Position numbers and translations under genes: made by a program. A DNA stretch of 64,000 nucleotides from Chitinophaga pinensis (GTDB taxonomy: Bacteria; Bacteroidota; Bacteroidia; NS11-12g; UBA9320). The stretch lies in the NCBI GenBank assembly GCA_945907065.1, contig CAMDSC010000007.1, positions 1-64,000 on the forward strand, given 5' to 3'. The first letter of the stretch is position 1. The number at the start of each line of letters is the position of its first letter. Shown one piece after another: positions 1 to 64,000 of this stretch. A model generated the notes under the pieces. The model searched no databases. It had not been told where the DNA came from and saw only the letters and a list, made by a program, of their open reading frames with translations.

Positions 1-207
1 AAACAATACAATCTCCATGGTTCTGATTAAAATATTGGTAGCCATAAATTCGGCAGCTTCATTAAATAAAACCCCGCCATCATTCATAAATATAAGGGCA
101 TTTACGCCGCAATGAACCACAAGAAAAACTATAAGAAACAATCCGGTAAGGCCCATAATTATTTTTTTGCCTATCGAAGATTTTAGTAGAAAAGAAAATA
201 CTCCCAT
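1..207 (-). CDS. sdhC: Succinate dehydrogenase cytochrome b subunit, b558 family (5' part, cut by window edge)
   Basis: This is the membrane anchor and haem-binding subunit of complex II, which passes electrons from succinate oxidation to the quinone pool. Translating the minus strand from the ATG at 205-207 gives 69 codons with no stop up to the window edge. The visible residues start MGVFSFLLKSSIGKKIIMGL. A first membrane helix follows (about 17-37) with His32, a possible haem axial ligand, and then the family-like stretch VNALIFMNDGG. These features fit the Bacteroidota b558-type SdhC, which is about 220 residues long, so roughly two thirds lies outside. sdhA and sdhB would be expected further left, beyond the edge. 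The start is supported by the family N-terminus (short basic segment before helix 1). Family identity is by recognition of sequence, not a search. Confidence 0.85.
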   Translation of the reverse strand, partial: MGVFSFLLKSSIGKKIIMGLTGLFLIVFLVVHCGVNALIFMNDGGVLFNEAAEFMATNILIRTMEIVLF

Positions 208-218
208 TATTATTTTAG

Positions 219-235
219 ATTTACGATTTTAGATT
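219..235 (-). repeat. 17-bp leader repeat upstream of sdhC
   Basis: The sense (minus) strand reads AATCTAAAATCGTAAAT, ending 11 nt before the sdhC ATG. The identical 17-mer occurs at 40374-40390, just before atpG. It may be a dispersed repeat or a leader element that helps initiation on A-rich, Shine-Dalgarno-less messages. Confidence 0.5.
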
Positions 236-300
236 TTTTGGTTGAAAGATTATGATTTACACTATAAATATATTTTAAAATTATATCTATATTATAAACG

Positions 301-308
301 CGAATTTA
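301..308 (-). promoter_or_regulatory. Candidate -7 element for sdhC
   Basis: The minus strand reads TAAATTCG, a TTCG variant of the Bacteroidota TAnnTTTG -7 element. No TTG lies at the right distance upstream, and the implied leader to the ATG at 207 would be about 85 nt. Weak call. Confidence 0.3.
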
Positions 309-412
309 CCAATTAGGTTTGATTTTAGTAATTTATTATAATAGATAGAACGGTTCTAAATAAAATAATTTTCAGGTTCAAAAACTTATGAAAAGTTAAA
401 AGATGGTTAAAG

Positions 413-420
413 TATTTTTG
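413..420 (+). promoter_or_regulatory. Candidate -7 element for pyrD
   Basis: TATTTTTG matches TAnnTTTG exactly and ends 13 nt before the ATG at 433. The same geometry is seen at 9012-9019 before the gene at 9033. It overlaps the codons that an upstream pyrD start at 403 would need, which favours the 433 start. No -33 TTG is visible at 19 bp. Confidence 0.4.
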
Positions 421-432
421 CAATACCATTTC

Positions 433-1476
433 ATGTATAATTTTATAAAATCCATCCTTTTTTTATGGTCGCCCGAAAAAGCCCATAGTATTACAATGTC
501 CTTACTAACTTTGGCTCATAAACTGCCGGGTGGAAGATGGCTTTTGGAAAAACTCTTTTGCTATGACTCGCCAAAATCAACGGTTGAAATAGCAGGCATT
601 ACTTTAAAAAACGGCGTGGGATTGGCGGCTGGTTTTGATAAAGATGCAAAGTATATTGATGTTTTAGCCAGTCTTGGTTTTGGTTATATTGAAATTGGAA
701 CCTTAACGCCCAAAGCACAACCCGGCAATGACAAACCCCGATTGTTTAGATTACCCAAAGATGAGGCTTTGATAAACCGAATGGGTTTTAACAACGGCGG
801 TGTGGATGCGGCTGTAGAGCGATTAAAAAAAGTAAAGTCGGATATTATTATTGGTGGAAACATAGGAAAGAATAAAAATACCCCAAACGAAGATGCCTTT
901 GATGATTATGCCTATTGCTTCGAAAAACTGTATAACCACGTTCATTATTTTGTGGTAAATGTAAGTTCGCCCAATACTCCGGGCTTGCGTGAGTTGCAGG
1001 AAAAACCTGCTTTGAAAAAGATTCTTACAGGATTGCAAACTATTAGAATCAAGTATATGGAAACGGGCCAACCATCAAAACCTATATTTTTAAAAATTGC
1101 TCCCGACCTTACCCACAGCCAATTAGATGATATTATTGATTTGGCTTTGGAAATAAATCTAGATGGATTGGTAGCCACCAATACTACCATCAGCCGGGCA
1201 GGATTAATAACTTCGGAAAGTAAATTATCTGTTATAGGGAACGGCGGCCTTAGCGGAAAACCTTTAAAAATTGCATCGGATGAGGTTTTGAAATATCTCG
1301 CAGATAAGTTGCAAAATAAAGTACCTATAATGGGTGTTGGTGGCATTCACAGTGCCACAGATGCTTTGGATAAACTAAATTTGGGAGCCAAAACTGTACA
1401 ACTCTACACAGGATTTATTTATTCTGGACCGGGAGTTATAAAACAAATTGTAAAAGCCATAGAAAATAAAAAATGA
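433..1476 (+). CDS. pyrD: Dihydroorotate dehydrogenase, class 2 (quinone-dependent)
   Basis: It catalyses the fourth step of pyrimidine synthesis, oxidising dihydroorotate to orotate with FMN and passing electrons to membrane quinone. From 433 the protein has 347 residues, the normal class 2 length. It has an N-terminal amphipathic membrane segment (MYNFIKSILFLWSPEKAH), the FMN-barrel start GVGLAAGFDKDAKY, the catalytic-serine loop NVSSPNTPGLR typical of class 2 enzymes, IFLKIAPDLT, the ATNTTISR substrate loop, and the phosphate-binding end GVGGIHSATDAL. An in-frame ATG at 403 would add ten residues, but family N-termini and the -7 element at 413-420 favour 433. It overlaps the next lipoprotein gene by four bases (ATGA), so the two are probably translationally coupled. 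Confidence 0.95.
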   Translation: MYNFIKSILFLWSPEKAHSITMSLLTLAHKLPGGRWLLEKLFCYDSPKSTVEIAGITLKNGVGLAAGFDKDAKYIDVLASLGFGYIEIGTLTPKAQPGNDKPRLFRLPKDEALINRMGFNNGGVDAAVERLKKVKSDIIIGGNIGKNKNTPNEDAFDDYAYCFEKLYNHVHYFVVNVSSPNTPGLRELQEKPALKKILTGLQTIRIKYMETGQPSKPIFLKIAPDLTHSQLDDIIDLALEINLDGLVATNTTISRAGLITSESKLSVIGNGGLSGKPLKIASDEVLKYLADKLQNKVPIMGVGGIHSATDALDKLNLGAKTVQLYTGFIYSGPGVIKQIVKAIENKK

Positions 1477-1871
1477 AACCGTTTGTAATTTTTGTTTTAG
1501 CTATCACAGCATTGGGGTGTACTACTACTAAAAACTGTAAAAAGGCCCTATGCACCCAACAATTTTTGATGATTATTGTGACACTTAATGATACCACAAA
1601 TCCTAATTTAACAGGAATTACTACTCAAACCCAGCTTACCCCTTTGGGGCTAACCATTCATACCCAAACCGAACCAAGCAGCATACCGGCAGGTGGTTTC
1701 ACAATTGCAGATGATTCCGATTTAAAAGAACTTGGATTTAATACTATCCAAAACGTGGAATTAAAAATAAGTAAAGATGGAAATTTGATAAAAACAGTTC
1801 CGTTTACTATTACTACTGATTGCTGCCATGTGAGCAAATCAACAGGACCGGAAGAGGTTTCACTGAATTGA
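1473..1871 (+). CDS. Small lipoprotein of unknown function, coupled to pyrD
   Basis: I do not recognise a family. The 132-residue product opens with a lipoprotein signal (MKPFVIFVLAITALGC), with the lipobox Cys at residue 16 followed by TTTKNCKK. The mature part is Thr-rich, predicted mostly beta, with a cysteine pair CC near residues 117-118. The rest looks like one small beta-sandwich (NVELKISKDGNLIKTVPFTI). Its ATG overlaps the pyrD stop (ATGA), so it is translated from the same message, although no pathway link to pyrimidine synthesis is apparent. The Ser/Thr-rich residues after the Cys make an outer-membrane anchor plausible. It could be a structural envelope lipoprotein; this is inference. 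Confidence 0.7.
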   Translation: MKPFVIFVLAITALGCTTTKNCKKALCTQQFLMIIVTLNDTTNPNLTGITTQTQLTPLGLTIHTQTEPSSIPAGGFTIADDSDLKELGFNTIQNVELKISKDGNLIKTVPFTITTDCCHVSKSTGPEEVSLN

Positions 1872-2068
1872 TTTATTTGATATTTTTTGAGGGTAAGAGT
1901 GGGTTATCAGGATTATTTATCCAAATAGCGCAAGGATTAGCCAACCGGTCGTTGTGACGAAAGAATGATTCCTATCTAGTTTGTCAGAATAAGCTGACAT
2001 AAGTTTATCTCATCTCTTACCAAGCCTTATCTTTCAAAGTAAAAGTTAAGCATTAACAATAAGCCATT

Positions 2069-2740
2069 CTATATATATCCCCCAATAGCCTTCACTCTAA
2101 TACCTCGCCAGCTTTTGCTTATAATTACGTGCATTAGCAAATCAGAAACAGATTTAAGCAACAAAAAGAGATAAAAAATATGTACCGATCCGATTATCGG
2201 TAGCACTATATCAGGACTAACTTTTTGGGTAAAGCCAATTATGATAAAGAGATGCATGGGCACCACTCGCAAATAAGGTGTAAAAAACATACCGCTCAAT
2301 CCCGGTTTTTCTTCACGGTCTTGCACCACGGTAGACCAAGTGGAGAAGATAGCATTAACCGCTATAATTCCAATATTTATCAATACTACCCTAAAATCAA
2401 GTTTACTTCCATTATTAATACTCATTACCGTTAAAAAAATAAAATACACCACATGAAAAAAACCAAAATGAAACATAAAAAAAATGTAACTCATCCATTT
2501 GGTTTTGCTATTAGGGGCTACCGATTGGCCGTTTACCTGAAAATTTGTAGTATCAAAATTTTTTAAACAGGCTATTCGCACAGCATTGCTAATACCAATA
2601 ATCACACTCTGAAAAAAGTAAATCCAAATAATGGTATCGCTGCTAAGCCAGCCATCATTATAACCCCATGCGAGGCAGGCATTAAAAACCAGTATGAACC
2701 AAAATTCGCGATCTGATATTATATTTTTCCAGCGTTCCAT
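2069..2740 (-). CDS. Integral membrane protein, DUF6498-like
   Basis: A polytopic membrane protein of unknown function. From the ATG at 2740 it has 223 residues and about six hydrophobic segments: FWFILVFNACLAWGY, IIWIYFFQSVIIGISNAVRI, MSYIFFMFHFGFFHVVYFIF, VVLINIGIIAVNAIFSTW, VPMHLFIIIGF and VLPIIGSVHIFYLFLLLKS. The FQSVIIGISNAVRI segment and the HFGFFH segment remind me of the DUF6498 family, but I cannot confirm that without a search. An in-frame ATG 42 bases further out (2782) is possible. The 2740 start is preferred because it sits directly after a purine-rich stretch and starts at the first charged residues (MERWKN). It stands alone, divergent from the SRAP gene. Confidence 0.65.
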   Translation of the reverse strand: MERWKNIISDREFWFILVFNACLAWGYNDGWLSSDTIIWIYFFQSVIIGISNAVRIACLKNFDTTNFQVNGQSVAPNSKTKWMSYIFFMFHFGFFHVVYFIFLTVMSINNGSKLDFRVVLINIGIIAVNAIFSTWSTVVQDREEKPGLSGMFFTPYLRVVPMHLFIIIGFTQKVSPDIVLPIIGSVHIFYLFLLLKSVSDLLMHVIISKSWRGIRVKAIGGYI

Positions 2741-2908
2741 TTCTTTTTTGTAACTAAAACTATAAGTCACAAAAGAACACAAAATTTTATTTAGTCGGTC
2801 TCTAAAACTTATTCAATTAAATTATGATGGCAGCACCTTAATAAAACAAGGCAAATTTATTTATAAGATTTTTATCATAGTATTGAAACATTAAAGGTTT
2901 TTAAAAAA

Positions 2909-3523
2909 ATGTGCTACACCACCAGTATTCAAAAAGAACAACAGGATATTCAAAAGCATTTTAACCGCCAATTTAAAGCCGGGTTGGAGTTTCATCCCAC
3001 AGCGGTTAACCTTGGTTTTAGTCATAATTTTACCCCTATTATTCCGGTGGACGACAGTAATTTTATAACCTTGGCGCAATGGGGCCTCATTCCGTTTTGG
3101 GCTAAGGATACCTCGTTTCAAAAAAATACCTTAAATGCCAAAATTGAAACCATTACCGAATTGCCGTCCTTTAAAAATTATGTAAAAAACCGTTGCCTTA
3201 TTATAGCCGACGGGTTCTATGAATGGAAATGGCTGGATGAAAAAGGCAAGCAAAAGGAAAAGTATTTTATCTCTCTGCCCAATCAGGAACTGTTTGCCTT
3301 TGCTGGGATTTACAGCGATTACACCAACAAACAAACCGGTGAAACTTACCGAACTTACAGCATTGTAACTACCGAGGCCAACCCTCTGATGGCCGAAATA
3401 CACAATACCAAAAAACGGATGCCGGTAATACTGCCGCCCGATTACGAAAGCCATTGGCTAAACCTGGGATCGGTGGAGGATTTTAAAGAGATACCAGTGG
3501 AGTTGGTGGCTGCCCTTCAATAG
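2909..3523 (+). CDS. SOS response-associated peptidase family protein (YedK/HMCES, SRAP)
   Basis: SRAP proteins bind abasic sites in single-stranded DNA and form a protective covalent link through Cys2. The 204-residue protein has all the expected residues: Met-Cys at 1-2, Asn76 in LNAKIET with Glu80, Glu105 in GFYEWKW, and His165 in EIHNTKKRMPVIL. The WGLIPFWAKD block before Asn76 is also typical. Length and start are normal, since Cys2 must directly follow the initiator Met. It lies next to an error-prone DnaE-like polymerase, DinB and a LexA-like repressor, so a role in damage tolerance is likely. No copy of the TGTTAT-N5-ATAACA operator seen at 8138-8177 is present in the upstream 125 bases, so direct control by that repressor is not supported. 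Confidence 0.93.
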   Translation: MCYTTSIQKEQQDIQKHFNRQFKAGLEFHPTAVNLGFSHNFTPIIPVDDSNFITLAQWGLIPFWAKDTSFQKNTLNAKIETITELPSFKNYVKNRCLIIADGFYEWKWLDEKGKQKEKYFISLPNQELFAFAGIYSDYTNKQTGETYRTYSIVTTEANPLMAEIHNTKKRMPVILPPDYESHWLNLGSVEDFKEIPVELVAALQ

Positions 3524-3608
3524 TCAGCTTGTTGTTATGAGCTTAAAGCTAGTAACCACTATATAACATTTGAGGAACGAACTAATAACTCACCTCAGCA
3601 AATTTCCA

Positions 3609-6608
3609 TTACACCACCCCCGCCTCTTTCTCTTCCTTATCCATCGTTTCCCTGTCCACCGTAGTTAGCCGTTTCATATACTCCACCTCTATACTTACAA
3701 AATCATATTCTTCCACCACTTTGCCTTTTAGCTCATAGCAGCCCGGCCCGGTAAAGGGGCAGGCTTTGGCACTTGGCGGAAAATGAACGGTATCAATCCA
3801 CCGGCCTTCGGTATCTATAAAGGTGCCAAAATACATGCGGCCGCCTTTGCTGGTTCGGGTGTATTTTACGGTAATCAAATAGCCCACTATCATTACTCTT
3901 TTATGCAAGTGCGTTTTTAAATCGGCAGCCGTAAGCAGGCAGGGCATTGTATCTTTTAATAATTCAAACGGCGAACACAGGGAAAATCCCAGCAATTCTA
4001 TTTCATCAAAGGCCTCATCCACCTTAGAGTCAATAAGCGTGGGGAGTTTCCAGGTTTTCACTTCCGTTTCAAACAGTTGTTTTGTGGGTCTTTGGGTTTT
4101 TACAGGTTGCAGCATGGCGTGTATTTCCCACAGCAGTTCCTTTTTATTGCGGCCGGTAAACTGAAATGCCTTGGCCCGTATAAGTAGCCGCATTTGCTCA
4201 ATGGATAGCGGCACCCGTTTGGCAAAATCATACATATCGCGAAACGGTCCGTTTTGCTGCCGTTCTTCCAATATTTGCACAATGTTTTGGTGTTGCAATT
4301 CGCCAATCATACACAACCCCAGATAAATGGTGTTGCCCTGTATGGTGCATAGTGCACTGCTATTGTTGAGGCAGGGTGCTACAATAGTGGCCCCGTGCAT
4401 ACGGGCTTCGTGGATGTAGAGTTCCTGCCGGTAAAAACCACCGCCATTATTAAGCGTGGCTACCAAATACTCCAGCGGATAGTAGGCTTTAAGAAACAAT
4501 GCCTGATAACTCTCCACCGCATAACTGGCCGAGTGGCCTTTGGAAAACGCAAAATTGGCAAAGGTTTCAATCTGTGTCCAAATGTCGGCCACCTGTTTCA
4601 TGTCGTAGCCTTTGGTGCGGCAGTTGTCAAAAAACTTCTCTTTTATTACCTTAAATTCTACACGGTCTTTAAATTTCCACGACATGCCCCGCCGCAATAT
4701 ATCGGCTTCGGCCAGCGTGAGGCCGGCAAAATAATGGGCTATTTTTAACACATCTTCCTGATACACCATTACGCCGTAAGTTTCTTTCAATAAATCATAC
4801 AAAGCAGGCATGGCTGCTCTGGCTTTTTCCCGAAGGGTCTCATCGCGGTAGCGTATAATGTACTCCCGCATCATACCGCTTTTGGCCACACCCGGCCGTA
4901 TAATAGAACTGGCTGCCACCAACCTTAGATAATCATCGGCCTGCAACTTGGCCAGCAACATGCGCATGGCGGGTGATTCCACATAAAAACACCCAATAGT
5001 ATTGCCCACCCGCAGTAGTTTTTTTACGGCGTCATCTTTTTTAAACGCAGCCACATTGTGGATGTCCAAATCAGCCCCTTTGTTTTCTTTAACGATGCTT
5101 ATGCAATCTTTAATTTTTCCCAAACCCCGCTGGCTAAGAATATCAAATTTATACAAGCCAACATCCTCAGCTTCCACCATACTAAACTGTGTGGTAGGGT
5201 GGCCTTTGGGCATCATACTGGTGGCGGTATAACAGGTAATGGGATTTTCGGAAATGATAATACCGCAGGAATGTACCGTTAAATGGCTGGGGAATCCTTT
5301 AATTAAATGACTGTACTGTATGACCAATTTTCCAATATCGTCCACTTTGGGGTTGGGGTATTTGGCGGCACTTTGCAACCGGTCAATTTCGCCGGGGGGC
5401 AAACCAAACACTTTTCCCAATTCCCTAATGACGGCATCATGCTGAAAGGTATTGTAAGCCCCCAATAAGGCCACGTTATTATTTCGGTTAAAGGTTTTAA
5501 AAATATAATTGGTAATGTCATCCCGGTCGGTCCACGAAAAATCCATGTCAAAATCAGGCGCATTTTGCCGGTAAATATTTATAAACCGTTCAAAATACAA
5601 ATCCAGTTCAATGGGGTCAACATCCGTAATCCTAAGCAAGTATGCTAAAATACTATTGGCTCCGCTTCCGCGGCCTACATAGTAATACCCCTGCCGTTGG
5701 GCATAGTTCACAATATCCCAGTTAATCAAAAAGTACGACGAAAAATTGAGTTGGGCAATAACATCCAGTTCTTTGTCTATGCGTTGCAAAATTTCGGGAG
5801 TAGGGTTGGGGTAGCGGTAATGTAACCCTTTTAAACACTCAGTTCGCAACAGTTCAACATCATCGGCTATACTGCCTGTGTAATGCTTTAAATTTTTATT
5901 GGCCAGTTTGCCGTATGTAAAATCAATGGAGCAATCGTTTATAAGCCTTTCGGTATTGGCTATGATAGTTGGGTAGCCGGCAAAAGCAGCATAGAGTTCC
6001 GCTTTAGGGAGCATTATTTCCATTCCTTTGGCTTGCTGCTCCAAGGGCAGTTTACTCAATAACGTATTGGTATCAATGGCCCGCAACAGGCGGTGGGCAT
6101 TAAAGCGGCTTTTTCCGGCAAAGATTACAGTTTGTAAAACCACCAACTTATTAGCCTGATGTTTTGCCGATAAAAAAGGTAATGTGGCTAAGTCAGCTAT
6201 CGAAACGCCGATAAATTCATTATCTCTTAGCTTCCAGTTTTTGTAAGCACTCAGCGGATAAATAATAAAGGCATTATTAAATTCGGGGGCAATAGCATCA
6301 AAATCAGTGGCACTATGTAAATGGACCGAGAGATGTTCATTTAGTTCCTGAAAACCTTCATTATTTCTGGCAATTCCGATATATTGCTGTTGGGCATTAT
6401 TTCTGAAATCTATACCAACAATGGGTTTTATTTTATCTTTATACTCATCTGTTTGCGATAAACGAATAGCATCCAAACAAGCCGACGTATTATTAATATC
6501 GGTTAGTACAAAGGCATCATACCCGTTTTTTTGTACCTCGAGTATCAGGCCTTCTATTGAAAAAGTACCATAGCAAAAGCTGTAATATGTGTGGCAGTTG
6601 AGGAGCAA
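3609..6608 (-). CDS. DnaE-type DNA polymerase III alpha subunit, short error-prone (DnaE2/ImuC-like) class
   Basis: A C-family DNA polymerase. At 999 residues it is clearly shorter than the replicative DnaE. Visible parts are an N-terminal PHP domain (NCHTYYSFCYGT; the usual HxH metal motif reads NCH, so PHP chemistry is probably lost), the polymerase catalytic pair in PDFDMDFSW (about 350-358), the third aspartate in KFDILSQRGLGKI (about 488), a helix-hairpin-helix region, and a C-terminal OB fold (VMIVGYLITVKYTRTSKGG onward). The start codon is TTG: an in-frame TAA lies 12 nt upstream, and the family N-terminus begins right at this codon. It sits downstream of dinB on the same strand, separated by a 290-bp gap that holds an inverted-repeat element. 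With DinB and the S24 repressor it resembles the SOS mutagenesis cassettes of other bacteria, but ImuA and ImuB are absent. The replicative dnaE should lie elsewhere. Confidence 0.9.
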   Translation of the reverse strand: MLLNCHTYYSFCYGTFSIEGLILEVQKNGYDAFVLTDINNTSACLDAIRLSQTDEYKDKIKPIVGIDFRNNAQQQYIGIARNNEGFQELNEHLSVHLHSATDFDAIAPEFNNAFIIYPLSAYKNWKLRDNEFIGVSIADLATLPFLSAKHQANKLVVLQTVIFAGKSRFNAHRLLRAIDTNTLLSKLPLEQQAKGMEIMLPKAELYAAFAGYPTIIANTERLINDCSIDFTYGKLANKNLKHYTGSIADDVELLRTECLKGLHYRYPNPTPEILQRIDKELDVIAQLNFSSYFLINWDIVNYAQRQGYYYVGRGSGANSILAYLLRITDVDPIELDLYFERFINIYRQNAPDFDMDFSWTDRDDITNYIFKTFNRNNNVALLGAYNTFQHDAVIRELGKVFGLPPGEIDRLQSAAKYPNPKVDDIGKLVIQYSHLIKGFPSHLTVHSCGIIISENPITCYTATSMMPKGHPTTQFSMVEAEDVGLYKFDILSQRGLGKIKDCISIVKENKGADLDIHNVAAFKKDDAVKKLLRVGNTIGCFYVESPAMRMLLAKLQADDYLRLVAASSIIRPGVAKSGMMREYIIRYRDETLREKARAAMPALYDLLKETYGVMVYQEDVLKIAHYFAGLTLAEADILRRGMSWKFKDRVEFKVIKEKFFDNCRTKGYDMKQVADIWTQIETFANFAFSKGHSASYAVESYQALFLKAYYPLEYLVATLNNGGGFYRQELYIHEARMHGATIVAPCLNNSSALCTIQGNTIYLGLCMIGELQHQNIVQILEERQQNGPFRDMYDFAKRVPLSIEQMRLLIRAKAFQFTGRNKKELLWEIHAMLQPVKTQRPTKQLFETEVKTWKLPTLIDSKVDEAFDEIELLGFSLCSPFELLKDTMPCLLTAADLKTHLHKRVMIVGYLITVKYTRTSKGGRMYFGTFIDTEGRWIDTVHFPPSAKACPFTGPGCYELKGKVVEEYDFVSIEVEYMKRLTTVDRETMDKEEKEAGVV

Positions 6609-6625
6609 TTTAGATTTTTAGATAT

Positions 6626-6879
6626 GAGTACAGAGATATGAGAAATGTGATTAAGAGTATTTTAATTTTGTTTTATTATTAACCTGTTTATATTCCGTGT
6701 CCAATCATCTTACGTAAGCCGTCCCACTTTTGAAGGGGGTAGGGGGATGGGTTCCTATTACCACTTACTTCAATTTTTTAAAAATCATCTTTGCTATCGG
6801 CAATGGATTTAAATCCATTGCTACAATACTGGCCGAGCCTACGACTCTTGAACGTCACATTTCTCATATCTCTGTACTC
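6626..6879. repeat. MITE-like segment bounded by perfect 25-bp inverted repeats
   Basis: The 25 bases at 6626-6650 are the exact reverse complement of 6855-6879 (arm begins GAGTACAGAGATATGAG). The arms enclose about 200 bp with no ORF, a 22-bp perfect palindrome (6800-6821) and a G-rich patch. The segment fills nearly all of the space between dinB and the DnaE-like gene. No clear target-site duplication was found. A partial extra copy of the arm motif (AGTACAGAGAT) follows the right arm. Confidence 0.55.
6800..6821. repeat. Palindrome of the TTAA-centred family
   Basis: GCAATGGATTT/AAATCCATTGC is a perfect 22-bp palindrome. Its left part shares the GG(C/T)AATGGATT core with the elements at 52998-53025 and 55863-55893. 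Confidence 0.6.
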
Positions 6880-6898
6880 AAAATCTCTGTACTAAAAC

Positions 6899-8083
6899 TC
6901 ATTTCTTCCCCCCATTAAACGGATTAAAATCATGTGGCTCAAAATCCATCCCTGCTGCCCGGCTCACGGAGTTTTTGCCATAGCGTTTCCGTATTTTATC
7001 CATCGCCTGATACAAGTTTATTTGTTCTATGGTTTCTTCAAACAAACTGTATTGGTGGCCGCCCTGCACCAAATGGCTGAACCGGATTCCGATTAGGCGA
7101 ATCAGCATTCGTTTTTGGTAAAGTTTATCAAACAATGTGTTTACCTTTTCTATCAACACATGATCGAGGGCTGTATAGGCAATGCGGGCTTGCATGGTAT
7201 AGGTATTAAAATCGGAATAGCGAATTTTTACCGTTACACAAGCTGTTAATTTATCTTCGCTTCGCAATTGAAATGCCAGTTTCTCTGTCATCCCTATCAG
7301 CAAATTTTTTAAAGCTTTTACATCAATGGTATCTTTATCAAAGGTGCGTTCGGTACTAATGGACTTGCGTTCCGAGTAAGGCACCACCGGCGAATTATCA
7401 ATGCCATTGGCTTTGCGCCAAATCACCGTTCCGTTTTCGCCCAATACCTGTTGCATCAGTTCTATCGGCATTTCCTGTAAGGTATGTATCCAGGCTATTC
7501 CCATTCCTCGTAGTAGCTGATAGGTTTTATCTCCCACCATGGGTATTTTGCGAATGGACAAGGGCGCTAAAAATCCTTTTTCGGTGCCAAATGGAATTTC
7601 CTTTTGCCCGTTGGGTTTGGCTTCGCCGGTTCCTACTTTCGATACGGTTTTGTTGGTAGATAAGGCAAATGAAATAGGCAGATTGGTTTCTCGTGTTATT
7701 TTTTGCCGCAGTTCGGTGGCCAGTTTGTAGCACCCAAAAAACTTATCCATTCCGGTAAGGTCTATATAAAATTCATCAATGGAAGGTTTTTCATAAAGCG
7801 GCACATCCTCGCTTATTATTTCGGTAATGATATCGGAATACTTGCTGTATTCGCCATGGTCACCTCTCACAATAATGGCTTCGGGGCACAATTGCCTGGC
7901 CATTTTCATAGGCATGGCCGAGTGGATGCCAAACGTTCTGGCCTCATAACTGCACGAAGCCACCACGCCTCTATCGCTGGTGCCGCCAACCAATACAGGC
8001 TTGCCCACCAATGCAGGATTGGTTAATCTTTCTACGGATACGAAGAAAGAGTCGAGGTCGATATGGACGATATTGCGGTTCAT
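6899..8083 (-). CDS. dinB: DNA polymerase IV (Y-family translesion polymerase)
   Basis: DinB copies past damaged bases with low fidelity. The 394-residue protein has the standard Y-family order: first catalytic Asp in IVHIDLDSFF (Asp9), SYEARTFGIHSAMP, the catalytic pair Asp103-Glu104 in KPSIDEFYIDLTG, the palm/thumb signature NKTVSKVGTGEAKPNGQ, HhH thumb residues IPMVGDKTYQLLRGMGI, and a little-finger domain (about 235-345). The C-terminus lacks an obvious clamp-binding QLxLF, though YSLFEE near residue 350 could serve. It is transcribed divergently from the LexA-like repressor, with its ATG 103 bp from that of the repressor. The operators in that gap probably control both genes. A hairpin (8092-8115) lies nine bases before its ATG and would sit in the mRNA leader. 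Confidence 0.95.
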   Translation of the reverse strand: MNRNIVHIDLDSFFVSVERLTNPALVGKPVLVGGTSDRGVVASCSYEARTFGIHSAMPMKMARQLCPEAIIVRGDHGEYSKYSDIITEIISEDVPLYEKPSIDEFYIDLTGMDKFFGCYKLATELRQKITRETNLPISFALSTNKTVSKVGTGEAKPNGQKEIPFGTEKGFLAPLSIRKIPMVGDKTYQLLRGMGIAWIHTLQEMPIELMQQVLGENGTVIWRKANGIDNSPVVPYSERKSISTERTFDKDTIDVKALKNLLIGMTEKLAFQLRSEDKLTACVTVKIRYSDFNTYTMQARIAYTALDHVLIEKVNTLFDKLYQKRMLIRLIGIRFSHLVQGGHQYSLFEETIEQINLYQAMDKIRKRYGKNSVSRAAGMDFEPHDFNPFNGGKK

Positions 8084-8091
8084 TTTTTTAT

Positions 8092-8115
8092 AGCCTACGG
8101 TTTAAACCGTGGGCT
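8092..8115. repeat. Imperfect 24-bp palindrome in the dinB leader
   Basis: AGCCtACGGTTTAAACCGTgGGCT pairs end to end except at one position. It lies nine bases upstream of the dinB ATG. It belongs in style to the dispersed palindromes centred on TTTAAA or TTAA. It may affect dinB translation. Confidence 0.55.
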
Positions 8116-8130
8116 GTAGATAATATTTTT

Positions 8131-8162
8131 TTTGTTTTGTTATTTAAAATAACATAATTTTG
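8131..8162 (+). promoter_or_regulatory. Promoter of the LexA-like repressor gene
   Basis: The -33 element TTTG is at 8131-8134 and the -7 element TAATTTTG (exact TAnnTTTG) at 8155-8162, 20 bp apart, close to the usual 19. Transcription should start near 8169, about 18 nt before the ATG at 8187. Operator 1 fills the spacer and operator 2 starts on the last two bases of the -7 element. Confidence 0.65.
8138..8154. promoter_or_regulatory. Operator 1 (17-bp palindrome)
   Basis: TGTTATTT-A-AAATAACA is a perfect palindrome with a one-base centre. It lies between the -33 and -7 elements of the repressor gene. Operator 2 has the same outer TGTTAT and ATAACA half-sites exactly 23 bp further on. These are probably binding sites of the neighbouring S24 repressor, allowing autorepression and control of dinB. 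Confidence 0.65.
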
Positions 8163-8177
8163 TTATCAATTATAACA
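8161..8177. promoter_or_regulatory. Operator 2 (17-bp near-palindrome)
   Basis: TGTTATCA-A-TTATAACA has one mismatched pair. The shared consensus with operator 1 is TGTTAT-N5-ATAACA. It covers the likely transcription start of the repressor gene, so a bound repressor would block initiation. Confidence 0.62.
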
Positions 8178-8186
8178 ATAAAATAA

Positions 8187-8984
8187 ATGGCAAACCAGTT
8201 TTTTTTTAACAATAATTTAAAGTTCCTGAGAACCAGACTGAAACAAAGTCAACAACAATTGGCCGAAAATTTGGGAATAAAACGAACCCAACTGGCCAGT
8301 TACGAACTGGGCAATACCACACCGCCCATAGAACCGCTGATGCGGATGGCTGATTTTTTTAAATTTACAGTGGACACCTTGCTCACGGTTGATTTAGCAA
8401 AGTTGGGGGAACTACACCTGCGGCAGCTGGAGGCCGGTGAGGATGTCTATATATCAGGCGGCAGGCTACGGGTGCTGGCCACTACGGTAAACAGTGATAA
8501 TAAAGAAAATATTGAATTGGTTCCCATTAAAGCGCGGGCTGGATACACGGCAGGTTATAATGACCCGCAGTATATCCAAAAACTCCCTGTTTTTCAGTTG
8601 CCGTTTTTATCCGATGACCGCAAGTACAGGGCTTTTCAAATAGAGGGAGATTCCATGCTGCCCATCAAATCGGGTTCGTATGTCATTGGCGAATTTGTAC
8701 AAGATTGGGACGGGATAAAGGATGGCGATGCTTGTATTATACTTACCGAAAACGACGGAGCTGTATTTAAAATTATTTATAACCAGATACGCAAAAAACA
8801 AAACCTGCTTTTGAAATCGCTCAATCCTTTGTTTGCCCCCTATGAAGTAAAAATTGGGGAGGTAAAAGAAATCTGGAAATTCAAATATTATTTTACCAAT
8901 GAAATGCCCGATGAGTTAAGTACCAATGAACTGGTGCTGTATAAGCTTACCGGCATTGATGAAAAATTGGAGAGGATGAAATAG
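8187..8984 (+). CDS. LexA-like transcriptional repressor: XRE helix-turn-helix plus S24 autoprotease
   Basis: A self-cleaving repressor, the likely damage sensor of this island. The 265 residues hold an N-terminal XRE-type HTH (about 10-66: LKFLRTRLKQSQQQLAENLG, then KRTQLASYELG) and a C-terminal S24 peptidase (about 115-235). The nucleophile is Ser156 in IEGDSMLPI and the general base Lys195 in GAVFKIIYN. Two Ala-Gly pairs, at 118-119 and 122-123 (KARAGYTAGY), lie just before the domain where LexA/UmuD-type proteins self-cleave. It differs from classical LexA, which has a winged-helix DNA-binding domain, and resembles phage CI-like or Bacteroidota SOS regulators. It is divergent from dinB, and its promoter contains two palindromic operators. 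Whether RecA triggers cleavage is inference from the family. Confidence 0.88.
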   Translation: MANQFFFNNNLKFLRTRLKQSQQQLAENLGIKRTQLASYELGNTTPPIEPLMRMADFFKFTVDTLLTVDLAKLGELHLRQLEAGEDVYISGGRLRVLATTVNSDNKENIELVPIKARAGYTAGYNDPQYIQKLPVFQLPFLSDDRKYRAFQIEGDSMLPIKSGSYVIGEFVQDWDGIKDGDACIILTENDGAVFKIIYNQIRKKQNLLLKSLNPLFAPYEVKIGEVKEIWKFKYYFTNEMPDELSTNELVLYKLTGIDEKLERMK

Positions 8985-9011
8985 ATTCAATTTCAGAGCA
9001 TTATATTAAAC

Positions 9012-9019
9012 TATTTTTG
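9012..9019 (+). promoter_or_regulatory. Candidate -7 element for the gene at 9033
   Basis: TATTTTTG matches TAnnTTTG and ends 13 nt before the ATG, implying a very short leader. No -33 TTG at the right distance. Confidence 0.4.
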
Positions 9020-9032
9020 TTACCTATTATCA

Positions 9033-9506
9033 ATGGAATCGGTTGCACTAAATACCATAAAAAAAGAATTAAATTTTTTACCGCCTGAGCAATTGGCCGA
9101 ATTATGTTTGCGGCTATCGCGCTACAAACGGGAAAATAAAGAATTGTTGAGTTACCTTCTTTTTGAAGCCCATGATGAAGCTGCTTTTATAGAAAAAGTG
9201 AAGGCAGATGTGGATGAACAATTTGAAACAATGCCCAAAGGTAATCTGTATATCGTTAAAAAATCGTTGCGCAAAATTTTAAAATCCATCAACAAATTCA
9301 TAAAATTTTCAGGAATAAAACAAACTGAAGTGGAACTGTTAATTTACTTTAGCCTAAAAATGAAAGCCGCCGGATATACCAATACCAGCAATACCTTGCT
9401 TACTAATTTGTATGACCAACAGCTTATAAAAATTAATAAAGCTATTGAAAAACTACACGAAGATTTGCAGTTTGATTATCAGAAGGAATTGGAGAGGTTG
9501 GCTTAA
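9033..9506 (+). CDS. Conserved-looking helical protein of unknown function
   Basis: I do not recognise this 157-residue protein. It appears entirely alpha-helical and highly charged, with no signal peptide or membrane segment, so it is probably cytoplasmic. The N-terminal motif LPPEQLAELCLRLSRYKRENKELL is followed by LLFEAHDEAAFIEKVK, a Lys-rich middle (KKSLRKILKSINKFIKFSG) and a C-terminal helix ending QKELERLA. The pattern is one of paired helices, as in HEAT-like or TPR-like folds, but no repeat is clear. It has its own -7 element and a short leader, and its end overlaps the end of the convergent DUF1569 gene by four bases. It lies next to the LexA-like repressor, but no operator precedes it. 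Confidence 0.75.
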   Translation: MESVALNTIKKELNFLPPEQLAELCLRLSRYKRENKELLSYLLFEAHDEAAFIEKVKADVDEQFETMPKGNLYIVKKSLRKILKSINKFIKFSGIKQTEVELLIYFSLKMKAAGYTNTSNTLLTNLYDQQLIKINKAIEKLHEDLQFDYQKELERLA

Positions 9507-9952
9507 ACCCCAAACTGCCGCAAGTGGTGGTCCAAATGCTTTATTTGCAAGGTGTCCCATTCTTCCAAGGTTAGTTTCCCAAAAAAAGGATGTGGGTCTT
9601 TGCTAATATCTGCTGGGCCGGAAGCTGCAAACCGTTTTACCAATTCAATCAATTTTTGCTTTTCTTCCTCAAATTCTTTTTGGTCTTTCACCAAAAAACT
9701 TGGGTCGGTTGGTAAATTTTTTTTAAAATCGCCGGGTTTTAAAAGCGTTTTTTTAGCCATGTTACCAAAAAGAATTCCCATTAATCCCCGTTTTAGTTTT
9801 TTATCACCAAAGGCCACTAACAGGGGCTGTTGCGAGTGTTTCAACATTTGAGATACATTCATTTTTCCCCATTCATTTTTGCTATCAACCATTAGTAAAT
9901 TAATACGATTTATAATTTCCACATTGGTATTTGAATCAAATAAACTTTGCAT
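9503..9952 (-). CDS. DUF1569 family protein (DinB-like helical fold)
   Basis: The 149-residue protein matches my memory of DUF1569, a small family related to the DinB/YfiT four-helix metalloenzyme fold. Visible hallmarks are the N-terminal INLLMVDSKNEWGKMNVSQMLKHSQQPL, with a His in the first long helix, then DPHPFFGKLTLEEWDTLQIKHLDHHLRQFG at the end. The His residues of KHLDHHLRQFG and the earlier HSQ would form a three-His metal site. It starts nine bases after the stop of the efflux adaptor gene, so it is probably the last gene of that operon. It is not the polymerase DinB. Substrate unknown. Confidence 0.8.
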   Translation of the reverse strand: MQSLFDSNTNVEIINRINLLMVDSKNEWGKMNVSQMLKHSQQPLLVAFGDKKLKRGLMGILFGNMAKKTLLKPGDFKKNLPTDPSFLVKDQKEFEEEKQKLIELVKRFAASGPADISKDPHPFFGKLTLEEWDTLQIKHLDHHLRQFGV

Positions 9953-9960
9953 TTTTTGGT

Positions 9961-11247
9961 CTACTTTTTCTCCGGTTCAAATAAATCTTCCTTAGCCACC
10001 ACTTTTACTTTTCGTCCGCTATCTAATGTTGTTGACAAAACATCATAAGGCCCTGTAATTACTTTATCTTTAAGTTTAATCCCCGATTTAATTTCAATAT
10101 ACATATTATCCTGAATACCAGTTAATACCTTGCGGCGAGCTGCCTTTCCGTTTTCAATCACAAACACAATTTCATCCTTTTCATCTTTAGACTTGGCGCC
10201 TTTACTTTTATTAACCCTAGTTGTTACACTTTCAATAGGTAGGCTTATTAAGCCATCACCACGGTTGGTTTGTATATCCACATTAGCCGAAAGGCCTGGC
10301 AAAAAAGGAATGGTATTATCTACCATCAAATCTTGATACGAAATTTTGAGCATTCTTATTTTTACTTCAAAGGTTGTAACGGCATCAGTGCTCATACTCG
10401 CTGCCGATTTATTGGAAGCTTTGGCAATCTGAGTTACAATACCTTTAAATTTCCGGTCGCCGTAGGCATCTACTTCTATAACCGCCGAGTCGCCTTTTTT
10501 AATTTTTAAAATATCGTTTTCGTTCACATCTACCCGCACTTCCACATTGGTAAAGTTAGAAATTCGCATAATTTCGGTTCCTTGCATAGTGGCCGTTCCT
10601 ACCACTCGTTCACCGCGTTTGTTATTTATTTTTGAGACTGTTCCATCTGTAGGAGCATAAATAATGGTTCGTGCCAAATTTTGTTTTGCTTCCCGAAGAT
10701 TGGCTTGAGCATTATCAATGGTATAGTTAGATGAAGCTATTTTTTCGTTGGCCGATTCTACATCGGCCAATGCTATCTGGTAGGCCGATTCGGCTTTTTC
10801 AAATTCAGCTTTGCTTATTGCTTTTTTATCAAAAAGATCTTTTGAACGCTTGTAATTTGCTGTGGCTTCAGCCAATCGTGATTTGGCTTGAGTTAACAAT
10901 ACCAAATCTAATTTTTTACCAGATTGAGCTGAACTTACCCCTGCATTTGCTCTATCAACAGATGAAACGTATAAATCCGGTTTAATTTTTAAAAGCATTT
11001 GCCCTTCCTTTACAGTATCACCTTCCTGAACAAAAATATCAGTAATTTCTCCCGAGACATCCGGACTTATAGCCAATTCAATTTCAGGTTGAACTTTACC
11101 TGTGGCCGTAACCGTTTGAATTATCGACCGTTTTGTAGCTTCCTCTACAGACACATTCAGTTCCTTTCGGCCTTTACCTTTAAAAACCAAAAGTAAAGCT
11201 ACTACCAGTATTACGATGCTTCCTATTATAATTATTCGTTTTTTCAT
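9961..11247 (-). CDS. Efflux periplasmic adaptor subunit (HlyD/MacA-like membrane fusion protein)
   Basis: It bridges an inner-membrane pump to the TolC channel. The 428-residue protein has an N-terminal membrane anchor (IIIIGSIVILVVALLLVF), the first lipoyl half (VSGEITDIFVQEGDTVKEGQMLLKI), a long helical hairpin (about 95-190, with the RND/ABC-adaptor pattern KRSKDLFDKKAISKAEFEKA), the second lipoyl half (TIIYAPTDGTVSKI), a beta-barrel domain (NVEVRVDVNENDILKIKKGD) and a membrane-proximal domain (IVFVIENGKAARRKVLTG). This layout is closest to MacA-type adaptors of ABC exporters. It follows the TolC-like gene by about 80 bases on the same strand, but no MacB-type permease or RND pump is adjacent. 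The partner pump must be encoded elsewhere or has been lost. Confidence 0.9.
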   Translation of the reverse strand: MKKRIIIIGSIVILVVALLLVFKGKGRKELNVSVEEATKRSIIQTVTATGKVQPEIELAISPDVSGEITDIFVQEGDTVKEGQMLLKIKPDLYVSSVDRANAGVSSAQSGKKLDLVLLTQAKSRLAEATANYKRSKDLFDKKAISKAEFEKAESAYQIALADVESANEKIASSNYTIDNAQANLREAKQNLARTIIYAPTDGTVSKINNKRGERVVGTATMQGTEIMRISNFTNVEVRVDVNENDILKIKKGDSAVIEVDAYGDRKFKGIVTQIAKASNKSAASMSTDAVTTFEVKIRMLKISYQDLMVDNTIPFLPGLSANVDIQTNRGDGLISLPIESVTTRVNKSKGAKSKDEKDEIVFVIENGKAARRKVLTGIQDNMYIEIKSGIKLKDKVITGPYDVLSTTLDSGRKVKVVAKEDLFEPEKK

Positions 11248-11328
11248 TGAAGAAATAAATTGTTAAATTGACTTATTGTTAAATTATTTTTGCCATTCCG
11301 ACGAAGGAGGAATCTCAAATATTTATAC

Positions 11329-12672
11329 CTATTTTAAAACCAATGGTTTGCCACGGTAAAAATCAAGCAGTACTTTTCTGAACACTAAATCGTATTTGCC
11401 CTGCACCAAATTGGCCTCTGCTACTTCATAATTATTTTTTGAAATTAACAAATCGCTTGAGGATAAAGCACCGGCTTCAAAACGCAATGCATTAAATTCA
11501 TAATTTTTTTTCTGAGATGCCGAAGCTTCCACCAAAGCTGTATATTTTGCCTGAGCTGCTTTATAATTTGCCACAGCATTGGCTACCGATGTATATAATG
11601 TATTTTGAGCTTGCTGCATATTTAGTTTTTGTTGCTCGGTAGCAATATTTGCTTGTTTTACCGAACTTCGAACTCTCCCTTTATTATATAGAGGAACATT
11701 TAAATTAAGGCTTAACGATTTTCCTAAATTATTATCAAACTGATCCGAGAATGGAATGGTTTTAAATGTGCCAACTCCTGTTGGAATTTTAAAATTATCG
11801 GAATACAAAGTATTAACATTTGCACCGAAACTAAGCGTAGGATAATAGCCGGCTTTTGAAACATTTTGCTGCATTAATGATGCCTTATGACGTAAAATTG
11901 AGAGCTCAATTTCTGGCATTATTTTGCTAGCATTATCATAAAGTGTTTTTGTTCCTTCCACAATTATTTCCTCAGGAATTACAACATCAGGGCTTTCAAT
12001 TTTAAAATTATCATCATAAGACACTTGCAACATATTGGCAAGTCCAAGCATTGATAAATTCAAACTATTTTCGGCATTTACAAGGTCCAGTTTATCAGAA
12101 GAAAGTTTTGCCTCCAGTTCAAAAACAGAACTTTGATTTGTGTTTCCTGCCTGAAAAAGAATTTTTGCAGTTTCTAGTTGCTTTTCAGTAGACAGTATTC
12201 TGGTTTTTACAACGTTAATTGCTTCTTTATTAAATAAAATTTGCAGGAATTGTGTAGCTATTTGAAGAGAAATGTTATTGGTAATTACTTCTAAATCCTT
12301 CTTACTTGCCTCCTCATTAATCGTATTTAATTTAATAGTATTAGCAATGGAAAACCCACTAAACAATACCAATTGAGAACTCAAACCGAATGAGCTGGTC
12401 TGAACTCTTTTAATTACATATGTATTATCAATGGGATTTATATTTCTACCAAAATTTAAACCATTGGATGCATTACCGGAAGCACTAGGTAATGCAGCTT
12501 CTTTGCTTAACAACAAATTATTTTCACTGGTTTTAACGGCAAGTTTACCTTGTTTTACGGTTAGATTATTTTCTAAAGCATATTCAATACATTTTTGAAG
12601 AGTCCAAACGGATTGGGCATAACTTAGCTGCCAACCAAATATTATAAATAAAACAACTGCTAATCTTACCAT
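11329..12672 (-). CDS. TolC family outer-membrane efflux protein
   Basis: It forms the outer-membrane and periplasmic channel of a tripartite efflux pump or type I exporter. The 447 residues begin with a signal peptide (MVRLAVVLFIIFGWQLSYAQS), followed by the OEP family opening VWTLQKCIEYALENNLTVKQGKLAV. The protein has two similar halves with long helices (AKILFQAGNTNQSSVFELEAKLSS in the first, YEFNALRFEAGALSSSDLLISKNNYEVAEANL in the second), as expected from the TolC internal duplication. The second half also carries PLYNKGRVRSSVKQA, typical of Bacteroidota members. It is followed by the adaptor gene and then DUF1569. A poly-T-rich gap of about 100 bases separates it from the upstream S9 peptidase gene. 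Confidence 0.92.
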   Translation of the reverse strand: MVRLAVVLFIIFGWQLSYAQSVWTLQKCIEYALENNLTVKQGKLAVKTSENNLLLSKEAALPSASGNASNGLNFGRNINPIDNTYVIKRVQTSSFGLSSQLVLFSGFSIANTIKLNTINEEASKKDLEVITNNISLQIATQFLQILFNKEAINVVKTRILSTEKQLETAKILFQAGNTNQSSVFELEAKLSSDKLDLVNAENSLNLSMLGLANMLQVSYDDNFKIESPDVVIPEEIIVEGTKTLYDNASKIMPEIELSILRHKASLMQQNVSKAGYYPTLSFGANVNTLYSDNFKIPTGVGTFKTIPFSDQFDNNLGKSLSLNLNVPLYNKGRVRSSVKQANIATEQQKLNMQQAQNTLYTSVANAVANYKAAQAKYTALVEASASQKKNYEFNALRFEAGALSSSDLLISKNNYEVAEANLVQGKYDLVFRKVLLDFYRGKPLVLK

Positions 12673-12774
12673 TTTAGTTTTTTAGTTTATTTTCTTGATT
12701 CAATTTTCAAAAAACATCCTAGTCGGCTTTTTTTATTAGGATATCCAGTTTGATAATTATTTAAAATCTAAATA

Positions 12775-14664
12775 TCAATCCTTTACTGCCAAATGCTTAG
12801 CTAGAAATTTTTCCATAGCTTTATAAAAATCAAACTGATTTTCTTCATTTTGAAAACCATGCCCTTCATTTTTTTTAACCATATACTCCACAGCTACGCC
12901 TCGTTTTTTCAAAGCTTCTACAATTTGATTGCTTTCATTAATATTTACTCGCGGGTCTTTGGCTCCTTGGGCAACAAATAAAGGAGTTTTAATTTGATCA
13001 ACATGAAATACTGGGGAGGCGGTTTTCAATAATTCAAGTTCTGTATCTGGATTTCCTACCATTTCATGCATCATTTCTAAATAAGGTTTCCAATAAGGAG
13101 GAATAGTTTGCATGAATGATAACAGATTGGAAACACCAACATAATCTACTGCTGCAGCATATAAATCGGGAGTATATGTAATACCGGCAAGGGTAGCATA
13201 TCCTCCATAGCTTGCACCATAAATAGCTATTCGTTTTGGATCAGCTATTCCTTGTTTTATCAAATACTTAACACCATCAGTAATATCATTTTGCATATTA
13301 AGCCCCCATTGTTTAAAGGACATTTCCCAAAACTGACGACCATATCCTGTGGAGCCTCTGAAATTTAATTGTAAAACGGCATAACCGCGATTGGCCAAAA
13401 ATTGCACCTCGGGATTAAATCCCCAATTATCACGAGCCCATGGACCGCCATGAGGATTGATTACTACTGGCAAATTTTTAGCATCAACTCCTACTGGTAA
13501 AGTTAAATATCCATTTATTACCAACCCATCTCTAGTTCTAAAACTAATAGGTTTCATTGCAGCCATTTCAGCTTCTTTTAACCATGGACTTACTTCTCCT
13601 ATTGGTACTAGCTTATTACTCGAAAATGTATATAAATAATATGCGCCTAAAGTTTTATCGCTATAGGTTCTTATAATATGTGTATCCTCATCTTTAGTGG
13701 AAGATGAAATAGCAATTTCATACCCAGGAAGTAACGTTCCTAAATTTTCAAACATTTCAAGGGTTGGACCATCTAGAAATTTGCGATACTTTTTCCATGT
13801 TGTAAAAGTAATGGCAGTTAATACTTTTCGTTTGTGTGAGTAGAATAATCCACCGGCATCTACATCTGAATGTTCAAAAAGCACTGATAATTCAGCACCA
13901 GTTTGAGGATTCATTTTCACAATGGCGGCTTTATCTCGGCCTAGATTAGAAGTGACATACAAATTTTTATTATCAAAATCAAAAAATAAAGGATTGATTG
14001 ATTCTTTAAAATTGGTGGTAATTACAGATACGAATGTATCTGTTTCAGTTTCGCGATATAGCAGGCTTGATTTGGTTCCATCGGTAGTTGTTGCCACTCT
14101 TAATTTACCATCATGATCCGTAATCCATCCTGTAATATTACCAGGATTTTGTGCTATTTTAGTTAGTTCGCCTGTATTAATATTCAGTCGGTAAACATCA
14201 AAAAATTCACGATTATCTTTGTTCAACTGAATAAGCATTTCGTTATCATTATCTTCTAACACGTCTACAAAATCAGCTTTTACTCCTTCAAATGGGGTAA
14301 GATCTTTCAAACCAGAACCGTCTGCATTTACAGCGTAAAGGTGAAAATTTTCATCACCGGCATTATCCTTCAGATAAACCAAACGAGAACCTGATTTCCA
14401 AAAATACCCACCCAAATCACGATCGGTTACCTTAGTTATTCGTTTGGCTTTTTCACTGTCAATAGGCCTAACAAAAATATTCATCCTTTTTTTATAGGGT
14501 CCTAAATAAGAAATGTATTTACCATCAGGCGATATTTGGTATCCACTTTTTTTAGGATTTTTAAAAAAGTCTTTTAATGGGATTTGGGTTTGTGAGTAGG
14601 TATTAATACCAATCATAGATAGAATAAAGGTTAAAGTAAAGGTTTTTATAGGATTTAAATTCAT
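12775..14664 (-). CDS. Secreted S9 family peptidase (prolyl oligopeptidase / acylaminoacyl-peptidase type)
   Basis: A serine peptidase that cleaves short peptides, exported to the periplasm by a signal peptide (about 1-24, ending NTYSQ). The 629 residues contain an N-terminal seven-bladed beta-propeller (about 30-370, with blades such as SPDGKYISYLGPYKKRMNIF) and a C-terminal alpha/beta hydrolase domain. The nucleophile Ser lies in GASYGGYATLAG (about 483), the Asp in AQGAKDPRVN (about 569), and the His in EGHGFQNEEN (about 601). NPHGGPWARD is the oxyanion-side HGGP motif. It appears to be a single-gene unit between the lipoprotein terminator and the TolC gene. Peptide scavenging is the likely role; the exact specificity (dipeptidyl, acylaminoacyl) cannot be told from the sequence. 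Confidence 0.93.
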   Translation of the reverse strand: MNLNPIKTFTLTFILSMIGINTYSQTQIPLKDFFKNPKKSGYQISPDGKYISYLGPYKKRMNIFVRPIDSEKAKRITKVTDRDLGGYFWKSGSRLVYLKDNAGDENFHLYAVNADGSGLKDLTPFEGVKADFVDVLEDNDNEMLIQLNKDNREFFDVYRLNINTGELTKIAQNPGNITGWITDHDGKLRVATTTDGTKSSLLYRETETDTFVSVITTNFKESINPLFFDFDNKNLYVTSNLGRDKAAIVKMNPQTGAELSVLFEHSDVDAGGLFYSHKRKVLTAITFTTWKKYRKFLDGPTLEMFENLGTLLPGYEIAISSSTKDEDTHIIRTYSDKTLGAYYLYTFSSNKLVPIGEVSPWLKEAEMAAMKPISFRTRDGLVINGYLTLPVGVDAKNLPVVINPHGGPWARDNWGFNPEVQFLANRGYAVLQLNFRGSTGYGRQFWEMSFKQWGLNMQNDITDGVKYLIKQGIADPKRIAIYGASYGGYATLAGITYTPDLYAAAVDYVGVSNLLSFMQTIPPYWKPYLEMMHEMVGNPDTELELLKTASPVFHVDQIKTPLFVAQGAKDPRVNINESNQIVEALKKRGVAVEYMVKKNEGHGFQNEENQFDFYKAMEKFLAKHLAVKD

Positions 14665-14738
14665 TTTGCAAATAACGGTTCAAATTATTATTGAGATAGG
14701 ATTATTGAAGACAAAAGGATTTTTTTTTTAGATAAAAA

Positions 14739-14767
14739 AATGGTTACCCTCTTTAAGAATAACCATT
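14739..14767 (-). terminator. Intrinsic terminator of the lipoprotein gene
   Basis: Stem AATGGTTA / TAACCATT (14739-14746 with 14760-14767), followed on the minus strand by a run of seven T. It lies 18 bp after the stop of the gene ending at 14786. Confidence 0.75.
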
Positions 14768-14785
14768 CTAAAATGTTGTTTAAAA

Positions 14786-15259
14786 TTAATGAGTATAGGT
14801 ATCTGTAATTTCGTATGTATTAGATCCTGTAATAACCGATGATTTAAGTACAAGTTTTGAACCTGATAGCTCAATTATTGTAAAATCATCTCCATCCCAA
14901 TCTAGAACTTTTTCGTTATTTAAAAATTCCCAATCCCACTTCCATGAAACAGGTTCATTTGTTTTACATTTAACATTTGTCTTTTCAATCATAGTTGAAT
15001 CAGATTTAAACGTATATGAATTATCAATTTCGCAAGGTAGCATTTGTATTAATAAATTGGTAGAAGCGCCATCTTTCCCATCTGTATCGACAGGTACGTT
15101 GCAGGTGCTTACTGTCCATTTCCATTCTGATGCGGTAATCAATTGTGTTTTGGTTCGAGTGTCAGGAGTTATAGACGGATCTTCCTTGTCTTTACAATTG
15201 GTGAGATTTAAAATTGCTGCGAATGCAAGAGATGTTAAAATTTTTACTACTGATTTCAT
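14786..15259 (-). CDS. Lipoprotein with lipocalin-like beta fold
   Basis: A 157-residue lipoprotein. The signal is followed by a lipobox LTNC, with Cys22 and then KDKEDPSITPDTRTKT, a flexible linker. The rest is strongly beta: ITASEWKWTVSTCNV, DNSYTFKSDSTMIEKTNV, EPVSWKWDWEFLNNEKVLDWDGDDFTIIELSGSKLVLKSSV. This matches the lipocalin-like lipoproteins common in Bacteroidota, where the KWTxxxx start and the LxxxxLVL end are typical. Three cysteines in the mature part (TCNV, PCEID, VKCK) could form disulfides. The ligand is unknown. It is a single-gene unit with a clear terminator. Confidence 0.75.
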   Translation of the reverse strand: MKSVVKILTSLAFAAILNLTNCKDKEDPSITPDTRTKTQLITASEWKWTVSTCNVPVDTDGKDGASTNLLIQMLPCEIDNSYTFKSDSTMIEKTNVKCKTNEPVSWKWDWEFLNNEKVLDWDGDDFTIIELSGSKLVLKSSVITGSNTYEITDTYTH

Positions 15260-15316
15260 AATTTATATCTAATAATTTTGGTTGCAATTTATACTTTTTT
15301 CATTGTGGAAATATCA

Positions 15317-16114
15317 TCATAAAAATCCAAATACATCCTTATCCTTTAAAAAAGGAATTTTTTCACGAGTTATTGATAAATTATCTTTCCTAATTTTAAA
15401 CAAAGTATAACCTACACTATCATTCATAATTGCAATTGTATTTCCCATAGCATCATACGCTGCGCTTTGGCCATTATAATTAAGGCCATTAAAATCTAAA
15501 CCAACACGGTTTGAAGCTATCACAAAACATTGATTTTCTATGGCTCGTGCTGGCAATAATTTTTGCCAATGTTCTATTCGGGTTTCAGGCCAATTGGCTA
15601 CAAAAATCATAATTTCGACATCATTTGAATTCCGGCACCAAACAGGAAAACGAAGGTCGTAGCAAATAAATGGATTAATTTTCCACCCCTTATATTCAAT
15701 TGTTACTTTTTTATTTCCTGCGGTATAGTTTTCATCTTCGCCTGCATGACTAAACAGATGCTTTTTATCATAAAATTCTATTTTACCATCAGGTTTTACA
15801 AAAATAAAACGGTTATAAAATTTCTTTTTTTCATGGATTATCAAACTTCCGCAAATAACCAATTCCTGTTCTACAGCAATTTCACGCATCCATTCTACGG
15901 TAGCTCCTTCCATGGTTTCGGCATATTGTTCAGCATTCATTGTAAAACCTGTGGTAAACATTTCGGGCATCACAATCATATCAATAACTGGATGTTCATT
16001 TTTTAGTTTATCAATATGAATTGTGAGTTGATTAAGGTTCTCTTCTTTGTTTTCCCAAATAGTATCGGGTTGTATCAGGGCTACTCTCAGTTCTTCAGAA
16101 TGGTTACTTTTCAT
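15317..16114 (-). CDS. Omega-amidase / carbon-nitrogen hydrolase (YafV/NIT2-like)
   Basis: A nitrilase-superfamily amidase that probably hydrolyses alpha-ketoglutaramate (and succinamate) to alpha-ketoglutarate and ammonia. The catalytic triad is visible: Glu in VMPEMFTTGF, Lys in FYDKKHLFS, and Cys in PFICYDLRFPVW. The 265-residue length is normal for the group. Residues DLRFPVWCRN and the ASNRVGLDFNGLNYNG segment are those I associate with E. coli YafV. Its ATG overlaps the stop of the methionine-aminotransferase-like gene by four bases, so the two are co-translated. This arrangement is the known pairing of glutamine transaminase with omega-amidase: the amidase removes the keto product of glutamine and pulls the transamination forward. 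Confidence 0.88.
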   Translation of the reverse strand: MKSNHSEELRVALIQPDTIWENKEENLNQLTIHIDKLKNEHPVIDMIVMPEMFTTGFTMNAEQYAETMEGATVEWMREIAVEQELVICGSLIIHEKKKFYNRFIFVKPDGKIEFYDKKHLFSHAGEDENYTAGNKKVTIEYKGWKINPFICYDLRFPVWCRNSNDVEIMIFVANWPETRIEHWQKLLPARAIENQCFVIASNRVGLDFNGLNYNGQSAAYDAMGNTIAIMNDSVGYTLFKIRKDNLSITREKIPFLKDKDVFGFL

Positions 16115-17259
16115 AATGTGTTTAATATTTCGGCAGCTTTTATTAAGGTTTCATCTTGCTTTGCAAAACAAATTCGCAGTAGCTTATCATCTTTTTTATT
16201 ATGATAGAACGAAGATAATGGAATCATTGCAATTTTATGTTCAATCGTCAATCGTTTGGCTAATTCATAATCACTTTCAACTGAGTATGCTGAATAATCC
16301 AACAATTGAAAGTAAGAGCCTTTGGATGGCAAAACTTTAAATTTTGATGGTGTTAAAAGTTGTTCCATTTTATCACGTTTGGCTTGATAAAATGGGGAAA
16401 CTGACAAATAAGTCTCAGGGTTTTGAAGCATTTTATTAAACGCCCATTGAGCTGGGGCAAAAGAGCAAAATGCATTGTATTGATAAACCTTTCTAAATTC
16501 TTTCATTAATGGTTCAGGAGCTAAAACATAACCTGTTTTCCATCCTGTAACATGATATGTTTTTCCAAAGGATGAAATAATAAAACTGCGGGCAGCCAAC
16601 TCATCGTTTAAAGCTACACTTTGATGTTTCATACCATCAAAAATTATATGTTCATATACTTCGTCACTTATCACAACAATATTTGTATCTTGAGTTACTG
16701 CTACTAATTGCTCCAAATCATACATACTGATTGCTGATGTACCTGGATTTTGAGGAGAATTAATAATAATCATTTTAGTCTTAAAATTAATTTTAGATCG
16801 AATATCAGCCCAATTAATACTAAAATCAGGAAATTGTAAACTGCTATAAACAGGAACTCCGCCACATAATTCTATGGCTGGCACATAGCAGTCGTAAGCT
16901 GGTTCAATCACTATTACTTCGTCACCAGAATGCACAATAGCTGCAATTGCAGTGAACAAAGCTAAGGTAGCTCCAGGCACCACTGTAATCTCAGTTTCAG
17001 GGTTGTATTTTTTCCCATAAAGTTTTTCGGTTTTGGTAGCTATAGATTCTCTAAGTTGGATTATACCTGGCATAGGTGCATATTGATTATGCCCGGCATT
17101 CATGGCTCTGGTTAAAGCTTCCCGCAAATCAGGTGAACACTCAAAATCTGGAAATCCCTGTGATAAATTTACTGCATCATATTGCTTTGCCAAGCCACTC
17201 ATTTCTGTAAAAATTGTGATACCGGTATAGGGTAATTTGGATTTAATTATTAATGGCAA
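16111..17259 (-). CDS. PLP-dependent aminotransferase, methionine/glutamine transaminase type (YbdL-like)
   Basis: A fold-type I aminotransferase of 382 residues that probably makes methionine from its keto acid (KMTB), with glutamine as amino donor. Visible motifs are the N-terminal YDAVNLSQGFPDFECSPDL, which is characteristic of the kynurenine/glutamine transaminase group, the PLP-ring segment VVPGATLALFTAI, NSPQNPGTS, VISDEVYEH, the Schiff-base lysine in SSFGKTYHVTGWKTGY (about 231) and the C-terminal arginine in LLRICFAKQDE. It is the first gene of a two-gene unit with an omega-amidase overlapping its end. Together they make a methionine-salvage or keto-acid repair module. Specificity rests on family resemblance plus context. 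Confidence 0.9.
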   Translation of the reverse strand: MPLIIKSKLPYTGITIFTEMSGLAKQYDAVNLSQGFPDFECSPDLREALTRAMNAGHNQYAPMPGIIQLRESIATKTEKLYGKKYNPETEITVVPGATLALFTAIAAIVHSGDEVIVIEPAYDCYVPAIELCGGVPVYSSLQFPDFSINWADIRSKINFKTKMIIINSPQNPGTSAISMYDLEQLVAVTQDTNIVVISDEVYEHIIFDGMKHQSVALNDELAARSFIISSFGKTYHVTGWKTGYVLAPEPLMKEFRKVYQYNAFCSFAPAQWAFNKMLQNPETYLSVSPFYQAKRDKMEQLLTPSKFKVLPSKGSYFQLLDYSAYSVESDYELAKRLTIEHKIAMIPLSSFYHNKKDDKLLRICFAKQDETLIKAAEILNTL

Positions 17260-17370
17260 TTTGTTTTGAATAATAAGATTTCAAATCAACGAAAAAGGTT
17301 TGAATTTTAAAAATTAGTTAGAAATAACAAAATATGCCATTTCGGAACATTTATTTTTTTTTATTGAAAT

Positions 17371-17378
17371 TAAATTTG
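17371..17378 (+). promoter_or_regulatory. Candidate -7 element for the gene at 17427
   Basis: TAAATTTG matches TAnnTTTG, 48 nt before the ATG. No -33 TTG at the right distance. Confidence 0.35.
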
Positions 17379-17426
17379 TATCTTCAGAAATTTTTTTTCT
17401 TATTGAAGCTCTAAACTATAAAATAT

Positions 17427-18029
17427 ATGAGAACCCAGAATAAAAAAACTATTTCTAGAAACCTACTTACTTTAATTTTCTTAGTTTCAGTTTCAATTTC
17501 AGCTTGGTCGCAAGTCAATATTTTTGAACTTATGGAAAGAACCGACCTAAAAATTGACGAGGTGGAAAAAATCGCAGATTCACACTTTAAACAAGTAGGA
17601 ACAGCAAAAGGATCAGGATATAAACAATATTCAAGATGGTTATATGAAAGAAAATTTCACAGTGATGAAAACGGTTATTTTATAGCCTCTAAAAAAGAAA
17701 ATGCAACTTATCAAAAGTTTTTAGGCCTACAGAAAAAGAACAAAGCAGGGAGTTCAACCTGGACGGAATTAGGTCCTCAATCTTGGACCTATACAAGCGG
17801 CTGGAATCCAGGAGTAGGAAGAATTACGTCAGTTGCTGTTCATCCATCAGATACTACGAAAATTTACGTCACCTCCCCTGGAGGTGGAATATGGAAAAGC
17901 ACAAATAGTGGAAGTTCTTGGACACCTTTAATTGACAATGTTAACAGTAGCTGGATGACGTACAACGAGCATATACTGATTGGAAAAATTTATCGTGAAG
18001 AGCTACTTAGTAAGATACGATTAACTTAA
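17427..18029 (+). CDS. Truncated secreted BNR/sialidase-like repeat protein (gene remnant)
   Basis: The 200-residue product starts with a normal signal peptide (LTLIFLVSVSISAWSQ), then a helical pro-region and the opening of a beta-propeller: WTELGPQSWTYTSG, GVGRITSVAVHPSDTTKIYVTSPGGGIWKSTNSGSSWTPLID. This GGxWKSTNxGxxWTP unit is a single BNR/VPS10-type repeat. Related proteins carry many repeats and end in a T9SS sorting domain over more than 700 residues. After NVNSSWM the sequence departs from the pattern (TYNEHILIGKIYREELLSKIRLT) and stops. The gene therefore looks like a 5' remnant left by a deletion or recombination, while a terminator remains downstream at 18262. A functional short secreted protein cannot be excluded. 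Confidence 0.65.
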   Translation: MRTQNKKTISRNLLTLIFLVSVSISAWSQVNIFELMERTDLKIDEVEKIADSHFKQVGTAKGSGYKQYSRWLYERKFHSDENGYFIASKKENATYQKFLGLQKKNKAGSSTWTELGPQSWTYTSGWNPGVGRITSVAVHPSDTTKIYVTSPGGGIWKSTNSGSSWTPLIDNVNSSWMTYNEHILIGKIYREELLSKIRLT

Positions 18030-18261
18030 ATCTATGATTATTTAGATTTATAAACTTTATTTCGTATACAAATATCTGCATTTCATATACAATTAATTAG
18101 CCTTTCATAACATTTTTTAGGTAGTTTAAAATATTAAAATGACATTCGTACAGGTTATCAAAAGTATAATAAGAAAATTAAAGCATTAACTATACTACAG
18201 TTTTTATCCTTTATTGGAAATATTAAAAAGATTAAATTAACTAACCCCTATAAATGCAATG
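18030..18261. other. AT-rich gap between gene remnant and terminator
   Basis: No convincing gene, tRNA or known element is visible. The stretch is very A+T-rich and has short open runs only. It is probably decayed sequence or the scar of the event that truncated the BNR-repeat gene, because a good + strand terminator follows directly. Confidence 0.4.
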
Positions 18262-18287
18262 AGCCACCTAAGTCAGGTGGCTTTTTT
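18262..18287 (+). terminator. Intrinsic terminator
   Basis: Stem AGCCACCT / AGGTGGCT with loop AAGTC, followed by TTTTT and GTTTT. It is oriented for the + strand, about 230 bp after the end of the truncated BNR-repeat gene, whose original end it may mark. Confidence 0.85.
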
Positions 18288-18342
18288 GTTTTGAGTTCCT
18301 AAGTAAAAAAGTTATTTAATTTTATTCTTAAAAAAATCTTGT

Positions 18343-19608
18343 TTAATGCAATTCCAGTAGTGTCTGTCTTAAGTTTTTAAACATATCACCTATTTCTTCT
18401 TTTTTGCAAGTGCCAATACTTAAACGATACCAATTGCTATTAGGCGAGGCCCCAAAGGCATAAAACGGAACAACTGCTAAGCCAGCGTTATTTAAAAGAT
18501 ATGAAGTAACATCTGACTGTGTATTCAATTTCAATCCGCCTTTAGTTGTTTTATTCACCAAATCAAACTGAATGGTTAGATAAATTGCTGCCTGAGGAGC
18601 AATCGCATTTATGGCAAATCCTTCATTTCTAAGTTTTTGAATTCCGTCATAAATAGCTACTAACCTTAGCTCTATTTCACTTTTAAAATGTGCTAAATAA
18701 CTATTAACGCTATCTGTTTGAACTATGAATTTTGCAACTGCCTTTTGCTCTGCCATTGGAGCCCAAGCCCCCAAATGTGTCAATAGTGTTTTCATTTTGC
18801 CAATAACTTTTTGTGGCCCCATAGCCCAGCCTACCCTAACACCTGTGGCAGCAAACACCTTACTTATTGCATCAATAAAAATTGTATACTCTTTCATTGC
18901 AGGGCAAAGTGATACAGGATTGTAATGCTCAATATTGCCATAAGTAAGGCACCAATACATTTGATCAAACATCACATAAAGCTTTTTATCTTCAGGCTTT
19001 CTGCTTTCATTTTCCTCAACTACCAAATTACAAATAGCCGTTAATTCATCTTTACTAAAGGTTGTTCCTGTTGGGTTTTGAGGTGAACAAAGTGATAATA
19101 AAGTAGCTCCTTTTATATGTGGTTTTAAATCAGCTGCCGAAATCATAAAATTATTTTCATAATTAGCTTCTATTACCACATGATTGGCTCCTACAAAATG
19201 TGAATAATGATTATTATTCCATGATGGTACACCATATATAACTTTATCCCCTTCATCACAAATAGCCCTAAACAAGGAATAAATCAAAGGCCTACCGCCA
19301 CTGGCCACTAAAATTTCAGAGGTAGAATAATTTAATTTTTGTTCTTTTGATATGAAATCACTGAGGGCTTCTCGAAGGTCAATATTTCCTTCAGCAGCCG
19401 GATAATTGGTAAATTTGTTTTTATAAGCAATAATAATTTCATCTTCCAGAGATTGAGGAATAGGAAAAATTTGTGGATCAAAATCACCAACCGTAAAGTT
19501 ATAAATTTTTTCTCCTGCTTTTATTCTTTCTTTTATCTCAGCACCAAGTTTTACTATTTCAGACCCAATTAAAGTTTCGGCTAATTGAGATAATTTTGAT
19601 TCGTCCAT
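18343..19608 (-). CDS. PLP-dependent aminotransferase class I/II (aspartate aminotransferase-like)
   Basis: A fold-type I aminotransferase of 421 residues. It shows KIYNFTVGDFDPQIFPIPQSL near the N-terminus, VASGGRPLIYSLFRAI for PLP phosphate contacts, SLCSPQNPTGTTFS, YVMFDQMYWCLTYG (the aspartate contacting the pyridine ring), the Schiff-base lysine in FIDAISKVFAATGVRVGWAMGP (about 249), and the substrate arginine in WYRLSIGTC. It is longer than the subgroup at 16111-17259 and has a distinct N-terminus (MDESKLSQLAETLIGSEIVKLGAEI). Substrate not determinable from sequence; aspartate or another amino acid is plausible. It is a single-gene unit with its own -7 element at 19627-19634. Confidence 0.9.
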   Translation of the reverse strand: MDESKLSQLAETLIGSEIVKLGAEIKERIKAGEKIYNFTVGDFDPQIFPIPQSLEDEIIIAYKNKFTNYPAAEGNIDLREALSDFISKEQKLNYSTSEILVASGGRPLIYSLFRAICDEGDKVIYGVPSWNNNHYSHFVGANHVVIEANYENNFMISAADLKPHIKGATLLSLCSPQNPTGTTFSKDELTAICNLVVEENESRKPEDKKLYVMFDQMYWCLTYGNIEHYNPVSLCPAMKEYTIFIDAISKVFAATGVRVGWAMGPQKVIGKMKTLLTHLGAWAPMAEQKAVAKFIVQTDSVNSYLAHFKSEIELRLVAIYDGIQKLRNEGFAINAIAPQAAIYLTIQFDLVNKTTKGGLKLNTQSDVTSYLLNNAGLAVVPFYAFGASPNSNWYRLSIGTCKKEEIGDMFKNLRQTLLELH

Positions 19609-19626
19609 ACAATTAATTTATGAAAG

Positions 19627-19634
19627 CAAAGGTA
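19627..19634 (-). promoter_or_regulatory. Candidate -7 element for the aminotransferase gene
   Basis: The minus strand reads TACCTTTG, matching TAnnTTTG, 18 nt before the ATG. No -33 TTG at 19 bp. Confidence 0.4.
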
Positions 19635-19703
19635 TTGGAATTATTTAAACCTTCATATTAATACTCCAATTGATAACCATTATAAAATCAATAAATATGG
19701 AAG

Positions 19704-22700
19704 TTATTCATCTTCACTATCATCAAATTTTTCAACAAACTTAGCTACAGTTCTTGTAGTCCCAGGCCTTATAGAATAATCTGATTTTTGCACTTCATTA
19801 AATTTGTCACGTATCAAATCATTAAATTCCTTATCAGTGCTAATAGCGACCAAATTATTTCTAAAATACTCGAAATAAAACCAGTCATATTTTGATACTT
19901 CTATATAAATTTTTAAACTAACTCCACTCCGTTTCACCTGCATTTGCATACGGCTATTAAATCGTTTATTAATTTGTTGACCATTGATTACTGATACTCC
20001 AATAGGTGAAGCTGAAAACCAGGATTTATTTTTTGGAGAATAGGTAAACTTAGTTTCAGAAAAAATAAATTTTCGTTTAATATCTTCGGATACTTCCATT
20101 TCACCTATTTCGGTGGCTTTTTTATAAGTTGACTCCAATCGCTTATCAGTCAAAAATTCACCCAATTGATATCTTAAATCATCCCCTGAATAAGGAATGC
20201 CCGATGCACCGCCACCTTGATCCTTCATTATTGCAATCATCCTTTTGTAGGCATCTTTGGGTAATAAAATATCAAGAGCCATAAAGGCTTCCAAAGTGTA
20301 ACTGCTGTCATCATCCCGCTTATACATTTTTCCAGCTACTAATGGATCCAACACAGGCATTGAAAGTCCCATATTAATTTTGCCTTGTGTGGAAATCATT
20401 CGGGTGGTTTCGTTAAAGGTCATAATACTTCCTCTTGGAGCATTATTCAAAACTCTGTTTTTATCACCAACCCTAAATTCGTTCGTTGCTTCATCATAAA
20501 TAAATACACCAGTATCAGTAGTAAATTCAGGGTCAGCATATTTGCGCTTAAAGTTAAAAAATGTTGGATAAATCATTGCAGTATCCATGGCCATATTCAT
20601 ACTTACCGATACAAATTTATTCTCATCATTTTTGGGTTCGCTGGCATTTATTACAATAGTTTTAGGGTCGGGGCGCTCCTTATATCTAATCCAATTACTT
20701 CCAATATTAAAGGTATGAAGTGGTTTTACATACCCGTTAAAGCTAAGGTAATCATTGTTTGAGTTAAGCTCAAATGGTCCTTTATAACCAATCATCGGAT
20801 ATATTTTAAAATGTATTGAATCCTTAATTGTACCCAAAGCTTGAACAGTGCTATCAGGCATTACTCGAAGTTTATCAAAAAATATTACTTGCCCGGTTTT
20901 GTTTTTGTCTTTAAACTTATAATTCCCAGTTCCGCTAATAGCTTTGCGTCCCATTATTTTCAATGTACAAGCATATAATTCATGAAATTTATTATCTCGT
21001 GCCGCCAAAAACTTAGAATCTAATAATGGTAATATATCCGCATCTTTTGCTATAGTAACGCTGCCATCCTTAGGAAAAGCTCTTGAATCAGCGATATCAA
21101 TGTACGGAACGTTTTCGGCATAAATCATTCCTTCTTTCATATCAAACAAAGCATGGTCTGAATCAAATTTAAGTCCGTCCTGATCATGCCTGCGGGAAAT
21201 AAAATAGGACTTGGCTAATTTTGGACCTTTGGTTAACAATATCGTTTGCTGATCCATATCCCAAAAATATTGATCCATGGATGAGGCAAATTGATTATAT
21301 CCAAAATCCGTTAACTGCCCTGGGATATTGGCTTTAAAATCTCCAGTTCGTTTATCAAAATCTACAAATGATTTTACATTACTACTCGAAAATGCAATTT
21401 TATCTTTATCAATGGAACCTATTTCAATTTTAGCGGTATCGGCTTTTACACTATTGGTGGCAAACACCATTAACCGACTGGTGAGTTTTGCCTTATCCCA
21501 CTCCAAAAATCCTTTACCAGTAAGATGTTTAGGGGTCATAACCATGTTTCCGGTATATTTTTGCCCAGCCCTAAATACATCAATAGTGTGGCCCAAAGTA
21601 TTTACATACAAACTGTCTTTTTTAGGAACCCAGTGATTTTTTATCTTTTCGGCACGCACATTTGGATATTTGACCGATTCATCAATTGTAAATAAATCTG
21701 TATTTGAATTCAAGGAATCAGGCAACATCACAATGTCTTTCGATTTTATTTTTGCCCCCAAATATTCCACCTCTCCTTTTGCTGTCAGCCCTTTATCATC
21801 TAATCGTATATCAATATCGCCATGGCCTTTGGTACCATACATAGGATATCCTTCGGGTGGTGAAGCTTTTTCAAAACCCAAAGAATAATCTTTCATAATT
21901 TTAGCTTCAAATCTAAACTCAGGTAAAATTCCAGCAGATACAAATGAACCTGGAAACTTTAATCCACTAATAGTAAAATTATCCATACTATCAATGGTGA
22001 AAGGGTCTACTTTAAAATAAAAATCCCTTTCATTATAAGCTCCTTTATAAATACTGTTTTTTTGATAGGATATTTTTGAAGGTTTTTCACTCACAAAAAT
22101 TGGGTACTCACCATTACTTGTATCCGTACCCGATTTATTGTTGGGCTTGTCAATATAGATGGTTCCGCTAATATCTTTTAAAAGTGAAGTTACCGGTAAT
22201 AGCGTATTTCCGTTTACTGAGTCTGGATAATATAACCGCATGGAATCAATTTTATCCGAATGGATTTTAAACTGACCATAGTCAAAGTTAAATTTTTCTG
22301 AATAAAAATCGAACCAACCTGCGGTTAATCTGCCACCAAAATCAATATTTCGTCTATTCTTAATATTTAAAGTTTGCTCATGTGGATAGGCCGTTACCGT
22401 TTGCGAGTCGCTAAAATTAAAGGCTGTAACTCCTTCAATCACAAAATTATTATTTATCAAATTAAGATATGAATTTGGCCGTCCACCAATGATGGACCTA
22501 AACCGAATCACGTCATAATCTTTCAGTTTAAAGTGTGCATTTACATAATCAAATATTTTACGTTTTACTTTTATTTTACCATTGTCTGGGTTATAATATA
22601 AAAACCCATTATCTGCCAAATCAATAATTTGATTCTTTAATTTATCAGGCGAACTACCCATCCATGCCGCATATTCATCCAATGTAAATTCACGTTTTTT

Positions 22701-24095
22701 GGTTTGAATGCAATAGGCCTGCATTTTATTAACAGGATGATAATTTAAAAGTCCTTGAAGTTTTTCATAATTAAAATCACGGTAATAATTAGCGGATTCA
22801 AAGCGTGCCGTTCCATCTTTGGTGTTCATGGAAAAATCAATTTTTGGCTGCCCAAGTTTCCATCTTACTTTATCTACATAAAATTCTATAGCATGGTCAT
22901 TATCAAAAAATGGAGACCGTTCTAGTCCTTCTTCACCACGATTTAATACCATTAAAGTATCCGCCATATTAAAATTGAGTTTTAGCATCGGGTGATAAAT
23001 AGTGCCGCTATCAGTAAATATTGTGACTGCTGTTTTTTGAGAGGTAATTTTATTATCACGAACCACAAACGATTGAGACTCTGCTTTCAGTTTTAATTTA
23101 TTTTTATAATAAAATCCAAACGAAGCCGGATTTTCAGGAGTACCTATACCAACAATATCACGACCTTGCATACTAAATCCACCAAGATATTTGGCCAAAC
23201 CACCTGAAAATTTTTCAATAGTCATATCTGTTTTATAGGCTGTGAACTGCGGATATTTCGAATCTTTAAAATCTTTTTGGGTTTCGCTTAACCTTTCAAA
23301 CATGGCACGGTCCTTTAGTTTACCCAACACTGGAGCAGGAATTATGGCCTTATTGGTAAATGTAACCGAATCCGCTTCAACTTCGGCCTTACTCATGTCT
23401 ATGGAGTAGTTTTTTAAAACCGCAAATACATCGGCCGGGGCATATCCTACCCTAACCCAATCTATCTTTCCTGTCATTCCTTTCCATACCGATTTTTCAA
23501 GATCATAAACTCCCGAAGTTCCTTTTATTTCTATTTTATCATCAATAGTTACACATTTCAAATCAATATTATTAAACTCAATTAGGTATTTTCCACCGCT
23601 AAAATTGTACTTAAATTCAGTGGGTGTATAAAACCATTTTTTTGATTCTGATACATACACCGCATTTTCTTCAAACATGCCTTTGGAGGTTTTTAATAAT
23701 TGTCTCACCTGATTGGTTCCAGCTTTTGCAGCTGTTAAAACTGCTTTTATCCAAAAGTCAAATTTTTGGTCGCTCAATCCTTTGGCCGTATCCTTTGCAC
23801 ATACCAAGGTACGGCAATACAATTCAAAATCTGGTGTAATCCTCATTTTATTCAAAAGCATTTCATCCCCTACTTTAATAATAAGCAGTTGGTGGTCTTC
23901 CAAAAATTTATTGGTTTTCCAATACTTTTCAAATTTGGTAAATGCCTCAATAGCTTGCGCTTCCTTGGTGCTACTCATAAAATCCTTTAACTCCACAATA
24001 AAAACTTCTGGCTTTTTTGAGAAGGATTTGGGCTGAGCAAAAGCACAAATACCAACACCTATAAATAAAAAAGAGAATAACAGTTTTTTTAACAT
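19704..24095 (-). CDS. Very large secreted/periplasmic protein of unknown function
   Basis: I do not recognise a family. The product has 1463 residues and a signal peptide (MLKKLLFSFLFIGVGICAFAQ). After a helical N-terminal part (about 25-150) the rest is dominated by alternating beta segments, many of the form 'xDSMxxF' and 'FKAxIPGQLTDFGYNQF'. This suggests a long beta-solenoid or AsmA/TamB/LptA-like architecture that could span the periplasm. A central helical insert (EFTLDEYAAWMGSSPDKLKN, about 475-495) looks like a small winged-helix. No membrane anchor, lipobox or T9SS domain is visible; the end is acidic (FVEKFDDSEDE). The start overlaps the prmA stop by seven bases, so translation is coupled to prmA. 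A role in envelope assembly is speculation. Confidence 0.75.
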   Translation of the reverse strand: MLKKLLFSFLFIGVGICAFAQPKSFSKKPEVFIVELKDFMSSTKEAQAIEAFTKFEKYWKTNKFLEDHQLLIIKVGDEMLLNKMRITPDFELYCRTLVCAKDTAKGLSDQKFDFWIKAVLTAAKAGTNQVRQLLKTSKGMFEENAVYVSESKKWFYTPTEFKYNFSGGKYLIEFNNIDLKCVTIDDKIEIKGTSGVYDLEKSVWKGMTGKIDWVRVGYAPADVFAVLKNYSIDMSKAEVEADSVTFTNKAIIPAPVLGKLKDRAMFERLSETQKDFKDSKYPQFTAYKTDMTIEKFSGGLAKYLGGFSMQGRDIVGIGTPENPASFGFYYKNKLKLKAESQSFVVRDNKITSQKTAVTIFTDSGTIYHPMLKLNFNMADTLMVLNRGEEGLERSPFFDNDHAIEFYVDKVRWKLGQPKIDFSMNTKDGTARFESANYYRDFNYEKLQGLLNYHPVNKMQAYCIQTKKREFTLDEYAAWMGSSPDKLKNQIIDLADNGFLYYNPDNGKIKVKRKIFDYVNAHFKLKDYDVIRFRSIIGGRPNSYLNLINNNFVIEGVTAFNFSDSQTVTAYPHEQTLNIKNRRNIDFGGRLTAGWFDFYSEKFNFDYGQFKIHSDKIDSMRLYYPDSVNGNTLLPVTSLLKDISGTIYIDKPNNKSGTDTSNGEYPIFVSEKPSKISYQKNSIYKGAYNERDFYFKVDPFTIDSMDNFTISGLKFPGSFVSAGILPEFRFEAKIMKDYSLGFEKASPPEGYPMYGTKGHGDIDIRLDDKGLTAKGEVEYLGAKIKSKDIVMLPDSLNSNTDLFTIDESVKYPNVRAEKIKNHWVPKKDSLYVNTLGHTIDVFRAGQKYTGNMVMTPKHLTGKGFLEWDKAKLTSRLMVFATNSVKADTAKIEIGSIDKDKIAFSSSNVKSFVDFDKRTGDFKANIPGQLTDFGYNQFASSMDQYFWDMDQQTILLTKGPKLAKSYFISRRHDQDGLKFDSDHALFDMKEGMIYAENVPYIDIADSRAFPKDGSVTIAKDADILPLLDSKFLAARDNKFHELYACTLKIMGRKAISGTGNYKFKDKNKTGQVIFFDKLRVMPDSTVQALGTIKDSIHFKIYPMIGYKGPFELNSNNDYLSFNGYVKPLHTFNIGSNWIRYKERPDPKTIVINASEPKNDENKFVSVSMNMAMDTAMIYPTFFNFKRKYADPEFTTDTGVFIYDEATNEFRVGDKNRVLNNAPRGSIMTFNETTRMISTQGKINMGLSMPVLDPLVAGKMYKRDDDSSYTLEAFMALDILLPKDAYKRMIAIMKDQGGGASGIPYSGDDLRYQLGEFLTDKRLESTYKKATEIGEMEVSEDIKRKFIFSETKFTYSPKNKSWFSASPIGVSVINGQQINKRFNSRMQMQVKRSGVSLKIYIEVSKYDWFYFEYFRNNLVAISTDKEFNDLIRDKFNEVQKSDYSIRPGTTRTVAKFVEKFDDSEDE

Positions 24096-24898
24096 AGTTC
24101 AATAATAATACATGCCCAATCGTTTCGTTCTCTCACTTTTGCAATTTTAAGGCCAAGGGTTTTAACTAACTTATCAAAATCTGAAACATCATGATTATAA
24201 AACCCGCTGAGCAATATCTTCCCACCCTTGTTTAGTGCAGAAGAATATTTTACAAGCATTTCTAAATTTATATTTCGGTTAATGTTGCTCAAAATAATAT
24301 CGTATTTGCCTTTAAAATTAGCATCATCTTTAAAAACTAAAATTGTGTAACAATTATTGTTTTCAATATTTTCTTTCGAGTTTTCAACCGCCCAATCATC
24401 ATTGTCGATGGCAGTTACTTTTGAGGCTCCAAGTTTTTCGGCTAAGATGGAAAGCACGGAGGTGCCGCAGCCCATATCCAAAACGGTTTTACCCCTCAGA
24501 TCCATTTCCATCAATGTTTCAGCCATCATATAAGTGGTTTCATGATGACCCGTGCCAAACGACATTTTTGGGGTAATAATAATTTCATAAGGCAATCCCA
24601 TCGACTCATGAAACGAAGCCCTGATTAAACATTTATCACCTATTTGTATTGGCTCAAAACTGCTTTCCCAACTGGCATTCCAGTTTATATTCTCTATAGA
24701 TTTGTAAGTATAACTTTCTATCAGATTATACTGTGCCAAGATTGATTTTAATGAATTCATATTCAAAGCTTCTTCGTGAATATAAAAACAAAGACTGTCG
24801 TTATTTTCCCAAACCCCTTCAAATCCGGCGTGCAAAAGCTCAGCTTCCACTAGTTCTTTGGTTTCATCGGGACAAAATATTGTAAATTCTAAGTACAT
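24089..24898 (-). CDS. prmA: Ribosomal protein L11 methyltransferase
   Basis: An SAM-dependent enzyme that trimethylates ribosomal protein L11. The 269 residues comprise an N-terminal substrate-binding domain (MYLEFTIFCPDETKELVEAELLHAGFEGVWEN) and a Rossmann domain with TPKMSFGTGHHETT (the PrmA hallmark GTGxHxTT), motif I VLDMGCGTSVLSI, VTAIDNDDWAVENSKENI, and the NPPY-equivalent SNINRNINLEML (typical PrmA NANI/NINR). It overlaps the start of the giant 1463-residue gene by seven bases. A 69-bp gap with inverted repeats separates it from tpiA upstream. The start at 24898 gives the normal family N-terminus. Confidence 0.93.
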   Translation of the reverse strand: MYLEFTIFCPDETKELVEAELLHAGFEGVWENNDSLCFYIHEEALNMNSLKSILAQYNLIESYTYKSIENINWNASWESSFEPIQIGDKCLIRASFHESMGLPYEIIITPKMSFGTGHHETTYMMAETLMEMDLRGKTVLDMGCGTSVLSILAEKLGASKVTAIDNDDWAVENSKENIENNNCYTILVFKDDANFKGKYDIILSNINRNINLEMLVKYSSALNKGGKILLSGFYNHDVSDFDKLVKTLGLKIAKVRERNDWACIIIELC

Positions 24899-24912
24899 TT
24901 TTTATTAATTAT

Positions 24913-24985
24913 GAACTGTGAATGTTGAATGATAAATTTGTTTTGATTAGAGTTTAATATTCAACATTTACAGTTCACAGTTCTT
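24913..24985. repeat. Inverted repeat between prmA and tpiA, overlapping the tpiA stop
   Basis: GAACTGTGAATGTTGAAT (24913-24930) is matched in inverse by 24959-24985, which carries a seven-base insertion in the arm. The right arm contains the last codons and stop of tpiA. It may form a large hairpin between the two cistrons. Confidence 0.5.
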
Positions 24986-25732
24986 TATGATTTCTACAAA
25001 GCTGCGAGACTCCAACGCAGCTCCACCAATCAGTCCACCATCAATATCGGCACAACTTAAAAGTTCCTTGGCATTGTCGGGTTTCATGCTTCCTCCGTAT
25101 AAAATGGAGATACTTTCAGCAGTTTCTTTGTTATATTTTTCAGTCAAAACGTTACGAATAAAAGCGTGAATTTCCTGAGCTTGAGCGGAAGTTGCAGTTT
25201 TTCCAGTACCAATTGCCCAAACAGGTTCATAGGCCAAAACCACTTTTTTAATTTGTTCCTCGTTTAAATGAAACATACCTTCCCTTACCTGACTTTCATT
25301 AATGGTAAGTTCTAGATTATTTTCTCTTTGGCTCAGTGTTTCACCAAAACAATAGATGGGTGTTAATCCGTTTTCAAGAGCTGCATTAATTTTTTCAGCC
25401 AATTTTTCATTGGTTTCGCCGTTGTATTGTCGTCTTTCGCTATGGCCAATAATTACATATTTCACCCCAATGTTAGCCAACATAGCTGGTGAAATTTCAC
25501 CAGTAAAAGCGCCTTTATTTTTATGATGGCAATTTTGAGCACCAAGTTTTATTTTAGAATCTTTTAATAAATTTTGAATACCCGAAAGATGCAAGTATGG
25601 CGGAATCATTACTATTTCGGCAGTATTATTTACTTCATCAGCCACCATCCATTTTATTTCACTGGCCAATCCATAACCTTCTTCAAGGGTTAAATTCATT
25701 TTCCAGTTACCGGCTATTATGTATTTACGCAT
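24968..25732 (-). CDS. tpiA: Triose-phosphate isomerase
   Basis: It interconverts dihydroxyacetone phosphate and glyceraldehyde 3-phosphate in glycolysis and gluconeogenesis. The 254-residue protein has all signatures: substrate Asn/Lys in GNWKMN (about 8-13), catalytic His in IIGHSERR (about 98), catalytic Glu in AYEPVWAIGTG (about 169), ILYGGSMKPDN, and the phosphate loop GGLIGGAAL. Length and start are standard. The last residues (NCEL) are encoded within the arm of an inverted repeat that continues into the gap before prmA. Confidence 0.97.
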   Translation of the reverse strand: MRKYIIAGNWKMNLTLEEGYGLASEIKWMVADEVNNTAEIVMIPPYLHLSGIQNLLKDSKIKLGAQNCHHKNKGAFTGEISPAMLANIGVKYVIIGHSERRQYNGETNEKLAEKINAALENGLTPIYCFGETLSQRENNLELTINESQVREGMFHLNEEQIKKVVLAYEPVWAIGTGKTATSAQAQEIHAFIRNVLTEKYNKETAESISILYGGSMKPDNAKELLSCADIDGGLIGGAALESRSFVEIIKNCEL

Positions 25733-25864
25733 TGCTTTTATAAACGAAATGCAAATGAACTAAAATTGAAAGGATTTTTGGGGCTAAACTTTTCCCAAGT
25801 AGTGAACAAAAGCTATAAAACTGATTAATAAAGAATTTAGTGAATGTAAAAATTTAGCCGTTTA

Positions 25865-27082
25865 TCAAACTAATTTCTGAACCTTATTATCCCAAACCCT
25901 AAACTTCTGCGTTTCATTAAATATATAAACCAAAATATCCTTTTCAGTTTGGCTAAATTCTAATCCACGACGTTCAAATACCAATTTGGCTACTTCAAAT
26001 GATTTAGCAATTGAAAATGTTTCGAAACCCGCAGCCCCGCCCCAACTAAAGTCGGGAATAAAATTGCGAGGAAATCCTGAACCAAATACATTGGCCGAAA
26101 CACCAACAATTGTTCCTGTATTAAACATAGTATTGATACTGCATTTGCTATGGTCTCCCATTATAGTGCCACAAAATTGGAGGCCTGTTTTTAAATATTT
26201 TTCAGCAGGATAATTCCAAAGTTTTACCTCCGCATAATTATTTTTAAGATTAGATGTATTAGTATCAGCTCCAATATTGCACCATTCACCAATTACAGAA
26301 TTGCCTATAAATCCATCGTGGGCTTTGTTGCTATACCCAAAAATTAAAGAATTATTTACTTCGCCACCTACTTTACAATGCGGCCCAATTGTGGTAGGAC
26401 CATAAATTTTAGCCCCCATTTTCAACTGGCTATGTTCACCCAAGGCAAATGGTCCTCGAACCATAGAGCCTTCCATTAATTCAGTATCCTTTGCAATGTA
26501 AATAGAACCTGACGTTGCATTTAAAACTACACATTCCATTTTAGCACCTTCTTCAATAAATATTTTTTTAGGAGTAATTAATATGTTGGTTGCACTTACG
26601 ACAGCAGATTTTCGTCCTTTGGTAATCAACTCAAAATCGTTTTCTATTTCCTGTCCATTCAATGAAAAAATATCAGGACATTTAGAAATATGTGAAAGTT
26701 TAGTTTCTAGCTTTATAATTTTATGGTCGGCCAAGGTGTAATTATCTTCCAAAAACTCAGCTCCATCTTCATGATTCAATATACAGGCTACTACTTTATC
26801 ACCGTCAGCTATTATTTCACCTTTTTTTAAGTTTTTTATAGCTTCTATTAACTCTGAATCTGGCATATAGCGGCCATTGATAAAAATATTTTCAATATCC
26901 AAAATTGCGGGAAACTTAGCGCTCAAATATTCTTTGGTTTTATAAGAAACATGAGCATTTAAATGCTTCGCCCATTTTTCAGCAATTGTTAAAATGCCCA
27001 CACGAAAGGCTCCGCAAGGTCTTGTATAACTTAAAGGAAACAAATTTATTCGCCATTCATCATCAAAAAGTACTACGTTCAT
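25865..27082 (-). CDS. GlmU-like putative sugar nucleotidyltransferase with hexapeptide repeats
   Basis: The 405-residue protein belongs to the Bacteroidota group often called alternative GlmU. It opens with MNVVLFDDEWRINLFPLSYTRPCGAFRVGILTIAEKW, where the usual nucleotidyltransferase loop is rearranged, and ends in a left-handed beta-helix (about 190-350) with repeats such as GPTTIGPHCKVGGEVNNSLIFGYSNKAHDGFIGNSVIGEWCNIGA. Trimeric acyl- or nucleotidyltransferase activity on UDP-GlcNAc precursors is plausible. The typical GlmU LAAGxGTRM motif is absent, so nucleotide transfer needs proof. It is bounded by gaps of about 130 bp on each side and looks monocistronic. Confidence 0.82.
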   Translation of the reverse strand: MNVVLFDDEWRINLFPLSYTRPCGAFRVGILTIAEKWAKHLNAHVSYKTKEYLSAKFPAILDIENIFINGRYMPDSELIEAIKNLKKGEIIADGDKVVACILNHEDGAEFLEDNYTLADHKIIKLETKLSHISKCPDIFSLNGQEIENDFELITKGRKSAVVSATNILITPKKIFIEEGAKMECVVLNATSGSIYIAKDTELMEGSMVRGPFALGEHSQLKMGAKIYGPTTIGPHCKVGGEVNNSLIFGYSNKAHDGFIGNSVIGEWCNIGADTNTSNLKNNYAEVKLWNYPAEKYLKTGLQFCGTIMGDHSKCSINTMFNTGTIVGVSANVFGSGFPRNFIPDFSWGGAAGFETFSIAKSFEVAKLVFERRGLEFSQTEKDILVYIFNETQKFRVWDNKVQKLV

Positions 27083-27180
27083 ATGATATCTAATTAGTGG
27101 TGTAAAATTGAGGAATTTTCAGGGAATTTTACATTCTTTTAAAATAAATCTTTTGTGATTTAAATCACCAAAGCACAAAA

Positions 27181-27210
27181 AAAAACCACCAACTTTCGTT
27201 GATGGTTTTT
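27181..27210 (-). terminator. Intrinsic terminator of rpmE2
   Basis: Hairpin with 13-base arms (27181-27193 and 27198-27210), loop TTTC, one mismatch. On the minus strand it is followed by a long T-run, 22 bp after the rpmE2 stop. Confidence 0.85.
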
Positions 27211-27232
27211 CTAGGATTGTATTTCGCTAAAA

Positions 27233-27481
27233 TTATTTTTTGGCGTAACGCTTGTTGAATTTATCAATACGTCCTGCGGTATCTACAAAGTTCATCTTAC
27301 CTGTAAAGAAAGGGTGAGATAAGTTTGAAATCTCTAATTTGTATAATGGATATTCGTTTCCATCTTCCCATTTAACTGTTTCTTTAGTTTCAACGGTAGA
27401 ACGAGTCATAAATGATTCGTTATTACTCATATCTCTGAACACTACTAAACGGTAATTTTTGGGATGTATTTCTGGTCTCAT
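27233..27481 (-). CDS. rpmE2: Ribosomal protein L31, type B
   Basis: A large-subunit ribosomal protein near the central protuberance. The 82 residues begin [19 protein letters not shown] and contain [34 protein letters not shown], the L31 core. The CxxC zinc motif of type A is absent, which defines the zinc-independent type B form. It stands alone with a good promoter (27506-27535) and its own terminator (27181-27210), so it is monocistronic. Confidence 0.96.
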
Positions 27482-27505
27482 ATTATATTCTTTTTTTAAG
27501 GACTG

Positions 27506-27535
27506 CGAAAGTAAAATTTTAACTCAAAAATTCAA
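27506..27535 (-). promoter_or_regulatory. Promoter of rpmE2
   Basis: On the minus strand TTG (27533-27535) is followed after exactly 19 bp by TACTTTCG (27506-27513), a TTCG variant of TAnnTTTG. The leader to the ATG at 27481 is about 18 nt. Confidence 0.65.
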
Positions 27536-27588
27536 ACACTTATTTTAGATTTTTTTATTTTTCAAATAGAATACCATGCTGGGCATTT

Positions 27589-27960
27589 TCAAAACTCTTC
27601 CATACCAGGAAAAAACGCATCTTCAATGTGTTTAATATCATGCTTAGCAGTTCGCAAAACTAATGATATCATATCGAAACGTATTTCCAAATCGTCGTTT
27701 TTTTCTAAAGTAAATTGTTCAGCCGCTTTTCCCAAAAGCTTAATTTTTCTTTTGTCAATGGCCTCTTCAGGGAACCCAAAGTAATCTGAAGTGCGGGTTT
27801 TTACCTCAACAAACACATATTCATTCCCGATTTTTGCAATGATATCAATCTCAGCTCGGCCAAACCGTTTGTTCATTTCAATAATTTGGTAGCCTTTAGC
27901 CTTTAAATAAGCAGCAGCTATTTCTTCCCCTTCTTTTCCTGTAATATTATGCTTAGCCAT
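27589..27960 (-). CDS. yraN: YraN family protein (UPF0102, endonuclease-like fold)
   Basis: A 123-residue member of the YraN family, which has a PD-(D/E)XK-like nuclease fold, here with the motif GRAEIDIIAKIGNEYVFVEVKTRT (Glu-Asp ... E-V-K). The N-terminus GKEGEEIAAAYLKAKGYQIIEMN is the family opening. In vivo function is not settled; roles in DNA repair or Holliday-junction-like structures have been proposed for the fold. It overlaps the end of the M20 amidohydrolase gene by eight bases, so both are on one message. Confidence 0.92.
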   Translation of the reverse strand: MAKHNITGKEGEEIAAAYLKAKGYQIIEMNKRFGRAEIDIIAKIGNEYVFVEVKTRTSDYFGFPEEAIDKRKIKLLGKAAEQFTLEKNDDLEIRFDMISLVLRTAKHDIKHIEDAFFPGMEEF

Positions 27961-29137
27961 TTAATTCAGCAATAGCCAACCACGCCATTAATCCCATCCC
28001 AATTGGCAAAGCATCTTCATCTATATCAAAAGTTGGGGTGTGAACATGGGAGGTGATATTTTTGGCATCGTTCCGAGTTCCGAGGCGATAAAAACACGCT
28101 GGCAATTCCTGACTATAATACGAAAAATCCTCGGCAGCCATCCAAATATCTAGGTTTACCACATTTTCAGCACCCATATAGTTTATGGCGTTGTCAATAG
28201 CAGTTTGGGTTAGTTCAGGATTGTTTTTTAAAAAAGGATAGCCTTTTCTAATTTCAATGTCGCATTGGCAACCCAAACTTTCAGAAATTCCTTTCGTAAT
28301 TTTCACAATGGATTCGTGAGCTTTTGCCCGCCATTCCTCATCCAGAGTTCTAAAGGTTCCCTCCAGATACACTTCGTTTGGGATAATATTCGTTGCCCCA
28401 TTTGCTATTACTTTTCCAAAGGATAAAACGGAAGGTATAATTGGACTTGCTACACGGCTTACTACTTGTTGCAAAGCGGTAATAACTTGTGCCATGGCTA
28501 CAATCGGGTCAATATTTTGATGGGGTTGAGCGCCATGACCGCCTTTGCCCTTTATGGTCATATAAATTTCATCGGTACTGGCCATATATAAGCCTTTCCG
28601 AAAACCCACTTTGCCAACCGGCAATAGCGGCATCACATGCTGACCAATAATATTAGTAACCTCAGGATTTTTCAAAACACCTTCCTTAATCATCACCGAG
28701 GCTCCGCCAGGTAGTTTTTCTTCACCGGGCTGAAAAACTAATTTTACGGTTCCTTCAAATTCATCTTTCAGTTGGTTAATAATTTTGGCAGCCCCCAGTA
28801 AACAGCTTGTATGCACATCGTGTCCGCAGGCATGCATCACCCCGTTATTGTTTGATTTGTAAGGAACATCATTGGCCTCAATAATTGGCAATGCATCCAT
28901 ATCGCCCCTCAATGCCACTACTTTTTTTGAAGGATTTTTGCCTTCAATAATGGCTACAATTCCGGTATTGGCAATTTTTTGTTTGTTGGCAATTCCTATC
29001 GCCTCCAATTGTTGCCACACATAATTTTGGGTATTAAATTCCTGAAATGAAAGTTCCGGATTTTGATGGATATGCCTTCTAATGGTTCTTATTTCCTCGT
29101 GTAGATTGGAGGCTAAGTCTTTTATTTTATTAATCAT
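27953..29137 (-). CDS. M20 family amidohydrolase (N-acyl-L-amino acid / hippurate hydrolase type)
   Basis: A metal-dependent hydrolase of N-acyl amino acids. The 394 residues contain TIRRHIHQNPELSFQEFNT at the N-terminus, ALRGDMDALPIIE, the metal ligands in MHACGHDVHTSCLLG, the general-base Glu in FQPGEEKLPGGASVMI, the QHVMPLLPVGKVGF dimerisation-side His, and the final ligand His in the VHTPTFDIDEDAL segment. The family is widespread, and whether the substrate is acetyl, benzoyl or succinyl amino acid cannot be told. It is transcribed divergently from dnaG, and each has a TAAATTTG -7 element in the 94-bp space between them. Its end overlaps yraN. Confidence 0.93.
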   Translation of the reverse strand: MINKIKDLASNLHEEIRTIRRHIHQNPELSFQEFNTQNYVWQQLEAIGIANKQKIANTGIVAIIEGKNPSKKVVALRGDMDALPIIEANDVPYKSNNNGVMHACGHDVHTSCLLGAAKIINQLKDEFEGTVKLVFQPGEEKLPGGASVMIKEGVLKNPEVTNIIGQHVMPLLPVGKVGFRKGLYMASTDEIYMTIKGKGGHGAQPHQNIDPIVAMAQVITALQQVVSRVASPIIPSVLSFGKVIANGATNIIPNEVYLEGTFRTLDEEWRAKAHESIVKITKGISESLGCQCDIEIRKGYPFLKNNPELTQTAIDNAINYMGAENVVNLDIWMAAEDFSYYSQELPACFYRLGTRNDAKNITSHVHTPTFDIDEDALPIGMGLMAWLAIAELNG

Positions 29138-29158
29138 TTAAGTTTTTAAAATGAACTT

Positions 29159-29166
29159 CAAATTTA
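29159..29166 (-). promoter_or_regulatory. Candidate -7 element for the M20-yraN unit
   Basis: The minus strand reads TAAATTTG, 21 nt before the ATG at 29137. It is back to back with the dnaG element at 29193-29200. Confidence 0.45.
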
Positions 29167-29192
29167 ATTACTTATCCTTAATTCATTATTTT

Positions 29193-29200
29193 TAAATTTG
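29193..29200 (+). promoter_or_regulatory. Candidate -7 element for dnaG
   Basis: TAAATTTG matches TAnnTTTG exactly and is followed by GCACG. The leader to the TTG start at 29232 is about 26 nt. No TTG is seen 19 bp upstream. Confidence 0.45.
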
Positions 29201-29231
29201 CACGAAGTGGCAAACGACTAAGTAACCCAAT

Positions 29232-31160
29232 TTGATCAACCAAATCACCATAGAAAAAATCCTTGACACGGCTGACATTGCTGATGTGGTTGGAGAATTC
29301 GTAACCCTCAAACGCCGCGGGGTTAACCTAATGGGCAATTGCCCGTTTCATGATGAAAAAACACCATCGTTTGTAGTTTCGCCTACAAAGGGAATTTTTA
29401 AATGTTTTGGATGTGGCAAAGCCGGCAACTCTGCGGGTTTTATAATGGAACACAACGGATTGAGTTATCCCGAAGCTTTGCGTTGGCTGGCAGCCAAATA
29501 TAACGTTGAAATAGAGGAGGAAAGAGCCAACCTTGCTGAAATAGCCCAGCAAAAAACGGATAGAGAAGCTTTATTAACCGCACTTTCGTTTGCCAATAAA
29601 TATTATATCGACCTATTGCAAAATGATGAAGAAGGCAAAACCATTGGCAAAGCCTACTTTATAGAACGGGGCTTAAGAGAAGATACTATTGAAAAATTTG
29701 AATTAGGTTATGCCAAAAAAGAATGGCGGCATTTTTTTGATACAGCTGTAAAAGGCGGTTTTGAAATACCTATTCTTGAAAAAGCCGGATTGGTAAAAAA
29801 GAAAGACAAAAAAGACGAAACCGATGCCGATGATTATTTTGATGTTTACCGCGAACGGGTTACGTTTCCCATTCATGATATTACAGGAAGAGTGATAGCT
29901 TTTGGAGCCCGGCAATTAAAAAAAGACGACCGTAGCCCTAAATATATTAACTCACCCGAAAATGAAGTTTACCATAAATCACGAGTGTTGTATGGTATGT
30001 TTCAAGCCAAAAAAGCCATCCGAGAAAAAGACTCTTGTTACCTAACCGAAGGCTATTTGGATGTCGTAACCCTTCATCAAAACGGCATTGAAAATGCGGT
30101 GGCTTCATCAGGCACTTCCCTTACCCAGGAGCAAGTGAAATTAATCAGCCGATTTACAGACAATATAACTATGCTATATGATGGCGACCCTGCCGGAATA
30201 AAAGCTGCACTTAGGGGAACTGATATTATTCTTGAAAATAATTTAAACGTTAGGATTGTCGTTTTTCCTGAGGGTGAAGATCCTGACAGTTACTGTAAAA
30301 AAGTAGGGGGAACTGCCTTTGAGGAGTACATAAAAGCTAATCAAACCGATTTTATTATTTTTAAAACCCGCCATTTATTGGGTGAAAGTGAAGGTGACCC
30401 AATAAAAAAGGCTACGGTAATTAGAGAAGTTGTTGAAAGTATAGTAAAAATTCCAGACCCGATAAAGCGTAGTGTTTTTATAAAAGCTACTGCCACAATG
30501 CTCGACACCGATGAGCAAGTATTGATTGCCGAAACCAACCGACTGCGATTAAAAGGCAATGAAAAAGTTGCTAAGCAAATTGAGCAGGAATATGAAAGCC
30601 TAATAATAAGTGAAGAAGGCATTTCTGAAACTCATATTAATATCCATGAATCGCGTGAAAGAGCAATTATTCGTTCATTGATATTATTTGGAAACCTGCC
30701 ACTGGATGAAGAGAATTTAGTTGCGAAATTTATTTTAAATGAAATTGAAGCGGATGGATTGGAATTTATAAATGTTCAATTTAATGAAGTGGTAAATGCC
30801 ACAAAAATTCATTTTGAAGCGAATGGGTTTGTGGATGAGTACTTTTTTAAGAACAATGAAGTTACCACTCAAATAGCCTCGGCCATAATTATTGATTCCC
30901 AAAAACATTTGCTTAGCCCACGTTGGGAAACAGATGCCGAAAAGCAAATTAAAAACGAAACCGATAATTATAAGAGCGAAGTAGTGTATAATTTAAACTA
31001 TTTAAAACTGTCCCACATTTCAAAATTATTAAAACAAAATAACGATAAACTAAAGGATAGCAAAACCGAAGAAGAGCAAATTCAACTGATGGAAATTCAA
31101 AAAGCTCTTCTCGAAATAAGAACTCAGTTGGCTTCTTTACACGGAATTATTATCCACTAA
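29232..31160 (+). CDS. dnaG: DNA primase
   Basis: It synthesises RNA primers for the replication fork. The 642-residue protein has the N-terminal zinc-binding domain (NCPFHDEKTPSF ... KCFGCGKAGN; Cys-x2-His and Cys-x2-Cys), the RNA-polymerase-like core with ERVTFPIHDITGRVIAFGAR, a TOPRIM fold (YLTEGYLDVVTLHQNG with the catalytic Glu, then LYDGDPAGIKAALRG with the Asp pair), and a C-terminal helicase-interacting domain. The start is TTG: a TAA lies two codons upstream, and MINQITIEKILDTADIADVVGEFV is the normal N-terminus. Length is standard for the phylum. It stands alone on its message or is followed by the acyltransferase gene 46 bp downstream. Confidence 0.97.
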   Translation: MINQITIEKILDTADIADVVGEFVTLKRRGVNLMGNCPFHDEKTPSFVVSPTKGIFKCFGCGKAGNSAGFIMEHNGLSYPEALRWLAAKYNVEIEEERANLAEIAQQKTDREALLTALSFANKYYIDLLQNDEEGKTIGKAYFIERGLREDTIEKFELGYAKKEWRHFFDTAVKGGFEIPILEKAGLVKKKDKKDETDADDYFDVYRERVTFPIHDITGRVIAFGARQLKKDDRSPKYINSPENEVYHKSRVLYGMFQAKKAIREKDSCYLTEGYLDVVTLHQNGIENAVASSGTSLTQEQVKLISRFTDNITMLYDGDPAGIKAALRGTDIILENNLNVRIVVFPEGEDPDSYCKKVGGTAFEEYIKANQTDFIIFKTRHLLGESEGDPIKKATVIREVVESIVKIPDPIKRSVFIKATATMLDTDEQVLIAETNRLRLKGNEKVAKQIEQEYESLIISEEGISETHINIHESRERAIIRSLILFGNLPLDEENLVAKFILNEIEADGLEFINVQFNEVVNATKIHFEANGFVDEYFFKNNEVTTQIASAIIIDSQKHLLSPRWETDAEKQIKNETDNYKSEVVYNLNYLKLSHISKLLKQNNDKLKDSKTEEEQIQLMEIQKALLEIRTQLASLHGIIIH

Positions 31161-31206
31161 AAAATCCATTTTGTAAGCCAAGCGTTTTTACCTTACTTCG
31201 CAGACT

Positions 31207-32508
31207 GTGATACTCTACTGGGTTTTAATAAATGTACTCTACTTTAATTTCCGAACTTTTTTCAGGCGGATTTATATTATTAATGAGGGTTTAATACCCA
31301 AAGGTAAACCCATTTTATTAGCCCCAAATCATCCCAATTCTTTTATGGACGGAGTTTTATTATCAGTATTGCTCCGCTGTAAATTAAGTTTATTAGCTCG
31401 GGGCGATGTTTTTAAAAAACCTACGGCTAACAAGGCTTTGCGTAGTATGCGATTATTGCCAATTTACAGGATGGAAGATGGAGCCGGCAATGAACAAGCT
31501 GCAAAAAATCAACAAACTTTTAATGAATGCTATGAGATTTTTAGAAAAAATGGAATGGTACTTATTTTTCCGGAAGGTTACTGTGTGAGTGAAAGACGAT
31601 TGCGCCCAATGAAAAAAGGTGCTGCAAAAATGGCTTTTGAAGCTATTGAAAAATATCCTGAAATGGATTTACAAGTTATTCCGGTGGGTATGAACTATTC
31701 CAACTCGGGCCATTTTAGAGAAGAGGTTTGTATAAATTTTGGTCACCCAATAGCTGTGCAGTCTTATATGGAGCTGCTAAAAGAAGGGAAACAAAACAAG
31801 GCCATTACTGATTTTAATACGAAACTGTTTGAAGACTTGGAGCGAGAAATGGTGATAATAAAGGATCCAAGCAATGACCAAGTTGGAAACCAATACTTAC
31901 TTATGGCCCGTAATCAATATAAGCCTGCTTTTTTCGGTTTCTTTAAAAAAACTAAGAAACGATTTTTGGCGGAAAAACGCGCGGCTAACGATTTAAATCA
32001 TTTATCAGAAACCAATCCCGAAAGTTTTGAAACCTTTAGAAATAACATCTCTAATTACTTTGAAACGCTTAAAAATTTAAAGATAAAGGATAAATATTTT
32101 GCTATCCCAGTGTTCGAAAAAATATTATATTTAATTTTTACAATAGTATTTGCAGTACCTGCCCTAGTGGGGTTATTGCTAAATTTCATCCCGGTTAGAA
32201 TGGCCAAAAATATTGCTGGTGCAAAGGTCAAAAAAATAGAATTTTATGATTCTGTATACATGGGTTCGGCAGCCATAATCGGAATAATTTATTCATTGCT
32301 TCTAATTATTATTTGCATTGGTTTTATGGGCTGGGTTGGAGTTTTTATGGGGATAGGAATTAGATTATTGGGGTATTTATTTTTGTTTTGGCAGGAAGCT
32401 GCATTTAACACTAAATACTGGTATATTGTTTTACTTACAAGAAAAGGCCGCAGCATGAGAAATTCGCTGCACAGTCAACGAAAATTTATCTTAGACTACT
32501 TTGGTTAA
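31207..32508 (+). CDS. Glycerol-3-phosphate/lysophospholipid acyltransferase family protein (PlsC-like)
   Basis: It transfers acyl chains to a lysophospholipid or related acceptor at the membrane. The 433 residues begin at a GTG codon; the N-terminal membrane segment is followed by LAPNHPNSFMDGVLLSVLL, the catalytic HxxxxxD variant seen in large Bacteroidota members, and by VLIFPEGYCVSERRLRPMKKGAAKMA, the FPEG acceptor motif. IPVGMNYSN is motif IV. The C-terminal half has an amphipathic stretch (about 235-290) and three or four membrane segments (YLIFTIVFAVPALVGLLLNFIP, AIIGIIYSLLLIIICIGFM, GIRLLGYLFLFW). This matches the two-part acyltransferases of the phylum rather than the short PlsC. Exact acceptor unknown. 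Confidence 0.85.
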   Translation: MILYWVLINVLYFNFRTFFRRIYIINEGLIPKGKPILLAPNHPNSFMDGVLLSVLLRCKLSLLARGDVFKKPTANKALRSMRLLPIYRMEDGAGNEQAAKNQQTFNECYEIFRKNGMVLIFPEGYCVSERRLRPMKKGAAKMAFEAIEKYPEMDLQVIPVGMNYSNSGHFREEVCINFGHPIAVQSYMELLKEGKQNKAITDFNTKLFEDLEREMVIIKDPSNDQVGNQYLLMARNQYKPAFFGFFKKTKKRFLAEKRAANDLNHLSETNPESFETFRNNISNYFETLKNLKIKDKYFAIPVFEKILYLIFTIVFAVPALVGLLLNFIPVRMAKNIAGAKVKKIEFYDSVYMGSAAIIGIIYSLLLIIICIGFMGWVGVFMGIGIRLLGYLFLFWQEAAFNTKYWYIVLLTRKGRSMRNSLHSQRKFILDYFG

Positions 32509-32630
32509 ATTATCTCGTTCATTTTCAGAATTATGTTTTATTTACAGTTTGAATAGCTAAAATAAAAAAAATCAATTTATTTTGAAACTATTACAATCCT
32601 TATTGCGTAGTAATTTGGTAAAACTTAAAC

Positions 32631-32858
32631 ATGAGAAGCTTCAAATTTACTTTGTCTAAAACCAAGAGAATTATCCTTATTCTGTTAGTTATAAATATTG
32701 TAGCCTTTTCGGCTACCAAAGAAATAGCTGAAAAATATTCACCACTCCAAACAACCGCGAACGAAAATAAAAATTTGAATTATATTGAAAAAGGTTGGCA
32801 AATAGTAAACTGGAGTTATAATCTTCTCAAATACTTTAAAAAACCTAATACAGGTTGA
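32631..32858 (+). CDS. Small single-pass membrane protein upstream of the LytS-like kinase
   Basis: A 75-residue protein not recognised. It has a basic start (MRSFKFTLSKTKR), one membrane helix (IILILLVINIVAFSA, about 14-28) and a short outer tail with aromatic residues (KGWQIVNWSYNLLKYFKK). Its stop TGA overlaps the TTG start of the histidine kinase (TTGA), so the two are translationally coupled. That pairing suggests a role in signal input or kinase stability, but this is inference. A partial -7 element (TAATTTGG) lies just upstream. Confidence 0.6.
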   Translation: MRSFKFTLSKTKRIILILLVINIVAFSATKEIAEKYSPLQTTANENKNLNYIEKGWQIVNWSYNLLKYFKKPNTG

Positions 32859-33901
32859 AATTAAACACAACATCATTACTTCTGAAAATAATCAGGTATA
32901 AGATACATCACTTTATCTTTTGGTTTCTTTATTTTGTTTTATGGATATTTCTTTATGAACCTGCAGTAGGGTTTAACAAAGCCTTTGAAAATGCCTTAAT
33001 CGTTGTAATTCTTCATGGGTCTGCAGCCTATTTTAATAATTATTATTTAGTCCCTGTTTTTCTGCGGCAACGTCAATACTTTTTATACTTCGTCTCTGTT
33101 TTTCTCACCATAAGTTTTATTTGTTTTATCCATATTATTTTTTTGCTATGGGCCGATACCATTGATGATACAGAAAAATATAGTCTTTGGAGTGTTGAGT
33201 TTTTTATAAATGACAGCATAAGTATTAGTTATACTTTGGCTATCACCATGACTTTAATGTTTTTTAAACAATGGTTTGAAAAAGAACGACTAACCGACAA
33301 ATTAGAAAAATTGAATATTGAAACTGAACTAAAATTTTTGAAAAGCCAGATAAATCCTCACTTTTTGTTTAATAGCCTAAACAGTGTGTATGCACTTACC
33401 TTAACCAAAAGTGATAAAGCGCCTGAAGTGGTTCTTAAATTATCAGATATACTAAGATATATTTTATACGATAGTGGTGAAAAAGTTGTGGGGTTAAAAA
33501 AAGAATTAGAATACGTTGAAAATTATTTGGAACTTGAAAAGATACGCCATGGTAATAGGTTGCAAACAAAAATGGAAATTATAGGTGAAACTTCCGGAAA
33601 AGAAATAGCTCCGATGATTTTTTTACCTTTTATCGAAAACAGCTTTAAACACGGGATAAATTCAAATATTGGGAACAGCTTTGTAAATATTCATTTTGAG
33701 ATTAATGATGATAACTTAACCTTTAAAATTGAGAATAATAAGCCAACACATAAACTTAGTGAAACACCGAATTATCAAGGCGGAATTGGAATTAACAATG
33801 TAAAAAAACGGCTCAACCTATTATATCCCGGCAAGCATACTTTAAATATTGATGAAGAAGGAGAAACTTTTGTTGTGAAGCTAAAGATAGAATGGAACTA
33901 A
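32855..33901 (+). CDS. LytS-type sensor histidine kinase
   Basis: A membrane sensor kinase of the His_kinase/HATPase (LytS/YehU) group. The 348 residues start at TTG, overlapping the preceding small gene by four bases. Four membrane helices (about 19-34, 47-62, 75-104, 126-141) precede a short coiled coil and the phosphoacceptor motif LKSQINPHFLFNSLNS, with His169. The ATP-binding part has the N box in FLPFIENSFKHGI and a glycine-rich loop in YQGGIGINNVKKRL, and the protein ends with EGETFVVKLKIEW, as in the family. No extracellular sensor domain is visible, so the membrane part itself or a partner must receive the signal. The LytTR response regulator follows about 106 bp downstream. Confidence 0.93.
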   Translation: MKLNTTSLLLKIIRYKIHHFIFWFLYFVLWIFLYEPAVGFNKAFENALIVVILHGSAAYFNNYYLVPVFLRQRQYFLYFVSVFLTISFICFIHIIFLLWADTIDDTEKYSLWSVEFFINDSISISYTLAITMTLMFFKQWFEKERLTDKLEKLNIETELKFLKSQINPHFLFNSLNSVYALTLTKSDKAPEVVLKLSDILRYILYDSGEKVVGLKKELEYVENYLELEKIRHGNRLQTKMEIIGETSGKEIAPMIFLPFIENSFKHGINSNIGNSFVNIHFEINDDNLTFKIENNKPTHKLSETPNYQGGIGINNVKKRLNLLYPGKHTLNIDEEGETFVVKLKIEWN

Positions 33902-33962
33902 TTATTGTCCTTATCGGAAAAATTAAGAGATTTATCATTAAATAAATATACTTTGAGCTTAA

Positions 33963-33970
33963 TATTTTTG
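33963..33970 (+). promoter_or_regulatory. Candidate -7 element for the LytTR regulator
   Basis: TATTTTTG matches TAnnTTTG, about 38 nt before the ATG at 34008. It suggests that the regulator can also be made independently of the kinase. No -33 TTG at 19 bp. Confidence 0.35.
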
Positions 33971-34007
33971 ATTTGAACTAACTTTAAATTAACACTTATT
34001 TATACAT

Positions 34008-34718
34008 ATGAAATGTTTATTGGTAGATGACGAACCTTTGGCTTTGGATATTTTGGAAAGCTATTTAAAAAGAAATCCTGAAATGGAGCTGATGGGCAAG
34101 TGTAGCAACGCTTTAGAGGCTTCCGAATTTTTAAAGAACCACAAAATAGATTTAATGTTTTTGGATATTCAAATGCCAGAAATAACCGGGCTTGAATTTA
34201 TGAGAAGCCTTTCCAATCCGCCATTGGTAGTTTTTTGCACAGCTTATTCCGATTTTGCTGTGGAAGGGTTTGAGTTGGATGCCATCGATTATTTACTAAA
34301 ACCGGTTTCATTTGAGCGCTTTTCCAAAACTATTGAAAGAGCCAAGGAATACATTGCGTTAAAAAAGAATGATGCTGTAGAAGCCCCCGATTTGGATAAT
34401 GATTATATATTTATTAAATCAAATCAGAAGCAAATAAAATTATCTTATGACCAGATTCTTTATGTAGAAGCTTTTGCCGACTATGTAAAATTATATACCA
34501 ATGAAAAACGCTATGTAACCCTGCAAACCATGAAAAACATGGAGTTAAAACTTCCTAAAGAAAAGTTTATTCGTGTTCATCGTTCGTTTATAGTTGGAAT
34601 GAAATATATAACAACTTTTAACAGCAGTGAATTAGAAATTGGTGCGGTTAAAATTCCTGTCGGCAAAAATTACAAGGATGAATTTTTAATTAAGATGAGA
34701 AGTAAAAACATTTTATAG
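34008..34718 (+). CDS. LytTR family response regulator
   Basis: The 236-residue regulator combines a receiver domain (about 1-120) and a LytTR DNA-binding domain (about 135-236). The acidic pocket is in LLVDDEPLA, the phosphoacceptor is Asp53 in DLMFLDIQMPEITG, the conserved Thr/Ser is in VVFCTAYSDFAVEGFELDA, and the Lys is in YLLKPVSFERF. The LytTR part shows FIKSNQKQIKLSYDQILYVEAFADYVKLY, VTLQTMKNMELKLPKEKFIRVHRSFIV and the ending FNSSELEIGAVKIPVGKNY, all standard. It is the partner of the upstream LytS-type kinase. The target genes cannot be inferred here; LytTR sites are short and none stood out in this window. Confidence 0.95.
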   Translation: MKCLLVDDEPLALDILESYLKRNPEMELMGKCSNALEASEFLKNHKIDLMFLDIQMPEITGLEFMRSLSNPPLVVFCTAYSDFAVEGFELDAIDYLLKPVSFERFSKTIERAKEYIALKKNDAVEAPDLDNDYIFIKSNQKQIKLSYDQILYVEAFADYVKLYTNEKRYVTLQTMKNMELKLPKEKFIRVHRSFIVGMKYITTFNSSELEIGAVKIPVGKNYKDEFLIKMRSKNIL

Positions 34719-34734
34719 TTTTTATGTTTAAATA

Positions 34735-34857
34735 CTAAACAAAATGTCTCTTTCCTTTGTCTTTGCTAAATTTATCAGCCTTATAATCTTCTGAATTTTT
34801 TCGGGCAATACTCAACGTTTCCCATTGAGTGGTAATGGCTTTGGCTAAAAAAATAAT
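34735..34857 (-). pseudogene. Read-through 3' tail of the DUF1572 gene, cut off by an in-frame TAA
   Basis: The minus strand after the TAA at 34858-34860 stays open for 40 codons in the same frame, then ends in TAG (34735-34737). It encodes IIFLAKAITTQWETLSIAR and a Lys-rich end. This is the expected C-terminus of DUF1572 proteins, where family members read HVGQIxFLAK, so the TAA stands where a Gln codon (CAA) is normal. Confidence 0.8.
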
Positions 34858-35277
34858 TTACCCTACATGATAAGCATAATGGGCTATTTGACGATTGATG
34901 GCTTCCATTACGGTGTGGCCTTCATTGCGGATGTAGACTAGTTTTTCAAGGTCAGCTTCCATTAATGGTTCAATAGCATTAAACAAAGTAGCCCATCCTT
35001 TTTCCCATTGAGCAATCAAAGCTTCCTTATCCCAATCCGGATCTTCAAATTCAGAGTCTCGATTTCGCCAAGGCTTTTCACCATCTGTGGTTAAAAAATC
35101 AGTCCAACGGCACATCATATTTCCTGATACATGCCTTACCAATAAAGCCAAACTGTTTGATTCTTCATTCAATTTAAAATGAATTTTTTTAGCATCACAA
35201 CGCTTAATAGCGGCATCGCCCAATGATTTGTAATATTTGAATAATCGTAAGGCACTTTGTAAATAGGTAGTATCCAT
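34858..35277 (-). CDS. DUF1572 family protein (DinB-like fold), C-terminally truncated by a premature stop
   Basis: A member of the DUF1572 branch of the DinB-like helical metalloprotein superfamily. The visible 139 residues cover most of the fold: LRLFKYYKSLGDAAIKRCD, SLALLVRHVSGNMMCRWTDFLTTDGEKPWRNRDSEF (with a metal-ligand His), the WEKGWATLFNAIEPL helix, and the last metal-site helix EAINRQIAHYAYHVG. The protein stops right after HVG, where relatives continue with QI-FLAK. The next 40 codons remain in frame and look like the missing C-terminus, giving a full length of 180. So a single CAA-to-TAA change probably inactivated or shortened the gene recently; a sequencing error is the other option. 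Its ATG overlaps the stop of the T9SS protein gene (TAATG), making it the last cistron of a four-gene operon. Confidence 0.8.
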   Translation of the reverse strand: MDTTYLQSALRLFKYYKSLGDAAIKRCDAKKIHFKLNEESNSLALLVRHVSGNMMCRWTDFLTTDGEKPWRNRDSEFEDPDWDKEALIAQWEKGWATLFNAIEPLMEADLEKLVYIRNEGHTVMEAINRQIAHYAYHVG

Positions 35278-36170
35278 TAGTTCTTTATAAAATAATTGGA
35301 ACCTGAGTAACTTCCATCTTTAGCATAAATAGTCAGATGATAAAGCCCCGGCTTTAGTTTTTCAATAGTGATACTTTCATCTTCTATATCTTGTGAAACC
35401 AACTCTTTTCCAGTCATATCTATAATTTTAGCAGTATAAAACCCGGGTTGCAATCCTTTGATATGAATGATGTCGGTAGCTGGATTTGGATAAACTCCAA
35501 GTTCTAAATCAGGTATAGTAATATTGGCCACCGCTGGAAAATCTTCCCATTCAGTATCAATATCATCTATTATCAAAACCGTTCCAGGCTTGCAGCGGTT
35601 GCCATTGGTTTTTTCTAAACTGTTTATAAAAGCAAAAACAAAGGTGTCGCATTTGTTATTTGAATTGTAATACAGCGGAAAAGTAACTTTGGTATACGAA
35701 TCTTGCCTTTTGGTAAATAAGAAATAGGCTCCCCCTTGATTTATGTATCTATTTGTTTTGCGATTGCGATAACCAATATTAATATACATAAGCCCTGAAT
35801 CAATTCCATTAGGTTGATATTTATAATAAAAACTAATATTTTTTAAGCGCTTTGGCCAACTATAGGTAACACCGGAATTAATATCACTGCCATACACCAT
35901 AATGCTTGGCAAAGTATCTGCCATATTATTTCCATCCTTAAATGCACTTGTTTCTAGGCGAGCTGCATATTGCCCTTGTTTAGCATCTGTTGATTTAAAA
36001 ACAGTAAACGGAAGTCCAAATTCAGGTTTAAGTTCATTTAAAGTAATCCATCCATCCGGATAAATGTAAGCCGAATTATCTACCCAATCTTCAAAATTTT
36101 CGTTGATAAGAGATTGGCTTTTCGACAGAAAACTAAGAAGTATAAATATTATAGCTGAAAGTGTTTTCAT
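35277..36170 (-). CDS. Secreted protein with T9SS type A sorting domain
   Basis: An exported surface or extracellular protein of 297 residues. It has a signal peptide (MKTLSAIIFILLSFLSKSQS), a jelly-roll-like body (about 20-210: INENFEDWVDNSAYIYPDGWITL, YAARLETSAF, ISFYYKYQPNGIDSG, VLIIDDIDTEWED), and a C-terminal sorting domain (about 220-297) opening with LELGVYPNPATDIIHIKG and containing FYTAKIIDMTGKELVS and LKPGLYHLTIYAKDG. The body resembles the carbohydrate-associated PCMD-like jelly rolls, but that is unproven. It needs the type IX secretion machinery, part of which (PorW) lies at 49762. It sits downstream of an ABC ATPase and a membrane protein in the same operon, which is unusual for a T9SS cargo. 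Confidence 0.85.
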   Translation of the reverse strand: MKTLSAIIFILLSFLSKSQSLINENFEDWVDNSAYIYPDGWITLNELKPEFGLPFTVFKSTDAKQGQYAARLETSAFKDGNNMADTLPSIMVYGSDINSGVTYSWPKRLKNISFYYKYQPNGIDSGLMYINIGYRNRKTNRYINQGGAYFLFTKRQDSYTKVTFPLYYNSNNKCDTFVFAFINSLEKTNGNRCKPGTVLIIDDIDTEWEDFPAVANITIPDLELGVYPNPATDIIHIKGLQPGFYTAKIIDMTGKELVSQDIEDESITIEKLKPGLYHLTIYAKDGSYSGSNYFIKN

Positions 36171-36195
36171 TATTTTACAAAGTAAAGCTTAAAAA

Positions 36196-37599
36196 CTATT
36201 TTTCGGGCAATGCCCAAAGCGTGGTATAAAGCCGTTTAAAAAATACCTGAAGCAATAAAAAGAAAATTACAAACCCGGCAATTTCCCAATCATGAAATGC
36301 ATCGTTATTACTGCCTCCATTGGATTCATAATAAAACAATGGCATAAAAGGCGTTACGACCACTACCAAATTTAAACAGGCGGCATTAAACCAGGAATGA
36401 TTTCTTTTGAAGAATATAGCTATGGTTCCAATAAGCAATCCACAATATATCATAAAATAAAAAGTAAAAACTTCAGTTTCTCGGTAGGTTCGGGTTAGGG
36501 CTAAAAATATTCCGGAAACTACCATTATCACAATTCCACTAACCACGGATAATGTAAAATCACGGCGGCGAACATTGCGATATATCATAAAAATGAGAGT
36601 GATATAAAAACACATATACCACATAAAATGCCAGAAATCTTTCTCATGCAAAAAATTTCGGTCTGACTTGCGGCGTATAATATTATTAATGGTAGACTGA
36701 ACACCATTAACAAACTGGAATTGGATTTGATCTTGCACCAACCGATAGCTGTAATTGTCATTAGCATTAAATTTATTTAAAACAGATTCTGCACTGCAAT
36801 CTAAAGTTTTACCATATTTTTTGGCTGTTTTCAAAAAACAATTTATCAATTCCAATTGCTCGGCTCTTGATTTTTTTTGGTTAAAAATTATTTTGGCATA
36901 ATTTGGGCAATTAATACCATACTTCGATTTATCTTGGCGGCATGTATCTGGAAATACACTATCCGGATAAGGGTTTGGCTCCTCTAATATTTCCTCATAG
37001 TACCCATACGATGCATTTTTGTTTTCTATTTTATCCCAAAAATTATCACTTCCAAAACTGTTAAAGTTATGATAATTGTAGAGATAAATAATTTTTGATG
37101 TATCATTTCCCTCGGCCATTCTATAGTTATAATTTCCTACTGGAAAAAAAGCTGCACCTAAATTTAGAGCATTTATATCCTGTGCAAGTTCAGCATTGGG
37201 CACATAGTTTCTCACTTTTTGATCATAAATAAAAGAGAATGCAAACATGGTAGAGGCAATTAGGGCCACAGATAAAAGATGGAGAAAAAAATTGAGATAT
37301 TCATCGCCAATGGGCCGCTTGCCGTATTGTTTAAAAATATTAAAGCGCCCTACATGAATCATCCAAATTACAAGGTAGGTAACTGATACAATAAAAAAGG
37401 TCCAAATCCAAGTATCAAAATCTGGACGTTCATCCAAATTTACAGGCATAAGCATGGCCAATCCTCCTAAAATTAAGTTGGTAGCAAATACAGCATAAAG
37501 CACATTATGAATACGGCTTTGCCAAATAGTGGGGTAATGGATAAGAAGATAATGGTCTAATTGTTTTATTATCTTGGGAACAAAACGTTGTAAATTCAT
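36196..37599 (-). CDS. Polytopic membrane protein, probable partner of the ABC ATPase
   Basis: A 467-residue integral membrane protein of unknown family. About three N-terminal helices (LYAVFATNLILGGLAMLMP, WIWTFFIVSVTYLVIWMIHVG, FLHLLSVALIASTMFAFSFIY) are followed by a large soluble loop (about 130-310) with four cysteines (TCRQDK, NCPNY, NCFLK, DCSAE). Four or five further helices follow (FWHFMWYMCFYITLIFMIY, LSVVSGIVIMVVSGIFLAL, FYFMIYCGLLIGTIAIFF, FNAACLNLVVVVTPFMPLF, EIAGFVIFFLLLQVFF). It starts 20 bases after the ABC ATPase stop, so it is probably the permease of that transporter. It does not show the usual ABC-2 signature. The substrate is unknown. Confidence 0.7.
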   Translation of the reverse strand: MNLQRFVPKIIKQLDHYLLIHYPTIWQSRIHNVLYAVFATNLILGGLAMLMPVNLDERPDFDTWIWTFFIVSVTYLVIWMIHVGRFNIFKQYGKRPIGDEYLNFFLHLLSVALIASTMFAFSFIYDQKVRNYVPNAELAQDINALNLGAAFFPVGNYNYRMAEGNDTSKIIYLYNYHNFNSFGSDNFWDKIENKNASYGYYEEILEEPNPYPDSVFPDTCRQDKSKYGINCPNYAKIIFNQKKSRAEQLELINCFLKTAKKYGKTLDCSAESVLNKFNANDNYSYRLVQDQIQFQFVNGVQSTINNIIRRKSDRNFLHEKDFWHFMWYMCFYITLIFMIYRNVRRRDFTLSVVSGIVIMVVSGIFLALTRTYRETEVFTFYFMIYCGLLIGTIAIFFKRNHSWFNAACLNLVVVVTPFMPLFYYESNGGSNNDAFHDWEIAGFVIFFLLLQVFFKRLYTTLWALPEK

Positions 37600-37619
37600 T
37601 GATTTATTTTAAAAAGGAT

Positions 37620-38801
37620 TTAATTTTCGTTAAAGAACTTTTTGGTAGAGTGAGTTAAATCACGGTAATAAGAAATAGCAATTCCCGCGTTAAGTATTAA
37701 CTTTAATATTTCGAGAGAATTGTTAGAATTGGGGCAACGAATTATATAAACGCCGCCTTGTTGCTTTACGGAAATTTTATCAATTCCATTCAATGCCGCA
37801 ATAATTTGGTCTCTACCGGCATTGGTTTCCAGTTCCGTTTCGGTATGTGTTTCCAATGCCTCACTGGTATCTACCGTTGAATTATAAATACTTTCACCAT
37901 TCCGTAAAAAAACAATATGGTCTGCTACTTTTTCTACCTCATGCAATTGTTGTGAACTGAATAATATTGCCAAAGGATGGCGCTTTGACTTGGCTAGATT
38001 CCGAATATCCTGCAAAAATGTTTGTTGGGCATTAATGTCTAAATTAGCCAATGGCTCATCCAATATAAGTAGCTGGGGCTTTAATAATAAAATTCGTGCC
38101 AGTTCAAAGCGAGTTCTATAACCACTGGAGATTTGAGTCCAAAACAAATCTTTATATTTATTTAAACCCAATCGGGTGAGCATTACTTTTACAAGATATT
38201 CATTTTCAAAACCATAAATACCACGCGATGATGCTGCAAAATGAAGATTGCTTTTAAGCTTTCCATACCAGCGCGGAATCCTTTGAGGAATGTAAGCTAT
38301 ACTTCCCTTTTGGTCATATAACGATTCTTCACTCGCTATTCCTAATTCGTAATTAATTTCTCCTTCATCCAAGCTCAAATCACTGGCCATCATTCGCAAT
38401 AGGGTAGTTTTACCATTTCCGTTTTCACCTACAATACCTACCAACTCCCCCGTATTTATACTCATATCAATCGGGTGCAGTTTAAAATGCCCCGAACTAT
38501 ACGACTTGGTAATTTGCTGCCCGATTACCACATTATTTCTTTCATCATTCGCCTCCAAATTCATCTCTGAAAATTGCAAAGCCAATTCTTTTACTTTATC
38601 CAAAAAGCTATTTTCAAAAATATTATTATCATCGATTACACTATTGTAGGTATCGCACAAATTCAAAACCGTTTGCTTTTGGTTGGTGTTTAAATCTGTT
38701 TCGAGGCAAACATCCAAAAACCGCCTGAATCCTGTGGTATAATTCCCCGAATCTAAATGTTCATCAATTTCGGATACTTTAAAATTTGCTTTTGTCTCCA
38801 T
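37620..38801 (-). CDS. ABC transporter ATP-binding protein with N-terminal extension and odd motifs
   Basis: An ABC-family ATPase. I start it at the ATG at 38801 (393 residues), because the reading frame further out gives non-family residues and a terminator lies just beyond. Before the nucleotide-binding domain there is an unusual helical extension of about 90 residues. Walker A is GIVGENGNGKTTLLRM (about 125-133). The signature is ISSGYR rather than LSGGQ, Walker B is LLILDEPLANLD, and the switch His is replaced by Gln (ILFSSQQLHEVEKVADH). A C-terminal domain of about 100 residues (ETELETNAGRDQIIAALNGI) ends it, as in DrrA-type ATPases. It is the first gene of an operon with a membrane protein, a T9SS protein and DUF1572. 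Confidence 0.82.
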   Translation of the reverse strand: METKANFKVSEIDEHLDSGNYTTGFRRFLDVCLETDLNTNQKQTVLNLCDTYNSVIDDNNIFENSFLDKVKELALQFSEMNLEANDERNNVVIGQQITKSYSSGHFKLHPIDMSINTGELVGIVGENGNGKTTLLRMMASDLSLDEGEINYELGIASEESLYDQKGSIAYIPQRIPRWYGKLKSNLHFAASSRGIYGFENEYLVKVMLTRLGLNKYKDLFWTQISSGYRTRFELARILLLKPQLLILDEPLANLDINAQQTFLQDIRNLAKSKRHPLAILFSSQQLHEVEKVADHIVFLRNGESIYNSTVDTSEALETHTETELETNAGRDQIIAALNGIDKISVKQQGGVYIIRCPNSNNSLEILKLILNAGIAISYYRDLTHSTKKFFNEN

Positions 38802-38908
38802 TATACTAGTATAAACTTCAATGTTAAAAAAGTATTGTGTAAGTATTTCATGGTTCGATAAAGTGAATTTTTTATAAGTTAAACCTATAAAATTTTTCAT
38901 AATAAAAA

Positions 38909-38933
38909 AGCCCTGAGTTTTTATGTCAGGGCT
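38909..38933 (-). terminator. Intrinsic terminator of the coiled-coil protein gene
   Basis: Stem AGCCCTGA / TCAGGGCT with a nine-base loop, followed on the minus strand by six T. It separates the coiled-coil gene from the ABC operon. Confidence 0.75.
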
Positions 38934-38955
38934 TCTATTTTAAAAAAAAAGAGTT

Positions 38956-39315
38956 TTATATGGGTTGTTGCAAAAACTGGTTCAATTCATGCTTTAAATC
39001 ACTGATTATTTTTTCGAAGGTATTTATCTGATCTTTAGCTGTGGCGTGGTCTGTATCAGCAACGGTATCATCAACATTTAGTAATTTTTCATTATTTTTT
39101 ATAGAATGCTTCAGGCTATTTATTCGATGCTTTTGTATTGTAAGTTGATTTTGAAAATGTTCAATTTCCGTCATCACCGATCGCGAAGTATAGCTTGCTG
39201 CCAAATTTTCAATGCTGGATTGCATGGCATTAATTTCGTCAGAATAAGAAGCTAATTTTTTTAACCATTCCAAATTTTCGGAATGCAAAACGTCTGTTTG
39301 ATTTTTTGTTTCCAT
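38956..39315 (-). CDS. Small coiled-coil protein of unknown function
   Basis: A 119-residue soluble protein not recognised. It has no signal peptide or membrane segment and is strongly helical, with heptad-like stretches (NLEWLKKLASYSDEINAMQSSIENLAA and IEHFQNQLTIQKHRINSLKHSIKNNEKLL) followed by DTVADTDHATAKDQINTFEKIISDLKHELNQFL. It is expected to form a coiled coil or helical bundle. It lies between the end of the ATP synthase operon and the ABC operon, with terminators on both sides, so it is monocistronic. Confidence 0.65.
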   Translation of the reverse strand: METKNQTDVLHSENLEWLKKLASYSDEINAMQSSIENLAASYTSRSVMTEIEHFQNQLTIQKHRINSLKHSIKNNEKLLNVDDTVADTDHATAKDQINTFEKIISDLKHELNQFLQQPI

Positions 39316-39406
39316 GAGTTTTACGAATTAAGTACTCAAAGGTAATAATATTAGATTCAAATAAAAGTATATTTTAATGACAAGACTCATAGTTAAAAGA
39401 CATAAA

Positions 39407-39442
39407 AAAAACCTCAAAATTTTAACAAATATTAAGGTTTTT
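39407..39442 (-). terminator. Probable terminator of the ATP synthase operon
   Basis: Arms AAAAACCT (39407-39414) and AGGTTTTT (39435-39442) with a 20-base loop, followed on the minus strand by more T. It lies 46 bp after the atpG stop. The stem is A/T-rich, so efficiency is uncertain. Confidence 0.55.
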
Positions 39443-39487
39443 ATTTATTAGAGATACAAATTTTTGAGTCTCTGCGTGGTGAATATC

Positions 39488-40369
39488 TTATTTTCCGCTC
39501 ATTGCAGCTGCACCACCTACTATCTCCGAAATTTCAGTAGTAATGGCCGCCTGACGGGCTTGATTGTATTGAAGTCTTAATGATTTTAATAATTCTCCTG
39601 CATTTTCAGTAGCTTTGTCCATGGCTACCATTCGGGCGCCATGCTCAGATGCGTTTGAATCTAAAATAGCTTTTAGCAACTGAGTTTTTACGGCACGGGG
39701 TATTAAATCTTGTAAAATATCTGTTTTGCTTGGCTCAAATATAAAATCATTAGAAGCTGCTTTTTTTCCAACGTAATGAGAAAGATCAACAGGAAGTACT
39801 CTTTCTTCTCTGATTATTTGAGTAGCTGCATTTTTAAACTGATTATACAACACCCTTACTTCGTCGTATTTTCCTGTTAAAAAATCATCAATGATAGTTT
39901 GCCCAACTCCAAAAATATGCTCAGCATTAGCTTGAGCAAAAATTTCACGGTTGTCAACATTTAGATTAAAGGGAGTTGTTTTATAAAATTCAAACCCTTT
40001 TTTACCCATAAACATTAAAGTAATATTTTTGGCGGCTAAGTCTTTATAATTTGTTTCAATCATAGCACGGGTGGCCTTGGTTATGTTGGCATTAAAAGGC
40101 CCACACAATCCGCGGTCGGAAGTAACTACAATTAATAAGACATTTTTAATAGGACGTGGCTGAAAAAAAGCTTTCAATTTGGCATCATCAGCACTACCTG
40201 CAAGGTTACCTAAAATACTCTGTAATTTTTCGGCATAGGGGCGTAACTGAATAATAGCATTCTGGGCTCTACGAAGCTTAGTAGCCGATACCAATTTCAT
40301 AGCTTTGGTAATCTGCTGTGTGCTTATCGTTGAACTAATCCGTATTCTAACCTCTTTTAAATTCGCCAT
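39488..40369 (-). CDS. atpG: ATP synthase F1 gamma subunit
   Basis: The central rotor stalk of the F1 motor. The 293 residues have the N-terminal coiled-coil helix (ANLKEVRIRISSTISTQQITKAMKLVSATKLRRAQNAI), the Rossmann-like middle (VLLIVVTSDRGLCGPFNANI, with the gamma signature SDRGLCG) and the C-terminal helix (HGARMVAMDKATENAGELLKSLRLQYNQARQAAITTEISEIVGGAAA). It is the last gene of the operon. A 17-bp leader repeat, also found before sdhC, lies five bases upstream of its ATG. Confidence 0.97.
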   Translation of the reverse strand: MANLKEVRIRISSTISTQQITKAMKLVSATKLRRAQNAIIQLRPYAEKLQSILGNLAGSADDAKLKAFFQPRPIKNVLLIVVTSDRGLCGPFNANITKATRAMIETNYKDLAAKNITLMFMGKKGFEFYKTTPFNLNVDNREIFAQANAEHIFGVGQTIIDDFLTGKYDEVRVLYNQFKNAATQIIREERVLPVDLSHYVGKKAASNDFIFEPSKTDILQDLIPRAVKTQLLKAILDSNASEHGARMVAMDKATENAGELLKSLRLQYNQARQAAITTEISEIVGGAAAMSGK

Positions 40370-40373
40370 CCGT

Positions 40374-40390
40374 ATTTACGATTTTAGATT
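40374..40390 (-). repeat. 17-bp leader repeat upstream of atpG
   Basis: The sense (minus) strand reads AATCTAAAATCGTAAAT, identical to 219-235 before sdhC. Here it overlaps the atpA stop and ends four bases before the atpG ATG. Confidence 0.5.
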
Positions 40391-41969
40391 ATGCTGAATA
40401 ACTTGCGCTAAGGTCAGCACCTACACTTTCCAAAACTCCTGTTATTTCATCATCAAATTTACCAGCTGCCAAACTTTTCAAAGTATCATTATGTTTGCTT
40501 AGCATTACTTGTAAAAATTCTGCTTCAAATTCACGTATTTTATTTACTGGAACTTTAGATAATAATCCCTTTGTTCCCAAATAAATGATAGCAGTTTGTT
40601 GCTCTACAGGAACCGGAGAATATTGTGGTTGCTTAAGCAATTCCACATTTCTTGCTCCTTTTTCTAAAACTGATTTAGTAGCAGCATCCAAGTCAGAACC
40701 AAATTTTGAGAAGGCTTCCAATTCACGGTATTGGGCCTGGTCAAGTTTAAGTGTTCCGGCAACCTTTTTCATTGATTTTATCTGCGCATTTCCTCCCACA
40801 CGTGATACCGAAATACCTACGTTGATAGCAGGACGAACACCGGAGTTGAACAAGTTACTTTCTAAAAATATCTGACCATCGGTAATAGAAATTACGTTGG
40901 TTGGAATATATGCGGATACGTCTCCTGCTTGTGTTTCAATTATAGGTAGTGCTGTTAAGGATCCACCACCTTTTACCAAATGCTTGATGCTATCCGGCAA
41001 ATCATTCATTTTAGAAGTAATGGCATCTGTACTGTTCAATTTACAAGCTCTTTCTAGCAAACGGGAGTGTAAATAAAACACGTCTCCAGGATATGCTTCA
41101 CGTCCCGGTGGACGTTTTAGCAACAATGAAACTTCGCGATAAGCTACTGCTTGTTTTGATAAATCATCATAAACAACTAATGCTGGTAAGCCTTGATCAC
41201 GGAAAAACTCACCGATGGCGGCACCTGCCATTGGAGCATAAAACTGCAATGGGGCAGGATCAGCAGCAGTTGCAGCTACTACAATGGTGTAAGCCATAGC
41301 ACCACGTTCTTCTAACGATTTAACAACTTGTTTTACAGTGGAAGCTTTTTGGCCAATGGCCACATATATACAATAAACAGGACTTCCTTTTTCGAAAAAT
41401 TCTTTTTGATTAATAATGGTATCCACCGCAACGGCTGATTTACCGGTTTGGCGGTCACCAATAATTAACTCACGTTGTCCACGACCGATTGGAATCATGG
41501 CGTCAATCGCTTTAATACCAGTTTGCAATGGTTCTTTTACAGGCTCACGAAACAAAACACCCGGTGCTTTTCGTTCCAAAGGCATTTCAAATTTATCACC
41601 TACAATCGGACCTTTTCCATCAATTGGTTCGCCAAGTGTGTTTACTACACGACCTAACATTCCATGTCCTACCTGTATAGAAGCAATTTGATTGGTACGT
41701 TTTACAGTATCTCCTTCTTTTACTCCGGCGCTACTTCCAAGTAATACCGCTCCTACGTTATCCTCTTCAAGGTTAAGAACGATACCTTTCAGTCCGTTAT
41801 CAAACTCAATCAACTCACCTGACTTTACCTTTGTCAATCCATAGATACGGGCAATACCATCACCTACCTGCAATACCGTTCCTACTTCTTCAAGTTGGGC
41901 GGCTGTTTTGTAGTTTGATAGTTGCTCACGAATTATTGATGATACTTCATCTGGTCTTATCTGGGCCAT
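40389..41969 (-). CDS. atpA: ATP synthase F1 alpha subunit
   Basis: The regulatory nucleotide-binding subunit of F1. The 526 residues contain the N-terminal beta-barrel ([25 protein letters not shown]), Walker [14 protein letters not shown], the Walker B region [17 protein letters not shown], the arginine-finger signature [15 protein letters not shown] and the standard C-terminal helical domain. All hallmarks are intact. It lies between atpH (six bases upstream) and atpG (19 bases downstream). The beta and epsilon genes atpD and atpC are not in the window, as is common in this phylum. Confidence 0.98.
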
Positions 41970-41975
41970 TTTTTA

Positions 41976-42509
41976 TTAATTTAACTGTTGTTTTAATTTG
42001 TTTAATTCACTCTTTATACTCATATCCAAAAGTTTGTCTTCGTAATTGATGACCAAACCCCCAATGATATCCGCATCTGTTTTCACAGTGAGTTGAACAT
42101 GCGGTTTGTTTATTTTTTTAGAAATGTAGGCTTTTATTTGGTTCAAACTGGCTTCGTCCAAAGTTGTGGCAGCTGTTACAGTTGCTCTGGCTATTCCTTT
42201 TTGATCGTTGTAAATAGCTATAAACTGATTGGCTATTTCCACCAAATACCGTTCACGTCTCGCACTTATTACTTTCTTTAAAAAAAGCTGCATAAGCACC
42301 GATGAATCCTTAAAAACGGAAGTTAAAACAGAATTTTTAGTATCTGCTGTAACTAACGGGCTTCTAAGCATTGCCACCAAATCATGACTGTGAATTGCCG
42401 TGTCATAAATTGTTTGAACATCCTCATACACCTTATCAAGATTTCCTTGTTCGGTGGCTAATCCTATTAAGGATTTTGCATATCGTGAAGCAATCCGTAT
42501 TTCTGACAT
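41976..42509 (-). CDS. atpH: ATP synthase F1 delta subunit
   Basis: The peripheral-stalk subunit joining F1 to the b dimer. The 177 residues show the family N-terminus RIASRYAKSLIGLATEQGNLDKVYEDVQTI, the helical bundle, and the C-terminal signature DADIIGGLVINYEDKLLDMSIKSELNKLKQQL. It starts two bases after the atpF stop (TAAGATG), so it is tightly coupled. Confidence 0.95.
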   Translation of the reverse strand: MSEIRIASRYAKSLIGLATEQGNLDKVYEDVQTIYDTAIHSHDLVAMLRSPLVTADTKNSVLTSVFKDSSVLMQLFLKKVISARRERYLVEIANQFIAIYNDQKGIARATVTAATTLDEASLNQIKAYISKKINKPHVQLTVKTDADIIGGLVINYEDKLLDMSIKSELNKLKQQLN

Positions 42510-42510
42510 C

Positions 42511-42999
42511 TTAGTTTAGCGAAGCTGACTTTAAGTTTTCCTCCACAAGTTTCATTTGCTGATCCTTGTTTTCAAATTCTTTCTTTAACACAGTTTCAGC
42601 CATCTGAATACTTAGGCTTACCACTTGTTTTTTAAGTTCAGCAATAGCTGCAGATTTTTCATTTTCAATTTCCTGCTTAGCTTTTGCCATAATACGTTGC
42701 TCTTCTTCCACCGCTGATTTACGTGCTTTCGTTACTATATCTTCACCAATTTCTTTGGCTTCTTTTAGCATCTTTTCACGTTCTACACGGGCTTCGGCCA
42801 AAAATTTCTCGTTGTCGGCTTTAAGCTGAGAAAGTTGTGCATTGGCACTTTCGGCAGATTTTAATGAATCTGAAATAAAATCCTCACGGTCCTTAAGCGA
42901 TTTTAAAATTGGAGCCCATGCCATTTTTTTCAATAGCATCAACACAATCAAAAACGCGATTGTAGTCCAGAGAATGGTACCTAATCCGGCTGATAACAT
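42511..42999 (-). CDS. atpF: ATP synthase F0 subunit b
   Basis: The peripheral stalk. The 162-residue protein has a single N-terminal membrane helix (GTILWTTIAFLIVLMLLKKMAW) and a long charged amphipathic helix (about 35-160) rich in Glu, Lys and Ala, as required for the b dimer. APILKSLKDREDFISDSLKSAE after the helix is the family junction. The gap to atpE holds a long hairpin (43036-43069). Confidence 0.95.
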   Translation of the reverse strand: MLSAGLGTILWTTIAFLIVLMLLKKMAWAPILKSLKDREDFISDSLKSAESANAQLSQLKADNEKFLAEARVEREKMLKEAKEIGEDIVTKARKSAVEEEQRIMAKAKQEIENEKSAAIAELKKQVVSLSIQMAETVLKKEFENKDQQMKLVEENLKSASLN

Positions 43000-43035
43000 G
43001 TTTGTTTAATGTTAAATTGTTTAAAAAAAAGTTTA

Positions 43036-43069
43036 AGCTTTAATCCCGACTTGTGTCGAGACTAAAGCT
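43036..43069 (-). promoter_or_regulatory. Intercistronic hairpin between atpE and atpF
   Basis: AGCTTTA / TAAAGCT outer arms and a TCCCGAC / GTCGAGA inner arm with few mismatches form a stem of about 14 pairs. On the minus strand it is followed by a run of eight T after TAAAC, so it could partly terminate or stabilise the atpE end of the message and raise subunit c output over b. Confidence 0.6.
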
Positions 43070-43077
43070 ATTTTTAA

Positions 43078-43365
<288 letters not shown>

Positions 43366-44523
43366 TTAATGGTGTGGTTCTTCTAAAGCTGAGCCAAAAT
43401 ATGAGGCTGCCAAAAGCGTGAACACATACGCTTGTAAAAATGCTACTAGTAGCTCAATAAAATACATGAATACCATGAATGCTACCGAACCTATTCCTAC
43501 TCCATAACCAGCTCCTGCACTGGTTGCGCCAAATATAAATATCAAAGCTGTAAGGGCTAAAAATACAATATGGCCTGCGGTCATGTTTGCGGTTAAACGA
43601 ATCATTAATACCAATGGTTTCATAAAAAGGCCAATAATTTCGATGGGTACTAAAATGAATTTAATAGGTAATGGAACACCATGTGGCCATAAAATATGTG
43701 TCCAATAATATCCTTTCCCGTTTACAGTTGTAATTATAAAAACAATAGTTGCTAAAACTATAGTTACCCCAAGGGTTCCCATAATATTAAAGCCGCCAAT
43801 AAAAGGAATCATTCCTAAAATATTAGCTACCCATATAAAAAAGAAAGTAGTTAATAAAAATGGCATAAAACGATGGGCGTGTTTTGGGCCAATAGCAGGT
43901 ATAACAACTTCGTCTCTTATAAATAGTACTAATGGTTCTAATAATCCTTGAACTCCATTAGGAGCCATATTTGGGTTCTTTTTGTATTTGCGGGCTGCAC
44001 CGCCAAATAACACTAACAATATGGTAATGGTGATGAACATACCAACAACACTTTTGGTTGGTGATAAATCTAAAACTGATTGATTAGTTACTTTACCCTC
44101 AGCATTAAATGAAATTCCTTCTGCCCCTTCGGCTTTATATATTTTTTCACCTTGCAATACATAACCATCATGCTCATAGTAATGCTGATGCTTACCGTTA
44201 AACTCTATATTTTTTTTGTTATGATAAAAATGAGAAGCAGAAAAACATTTAAAACCTGTTTCGTTTTTAATTATTACAGGAAGATAAAATGAATAATGGC
44301 TTTCGTTTGGTTTTCCTTCGTTTAATGTAAAAAAATGAATTTCATGTGCATCGGTAATGTGATGAATAATCATTTCACCAGCGTCAAATTTTTGTTCGTG
44401 TGAAACTTCTTTAGAATGAGCTTCTGTAGCTGCAGTTTCATGCGAAATAGTATCATGCGAAGCAAACGACACTAATGAAAAAAGCGTAAAAAGAACAAAT
44501 GCTACGTTTCTTTTAAAATTCAT
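43366..44523 (-). CDS. atpB: ATP synthase F0 subunit a, with N-terminal periplasmic extension
   Basis: The stator channel of F0. I choose the ATG at 44523 (385 residues), because it begins with a signal-like segment (MNFKRNVAFVLFTLFSLVSFAS); the frame is open further out, but only with non-family sequence that overlaps the upstream gene. The first 130 residues form a His/Glu-rich soluble domain (DTISHETAATEAHSKEVSHEQ), known in the phylum. The membrane part starts around SPTKSVVGMFITITILL. The essential Arg is in LVLMIRLTANMTAGHIV, and the end GSVAFMVFMYFIELLVAFLQAYVFTLLAASYFG is canonical. It follows the AtpI-like gene by 31 bases. Confidence 0.94.
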   Translation of the reverse strand: MNFKRNVAFVLFTLFSLVSFASHDTISHETAATEAHSKEVSHEQKFDAGEMIIHHITDAHEIHFFTLNEGKPNESHYSFYLPVIIKNETGFKCFSASHFYHNKKNIEFNGKHQHYYEHDGYVLQGEKIYKAEGAEGISFNAEGKVTNQSVLDLSPTKSVVGMFITITILLVLFGGAARKYKKNPNMAPNGVQGLLEPLVLFIRDEVVIPAIGPKHAHRFMPFLLTTFFFIWVANILGMIPFIGGFNIMGTLGVTIVLATIVFIITTVNGKGYYWTHILWPHGVPLPIKFILVPIEIIGLFMKPLVLMIRLTANMTAGHIVFLALTALIFIFGATSAGAGYGVGIGSVAFMVFMYFIELLVAFLQAYVFTLLAASYFGSALEEPHH

Positions 44524-44554
44524 ATTTGAGATAAAAATCTGTTTTTCAGTTACT

Positions 44555-44944
44555 TTAAGATTCAAGGCCATCCTTTTTATCGGTGCGCAATTTATGTAGT
44601 AAAAACTTAATTTCAAATACTGTGAAAAATAAATATAAAATAAAAAAATAAATGATGAAAAACGTGTTCCTTTCTTTGGCTGTAACCCAATAAATAACCA
44701 CGAATAAAACACAGAACATCATCCGTAATCCTACCCCGCCCATTACACCGGTCACAAACCGTGAGCCGCTTTTGGCAGCTGATTTCAATGATAACCTTGT
44801 TAAAACCGTAGTAAGTATGGCGAAAAAGGTCAAAGCTATCCAGCCAATTAAGCCGATATTTGTTAAACCGGTTGTATCAGAAATAAAGAGGATTGCCCCA
44901 CAAACAAGGGATATTAAAAAAAGTTGGGTATAAAATTTTGACAT
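44555..44944 (-). CDS. AtpI-like membrane protein, first gene of the ATP synthase core operon
   Basis: A 129-residue protein with four membrane helices (FYTQLFLISLVCGAILFIS, NIGLIGWIALTFFAILTTVL, GVGLRMMFCVLFVVIYWVTA, TFFIIYFFILYLFFTVFEI) and a basic tail (KLRTDKKDGLES). It takes the place AtpI has in other operons, just before atpB, and may help c-ring assembly or ion supply. I choose the ATG at 44944, because the frame further out adds only Pro/Phe-rich residues and the promoter lies there. The family is recognised by position more than by sequence. Confidence 0.72.
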   Translation of the reverse strand: MSKFYTQLFLISLVCGAILFISDTTGLTNIGLIGWIALTFFAILTTVLTRLSLKSAAKSGSRFVTGVMGGVGLRMMFCVLFVVIYWVTAKERNTFFIIYFFILYLFFTVFEIKFLLHKLRTDKKDGLES

Positions 44945-44959
44945 AGGGAATTGGAGGGG

Positions 44960-44989
44960 CAAAGGTAAGGGGATGAAGCTAAAAGGCAA
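44960..44989 (-). promoter_or_regulatory. Promoter of the atp core operon
   Basis: On the minus strand TTG (44987-44989) and TACCTTTG (44960-44967) are separated by exactly 19 bp, a full match to the Bacteroidota consensus. Its -7 element ends 15 nt before the ATG at 44944. The core genes can therefore be expressed independently of atpZ, which lies 3.1 kb upstream beyond the nuclease gene. Confidence 0.75.
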
Positions 44990-45091
44990 ACATGAAATAA
45001 AGTGGTTATTAATGATCTTTCTTTAACATTTTAATAGCCAAAAAACTCTGTAAGATAATTTGACCATAACCTTCCTTTAAGTTGTGGTAAG

Positions 45092-45099
45092 TAATTTTG
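45092..45099 (+). promoter_or_regulatory. Candidate -7 element for the nuclease gene
   Basis: TAATTTTG matches TAnnTTTG, 19 nt before the ATG at 45119. No -33 TTG at 19 bp. It is divergent from the atp promoter, about 100 bp away. Confidence 0.45.
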
Positions 45100-45118
45100 C
45101 AGAAAATTTTACTACTAA

Positions 45119-48028
45119 ATGAAAACATTTTTTACTCTCTCAATCCTCGCTTTATCCCAACTGTGTTTTGGCCAAAAATTAATTGGTAAATGGGGCTTCG
45201 ACAATTCTTCCTATACCATTGATACCGGTCAGGGAAGCATTGCTGCCGAAGGTGGTGCAGCATTTACCTCTTTTGTAGCCGGAAACCCTTCTACAGGAAA
45301 ATCTTTTGGAACAAATACCTATCCTACCCAATCTCAAAGTAATGAAAAGGCAGGGATTAGAATTAAATTTTCTACCCAGGGATATAAAGATATTAGTTTC
45401 AGTTTTGAACAATACAACAGCAATACGGCTTCTAAAAAAACAATGATATTCGCATCGGCTGATGGAAATAGTTTTACAAAGGTGGACAGCCTAATAATTG
45501 CAGCAGGCTCCGCCTGGTTCACTAAAACTATCGACCTAAAATCATTTACTTCCTTAAACAATAAATCAGAAATTCATATCCTTTTGGTTTCTTCTTTTAT
45601 TGGAACACAGTATGTTGCCACCGGTTCTACCAGCACTTATGGCACCGCAGGGACATGGCGGTTTGATAATATCCGGTTTTGGGGAACTGAAGATAAAGCA
45701 CCATCTATTAAACCTAAATTAAACATCAGTTCTAACAAATCATCCTTATCAGAATCTAAATCAGACACGGCAACTATTACCTTTACATTAAGCGATACCG
45801 CTTTAGTAAATTTAAAAAATAAAATAACCTTTACCGGAACAGGAATTGGTTCAGGCGACTATATGTGGCTGGGAACCGATACCATAAATATTCCCAAGGG
45901 CAATTTGAGTGCTACTTTACAATTAAAAATTAAAGATGATACAGAAGTGGAATCATTGGAAACCGGGGATATTTCAATAATAAACCTCGATACAAATGTA
46001 ACAAAAGGTACCAGCCTCAAAATATCTTTAGTGGATGATGATATGCAAAGTACATTGATATGGGCGGTTCAGGGCAAAGGTGCTGCAAGTGTAATGGTAA
46101 ATTCAACGGTTGCGGTTGAAGGGGTTGTAATAGCCGATCTTCAGGGAACCAATGAACAAGGCGGTTATTATATTCAGGATAAAAACCCGGATACTGACCC
46201 TGAAACCTCAGAGGGCATTTTTATTAAAGATTTAACTTTTAATGTGGCAGAAGGGGATTTAGTAAAAGTTACAGGTAAAGTACTGGAAGAATTTGGGCAA
46301 ACTATTCTTACACAAGTCAGTTCAGTTAACATTCTTTCAAAAAATAATACTGTTCAGGTAGTCAACATTCAGTTTCCCCTTGATTCAGTGAATGTGTATG
46401 AAAGATATGAGGGTATGAAAATAAAAATAACCCAGCAACTGACGGTTACTGAAAACTACCAGTTAGGCCGATATGGTGAAATAACAGCTTCTGTTAATGG
46501 AAGGCTTTTCAATCCAAGCAATTCTATTGACCCGAATGATAATTCTAAGGAAGGAAATACATTTTCAGGTAGGTCTAATGTATCAGTTTTATTAGCGCAG
46601 CAATCGCTTAACAACCGCAGCAAAATCCTTATCTGTGATAAATTATCTATCCAAAACCCTAATCCTGTTCCGTTTATTGACCCAATAGAAAAGACGTTGC
46701 GAAGCGGCTCAACGATTGATACCCTAACAGGTGTGCTTGGTTATGGTTTTAGTTTTTATAGGGTTTATCCAGCCGGGGGTCAATTAAAAATAAACTATGC
46801 TACACGTCCCGCCGCCCCAACAATTAACGGAGCTAATGTAAAGGTGGTTGGAATGAATGTGTTGAATTATTTTAATGGTGATGGTATGGGTGGAGGTTTT
46901 CCAACGCCAAGAGGTGCAGCCACTTTACCAGAATTTGTGAGACAAAAAGCAAAGATAGTAGCAGCTATAAAAGCCCTGGATGCCGATGTGTTAGGCCTTA
47001 TGGAAATGGAACATGATGGAGATAGTACCTCATCGGCTATTAAGGATTTGGTAACGAGTATTAATTCAGCTTATGGCAACACGGTGTATGATTATATACG
47101 CGATTCGAAAGGTACCAACGGCAACCCAGGAACAGATGCCATAAAGGTTGCACTGATATATAAACCTTCGGTTTTAACTCCTTTTGGCCCATCAAAAAGC
47201 CATAACGATGCCTCATTTTCATTATTGGGCCGTCCGCCTTTGGCCCAAACCTTTACGTTAAAGAGTAACTCAGAAAAATTTACCGTAATCGTGAACCATT
47301 TCAAATCTAAAAGTTGTGCCGCATCACCAGCCGACCCGCTTGACCTTGACCAATTGGATGGACAAGGATGTTTTAACGCAACACGAAAAAAACAATCGGC
47401 AGCCTTATTGACTTTCATTTCCACTTTAGTACAACAAACCAATGATAGTGATATTGTTTCAATAGGCGATTACAATTCTTACGGTGAAGAAGACCCATTG
47501 GATATTTTGAAAGCTGCGAGTTTGAAAAGCCTTGCCGGTGAAACCTATTCCTATGTTTTTGATGCCCAGTGCGGCTCATTGGATCATGGATTTGCTACTC
47601 CAAGTATGTTTAAGCAAATGACAAGCGCTACCAAATGGCATGTAAACTGTGATGAACCTTTAATTATTGATTATACCCTTACTTTTAAAACCCAAGACTT
47701 ATATTCACCTATAGCTTATCGTTCATCAGACCACGATCCTCTTATAGCCGGTTTTAACTTAGCAAAAAAGGCTCCTGTTGGAATTGAAACAAGCAAAAAC
47801 TCCGGTTTTAAAATCTACCCAAATCCAAACAATGGTAATTTTACTATTGATATAAAAGATTTGGGAACATCTTCACTAAGCATTTATAATGTAACCGGTA
47901 AATTAATTTATTCAAATGATGCATTACAAGGAATAAGCGAAATCAAGGCTGAATTGAATTCAGGCTTATATTTTATCGTGATAGAAAGCCTTGGAAAAAA
48001 AATAACAGATAAACTGTTTATTCGTTAG
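45119..48028 (+). CDS. Extracellular endonuclease (ExeM/NucH-like) with T9SS sorting domain
   Basis: A secreted DNase of 969 residues. The signal peptide (MKTFFTLSILALSQLCFGQ) is followed by a jelly-roll module (about 20-195), a Calx-beta-like domain (about 200-305, DTATITFTLSDTALVN and DDTEVESLETGDISIINLD), an OB-fold module (about 310-430, GVVIADLQGTNEQGGYYIQD) and an endonuclease/exonuclease/phosphatase domain (about 575-890). The last has KVVGMNVLNYFNGDG, the metal-binding Glu in DVLGLMEMEHDG, VNHFKSKSCAASP, SIGDYNSYGEEDPLDIL and the C-terminal catalytic YRSSDHDPLIAGF. A T9SS type A sorting domain (KIYPNPNNGNFTIDI) ends it. It may scavenge phosphate or nucleotides, or degrade biofilm DNA. 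It lies in opposite orientation inside the atp gene group. Confidence 0.92.
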   Translation: MKTFFTLSILALSQLCFGQKLIGKWGFDNSSYTIDTGQGSIAAEGGAAFTSFVAGNPSTGKSFGTNTYPTQSQSNEKAGIRIKFSTQGYKDISFSFEQYNSNTASKKTMIFASADGNSFTKVDSLIIAAGSAWFTKTIDLKSFTSLNNKSEIHILLVSSFIGTQYVATGSTSTYGTAGTWRFDNIRFWGTEDKAPSIKPKLNISSNKSSLSESKSDTATITFTLSDTALVNLKNKITFTGTGIGSGDYMWLGTDTINIPKGNLSATLQLKIKDDTEVESLETGDISIINLDTNVTKGTSLKISLVDDDMQSTLIWAVQGKGAASVMVNSTVAVEGVVIADLQGTNEQGGYYIQDKNPDTDPETSEGIFIKDLTFNVAEGDLVKVTGKVLEEFGQTILTQVSSVNILSKNNTVQVVNIQFPLDSVNVYERYEGMKIKITQQLTVTENYQLGRYGEITASVNGRLFNPSNSIDPNDNSKEGNTFSGRSNVSVLLAQQSLNNRSKILICDKLSIQNPNPVPFIDPIEKTLRSGSTIDTLTGVLGYGFSFYRVYPAGGQLKINYATRPAAPTINGANVKVVGMNVLNYFNGDGMGGGFPTPRGAATLPEFVRQKAKIVAAIKALDADVLGLMEMEHDGDSTSSAIKDLVTSINSAYGNTVYDYIRDSKGTNGNPGTDAIKVALIYKPSVLTPFGPSKSHNDASFSLLGRPPLAQTFTLKSNSEKFTVIVNHFKSKSCAASPADPLDLDQLDGQGCFNATRKKQSAALLTFISTLVQQTNDSDIVSIGDYNSYGEEDPLDILKAASLKSLAGETYSYVFDAQCGSLDHGFATPSMFKQMTSATKWHVNCDEPLIIDYTLTFKTQDLYSPIAYRSSDHDPLIAGFNLAKKAPVGIETSKNSGFKIYPNPNNGNFTIDIKDLGTSSLSIYNVTGKLIYSNDALQGISEIKAELNSGLYFIVIESLGKKITDKLFIR

Positions 48029-48036
48029 AAGTCATA

Positions 48037-48237
48037 TTATTTCTTCGAAAAATCCTTAATCAATTTATACATAATACCCACCAAGCCTAGCAACATGGCC
48101 GAAATAGTGAACCAAGGGGTTTTTGTTTTGAAATAACTGTCGCCCTTGCGGCCAAGCCAAGTAAACAGTAGAAGCGTTCCTATCATTTGCAAAGCAAGAC
48201 CGCTGTATTTAAGGAAGGAGTTGGGTTGTTTGTCCAT
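48037..48237 (-). CDS. atpZ: AtpZ/AtpI family small membrane protein
   Basis: A 66-residue protein with two membrane helices (LALQMIGTLLLFTWLGRKGD and ISAMLLGLVGIMYKLIKDF). FLKYSGLALQMIGTLLLFTWLGRKGDSYF is the AtpZ signature, including the Gly-Arg-Lys turn. In the family it accompanies ATP synthase operons. Here it lies 3.1 kb upstream of the AtpI-like gene, with an oppositely oriented nuclease gene between. Its stop is nine bases from the nuclease stop (tail to tail). Confidence 0.85.
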   Translation of the reverse strand: MDKQPNSFLKYSGLALQMIGTLLLFTWLGRKGDSYFKTKTPWFTISAMLLGLVGIMYKLIKDFSKK

Positions 48238-48284
48238 TTATTTAATGGTTACTGAGTTATTAGGTTATTGGTTTTCACCGCCTC

Positions 48285-48644
48285 TCACTGCTCGTGCATG
48301 TGGCAGCTTCCGTTAAATTCTCCTCCGGATTCTATCACCATTTTGGAAGTAGAAATATTGCCGTCGATATGGCCTGAAGCTTTTAAAAAAAGTATGTCCG
48401 ATATTGTTAAATTTCCTTTAATAGCCCCTGAAACATCCGCACTGTTAGCCGACACATCGCCATCTATTGAGCCCGAAGTGCCCAAAACCATTTTGGATTT
48501 GGTAATCACATTTCCGATGACTCTTCCGTCAATTCTAATATCCCCGTCCGAATTTATATTTCCTTTTATTTCGGTTCCGTCACCTACCAAATTAAGAACT
48601 AATCCGGGACCAAAGGTGGCTACTTTTTCTTGTTTACCAAACAT
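48285..48644 (-). CDS. Bactofilin
   Basis: A cytoskeletal scaffold protein that polymerises through a beta-helix. The 119 residues show the bactofilin core: NLVGDGTEIKGNINSDGDIRIDGRVIGNVITKSKMVLGTSGSIDGDVSANSADVSGAIKGNLTISDILFLKASGHIDGNISTSKMVIESGGEFNGSC is a run of six to seven turns with repeated GxIxGxI. The short N-terminal tail (MFGKQEKVATFGPG) and the end CHMHEQ are usual. It lies between the M23 peptidase gene and atpZ; the grouping with a LytM peptidase is frequent and points to a role in local cell-wall shaping. Confidence 0.94.
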   Translation of the reverse strand: MFGKQEKVATFGPGLVLNLVGDGTEIKGNINSDGDIRIDGRVIGNVITKSKMVLGTSGSIDGDVSANSADVSGAIKGNLTISDILFLKASGHIDGNISTSKMVIESGGEFNGSCHMHEQ

Positions 48645-48660
48645 AGCGGCGAAGATAATA

Positions 48661-48741
48661 AAAGTTATAAGTTAAAAACTAAAAGTTAAAAGTTGGCGGA
48701 TTAAAAAGTTATAAGTTAAAAACTAAAAGTTAGCAGATTAA
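48661..48741. repeat. Imperfect tandem repeat between bactofilin and M23 genes
   Basis: Two head-to-tail copies, 44 bp (48661-48704) and 37 bp (48705-48741). The second lacks an internal stretch. The core is AAAGTTATAAGTTAAAAACT. It fills the gap between the two genes and overlaps the M23 stop. Confidence 0.65.
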
Positions 48742-49592
48742 AATAAAATAAAATCCTTTGGATTTACTGGTATTCCTTTTTGCCAAAGCTCAAAATGAAG
48801 ATGATAGCCGGATGAAAGCTCCCCTGTATTGCCAACCAACGCTACTGGTTCACCGGCACTCACATAATTTCCATCTTTTTTCAATAAGGCTGAATTGTGT
48901 TTGTATACGGAAATTAGATCATTGGGATGTTGTATTACAATGGTATTACCACTTTCAGGTGTCCATGTGCTTAAAATAACTGTTCCATTAAGCACACTTT
49001 TAATTGCGCTGTTTTTGGGTGCAGCAATATCCAAGGCATAATGATTCTTTTTAATATTGAAGGTATCGGTTATAAATCCTTGTAATGGCGTATACATGGT
49101 ATTGCCGGTATAAGCCACAATATCCATTTCATTTATATCCCCGTTTTCCAGTTGCTTGCGCAATTCTTGTTCTTCAGGACTAATATTATCTAAATCTACA
49201 TTGTTACCAAGATCTGCCGAATCAGCCTTTGGAGCATTCCTATATATTGAATCACGACCCATTAAAATATTAAGCAGGTTATTTCTTTCTTTATCTATAG
49301 TTTGAATTTTTTGGTCCAATGAGTCTTTTAAATGATTTAATTTTAAATATTCTACTTTATAACTGTCACCTGAACCACTGCCATAAACGTATTCACGCAA
49401 AGGTGTTCGGGTTAAAAGTAATAATATGACCATCGTAAATAATACAATGATACTACTCAAAATTAATAACAAATTGAGTGGAGTAAGGATAATGCTAAAC
49501 TTATCTTCCCAGGTTTCACGATTTCGCAAAACAAGAATATAATGAGTACGGCTTTTTACTGCTATATAATTTCTAAAGTCTTTAAAATTCAT
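48738..49592 (-). CDS. Membrane-anchored M23 family metallopeptidase (LytM domain)
   Basis: A murein peptidase of 284 residues. A short cytoplasmic part is followed by a membrane helix (about 38-61, LLLILSSIIVLFTMVILLLL), a coiled coil (about 80-115) and a LytM domain (about 155-284). The zinc ligands are visible in KNHYALDIAAP (His and Asp) and SGYHLHFELWQKG (HLHFE). This is the complete active-site set, so the enzyme should be active on peptide cross-links. It is next to bactofilin, so it probably acts in cell shape or division. Confidence 0.92.
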   Translation of the reverse strand: MNFKDFRNYIAVKSRTHYILVLRNRETWEDKFSIILTPLNLLLILSSIIVLFTMVILLLLTRTPLREYVYGSGSGDSYKVEYLKLNHLKDSLDQKIQTIDKERNNLLNILMGRDSIYRNAPKADSADLGNNVDLDNISPEEQELRKQLENGDINEMDIVAYTGNTMYTPLQGFITDTFNIKKNHYALDIAAPKNSAIKSVLNGTVILSTWTPESGNTIVIQHPNDLISVYKHNSALLKKDGNYVSAGEPVALVGNTGELSSGYHLHFELWQKGIPVNPKDFILF

Positions 49593-49709
49593 TTATTACT
49601 ATTTAAATATTAATCCAAATACCTTAATTAATAAAAACCAATTACTGGGAATTTCATAATCAGGTAAAATTCAATTAAGGAATGTTAAAAATATTACGGT
49701 TTAAAGAAA

Positions 49710-49717
49710 TATTTTTG
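49710..49717 (+). promoter_or_regulatory. Candidate -7 element for porW
   Basis: TATTTTTG matches TAnnTTTG, 44 nt before the TTG start at 49762. No -33 TTG at 19 bp. Confidence 0.42.
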
Positions 49718-49761
49718 CGGTTACAAAGTTATATACTTAGTAGATAATAAATAATCCTGAT

Positions 49762-52335
49762 TTGATAAAGCTCCGGTTAATTACCATTCTAATATTATTC
49801 ACCTCTTTTGGTTCATTCGCCCAAAAGAAAAATACATGGTTGCGCCGCAATTGGACCAATATGGTGGCGCGATACAACGTTTATTATCATGGCCAAAAAA
49901 TACTGGACGAAACCGTTCAGGATTTGGTGTTGTTGCACAAAGATGATTTTAATAAACCAATAGAAGTGTATCCATATAGCGACGAAGCTACCGCTACCAC
50001 ACTCAAACCAAAAATGGAAGAGGTGATGAAAAAAACTTCTTTTATTATTAATAAAAAAAGTAAAAGCAAATGGGTAGATGATAGCTGGCTACTGGCCGGG
50101 AAAGCTCATTTTTTTAGAGGTGACTTATTTTCAGCCGATGAAAACTTACAGTTTGTAAACTCCCAATATGCCGACCGCCCTATTCATTATGAAGCTAAAA
50201 TTTGGATTTTAAAGACAGTAGTAAGAACCGGAAAAATAAATGATGCCGAAGCTATTTTTAAAACATTTCAGCGAGAAGAAAAATTTCCAAACAAGTTTAA
50301 AGATGATTTAAATAATATAGCAGGAGATATTTATACCAAAATGGGACTTTATAATGAAGCCCAAAAATATCTGGAGGCAGGATTAAAAGGAACTAAAGAT
50401 AAAATATTAAAGTACCGAATAAACTTTTTATTAGCGCAGCTTTACCTAATCACCAAAGATTATGATAAAGCTCGAAGTCATTTCAGAACGGTTTCAAAAA
50501 TGAATGCTCCTTATGAATTTGCGTTTCAATCAAATATTGGTATGGTAAAAGCAAATGCATTAGCCGGAAAAACTGATACCCGTGAAAGTCGTAAAAATCT
50601 TAAAAAGATGCTTAGGGATGATAAAAATATTGATTACTATGACCAATTATATTTTGAACTTGGAAATTTAGATTATGCTGACAAAAATTATAATAAGGCC
50701 ATAAAAAACTATCAATTGGCGGCTAGAAAAGCTACCAAAAACCAAGACCTTAAAACCAATGCTTTTTTAATAATTGCTAAAATTTATTACGAAAATAAAA
50801 ATTATAGGCTGGCTGAAAAGTTTTTTGACAGTACTGCATTATTTATTAAAGAAACACATCCTGAATACGAAAAAATAAAGTTGCAGCAATCTATTCTTTC
50901 TACCTTGATTAATCATCTTATAACCATTCATACCCAAGATAGTTTGCTAAGACTTGCCGAATTGCCAAAAGAAAAACTGGAGGCCGAAATAAGAAAGATT
51001 ATTGAAAATGAAAAGGCTGCCAAGAAAAAAGCTGCTAAAAAAGCTAAAGACAATGAAACTGGTCCTGATTTGCAAATTATGAATACCACAACTACTGCTT
51101 ATAGCAGTACTGACTTATTCATTTTTGACAACCAATCTTTATTGGGCAAAGAGTATAACGAATTTTTAAAACGATGGGGAAACCGAAAGTTAACTGATAA
51201 CTGGAGAATTACTTCAATCAAAAAAGACTTAAATGTAGAACCTGAAAATCCGGATCAACCAAAAGAAAATTTGCCTGATAAAAAAGGAGATAACTCAAAT
51301 TCAGGTGATAATGCTCCTGATGATTTAAAAAAATATTATACAGGAATACCTTTTAACGCAAAAGATAAAGAACTAGCCAACAAAAAAATATTGGAAAGTC
51401 ATTTTGAAGCTGGTAAAATTTATAATGAAAAACTTAAAGAATATAAGGAAGCTATTTATCATTTTGAGGAAGCTAACAACCGCTACCCAGTTAATATTTA
51501 TGAAGCTGAAATTTTTTACTATTTAACAAAATGCTACGATGCACTTACAAATTCGGCATTGAGCAAACTTAATAAAGATAAACTTTCAACAAAATACCCT
51601 GAGTCTCCCTATAATCAAGTTCTTAGTACTACCGATTCAACCCAACCCAAAGCCCCATCCAAAAACAATAAAAATGAAAAGAAAGATGTATTGGATGCTT
51701 ATGAAAATATGTATAATGCCTTTAATAAAGGAGATTATGCTTTGGTAAAAAAAATAAAGCAAGAGGTAGACAGTAAATATGCTGGGAATGCTATTCAGGC
51801 TCAGTTTGATTATTTATATGCATTGGCAGTAGCTAAAACTGAAAGTGTAGAGAAATTTATGGAGTTATTAATTCAGATTCGGGATAATTATCCGGGAACT
51901 GAAATTGGGGTTCAGGCAGGTTATACTCTTGAAATAGTAGAAAACAGAAATAAAATAGCCAAGATTGATCCAAAATCTATTTATAAATATGATGGTTCAA
52001 AATCTCATTATTTTGCAATAGTAACTGAAGAAGGTCAATCCGAAAGAATAAAAGTGGCCCTATCAAATTTTAATACCAAATATTTTGCCTCCAATAGTTT
52101 AAAAACCAAATCATTTTTATTAGGAACCAAGGATATGCTGGGTGTTGAGCTTTTTGCCAACAAATCAGAAGCTATGGATTATTACAAATCTTTCATTATT
52201 AATTTTAAAGAATTTGTTCCTGACATAGGTACTACAGTTAAATATTTTGTTATCTCCACAGATAATTTAAAAACAATGATGAGGGAAATGGAAGAAGGCA
52301 CATACATGGTTTTCTTTGAAAAGATTTATTTGTAA
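49762..52335 (+). CDS. porW: Type IX secretion accessory protein PorW/SprE, TPR type
   Basis: An 857-residue TPR protein needed for type IX secretion and gliding in relatives. The start is TTG, giving MIKLRLITILILFTSFGSFAQ, a normal signal peptide. Then come the family-specific NMVARYNVYYHGQKILDETVQDL and WVDDSWLLAGKAHFFRGDLFSADENLQFV, followed by TPR-like helical pairs (about 90-390 and 530-720), an Ala/Lys-rich linker and a C-terminal domain. No lipobox Cys is obvious, although PorW/SprE of other species are lipoproteins, so membrane attachment is uncertain. Its presence fits the T9SS cargo proteins at 35277 and 45119. It is convergent with rplT, sharing a bidirectional terminator. Confidence 0.85.
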   Translation: MIKLRLITILILFTSFGSFAQKKNTWLRRNWTNMVARYNVYYHGQKILDETVQDLVLLHKDDFNKPIEVYPYSDEATATTLKPKMEEVMKKTSFIINKKSKSKWVDDSWLLAGKAHFFRGDLFSADENLQFVNSQYADRPIHYEAKIWILKTVVRTGKINDAEAIFKTFQREEKFPNKFKDDLNNIAGDIYTKMGLYNEAQKYLEAGLKGTKDKILKYRINFLLAQLYLITKDYDKARSHFRTVSKMNAPYEFAFQSNIGMVKANALAGKTDTRESRKNLKKMLRDDKNIDYYDQLYFELGNLDYADKNYNKAIKNYQLAARKATKNQDLKTNAFLIIAKIYYENKNYRLAEKFFDSTALFIKETHPEYEKIKLQQSILSTLINHLITIHTQDSLLRLAELPKEKLEAEIRKIIENEKAAKKKAAKKAKDNETGPDLQIMNTTTTAYSSTDLFIFDNQSLLGKEYNEFLKRWGNRKLTDNWRITSIKKDLNVEPENPDQPKENLPDKKGDNSNSGDNAPDDLKKYYTGIPFNAKDKELANKKILESHFEAGKIYNEKLKEYKEAIYHFEEANNRYPVNIYEAEIFYYLTKCYDALTNSALSKLNKDKLSTKYPESPYNQVLSTTDSTQPKAPSKNNKNEKKDVLDAYENMYNAFNKGDYALVKKIKQEVDSKYAGNAIQAQFDYLYALAVAKTESVEKFMELLIQIRDNYPGTEIGVQAGYTLEIVENRNKIAKIDPKSIYKYDGSKSHYFAIVTEEGQSERIKVALSNFNTKYFASNSLKTKSFLLGTKDMLGVELFANKSEAMDYYKSFIINFKEFVPDIGTTVKYFVISTDNLKTMMREMEEGTYMVFFEKIYL

Positions 52336-52377
52336 TCCTTACAACAACAAAAAAATTTGGTCAATGCCAATAAAAAA

Positions 52378-52397
52378 AGCCTCGATTTCTCGAGGCT
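52378..52397. terminator. Bidirectional terminator between porW and rplT
   Basis: Perfect stem AGCCTCGA / TCGAGGCT with loop TTTC. It is followed by seven T on the minus strand and by TTCATTTT on the plus strand, between the convergent porW and rplT. Confidence 0.85.
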
Positions 52398-52422
52398 TTC
52401 ATTTTAATATTTTTAGAAATTA

Positions 52423-52923
52423 TTATTCTGCTGAATCGCTTTCAGTTGAAGTTTCTTCAGTTGCTGTTTCTACTTCAGCTACCACAGGAGCTTCGGCTAC
52501 TGCAACTGCTTCCTTTTTAGGAGCCTTAGGTGCGGCTTTCGGTGCCGGTTTAGCAGCTACTGTTACTTTAGCGCCATTAGCTTTTGCATAATCTACAACT
52601 GATTTAAAAGCTTCTGGGTGGTTCATGGCTAAATCAGCCAATACCTTACGGTTCAATTCCATTCCTGAGTTATGGTATAAACTCATAAACTTTGAATACG
52701 ACAATCCTTCCATACGGGTGGCAGCGTTAATACGCTGTATCCATAATCCGCGAAAGTTGCGTTTTTTAGTTTTACGGTCACGGTAGGCATAACCCCATGC
52801 TTTTTCTACGGCGTTTTTAGCTACCGTCCATACGTTTTTTCTACGACCCCAATAGCCTTTGGCAAATTCGAGGATTCTTTTTCTACGTGCCCTTGAGGCA
52901 ACATGATTTACTGATCTTGGCAT
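52423..52923 (-). CDS. rplT: Ribosomal protein L20 with long C-terminal extension
   Basis: A large-subunit assembly protein and, in E. coli, a regulator of its own operon. Residues 1-116 are canonical ([70 protein letters not shown]). The usual protein ends around residue 118. Here another 45-50 residues follow, rich in Ala, Lys and Pro ([18 protein letters not shown]) and then in Glu, Thr and Ser ([15 protein letters not shown]). The tail is probably disordered and acidic at the end. It is the last gene of thrS-infC-rpmI-rplT and is closed by the terminator at 52378. Confidence 0.95.
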
Positions 52924-52997
52924 TTTATTTTATTTGATTAATGCACGGCGCTGTAATATTTCAACAATCTTAAGTGCCATTGCGGGTTAAATTATTT

Positions 52998-53025
52998 ATT
53001 ACCGTTAGCTTAAGCCAGCGGTAAT
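52998..53025. repeat. Palindrome of the TTAA-centred family between rplT and rpmI
   Basis: ATTACCG...CGGTAAT, 28 bp, centre TTAA, pairing throughout when G-U is allowed. It lies just after the rpmI stop on the minus strand. Its right arm and flank (GCGGTAATGGATT) resemble the elements at 6800 and 55863. Confidence 0.65.
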
Positions 53026-53028
53026 GGA

Positions 53029-53223
53029 TTACATTCTTAGCATGAACTTAACGTTAGCCATGTTGGTATCATCTACATATGCAGGTGCACCTAAACCTTT
53101 CTTACGTTTATGAGACTTCTTGGTTAAAATGTGATTTTTAAAAGCGTGCTTAAATTTAACTTTACCAGTAGCGGTAACTTTAAATCTCTTCTTGGCACTT
53201 GAATTGGTTTTTAATTTTGGCAT
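53029..53223 (-). CDS. rpmI: Ribosomal protein L35
   Basis: A small, basic 64-residue large-subunit protein. It begins [20 protein letters not shown] and contains [20 protein letters not shown], the L35 signature; the end [15 protein letters not shown] is standard. It lies between infC (24 bases upstream) and rplT in the conserved translation operon. A palindrome follows its stop. Confidence 0.97.
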
Positions 53224-53247
53224 GATTCTATTCGTTCTTAATTCTTT

Positions 53248-53880
53248 TTATTTTTTAACTTTTGGTCCCAACATGATGAACATTTTCTTTCCTTCCATCT
53301 TTGGCTCCATTTCTACTTTTGCTATGTCACTTAGGCTGGCTGCAAATTCTTCTAAAAGTTTTGACCCACGTTCTTTATAAACAATGGTTCTTCCTCTGAA
53401 AAACACATAAGCCCTTACTTTATGACCTTCGCCCAAAAACTTAGTAGCATGTTTGGTTTTAAATTCAATATCATGCTCATCTGTATTTGGCCCGAAGCGT
53501 ATTTCTTTTATTTCTACCCTAGAGCTATTTGCCTTTATCTCCTTGGCTTTCTTTTTCTGTTCGTATAAAAATTTATTGTAATCAACAATTCTACAAACCG
53601 GAGGGTCAGCTTTAGGTGAAATTTCAACCAAATCCAATCCAAACTCTTCTGCCAGTTCAATACCTTCGCTTAAACTCACAATACCAGGTTCCACATTTTC
53701 ACCAACCAATCGAATTGGGTCAGCAGTTATTTTACCATTGATTTTGTGAAGTTCAACTTTTACCGGAGGTCTTCTAAAACCAGGTGTACGAACCTGAGGA
53801 GCCGGAACTATCGGTCTTTCATTCCCTGTGGGAACTGCCGGTATTTCAGGCGGATTATTTTTGATTGGGTTTTCTATAAT
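53248..53880 (-). CDS. infC: Translation initiation factor IF-3, non-canonical AUU start
   Basis: IF-3 checks start-codon pairing and keeps 30S subunits free. The reading frame encodes the whole protein: an N-domain (INGKITADPIRLVGENVEPGIVSLSEGIELAEEFGLDLVEISPKADPPVCRIVDYNKF, about 47-105), a linker (EQKKKAKEIKANSSR) and a C-domain (VEIKEIRFGPNTDEHDIEFKTKHATKFLGEGHKVRAYVFFRGR). Between the in-frame TAA at 53887-53889 and the TTG at 53709 there is no ATG, GTG or TTG, and 53709 would remove part of the N-domain. So translation must begin at a rare codon; ATT at 53878-53880, three bases after the thrS stop, is the best choice, as in E. coli infC. It gives 210 residues with a Pro-rich leader. ATA or ATC in the first residues are alternatives. 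Such starts allow IF-3 to repress its own synthesis. Confidence 0.88.
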   Translation of the reverse strand: MIENPIKNNPPEIPAVPTGNERPIVPAPQVRTPGFRRPPVKVELHKINGKITADPIRLVGENVEPGIVSLSEGIELAEEFGLDLVEISPKADPPVCRIVDYNKFLYEQKKKAKEIKANSSRVEIKEIRFGPNTDEHDIEFKTKHATKFLGEGHKVRAYVFFRGRTIVYKERGSKLLEEFAASLSDIAKVEMEPKMEGKKMFIMLGPKVKK

Positions 53881-53883
53881 TAA

Positions 53884-55806
53884 TTAATTTAGTTTCTGTT
53901 TAAAATAGCTTACAAAATCTTCAAGTTTCATTGTACCAACATCTCCTTCTCCATGCACCCTTACCGAAACTTCATTATTTTCTTGTTCTTTTTCACCAAT
54001 GATAAGCATGATTGGGATTTTTTTCATTTCTGCATCCCTAATCTTTCTACCTACCTTTTCACTCCTAAAATCAACAAGGCCGCGAATATCGCTTTTTTCT
54101 AAATAAATTAAAAGGCTTTTTGCAAATTCCTCAAACTTTTCACTTATTGGCAATATAGCAACTTGGTCAGGAGTTAGCCATAGAGGAAAATTTCCGCTAC
54201 AATGTTCTATCAAAACACCGATAAAACGTTCTAATGAACCAAATGGGGCACGATGAATCATAACCGGACGAGCCTTTGTATTTTCAGAAGTTATATACTC
54301 CAATTCAAAACGTTCGGGCAAATTATAATCCACCTGAATAGTACCCAATTGCCATGAACGACCAAGGGCATCTTTTACCATAAAGTCTAACTTAGGGCCA
54401 TAAAAAGCAGCTTCGCCATATTCAGTTACGGTTTTTAATCCCTTTTCCGCGGCAGCTTCAATAATTGCATTTTCTGCCTTTTCCCAATTTTCATCGCTTC
54501 CAATATATTTTTCACGATTCACTTTATCGCGTAATGAAATTTGTGCAGTATACTCTTGAAAATCCAGTTTATCCAAAACATATTTTACCAAATCAATCAC
54601 AGATTTAAATTCATCTTTAATTTGGTCGGCTGTACAAAAAATATGTGCATCATCTTGTGTAAATCCTCTCACGCGAGTTAATCCGCTCAATTCGCCTGAC
54701 TGCTCATAACGGTAAACGGTTCCAAACTCAGCTATCCTTACTGGTAACTCTTTATATGACCTTGGTTTGTGGCCATAAATTTCGCAATGGTGCGGGCAAT
54801 TCATTGGTTTTAGGAAAAATTCTTCTCCTTCTTCTGGGGTATGAATCGGCTGGAACGAATCCTTTCCGTATTTTTCATAATGCCCTGATGTTACATATAA
54901 ATCCTTTTTACCAATATGCGGCGTCACTACTTGAACGTAGCCTCTTTCCAATTGTTCCTGGCGCATAAAACGTTCCAAGCGTTCACGAATCATTGTGCCT
55001 CGCGGCAACCAGATGGGTAACCCCGCTCCTACTTTATCCGAAAACATAAACAATTCCAATTCCTTGCCCAACTTGCGATGGTCTCGCTTTTTAGCTTCTT
55101 CAAGCACATAAAGAAACTTTGTAAGTTCCTTTGCTTTAGGAAACGTAACCCCATATAAACGGGTTAACTGTTTATTCTTTTCATCGCCACGCCAATAAGC
55201 CCCGGCTATATTTAATAATTTAACGGCTTTTATTTTTCCGGTAGATGGAATATGCGGGCCACGGCACAAATCGGTAAAATTACCCTGATGGTAAAACGTA
55301 ATTTGTCCGTCTTGCAATCCATCAATTAGCTCCAATTTATAGGGGTCGCCTTTTTTTGTAAAATAATCAATGGCATCTTTTTTAGATACATCTTGGCGGG
55401 TAAAAGAATTATCAGCATTGGCTAATTCCTGCATTTTGGCTTCAATAGCGGGCAACTGGTCGGCGGTAAAATGCATACCCCCAAAATCCACATCGTAATA
55501 AAATCCATTTTCAATTGGAGGGCCAATCCCCAATTGAACTCCCGGATATATAGCTTCCAAAGCCTCAGCCATAATATGTGCCGAGCTGTGCCAAAACGTA
55601 GATTTCCCTTCTTTATCGTCCCACGTTAGTAATTTTAGTGAACAGTCGGTATTAATAGGGCGAAAACTATCCCAAACCTCATCATTTAATTTGGCCGCCA
55701 AAACATTGCGGGCCAATCCTTCGCTAATTCCTTTGGCTATGTCCATGGCAGTAGTACCTTTTGGGTACTGCCTCACCGAGCCATCAGGAAGTGTTACATT
55801 AATCAT
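53884..55806 (-). CDS. thrS: Threonyl-tRNA synthetase
   Basis: It charges tRNA-Thr and edits Ser mischarging. The 640 residues contain the TGS domain (about 1-62), the editing domain with [11 protein letters not shown] and the second metal motif in [14 protein letters not shown], the class II core with [27 protein letters not shown], the zinc ligand Cys in [14 protein letters not shown] and further His ligands, motif 2 [30 protein letters not shown], motif 3 [22 protein letters not shown] and the anticodon-binding domain. It is the first gene of thrS-infC-rpmI-rplT; its stop is three bases from the infC start. A TAAATTTG -7 element lies 18 nt before its ATG. Confidence 0.98.
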
Positions 55807-55824
55807 AAATTTTTAAAAAGAGTG

Positions 55825-55832
55825 CAAATTTA
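55825..55832 (-). promoter_or_regulatory. Candidate -7 element for the thrS operon
   Basis: The minus strand reads TAAATTTG, 18 nt before the thrS ATG. No TTG at 19 bp. The short leader leaves no room for a T-box or long attenuator. Confidence 0.45.
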
Positions 55833-55862
55833 AGTTTTTGAGAGATGTTTTTTTAGAAAAAT

Positions 55863-55893
55863 CTATTGCTGTTGGTTTAAGCAATGGCAATGG
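55863..55893. repeat. Palindrome of the TTAA-centred family after the surface operon
   Basis: A 31-bp hairpin, CTATTGCTGTTG...GCAATGGCAATGG, centred on TTTAA, pairing along 13 of 14 positions when G-U is allowed. It ends three bases past the stop of the phosphodiester glycosidase-like gene, where it could serve as a 3' stabiliser or weak terminator. Confidence 0.65.
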
Positions 55894-55895
55894 AT

Positions 55896-56855
55896 TTATT
55901 TCCTCCCCTTTCTCGAAACCGAAATAACAGGCCCAAATTGCCCGCCGGTTTCTTCCTTATAAATATCATGAAGATACATTTTAGAAATTGCTCCATCTAG
56001 AAATAATGCGTTTTTACAATTAAAAATATCTTTCATAAAAATGGCGAAATCATAAAAATTACTACCATCTAGCGTGCAAGCAAAAACCACTTTTTTAGAA
56101 TTAACAATCCCTACTCCACTCCTAATTTTATAGTTAGTGGAACCTTTCACAAAGGCCGGATGAATTCTTCCGTTTATAACCAACATAGGCCCTGATTGGG
56201 TGGCCAGTTTTACTTTCGTTTTCTTTAATTTTTGCAATCGGGCAAATTCTCTGGTGGTATCAATATGCGGCATGTTTTTATTATCAATATAAAACACACC
56301 GTTGGGATAAAGATAAAAATTGAAACTCGACTTTTGATCCCCAACATCTAAACTGTATTTTTTTAAAGGATTTTCCTCCATATACAATCCTTCAGGCTCA
56401 AAAGTTGCTGTAAACATTCCAGCATTTGTAATCATTAATGGTTTTATTTTTTGTGCTTCTAAATGCGACTTCACATTACCTAAACTAGATTTATACTTAG
56501 GCCTAAGCAAATGCAATCTGATTTGGTCGCTATCCATATTGGCTAAAAAAAGATTGTATTTTACCCCATTAAAAACAATAGTCTTGCTTCCTGTTATTAT
56601 ATCAGAATATGATTTTAACTTAGCAAGAATGGATTTAAGAGCCATTTCATTCTCTGATTTTTCTACTGAATTAGTTTTATTTAATTTTACGATTTGGCAA
56701 TACTCATTAATTAAGATTTGGAATGAATCAACTTTTGGGATAATTATTACTTCTGGTGTTGGAGCTGAATTTTTACTATTTTTAACTACAACAAAAGAAA
56801 TGAGTACAGCACTAAACAGTAGAAGAATAAAACCTATAACCTTTTGTTTACGCAT
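55896..56855 (-). CDS. Phosphodiester glycosidase family protein (NAGPA/DUF2233 domain)
   Basis: A membrane-anchored periplasmic or surface enzyme of 319 residues, of the family that contains the uncovering enzyme NAGPA. An N-terminal anchor (VIGFILLLFSAVLISFVVV) is followed by a spacer and the DUF2233 domain (about 95-319): YNLFLANMDSDQIRLHL, ITNAGMFTATFEPEGLYMEE (the NGGFF-equivalent), RSGVGIVNSKKVVFACTLDG (the Arg-x-x-x-Gly strand) and KNALFLDGAISKMYL (the LDGG-equivalent). The key Asn, Arg and Asp positions are present, so phosphodiester cleavage is plausible. It is the last gene of a five-gene operon with a second, degenerate member two genes upstream. A palindrome follows its stop. Confidence 0.85.
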   Translation of the reverse strand: MRKQKVIGFILLLFSAVLISFVVVKNSKNSAPTPEVIIIPKVDSFQILINEYCQIVKLNKTNSVEKSENEMALKSILAKLKSYSDIITGSKTIVFNGVKYNLFLANMDSDQIRLHLLRPKYKSSLGNVKSHLEAQKIKPLMITNAGMFTATFEPEGLYMEENPLKKYSLDVGDQKSSFNFYLYPNGVFYIDNKNMPHIDTTREFARLQKLKKTKVKLATQSGPMLVINGRIHPAFVKGSTNYKIRSGVGIVNSKKVVFACTLDGSNFYDFAIFMKDIFNCKNALFLDGAISKMYLHDIYKEETGGQFGPVISVSRKGRK

Positions 56856-56861
56856 AGCTTT

Positions 56862-58988
56862 CTAATTTTTACACTTTAAAGAAATAGCTGATGCCACTCC
56901 AACTTTAGCATGCATCACAATGGTTTCCACTGGATTTTCCCGCTTCAATTTAGTCATTTTATCCAAATAATACCCTTCATAAAATTCGACTCTAAGCGTA
57001 TTGGGACTTATTGTGCCTTCGTTCCAAGCCTTAAAAATAAAATAATTATTAATACCCGGTTCTAAAATGAGTGCCCGGTTAAGTGTTCCATTTTTCTTAA
57101 TCCTTATAAGTTCCTTTTGTATAATTTCTTTACCATTAAAATATACCGAAATGGTATCCATATCCTGCTGACTATCATCGTAAAGCATCATAGTTAAAAC
57201 GCATTTATTAAACTCCAAAGGGCGTTTACGGTATTTTATTGAATCTTTCAGAACGTTAGTTGCCAATATAGTTTCCGTAAAAGTTTCTTCTGTTTTGGTG
57301 GTATCTATCACTGTAACTGTGAACGAACATTGCGCTGAATTCCCATACAAATCTTTAGCAATAAAAATATTTTCAGTTATTCCAATCGGGAAGATTTCGC
57401 CACTCTTTAATCCTTTTCGTTGGTTGATGGAATCTACTTTACAATTATCGGTAGCTTTAGGTTTGGGGTAGTAAAAACGAGTTCCTTTTTGGGTTTTATT
57501 AAAATAAATGGTTGAGTCCGACTGGCATTTTATCTCAGGCTTTTCATTATCAAATACGGTCACCATAAACGAACATTCATAAGAATCACCATTCTTATAA
57601 CGGTTTTTAGTATCTCCTAATTTATAAAAACTTTCGCTAGGATTACCTTCCATTAATTTTAATGCTTTTTGATTAATAGAATCTGGAATACTATACTTTA
57701 CAATAGCTCCACATTTATGCAAGTCGTTTGCTTTTCTAATATTATCAGGACAAGCTGCCAAACCTGAACCTGATTTTTTTATAACTTTTACTGCATAATT
57801 CAGTTCGGCCTGATTGCCGGAATTATCTGTGGCAATAAATGTCAAAATAGATTTTCCTTCCGGAAACTTAGACCCACTTGGCATACCATTTTTTAGCTTC
57901 ACTGTGGATGAACAATTATCCATTGCAATTGGCATGGAATAATTAAAAATCGTTCCATTACTGGCATCTTCAATAAATAATAGGGTATCATTTATCTGAT
58001 TAAAAAAAGGTGGTTCAATATCTTTCACGACAACTTTAGAATAGCATGATTTTTTAATCCCAAAATTACTTTCAGCTTCAAAAATTAAGGTTGTAGGACC
58101 AATAGGAAACTCTGAACCGGTTGACGGACCTGCAATTTGCTTAATCGTTGCACTTCCACATTTCACATCCAATAGAGGTTGGTCAAAATCAAGTACAGCA
58201 AAGCATTTATTTTCATCCGTATTCACATTGATATTATCGGGGCAGAGTAAATTAAAATCGTGGTCGAATGAGGCGTAGGCATTATCATTAAATATTTTAA
58301 TAACCTCTTTTTCATCCAATGCTGAACTAAAAATCCGCAAATCATCTAGGCAACCATTAAAAAACTCAATTGCACCCGGAATATCCTTGGCTATATGAAG
58401 CGGCTCATCATTTTGAATCAAAGGATTACTATAAGAAAACCTCCAAATTTCGCGACCATTCAAATACGTTTTAACATTTTCACCATCATATACCAAAGCA
58501 TAAAAATTCCATACATCGTTTTGAAAAAGGTGGGAATTAAAAGAATTATCGTACTCTGTAAATTCTGTATTTAAAGAAACGGTACTTTGGGTGGGTGACT
58601 GAAAAACTTGCACCCTGTATTGCGGATTATCAGGCGTTTCTACACTATTCCCTCCTTTGCAAATCATTGTTAGCCAATTGTAAGTAGTGGTTTGCATTTT
58701 AAACCAACAGGTGGCCGAAAATGTATTAACTGGAGATTTCAAAGTCCTTGAATTTGGAACTTCAATATACCCGTCCAGCCCGTTAAATAATAAAGCTCCA
58801 CAAGGATTTCCAAATCTATCGGCTGCCGCCTGAACACCACCAATCATAATTCCGTTATTATTATTTCCGCTTATATCCATAGCATTATTATCAAAAGGAT
58901 AATGTGCTATAATATCTTGCCCTTGAGAACTTATTTGTAATAGTAATAGAAAAAAAATCAGATTTAATTTTCTGGATAAATACATCAT
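56862..58988 (-). CDS. Secreted LamG and HYR repeat protein
   Basis: A large adhesin-like protein. I start it at the ATG at 58988 (708 residues), whose second codon is also ATG; both precede the signal peptide (YLSRKLNLIFFLLLLQISSQGQ). Then come a LamG/concanavalin-like domain (about 25-220: IIAHYPFDNNAMDISGNNNNGIMIGG, YIEVPNSRTL, GCLDDLRIFSSALDEKEVIKIF) and four HYR-type modules (about 235-580: CPDNINVNTDENKCFAVLDFDQP, FNQINDTLLFIEDAS, CPDNIRKANDLHKCGAIV, CQSDSTIYFNKTQKG), each with the GSxFPxGxT pattern. The C-terminal 110 residues are beta-rich without a T9SS motif, so export beyond the periplasm is unclear. It sits six to eight bases from each neighbour in the operon. Confidence 0.88.
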   Translation of the reverse strand: MMYLSRKLNLIFFLLLLQISSQGQDIIAHYPFDNNAMDISGNNNNGIMIGGVQAAADRFGNPCGALLFNGLDGYIEVPNSRTLKSPVNTFSATCWFKMQTTTYNWLTMICKGGNSVETPDNPQYRVQVFQSPTQSTVSLNTEFTEYDNSFNSHLFQNDVWNFYALVYDGENVKTYLNGREIWRFSYSNPLIQNDEPLHIAKDIPGAIEFFNGCLDDLRIFSSALDEKEVIKIFNDNAYASFDHDFNLLCPDNINVNTDENKCFAVLDFDQPLLDVKCGSATIKQIAGPSTGSEFPIGPTTLIFEAESNFGIKKSCYSKVVVKDIEPPFFNQINDTLLFIEDASNGTIFNYSMPIAMDNCSSTVKLKNGMPSGSKFPEGKSILTFIATDNSGNQAELNYAVKVIKKSGSGLAACPDNIRKANDLHKCGAIVKYSIPDSINQKALKLMEGNPSESFYKLGDTKNRYKNGDSYECSFMVTVFDNEKPEIKCQSDSTIYFNKTQKGTRFYYPKPKATDNCKVDSINQRKGLKSGEIFPIGITENIFIAKDLYGNSAQCSFTVTVIDTTKTEETFTETILATNVLKDSIKYRKRPLEFNKCVLTMMLYDDSQQDMDTISVYFNGKEIIQKELIRIKKNGTLNRALILEPGINNYFIFKAWNEGTISPNTLRVEFYEGYYLDKMTKLKRENPVETIVMHAKVGVASAISLKCKN

Positions 58989-58995
58989 TATTTTT

Positions 58996-59913
58996 TTATT
59001 GAAAATAAAATGCAAGAAGATTAACTGCACTATTAATGGATTGGGTGCCTGATACCGCTTTATTCACCGTGCAATTGCTATTGCGCAGCTCTATCACATT
59101 TTGGCATCCGGTATCCAAATTTATCATGTAGTTCACATTTATTTCTTTGAATTTATTTAAAAATTCTAACGCTTTTTTTGAAGATTCGTAGAGTGAAGAA
59201 CTTGCCGGACTATTTAAAATTATATTGAACGATTGCCCGTCGCTATCCTTTCCTGAAGCCAAAAACCTTCGTTCACGTTTGGCTGTATTAGAATTGGTAG
59301 CCGAAATTTTTAATACATTTTTATAAACTAAAAGATGAGTTTGAAAAACAGTAGCTTCCTGCGATTCGGCCCATTCCATAAAATCATCTAAATCATCTGC
59401 CGAGCGTCTTAAATTAAATTTTCGATTTTCATCAATTCCATTTCCCTTGAGGGTTAAATCGCCATCTACTAAATTGGCAACTACAATTCCTCCACCGCTG
59501 CCACCGGAGGCATATACAATGGCCAATGCATCCATTTTATTTTTAATTAAGGTTTCGTTTACCGGTACTCCGTTGTCAATAGTTAATCCTACTGGTTTTG
59601 CGGTTTCTTCATTATAACATTCATCCATGTAGGTTCCGCTTGATACCAATACCATACTTTGAATTCGCATACTCCAATCGGCATATCGCTTATACACACT
59701 TTTACCATTATCAGGGGCAGCAAAATATTTAGTCTTGATTCGTTGCCCAGCCTTGTTCATCATTATCACTACATATTCTTCGTTTTTGTAGGTTGAAGTT
59801 GAAAGTTCGACAAAGTTGGGATCATAACATTGTACACTATAATTACTAATGCTTAATAATTTCAAAGTGCCACTGCCAATAATAAATAAAGCTATAAAAA
59901 TCCCTTTCTTCAT
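58996..59913 (-). CDS. NAGPA-like secreted protein, probably catalytically degenerate
   Basis: A 305-residue protein with a signal peptide (MKKGIFIALFIIGSGTLKLLS). The order of motifs recalls the phosphodiester glycosidase (DUF2233) fold: VLVSSGTYMDECYNEETAKPVGLTIDNG resembles NGGFF-(n)-PxGLxxxxG, RRFLASGKDSDGQSFNIIL resembles the Arg-x-x-x-Gly strand, and NVNYMINLDTGCQNVIELRN resembles LDGGGSxxM. Three expected polar or Gly positions are changed (Asn to Ser, Gly to Thr, Arg shifted), which suggests a binding rather than catalytic role. The family link is inference from pattern. It lies between the two-TM protein and the LamG-HYR gene. Confidence 0.65.
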   Translation of the reverse strand: MKKGIFIALFIIGSGTLKLLSISNYSVQCYDPNFVELSTSTYKNEEYVVIMMNKAGQRIKTKYFAAPDNGKSVYKRYADWSMRIQSMVLVSSGTYMDECYNEETAKPVGLTIDNGVPVNETLIKNKMDALAIVYASGGSGGGIVVANLVDGDLTLKGNGIDENRKFNLRRSADDLDDFMEWAESQEATVFQTHLLVYKNVLKISATNSNTAKRERRFLASGKDSDGQSFNIILNSPASSSLYESSKKALEFLNKFKEINVNYMINLDTGCQNVIELRNSNCTVNKAVSGTQSINSAVNLLAFYFQ

Positions 59914-59916
59914 TCT

Positions 59917-60690
59917 TTAATCTCTCTTGATTTTGAATTTGTAAACACAATAATAGCTATAAAATGTAAAGAGAATTATAGTAGATAGCATTAACTTAAA
60001 TAAAAGACCTGTTCCGTCCCAAAATCGCTTGAATAAATAAGCCCACTTACTGTTTACAACATTATCAATAATTTTGGTAGTGCTTGAATTTCGGATATCG
60101 GGTGGATAATTTTGAGATTGGCAAGCACTAACTAGATACTTAAATTTATAATCGTATTTCAGATTTGGACTGCTATCATGGTATTGTCCCAATTTATTTG
60201 AAACATAGTTATACCAATGCCGGTGAACCATCCTGTAAAATTTTAAATTAGTGGTATCAATATCTTTGTAATACTGAAATTTATTAACCCACTGCAATAA
60301 CATTATCATCGTATCGGGATTATAAGTCTTGAATTTTGAACTCAGTTTTTCCTCCAAAGTATTGGTTAATGCCTTTACTAAAATCTTTTGATTTTCTTTA
60401 ACATTGGGATTTATTGAGTTTAATATTTGCAAATCTTTGTGAATGGACTTTATATCACAATAATCGGCTGAATCAATATACATTTTATAAGGAAACGCCT
60501 CTTTAAGATTTGATTTATTTAAACCAACTAAATGATTGCATAGATTAAAATATGCATTTTGAGGACACTGTTTTTCCTTAGGAATATCCGACGAATTATT
60601 AACGTTAACAATTGCAAAAAGTATAAAACCTGTAACGGTTAAAAATAAAACTACTGAGTAAATCCAAAACCTATTCGTATCGATTTTCAT
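59917..60690 (-). CDS. Two-TM membrane protein of unknown function in the surface operon
   Basis: A 257-residue protein not recognised. An N-terminal membrane helix (FWIYSVVLFLTVTGFILFAIV, about 8-28) and a C-terminal one (LLFKLMLSTIILFTFYSYYCVY, about 229-250) enclose a periplasmic-looking domain of about 200 residues. It is helical, rich in Asn, Lys and Tyr, and has several Cys (KQCPQN, NLCNHL, DYCDIK, SACQSQ) that could pair. The protein starts nine bases after the stop of the outer-membrane protein gene and ends three bases before the next gene. The topology (short cytoplasmic ends, large outer domain) would fit an inner-membrane partner of the outer-membrane barrel. Confidence 0.7.
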   Translation of the reverse strand: MKIDTNRFWIYSVVLFLTVTGFILFAIVNVNNSSDIPKEKQCPQNAYFNLCNHLVGLNKSNLKEAFPYKMYIDSADYCDIKSIHKDLQILNSINPNVKENQKILVKALTNTLEEKLSSKFKTYNPDTMIMLLQWVNKFQYYKDIDTTNLKFYRMVHRHWYNYVSNKLGQYHDSSPNLKYDYKFKYLVSACQSQNYPPDIRNSSTTKIIDNVVNSKWAYLFKRFWDGTGLLFKLMLSTIILFTFYSYYCVYKFKIKRD

Positions 60691-60699
60691 ATATTTTTT

Positions 60700-62955
60700 T
60701 TAACGAAACTTATCAATACTAAAAGCCAATGAAGCTAAATATTGTATGTTATTAAAATTGATTAAATGAATTTCGCTTTGCTTTTTATTGGATGTAATAT
60801 CCAATCGCATCCTAACTTTGCTTTGCACCCAATAGTTAAATCCAACCCCAATTTTCCAACCTGATAAATCTTTATAATCACTAAAGGAATATTGCATAAA
60901 ACCATCTGGCAGTGTTCTTTTTAAATTATAAACTGCATCAAAAGTGCGAGGCCGTTTTCCCTTATGCATACTCGTATAGCCTCCAAATCGCAACCCTACA
61001 CTTACCATTTCCTGATTAAATTCTTGATTAAAGAAATACTCTTTTATATAATTATCAGAAGTGGTGGTTTTATGATAATCATTGGATTGATTGAAGCGAT
61101 TGGTTGCTCCTAAAATCTTTATTTTTTTTAATCCAAACGCAAGTTCACTGCCTACATTTATTTTTTTATACACGTATTCAACCTTTGTGGTTGCAAACAA
61201 TTCGGTTGATTTATTGCCCAATAATATTAGTGTTGTAGTGCCTTGAGAATAGGATCCAAACAATCCAAAACTTATATATTTGTTTAAAATGGGATGAAAT
61301 ACCAAATCAACTTTTATACCCGAAGCGTTAACATATTTAATAACCGAATCGGCTGCTAAAAGATTTTTAGCAGTATCACTTTTAGTATATTTCATCAACT
61401 CCGAGTATTCAAAATTCTCGAATCCTAAACCGCCACCTATATGGTATGAATTTTTTAAACTGGCCGTGTATTGCTTACTAAAATAACGATGCTTTGTTGG
61501 CAATATCACAACACCTTTGCAATCTGTGGTATTACAAATTCCTTTGGCTTTTACAAAATAAGTGGTTTTTTTTCGGGGGTGAATAGTTATTGAATCTCCT
61601 TGGCTTAAAAATTTTCCTTTATTGCACGATCCTTTGTACCAGTTCCAATAAGCGTCTTTTCCCAATGTTCCTCCCGACAAACTTAATACTGTATTTTTGC
61701 CTTTATAAATTGAGCCACTATCAGGATTTGTAATAATTTTATCAGGTGCCACCGATTTTGAATTAACCGTAATTGTGGTAGAAACACACTTTGTGGTTTT
61801 ACACTGACCTTCGCCCCTTACAAAAAAAGTAGTTGTTGAATCCGCTTTTAGCCTTAGTACTGGGCCAGTGGTTAATGCCGTTTCACCGCAATAATCTTTG
61901 GACCAACTCCAATGAGCATCGGATGCTAATCCCTTATCTTCAATACTCAATTGAACCGAGTCTCCTTCACACACTGAATTTGCATTTGAATAAATAGAAG
62001 CTATTGGGTCTAATGATTTATCGATGGGGTCAACCACTAATTTAGCGCATTTGGTTGAATTTGTTTTCCCTTCGGCCTTTACATAGTAAGTGGTTTTTTG
62101 ACGAGGATTGATGGATATAAAATTTCCAGTTCCGATAAATGTACCGTTGCAACTGTCTTCAAACCATTTCCAAGTGGCATCAAGTCCTAAATAGCCGCCA
62201 TTTACTTTAAGTGTATTTGGAACGCCTTTGCACGGAGGAAATTTTAAAATAATACTCGAAGGTTCCCTACTATTTTGATTTACACTTACTGTAAGCTGAG
62301 CACAATTGGTAAAATTATCTCGCCCTTCGGCTCTTACAAAAAAAGTGGTAGTGGCTTCCGGTTGTATTTTAAGACTCACTCCTGTTCCTAATCTACTTGC
62401 CCCGCAAGTATCTTTATACCAAATCCACTCAGCACCTTCCCCTAAAAATCCACCGTTAACCGATAAAATTAAGGATTCACCAAAGTTCATTTTATTTTTT
62501 CCAACAATTCCTTTGGGACCTATTGATTTAAACTCACCTTTTGTACCCGAACCACTTTTGGGATAATAAGAAATTTCTTCATCATAATGCATGCTATCTA
62601 GCGACTGTGCTGTGAAAATATCATCTATGGATTCGATAGGAATTTCGCTTGACATTCCACCTTCCAATTTCCAAATGGGTATTGAATTTTGCTGATAAAA
62701 TTGACTTCCATTGCAATCGGTATAATCCATTTTCCAATTCACAAAACAATTATAGGTTCTGTATTCTCCCCGTATTCGGGTTCTGAATTTATACTTTTTT
62801 CCATCCAGTTCACAACTGTTATCCGAAAGCCTAAACTGAACCTCAACACTAATGGAACTATCAGAATAAAGCACTTCCCATGGCCCCCAACCTATTTGCG
62901 AAAAGCTATCAAAATTTTTAACCAATAAAAAAAACAGTATGACACAGTATCTCAT
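60700..62955 (-). CDS. Outer-membrane protein: four Ig-like repeats plus beta-barrel
   Basis: A 751-residue protein and the first gene of the surface operon. The signal peptide (about 1-19) is followed by an N-terminal beta domain (about 20-165) and four repeats of about 80 residues (about 165-485). Each repeat has the pattern GGxLGxDAxWxWYKxSC ... GTGxSIxIxPxxxTTYFVxAEG ... CA, a module common in Bacteroidota surface proteins. The last 260 residues (SYHIGGGLGFENFEYSELM to the end LASLAFSIDKFR) are alternating beta strands closing with Phe-Arg and fit an outer-membrane barrel. It may present the repeats outside and link to the downstream proteins. No T9SS domain is present. Confidence 0.8.
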   Translation of the reverse strand: MRYCVILFFLLVKNFDSFSQIGWGPWEVLYSDSSISVEVQFRLSDNSCELDGKKYKFRTRIRGEYRTYNCFVNWKMDYTDCNGSQFYQQNSIPIWKLEGGMSSEIPIESIDDIFTAQSLDSMHYDEEISYYPKSGSGTKGEFKSIGPKGIVGKNKMNFGESLILSVNGGFLGEGAEWIWYKDTCGASRLGTGVSLKIQPEATTTFFVRAEGRDNFTNCAQLTVSVNQNSREPSSIILKFPPCKGVPNTLKVNGGYLGLDATWKWFEDSCNGTFIGTGNFISINPRQKTTYYVKAEGKTNSTKCAKLVVDPIDKSLDPIASIYSNANSVCEGDSVQLSIEDKGLASDAHWSWSKDYCGETALTTGPVLRLKADSTTTFFVRGEGQCKTTKCVSTTITVNSKSVAPDKIITNPDSGSIYKGKNTVLSLSGGTLGKDAYWNWYKGSCNKGKFLSQGDSITIHPRKKTTYFVKAKGICNTTDCKGVVILPTKHRYFSKQYTASLKNSYHIGGGLGFENFEYSELMKYTKSDTAKNLLAADSVIKYVNASGIKVDLVFHPILNKYISFGLFGSYSQGTTTLILLGNKSTELFATTKVEYVYKKINVGSELAFGLKKIKILGATNRFNQSNDYHKTTTSDNYIKEYFFNQEFNQEMVSVGLRFGGYTSMHKGKRPRTFDAVYNLKRTLPDGFMQYSFSDYKDLSGWKIGVGFNYWVQSKVRMRLDITSNKKQSEIHLINFNNIQYLASLAFSIDKFR

Positions 62956-63148
62956 TCCAACGAATTCAAAAAGTATAATAATAATGACGCATAAATCTTC
63001 AATATATGTAACTAATATTTTAATATTAATAAAATATCAGTGATAACTCAGGCATTAGTGTTTATTTTAACCCTTCATTAATTTCCTTAGCAATAAGATT
63101 ATTGCCTGAGCAAGCCATCAGAAAGTGTTATAATAATTTTATAGAATG

Positions 63149-63156
63149 CAAATTTA
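63149..63156 (-). promoter_or_regulatory. Candidate -7 element for the surface operon
   Basis: The minus strand reads TAAATTTG. It lies between hflX and the operon and would give a leader of about 190 nt. No TTG at 19 bp. Weak, but it is the only TAnnTTTG in that gap. Confidence 0.35.
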
Positions 63157-63193
63157 GGGATTTGGGAGGTGGAATTTTGAAGAAATATCCACC

Positions 63194-63215
63194 ACTGTTG
63201 ACTTATGTCAACGGT
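63194..63215. repeat. Palindrome of the TTAA-centred family at the hflX stop
   Basis: ACTGTTGAC / GTCAACGGT with a four-base loop; the hflX stop codon lies in the loop. The right flank GGTAATAAATC resembles the 52998-53025 copy. Confidence 0.6.
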
Positions 63216-64000
63216 AATAAATCAATTATCTTTTCCTTCAACTCCTCCATATTGGTTTTATTAAGGGCAGATATAAAAACTACCGGAGAATTTTCTTTCG
63301 ACATCCAACTTTTTTTCAATAGGTCTAAATCATAGATGGTGGTATCTTCAAAAATATCTTCAGCCGTTGGGTCAGGGTTGTATTGGTCTGTTTTATTAAA
63401 TACAATAACAGTAGGTTTTTGGGCTGCGCCAATTTCTGCTAATGTATTATTTACTACTTCCATTTGGTCTTCAAACCCTTGATGTGAAACATCTACCACA
63501 TGCAATAAAACATCTGCATCTACTACTTCATCCAAGGTTGATTTAAAACTTTCGACCAACTGATGTGGCAATTTACGAATAAAACCTACCGTATCAGAAA
63601 GGATAAAAGCAATCGGCTGCTGCATTGGGTCAGGATTAGGAAAAACCACTTTACGAGCCGTGGAATCCAGCGTTGCAAATAATTTATTCTCTGTTAAAAC
63701 CCCCGCTTTTGTCAATGCATTCATTATGGTTGATTTCCCCACATTTGTATATCCCACCAAAGCTACTTTTTTCATGGCATCGCGGTTTTTGCGGCGAACC
63801 TGATTTTGGCTGTCAATATCTTTTAGCTTTTCTTTTAATAGTGAAATGGTATGGCGAATGGCTCGTCGGTCGGTTTCAATTTCTTTTTCACCCGCACCAC
63901 GTTGACCTATTCCTCCTTTTTGTCTATCCAAGTGACCCCACATTCGGGTAAGTCGCGGCAACAGGTATTCGTTTCTGGCCAGTTCCACTTGGGCTTTAGC
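63203..64000 (-). CDS. hflX: GTPase HflX (3' part, continues beyond window)
   Basis: A ribosome-associated GTPase that rescues or splits stalled ribosomes. The frame is open to the window edge and gives 265 residues, starting within AKAQVELARNEYLLPRLTRMWGHL. The HflX-specific GGIGQRGAGEKEIETDRRAIR and the coiled hairpin (about 40-75) are followed by the G domain: G1 VGYTNVGKST, G2 Thr in LFATLDST, G3 DTVGFIRKLP, G4 NKTD and G5 near VVFISALNK. About 130-150 N-terminal residues lie outside the window. The stop codon is inside a palindrome (63194-63215). Confidence 0.95.
   Translation of the reverse strand, partial: AKAQVELARNEYLLPRLTRMWGHLDRQKGGIGQRGAGEKEIETDRRAIRHTISLLKEKLKDIDSQNQVRRKNRDAMKKVALVGYTNVGKSTIMNALTKAGVLTENKLFATLDSTARKVVFPNPDPMQQPIAFILSDTVGFIRKLPHQLVESFKSTLDEVVDADVLLHVVDVSHQGFEDQMEVVNNTLAEIGAAQKPTVIVFNKTDQYNPDPTAEDIFEDTTIYDLDLLKKSWMSKENSPVVFISALNKTNMEELKEKIIDLLPLT

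What the first reader, a model, noticed from the sequence alone, without database searches (positions are those of the whole stretch)
8131..8177. Two 17-bp operators embedded in the LexA-like repressor promoter
Two copies of TGTTAT-N5-ATAACA lie at 8138-8154 (perfect) and 8161-8177 (one mismatch), 23 bp apart. They straddle a -7 element TAATTTTG and lie downstream of a TTTG -33. This is the arrangement expected for an autorepressor that also controls the divergent dinB. The operator half-site differs from the known LexA boxes I can recall, so it may define a regulon specific to this lineage.
Basis: partly seen in the sequence, partly recalled or inferred. Interest (0 to 1): 0.6.

Follow-up and report, generated by a model that had tools for sequence, protein, structure and literature searches.

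The report
Twin operators of a Bacteroidota SOS repressor
Two identical binding sites sit on the promoter of a DNA-damage repressor gene next to an error-prone DNA polymerase; they belong to a known Bacteroidota repressor family and use a lineage-specific target sequence that seems to control only this one spot in the genome.

Summary
They lie on a consensus Bacteroidota promoter (TTTG 8131-8134, N20, TAATTTTG 8155-8162). The pair occurs in 5 of 108 genomes of the order (4 exact, 1 with 2 mismatches), each time upstream of this repressor, and in none with the reversed control pattern. The flanking DNA has diverged.

The repressor (CI-type HTH plus S24 domain, Ala-Gly, Ser and Lys) belongs with the 'non-canonical LexA' SOS repressors of Bacteroidetes (PMC8565304). 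Best explanation: autorepression by promoter occlusion, probably with the divergent dinB-dnaE as target.

A related repressor clade has the same 6-N5-6 dyads at the same 23-bp spacing with half-site TGATTA (46 of 58 upstream regions). So geometry is kept while sequence drifts with the repressor. The nearest published operator, TTAC-AAATT-GTAA (Elizabethkingia), differs by one base per half-site.

'Regulon' is not supported: no other repair promoter in the genome has a site; recA has none. No clear dinB promoter was found, so control of dinB is inferred. New variant of a known kind; modest interest.

The parts
8138..8154 (.). Operator 1, TGTTAT-TTAAA-ATAACA, in the spacer between the -33 and -7 elements (about -29 to -13)
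   Evidence: exact match; conserved in G003, G004, G006 exactly and in G050 with one mismatch
8161..8177 (.). Operator 2, TGTTAT-CAATT-ATAACA, overlapping the last two bases of the -7 box and the predicted start (about -6 to +11)
   Evidence: exact match; half-sites conserved in G003, G004, G006, one mismatch in G050
8131..8134 (+). -33 element TTTG of the repressor promoter
   Evidence: TTTG-N20-TAATTTTG, 10 of 10 consensus positions; consensus from passages of PMC7366714 and PMC6847099
8155..8162 (+). -7 element TAATTTTG; predicted transcription start near 8167 (G of the box at -5)
   Evidence: numbering from a passage of PMC6847099
8187..8984 (+). SOS-type repressor, 265 aa: XRE/CI-type HTH plus S24 peptidase domain, Ala118-Gly119, Ser156, Lys195, C-terminal helix 248-264
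   Evidence: Pfam HTH_19, HTH_3 and Peptidase_S24 above cut-off; phrog_4 transcriptional repressor; invariant A118, G119, S156, K195 in 30 sequences; model
6899..8083 (-). dinB-type Y-family polymerase, divergent; 54 bp lie between its start codon and operator 1
   Evidence: Pfam IMS and IMS_C
3609..6608 (-). dnaE-type DNA polymerase III alpha subunit downstream of dinB, same strand
   Evidence: Pfam DNA_pol3_alpha, finger, HHH_6, PHP
8149..8179 (-). Only weak candidate for a dinB-strand promoter, ATTG-N19-TATGTTAT, inside the operator pair (7 of 10 positions, not above chance)
2909..3523 (+). SOS-response-associated peptidase (SRAP) neighbour, convergent with dnaE; no dyad with up to 2 mismatches upstream
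   Evidence: Pfam PF02586, E 1e-47

Best explanation
The two dyads are the autoregulatory operators of a Bacteroidota 'non-canonical LexA' repressor. Repressor dimers bind both dyads: operator 2 covers the end of the -7 box and the start point, operator 1 fills the -33/-7 spacer, so RNA polymerase is excluded. The fixed 23-bp spacing (17-bp sites, 6-bp gap, about 2.2 turns) would let two dimers touch and bind cooperatively. DNA damage activates RecA, the repressor cuts itself at Ala118-Gly119 with Ser156/Lys195, and the repressor gene and probably the divergent dinB-dnaE are switched on. Shown here: sites, promoter match, conservation, domain and catalytic residues, clade-wide geometry, lack of other genomic targets. 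Inferred: binding, cooperativity, RecA-driven cleavage, control of dinB.
For: Pair in 5 of 108 genomes of the order, all five upstream of this repressor; 0 of 108 with the reversed pattern. Operators kept while DNA upstream differs in G003, G004, G006. Repressors with the TGTTAT-type pair form one clade although their genomes belong to two families (support 0.91, nine rows; L118 has one degraded dyad; families). A related clade has TGATTA-N5-TAATCA upstream of the orthologous repressor in 46 of 58 regions (shuffle maximum 2); in 38 of those 46 the dyad's TG is the end of the -7 box, and in 36 of the 38 a second dyad follows at 23 bp. 23 bp is the commonest dyad-dyad distance over 196 homologue loci (25 pairs; next 9). 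In G050 dinB lies elsewhere and has its own TGTTAA-N5-TTAACA dyad ending one base before the start codon, one of 7 such sites in 2.5 Mb. Published: same-family repressors bind N5-spaced dyads in their own promoters; in E. anophelis the regulator and its opposite error-prone polymerase gene are induced by mitomycin C (PMC8565304).
Against: No binding or expression data. No dinB-strand promoter above shuffled background. In G004 and G006 the repressor-dinB gap is 316 and 444 bp, filled with unrelated DNA, which makes shared control from these operators less obvious. In the two relatives nearest to G050 (G505, G506) none of the TGTTAW dyads fetched as loci (10 of 12) lies at a dinB gene. The structure model is weak (mean pLDDT 66, pTM 0.43), so cooperative contacts cannot be modelled.
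Confidence: 0.85

Rival explanations
1. The operators autoregulate the repressor only; dinB-dnaE is transcribed from its own unregulated or differently regulated promoter.
For: No dinB-strand consensus promoter at the operators; the repressor-dinB gap varies from 103 to 444 bp in the genus and from 86 to 830 bp in the related clade, with dyads near the repressor start.
Against: Persistent divergent pairing of repressor with dinB: 52 of 59 related-clade loci have dinB in the held DNA; G050 dinB carries its own dyad; published co-induction in E. anophelis.
Confidence: 0.25
2. The palindromes are RNA hairpins or an attenuator in a leader, not DNA operators.
For: The 56-nt stretch folds at -8.9 kcal/mol, z -2.2.
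Against: Operator 1 lies upstream of the predicted start, so it would not be in the transcript; the stretch 8163-8186 alone, which holds the predicted leader, is unfolded (0 kcal/mol); geometry relative to the -7 box is conserved in another clade with a different half-site.
Confidence: 0.04
3. The sites belong to some other regulator that happens to control this promoter.
For: Binding has not been tested; AT-rich dyads are common among XRE regulators (recalled).
Against: The genome holds no other repair or repressor promoter with the sites, and the dyad sequence changes together with the repressor clade, not with the host taxon.
Confidence: 0.06
4. Chance pair in AT-rich DNA.
For: Single sites with one mismatch are at background in the genome.
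Against: 31 of 20000 shuffles; 5 of 108 genomes against 0 of 108 for the reversed pattern.
Confidence: 0.01

Closest known systems
Non-canonical LexA of Bacteroidetes (Sanchez-Osuna et al. 2021, PMC8565304), CTAA-N5-TTAG and GGA-N5-TCC groups
   Same: CI-type HTH plus S24 domain with Ala-Gly and Ser-Lys, N5-spaced palindromic operators in its own promoter, association with dinB and dnaE, extra C-terminal helix, Bacteroidota
   Different: Half-site TGTTAT; twin operators at exactly 23 bp; only one promoter targeted here, where the published groups can control about nine operons; recA not targeted
Elizabethkingia anophelis regulator and site TTAC-AAATT-GTAA (same paper, text on Fig. 8)
   Same: Diverged N5 dyad in a repressor promoter, divergent error-prone polymerase gene, mitomycin C induction published
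   Different: One base per half-site (TTAC against TTAT); here two dyads in tandem instead of the single published site
Phage lambda OR operator array with CI
   Same: 17-bp operators a few bases apart on a promoter, CI-type HTH, S24 repressor; cooperative binding to OR1 and OR2 in lambdoid phages (PMC3317979 passages); 17-bp length (PMC10742460 passages)
   Different: Chromosomal locus next to DNA polymerases, Bacteroidota promoter, two identical sites and not three graded ones; cooperativity untested
TGATTA-N5-TAATCA clade found here in loci L106-L178 (mostly records titled Bacteroidales)
   Same: Same gene pair dinB-repressor, same 23-bp dyad pair, -7 box fused to a dyad
   Different: Half-site TGATTA; the promoter's -7 box is fused to the upstream dyad of the pair, here to the downstream one

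Membership tests
Non-canonical LexA (Bacteroidetes SOS repressors) | N-terminal CI-type (PF01381) HTH | tested here: met
   HTH_3 35.1 bits, cut-off 23; five N-terminal helices, blocks at pLDDT 66-92
Non-canonical LexA (Bacteroidetes SOS repressors) | S24 domain with Ala-Gly bond and Ser-Lys dyad | tested here: met
   Peptidase_S24 32 bits, cut-off 23.3; A118 G119 S156 K195 invariant in 30 sequences. Which residues are catalytic is assigned from the motif, not tested
Non-canonical LexA (Bacteroidetes SOS repressors) | Extra C-terminal alpha-helix | tested here: met
   helix 248-264, pLDDT about 61; weak confidence
Non-canonical LexA (Bacteroidetes SOS repressors) | Homologous to repressors whose promoters carry the published CTAA-N5-TTAG motif | tested here: met
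   same alignment and tree; loci with CTAA-N5-TTAG upstream (26) are about 32-45% identical. The paper's own reference proteins were not available here
Non-canonical LexA (Bacteroidetes SOS repressors) | Own promoter carries an N5-spaced palindrome | tested here: met
Non-canonical LexA (Bacteroidetes SOS repressors) | Operator sequence is CTAA-N5-TTAG or GGA-N5-TCC | tested here: not met
   TGTTAT-N5-ATAACA instead; the paper itself includes diverged palindromes such as TTAC-N5-GTAA, so this lowers assignment to the two main groups, not to the family
Non-canonical LexA (Bacteroidetes SOS repressors) | Controls several SOS operons | tested here: not met
   only this intergenic region; the paper reports small regulons in some lineages
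Non-canonical LexA (Bacteroidetes SOS repressors) | Binds the site; DNA-damage inducible | not testable with these tools
   needs EMSA and RT-qPCR
Canonical LexA | Winged-helix LexA DNA-binding domain | tested here: not met
   no LexA DNA-binding family hit; HTH_19/HTH_3 instead
Lambda-type cooperative operator array | Cooperative binding of dimers to adjacent 17-bp sites | not testable with these tools
   fixed 23-bp spacing fits but binding is untested

The most novel reading that the evidence does not exclude
This is a one-promoter SOS switch that keeps a phage-style operator array: paired 17-bp sites on a fixed 23-bp lattice, bound cooperatively, with one dyad fused to the -7 box. The lattice is conserved across at least two repressor clades while the half-site is rewritten with the recognition helix (TGTTAT, TGATTA) and the promoter has moved by one 23-bp step relative to the pair.
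Probability: 0.45. Interest if true: 0.55.

Novelty: new variant of a known kind. Interest (0 to 1): 0.4.

Why it matters
It adds a lineage-specific operator to a family in which binding-motif drift is the open theme, and it separates what is conserved (N5 dyads, 23-bp pairing, overlap with the -7 box) from what drifts (half-site bases). It also points to a large related clade, mostly in records titled Bacteroidales, an order for which the 2021 paper reported no such repressors. Minimal single-locus versions give simple systems for testing how a repressor and its operator co-evolve.

Tried and rejected
Rejected: a genome-wide regulon. Of 23 sites with at most one mismatch (reversed control 22), 2 are here; of the other 21, 18 lie inside ORFs, 2 between convergent gene ends and 1 lies 129 bp upstream of a flavin-reductase-like gene. 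The looser TGTTA-N7-TAACA gives 5 sites (control 6), none at another repair promoter.

Rejected: hairpin or attenuator; chance.

Led nowhere: dinB-strand promoter search, no better than shuffles over 42 loci with gaps up to 330 bp. A literature search for the two half-site strings with 'repressor' gave 277 papers, 20 listed, none judged relevant from the listing. A search for six motif strings found only PMC8565304, for CTAA-N5-TTAG. A lambda spacing search returned nothing, so lambda gap sizes are recalled. The structure model is too weak for interface work; the PDB fold search matched LexA and lambda-type repressors with low TM-scores normalised by the query.

Not seen: supplementary Table S10 and the image of Figure 8A of PMC8565304, which may already list a TTAT-N5-ATAA palindrome in Weeksellaceae paralogues. 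Two loci outside the order (L217, L232) carry TGTTAT-AAATT-ATAACA as a single dyad, so the exact half-site is not unique to this lineage.

One search drew 392 genomes (87 with a match); I read the 30 loci it gave plus 60 further matches, not all listed. Nine of 196 homologues of 180 residues or fewer were dropped from the tree; L100-L102 were left out as duplicates of L017-L019; L020 and L130 are the same locus counted twice in the tree.

Full report
What is there. They lie 23 bp apart, start to start. The gene to the right (8187-8984, +) encodes a 265-residue protein with a CI-type HTH and an S24 peptidase domain. The gene to the left (6899-8083, -) is a dinB-type polymerase, followed on the same strand by a dnaE-type alpha subunit (3609-6608). 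An SRAP gene (2909-3523, +) follows convergently.

Promoter. TTTG at 8131-8134, 20 bp, TAATTTTG at 8155-8162 fits the Bacteroidota -33/-7 consensus at 10 of 10 positions (consensus from passages of PMC7366714 and PMC6847099). With the numbering of PMC6847099 (G of the box at -5) the start falls near 8167. Operator 1 then fills the spacer (-29 to -13) and operator 2 covers -6 to +11. Its first TG is the last TG of the -7 box.

More than chance. Of 38 exact 6-N5-6 palindromes of any sequence in the window, this is the only pair with equal half-sites within 100 bp, apart from an overlapping poly-T run; 31 of 20000 dinucleotide shuffles of the intergenic stretch gave such a pair. Searching the pair with up to three mismatches in 108 genomes of the order found it in 5 (four exact, G050 with two mismatches), each time in front of this repressor; the reversed pattern was found in none. 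G003, G004 and G006 keep the operator block while the DNA between it and dinB is unrelated and of different length (gaps of 147, 316 and 444 bp). Two other genomes of the genus, G001 and G002, lack the repressor and carry umuDC-like genes. G005 is incomplete (77%) and has no repressor match.

Family. The protein fits the 'non-canonical LexA' repressors described by Sanchez-Osuna et al. 2021 (PMC8565304). I read text parts 3 to 6 of 9, one section, the outline and found passages; I did not read the supplements. Features shared: CI-type HTH, S24 domain, Ala-Gly, Ser and Lys invariant in 30 aligned sequences, a C-terminal helix in a weak model, N5 dyads in its own promoter, and dinB-dnaE linkage. 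That paper tested GGA-N5-TCC, CTAA-N5-TTAG and, in E. anophelis, TTAC-AAATT-GTAA. In E. anophelis the regulator and its opposite error-prone polymerase gene were induced by mitomycin C.

Wider comparison. Repressors with the TGTTAT-type pair form one clade (support 0.91, nine rows including one locus held twice and L118 with one degraded dyad). A related clade with recognition helix KRSTLSGYE or KRPTLSGYE carries TGATTA-N5-TAATCA in 46 of 58 upstream regions (shuffle maximum 2); 51 of 59 have a site with at least 11 of 12 matches, and 52 of 59 have dinB in the held DNA. Support for this group as a clade is lower (0.66). In 38 of 46 loci with an exact dyad the -7 box ends in the dyad's TG; of these 38, 36 have a second dyad 23 bp downstream and none has one 23 bp upstream. 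In the window genus the second dyad is upstream (4 of 4). Measured from the start codon the pairs often sit at the same place in both clades (about -49 and -26), so relative to the pair the promoter differs by one 23-bp step. Some loci with the published CTAA-N5-TTAG motif also show pairs 22 or 23 bp apart (5 of 25 printed of 26). The main text of PMC8565304 has no word beginning 'cooperativ'.

Targets. In the whole genome 23 sites match with at most one mismatch, 22 for the reversed pattern. Besides the two here, 18 of 21 are inside ORFs, 2 between convergent gene ends and 1 upstream of a flavin-reductase-like gene. The recA upstream region shows no such dyad. In six related-clade genomes the exact TGATTA dyad occurs at exactly two places each; in 4 of 6 both are the operator pair, while in the other two one site is at the repressor and one elsewhere. 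Both clades thus look like single-locus switches.

dinB. Control of dinB is inferred. No dinB-strand promoter scored above shuffled DNA. In G050, where dinB is elsewhere in the genome, a TGTTAA-N5-TTAACA dyad ends one base before the dinB start codon and overlaps a -7-like TAAAATTG (5 of 6 positions, read); it is one of 7 TGTTAW dyads in 2.5 Mb (8 for the reversed pattern). In the two nearest relatives, G505 and G506, no dyad fetched as a locus was at a dinB gene (10 of their 12 sites were fetched).

Verdict. The finding is genuine and conserved, and its mechanism is most likely autorepression by promoter occlusion in a known repressor family. What is new is the half-site in this lineage (one base per half-site from a published operator, and also present as single dyads in L217 and L232), the fixed 23-bp pairing and its conservation in a related clade with another half-site. 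That the pairing is not described in print rests on the parts of PMC8565304 that I read and on the searches. Cooperativity in the manner of lambda CI is a plausible inference; lambda gap sizes are recalled, the 17-bp length and OR1-OR2 cooperativity come from passages of PMC10742460 and PMC3317979.

Noticed in passing
L106-L178 (loci): A large related group of repressors, mostly in records titled Bacteroidales, with divergent dinB and TGATTA-N5-TAATCA pairs; PMC8565304 says both its ortholog groups are absent from the Bacteroidales order.
   Followed up: partly
window 8093-8114; L054 8952-9395; L055 7029-7344; L056 649-795: The space between dinB and the operators is filled with different DNA in each genome, including inverted repeats, as if insertions were tolerated there.
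   Followed up: no
L217 and L232, last 40 bp before the repressor: Homologues outside the order carry TGTTAT-AAATT-ATAACA as a single dyad just after a TATATTTG box; possible convergence on the same half-site.
   Followed up: no
G001 (C34) and G002 (C9): Two genomes of the same genus lack the repressor-dinB pair and carry umuDC-like genes instead.
   Followed up: partly
L054 5890-6501 and L055 5476-6087: In G006 and G004 an AlkB-like 2OG-Fe(II) oxygenase gene lies near the repressor; no operator-like site besides the twin pair was found near it.
   Followed up: partly
window 9033-9506: 157-residue protein with no Pfam or NCBIfam match, also encoded near the repressor in G004 and G006.
   Followed up: no
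L100, L102, L127 record titles: MAGs titled Chitinophaga pinensis; the genomes concerned are 2.4-3.0 Mb, which looks small for that species (recalled), so the labels may be wrong.
   Followed up: no

Follow-up and report, generated by a model that had tools for sequence, protein, structure and literature searches.

Does a compact run of five genes in the 64,000-nucleotide stretch of Chitinophaga pinensis DNA analysed here (hereafter the window) form a functional unit, and on what would its products act? The set lies on the minus strand (62955-55896), between hflX (63203..64000, minus strand) as the upstream border of its insertion site and thrS (53884..55806, minus strand) as the downstream border. 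The first gene, g1 (60700..62955), encodes 751 aa with a signal peptide, a new domain of ~115 residues, four Ig_7 repeats and a possible barrel tail, and g2 (59917..60690) encodes a 257-aa protein predicted to reside in the inner membrane, with two transmembrane helices around an all-helical periplasmic domain of ~195 aa. These are followed by g3 (58996..59913, 305 aa), a putative exported and divergent protein of the NAGPA fold, g4 (56862..58988, 708 aa), an exported protein with a LamG (ConA-like lectin) domain, four HYR repeats and a C-terminal domain of ~110 aa, and g5 (55896..56855, 319 aa), a predicted YigE-type NAGPA phosphodiester glycosidase with a membrane anchor or signal peptide. 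A preliminary description had reported five genes on one strand spaced 3-9 bp apart, and all five open reading frames were recovered at their expected positions, the g1-g2, g2-g3, g3-g4 and g4-g5 gaps being 9, 3, 7 and 6 nt. The start of g4, mechanically called as part of an open reading frame spanning 59030-56862, was moved to ~58988 by alignment with its orthologue in G004, a genome of the same genus. By hydropathy or inspection, a signal or transmembrane segment is found at the N-terminus of all five products.

Conservation and distribution of the five-gene set

Recurrence of the genes together in other genomes had been named beforehand as a test that could refute the proposed grouping, and the set withstood it. 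The five genes were found in identical order in nine genomes, representing four genera, four families and four orders of Bacteroidia. In G004 the orthologous set lies beside hflX, with protein identities of 63-78%. Outside the order of the window, a g2 profile matched strongly in four genomes. In all four the next gene is g3, and on reading these loci all five genes proved to be arranged as in the window. A search of family f12 (the family of G365) recovered g3 in the 5/5 members of genus g164 that it covered and in 0/59 other genomes, and the five genes occur in order in every one of the five g164 genomes.

Spacings, measured in eight loci (G164 was excluded due to broken frames), range from -4 to +14 nt within g2-g5 and from -4 to +67 nt between g1 and g2. 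The conserved order, combined with the tight spacing of g2-g5, supports co-transcription. Between the genome of the window (G000) and G004, dN/dS is ~0.09-0.14 for each of the five genes, the ratios being rough owing to high dS. Correlations between identity matrices are 0.89-0.95 among g2, g3 and g4 and lower for g5 (0.49-0.71), possibly due to the variable N-terminal stalk of g5. Broken frames occur in g1, g2 and g4 of G164 and in g4 of G427, decay and assembly error being indistinguishable in these cases. Co-occurrence, order, spacing and purifying selection thus agree, and the operon-like unit is real: a set of tightly packed, co-directional genes, all for exported proteins and kept under purifying selection.

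The operon is nevertheless patchy and rare. The g3 gene is present in 2/7 genomes of the genus of the window and in 2/108 of its order, in 5/64 genomes of family f12 and in 1/3 of the order of G164, while in a phylum sample of 395 genomes only the window's own genome carries it; a contig-level database scan matched the G004 record only. The genomic site varies by genus, being hflX-thrS here and adjoining uvrA or a thioredoxin/rocD cluster in g164. Compared to G365, the operon proteins are 33-51% identical and the neighbouring prmA 40%; as the operon range brackets prmA, there is no sign that these lineages exchanged the operon recently; transfer or repeated loss at an earlier time is indicated. 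The prmA gene also belongs to a separate conserved pair: in the window it is followed by a 1463-aa protein lacking a Pfam match (19704-24898), and in G365 the same pair is located just upstream of the operon (40% and 34% identity).

The NAGPA-fold proteins

Bacterial NAGPA proteins are widespread, with few substrates characterised. The animal uncovering enzyme is known to take off a protective capping sugar. The match of g5 to Pfam NAGPA is strong (E 2.8e-18; 67.1 bits vs a cut-off of 25), the protein is 38% identical to Acinetobacter YigE, and in a joint alignment it retains the motifs common to 12 stand-alone relatives (N[AG]GM, QSGPML, R.GVG and LDG). This supports its earlier assignment to the phosphodiester glycosidase family, and it is the only canonical NAGPA gene in the genome of the window. 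In G154, an extra NAGPA gene follows directly after g5 (L058, 13924-14670; 1.7e-10, 41.8 bits) with LDG changed to LES, which suggests that this sixth gene arose by duplication and divergence within the operon.

The affiliation of g3 is more remote. Pfam gave no match for the protein encoded in the window, but sub-cut-off NAGPA matches were obtained for 7/9 orthologues, the best scoring 22.4 bits (E 1.5e-4; cut-off 25) vs an E of 0.011 for the next unrelated family. When the profile of the nine g3 proteins was compared to that of g5 and the twelve stand-alone relatives, 162 columns were aligned with the motifs in register, and the score exceeded those of 150/150 column shuffles in both local and global mode, which was not the case for g1, g2 or g4. 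AlphaFold2, given no sequences other than those of g3, yielded a poor model (pLDDT 42); the nine top PDB matches of this model are all NAGPA proteins and the bacterial DUF2233 structure 3ohg ranks 14th, with E values of 0.1-1.3 that are individually not significant. A sequence-only PDB search with g3 and g5 gave no match, searches of PHROGs and NCBIfam with g3 gave nothing useful, and early hhalign comparisons using two to seven sequences were uninformative. As the three imperfect lines (sub-cut-off Pfam matches, profile shuffles and fold matches) concur, membership of g3 in the NAGPA superfamily is favoured, as a divergent relative of the fold, and the label 'NAGPA-like' given to it from the window alone was well chosen.

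This divergence concerns the hallmark residues of the family. Three positions are retained by g3 in the joint alignment, namely Gln in QSGP, Arg in R.GVG and Asp in LDG (the Gln and Arg register being set by eye, within a few columns), but N(A/G)GM(F) is replaced by SSGTYM(D) and LDGAIS by LDTG.Q. The altered residues raise the possibility that g3 may be non-catalytic. At the same time it ranks with the best-conserved members of the set (47-51% identity across orders) and carries motifs of its own that are invariant over the nine orthologues: SSGTYMD, PVG..IDNG, EATVFQ.HLLVY, RRFLA and MINLDTG.Q.

The g1, g2 and g4 proteins

The four Ig-like repeats described for g1 were identified by Pfam as Ig_7 x4 (8.9e-28). 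The constant part of g1 is its N-terminal domain, rather than the Ig repeats or the barrel: this new domain, covering the first ~115 residues past the signal peptide, is present in 9/9 loci with the motif W..WE.IYSD....VE.Q...S..SC ... DC, and in G154 it forms the C-terminal end of a TPR protein that also matches DUF5683 weakly. The barrel-like tail (residues ~490-751), initially regarded as a defining part, is found in G000, G004 and G164 only and is missing in 6/9 orthologues. It has no Pfam support, and its count of amphipathic strands is not above that of shuffles (p 0.36 and 0.21). An outer-membrane barrel is plausible, as a candidate feature of these three orthologues.

The nine g2 orthologues are 33-67% identical and share the topology transmembrane helix, helical domain, transmembrane helix (AlphaFold2 pLDDT 76, all helical). 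The two-transmembrane description of g2 is therefore retained, but not Cys as a constant feature of its outer domain, as the G427 and G840 proteins contain zero Cys. Nothing in Pfam was above cut-off for g2, and a fold search with its model gave no significant PDB match. The LamG-HYR architecture attributed to g4 was borne out by Pfam (Laminin_G_3, 5.9e-22; HYR x4, 1.5e-32), and the protein ends in a conserved C-terminal domain of ~110 aa. A Por_Secre_tail (type IX sorting domain) was not detected by Pfam in any of the five products, and surface display of g4 is consequently not assured.

Relation to known systems

Each part of the unit recalls an established type of system. The NAGPA/DUF2233 family (PF09992) includes YigE, BACOVA_00430 of Bacteroides ovatus (PDB 3ohg) and the animal uncovering enzyme (PDB 6pky/6pki/6u11); g5 and the extra gene in G154 resemble it at 67 and 41.8 bits, respectively, and g3 would share the same fold, on weaker evidence than g5. 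What differs here is that two members (three in G154) are fixed in one operon that also encodes a lectin, a new membrane protein and a protein with Ig repeats. In addition, g5 has an added N-terminal anchor and stalk and g3 its own motif set. NAGPA domains fused to Ig, cadherin, TelC-like or cell-wall-binding domains occur in surface proteins (PMC12419801, PMC11488536). The combination of NAGPA with Ig-like and adhesion domains is shared with these multi-domain proteins, but each of them is one fused protein, whereas the five-gene unit distributes its domains over separate proteins, two of which would represent new families. SusC/SusD polysaccharide utilisation loci likewise comprise exported carbohydrate-binding and glycan-cutting proteins of Bacteroidota; the five-gene unit, however, lacks a SusC/SusD pair according to Pfam, and its only glycosidase type is the NAGPA fold. 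The domain types of g1 and g4 are those of the type IX secreted adhesins of Bacteroidota (HYR/Ig_7/LamG), yet the five products are devoid of the sorting tail, although one occurs elsewhere in the window, in a 969-aa type IX sorted protein with an endonuclease/exonuclease/phosphatase domain (45119-48028).

Pfam, NCBIfam and PADLOC contain no model describing g2, g3 or the g1 N-terminal domain, and the non-subscription literature searched gave no description of the five-gene set. The statement that no known system has this set therefore stands within these databases and this literature, and the set is apparently undescribed. Its parts are mostly of known kinds; the conserved arrangement is new. 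The g2 protein and the g1 N-terminal domain appear to be new families and g3 a new branch of the NAGPA fold.

Putative role of the exported module

We tentatively favour, with somewhat less than even confidence, the view that the exported module binds a phosphodiester-linked glycan of the envelope and edits it, its products perhaps forming one complex. This reading builds on the chemistry of NAGPA enzymes, which is the release of phosphodiester-linked sugars (PMC12419801), together with the lectin and Ig parts. The new domain and Ig repeats of g1 and the anchor and helical periplasmic domain of g2 would form a scaffold tying the module to the envelope, while the LamG/HYR domains of g4 would bind the glycan. 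Hydrolysis of a sugar-1-phosphodiester by g5 would then expose a phosphomonoester or free a capping sugar, and g3, sharing this fold in re-tooled form, may act on a second linkage or serve as a substrate-recognising partner. The most likely substrate would be a polymer or cap attached through phosphodiester links to the surface of the cell itself or of a neighbour; the teichoic-like, capsule and mucus targets first put forward from the sequence are guesses. Conservation of the five genes, the NAGPA assignment of g5, the kinship of g3, the export signals and the third NAGPA gene in G154 support such a role. Counting against it are the small number of substrates characterised for bacterial NAGPA domains, the motif changes in g3, the missing sorting tail of g4 and the variability of g1, with its barrel missing in most orthologues and its N-terminal domain on a TPR protein in G154. 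A more detailed version is doubtful: two NAGPA enzymes, one canonical and one re-tooled, would be placed by the lectin and the Ig-repeat scaffold on a dedicated membrane anchor and would process successive linkages of a phosphoglycan not yet known from these bacteria.

Two other functions were considered, both of them unlikely. The unit could be an adhesion or recognition module, with both NAGPA-fold proteins acting as non-catalytic glycan binders beside the LamG/HYR protein. The substitutions of g3 at family hallmark motifs would fit, as would g4 and g1, which are typical adhesion-domain proteins, but the retention in g5 of all motifs of its stand-alone relatives is not expected of a dead enzyme, and the strict invariance of g3's own motifs resembles that of a kept active site. 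Alternatively, the module could mature a glycan of its own envelope by removing a cap sugar, in the manner of the animal uncovering enzyme, and not attack outside material. Such a function, which we consider just as improbable, is consistent with the membrane anchoring of g5 and g2, with the absence of uptake (SusC/D) genes from the operon and with the known release of phosphodiester-linked sugars by NAGPA enzymes (PMC12419801). However, the presence of the operon in only two of the seven genomes of its own genus speaks against a core step, and glycan-synthesis genes are absent from the unit.

The hflX-thrS insertion site

The genomic position of the set raises a further possibility. The hflX-thrS interval is empty in G001 and G002 (~80 nt), in G005 it holds other cargo, including a beta-propeller protein with a Por_Secre_tail, and in G003 different cargo again, in which the thrS promoter and initial codons are clearly present a second time (L041, 4390-4540; score 173 vs shuffles <=32). 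A pair resembling, by eye, a YefM-like antitoxin and a RelE-like toxin lies between this relic and thrS in G003 (L041, 4683-5161). A thrS relic is present in the window as well, between hflX and g1 (63100-63200, within 63075-63200; minus strand) and immediately behind hflX, and consists of the hflX-thrS spacer, the thrS promoter TAAATTTG and the first thrS codons; its local alignment score to the real thrS start is 62, compared to <=31 in 200 shuffles. Taken together, the relics in the window and in G003 suggest that cargo enters at the thrS 5' end, leaving the old 5' end behind. With cargo differing between G000/G004, G003 and G005, hflX-thrS is a recurrent, variable insertion site in the genus; no integrase was seen in its inserts. 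The relic element TAAATTTG, of the Bacteroidota promoter type and situated ~200 nt upstream of g1, may drive the operon. In G004, where no relic is detectable, an element TAAGTTTG is found ~100 nt upstream of g1.

Such a site, empty in two relatives and occupied by other cargo (with the YefM/RelE-like pair beside the thrS relic) in two more, and the patchy distribution of the set would be in line with a cargo for inter-bacterial conflict or phage avoidance, e.g. by receptor masking or editing. We regard this as very unlikely: no product has a PADLOC match at E<=1, which also sets aside a known anti-phage defence system, immunity genes and toxin domains are absent, and the set is retained in all five genomes of genus g164. 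In addition, searches recovered neither g3 nor g2 from IMG/VR, and no g3 from the plasmid records of PLSDB, and a phage or plasmid origin was rejected on these grounds. The sole 'phage' match of g5 lies in CAKLQH020000039.1 (L076; 'Acinetobacter phage MD-2021a' in INPHARED), a record that contains the chromosomal genes tktA, putA, trmA and yigE and appears to be Acinetobacter chromosomal DNA deposited under a phage name. That chance neighbours or unrelated genes were dropped in one hotspot has a negligible probability, for although unrelated cargo does gather at this site in relatives, chance adjacency is refuted by the conserved order of five genes at different sites in four orders.

Implications

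The set newly defines two candidate families, g2 and the g1 N-terminal domain, and a candidate branch of the NAGPA fold, g3. As it always combines one canonical and one divergent NAGPA member with a lectin, it offers a natural and testable context for the function of this fold, and points to a phosphodiester-linked glycan on the surface of uncultured Bacteroidota that has so far gone unrecognised.
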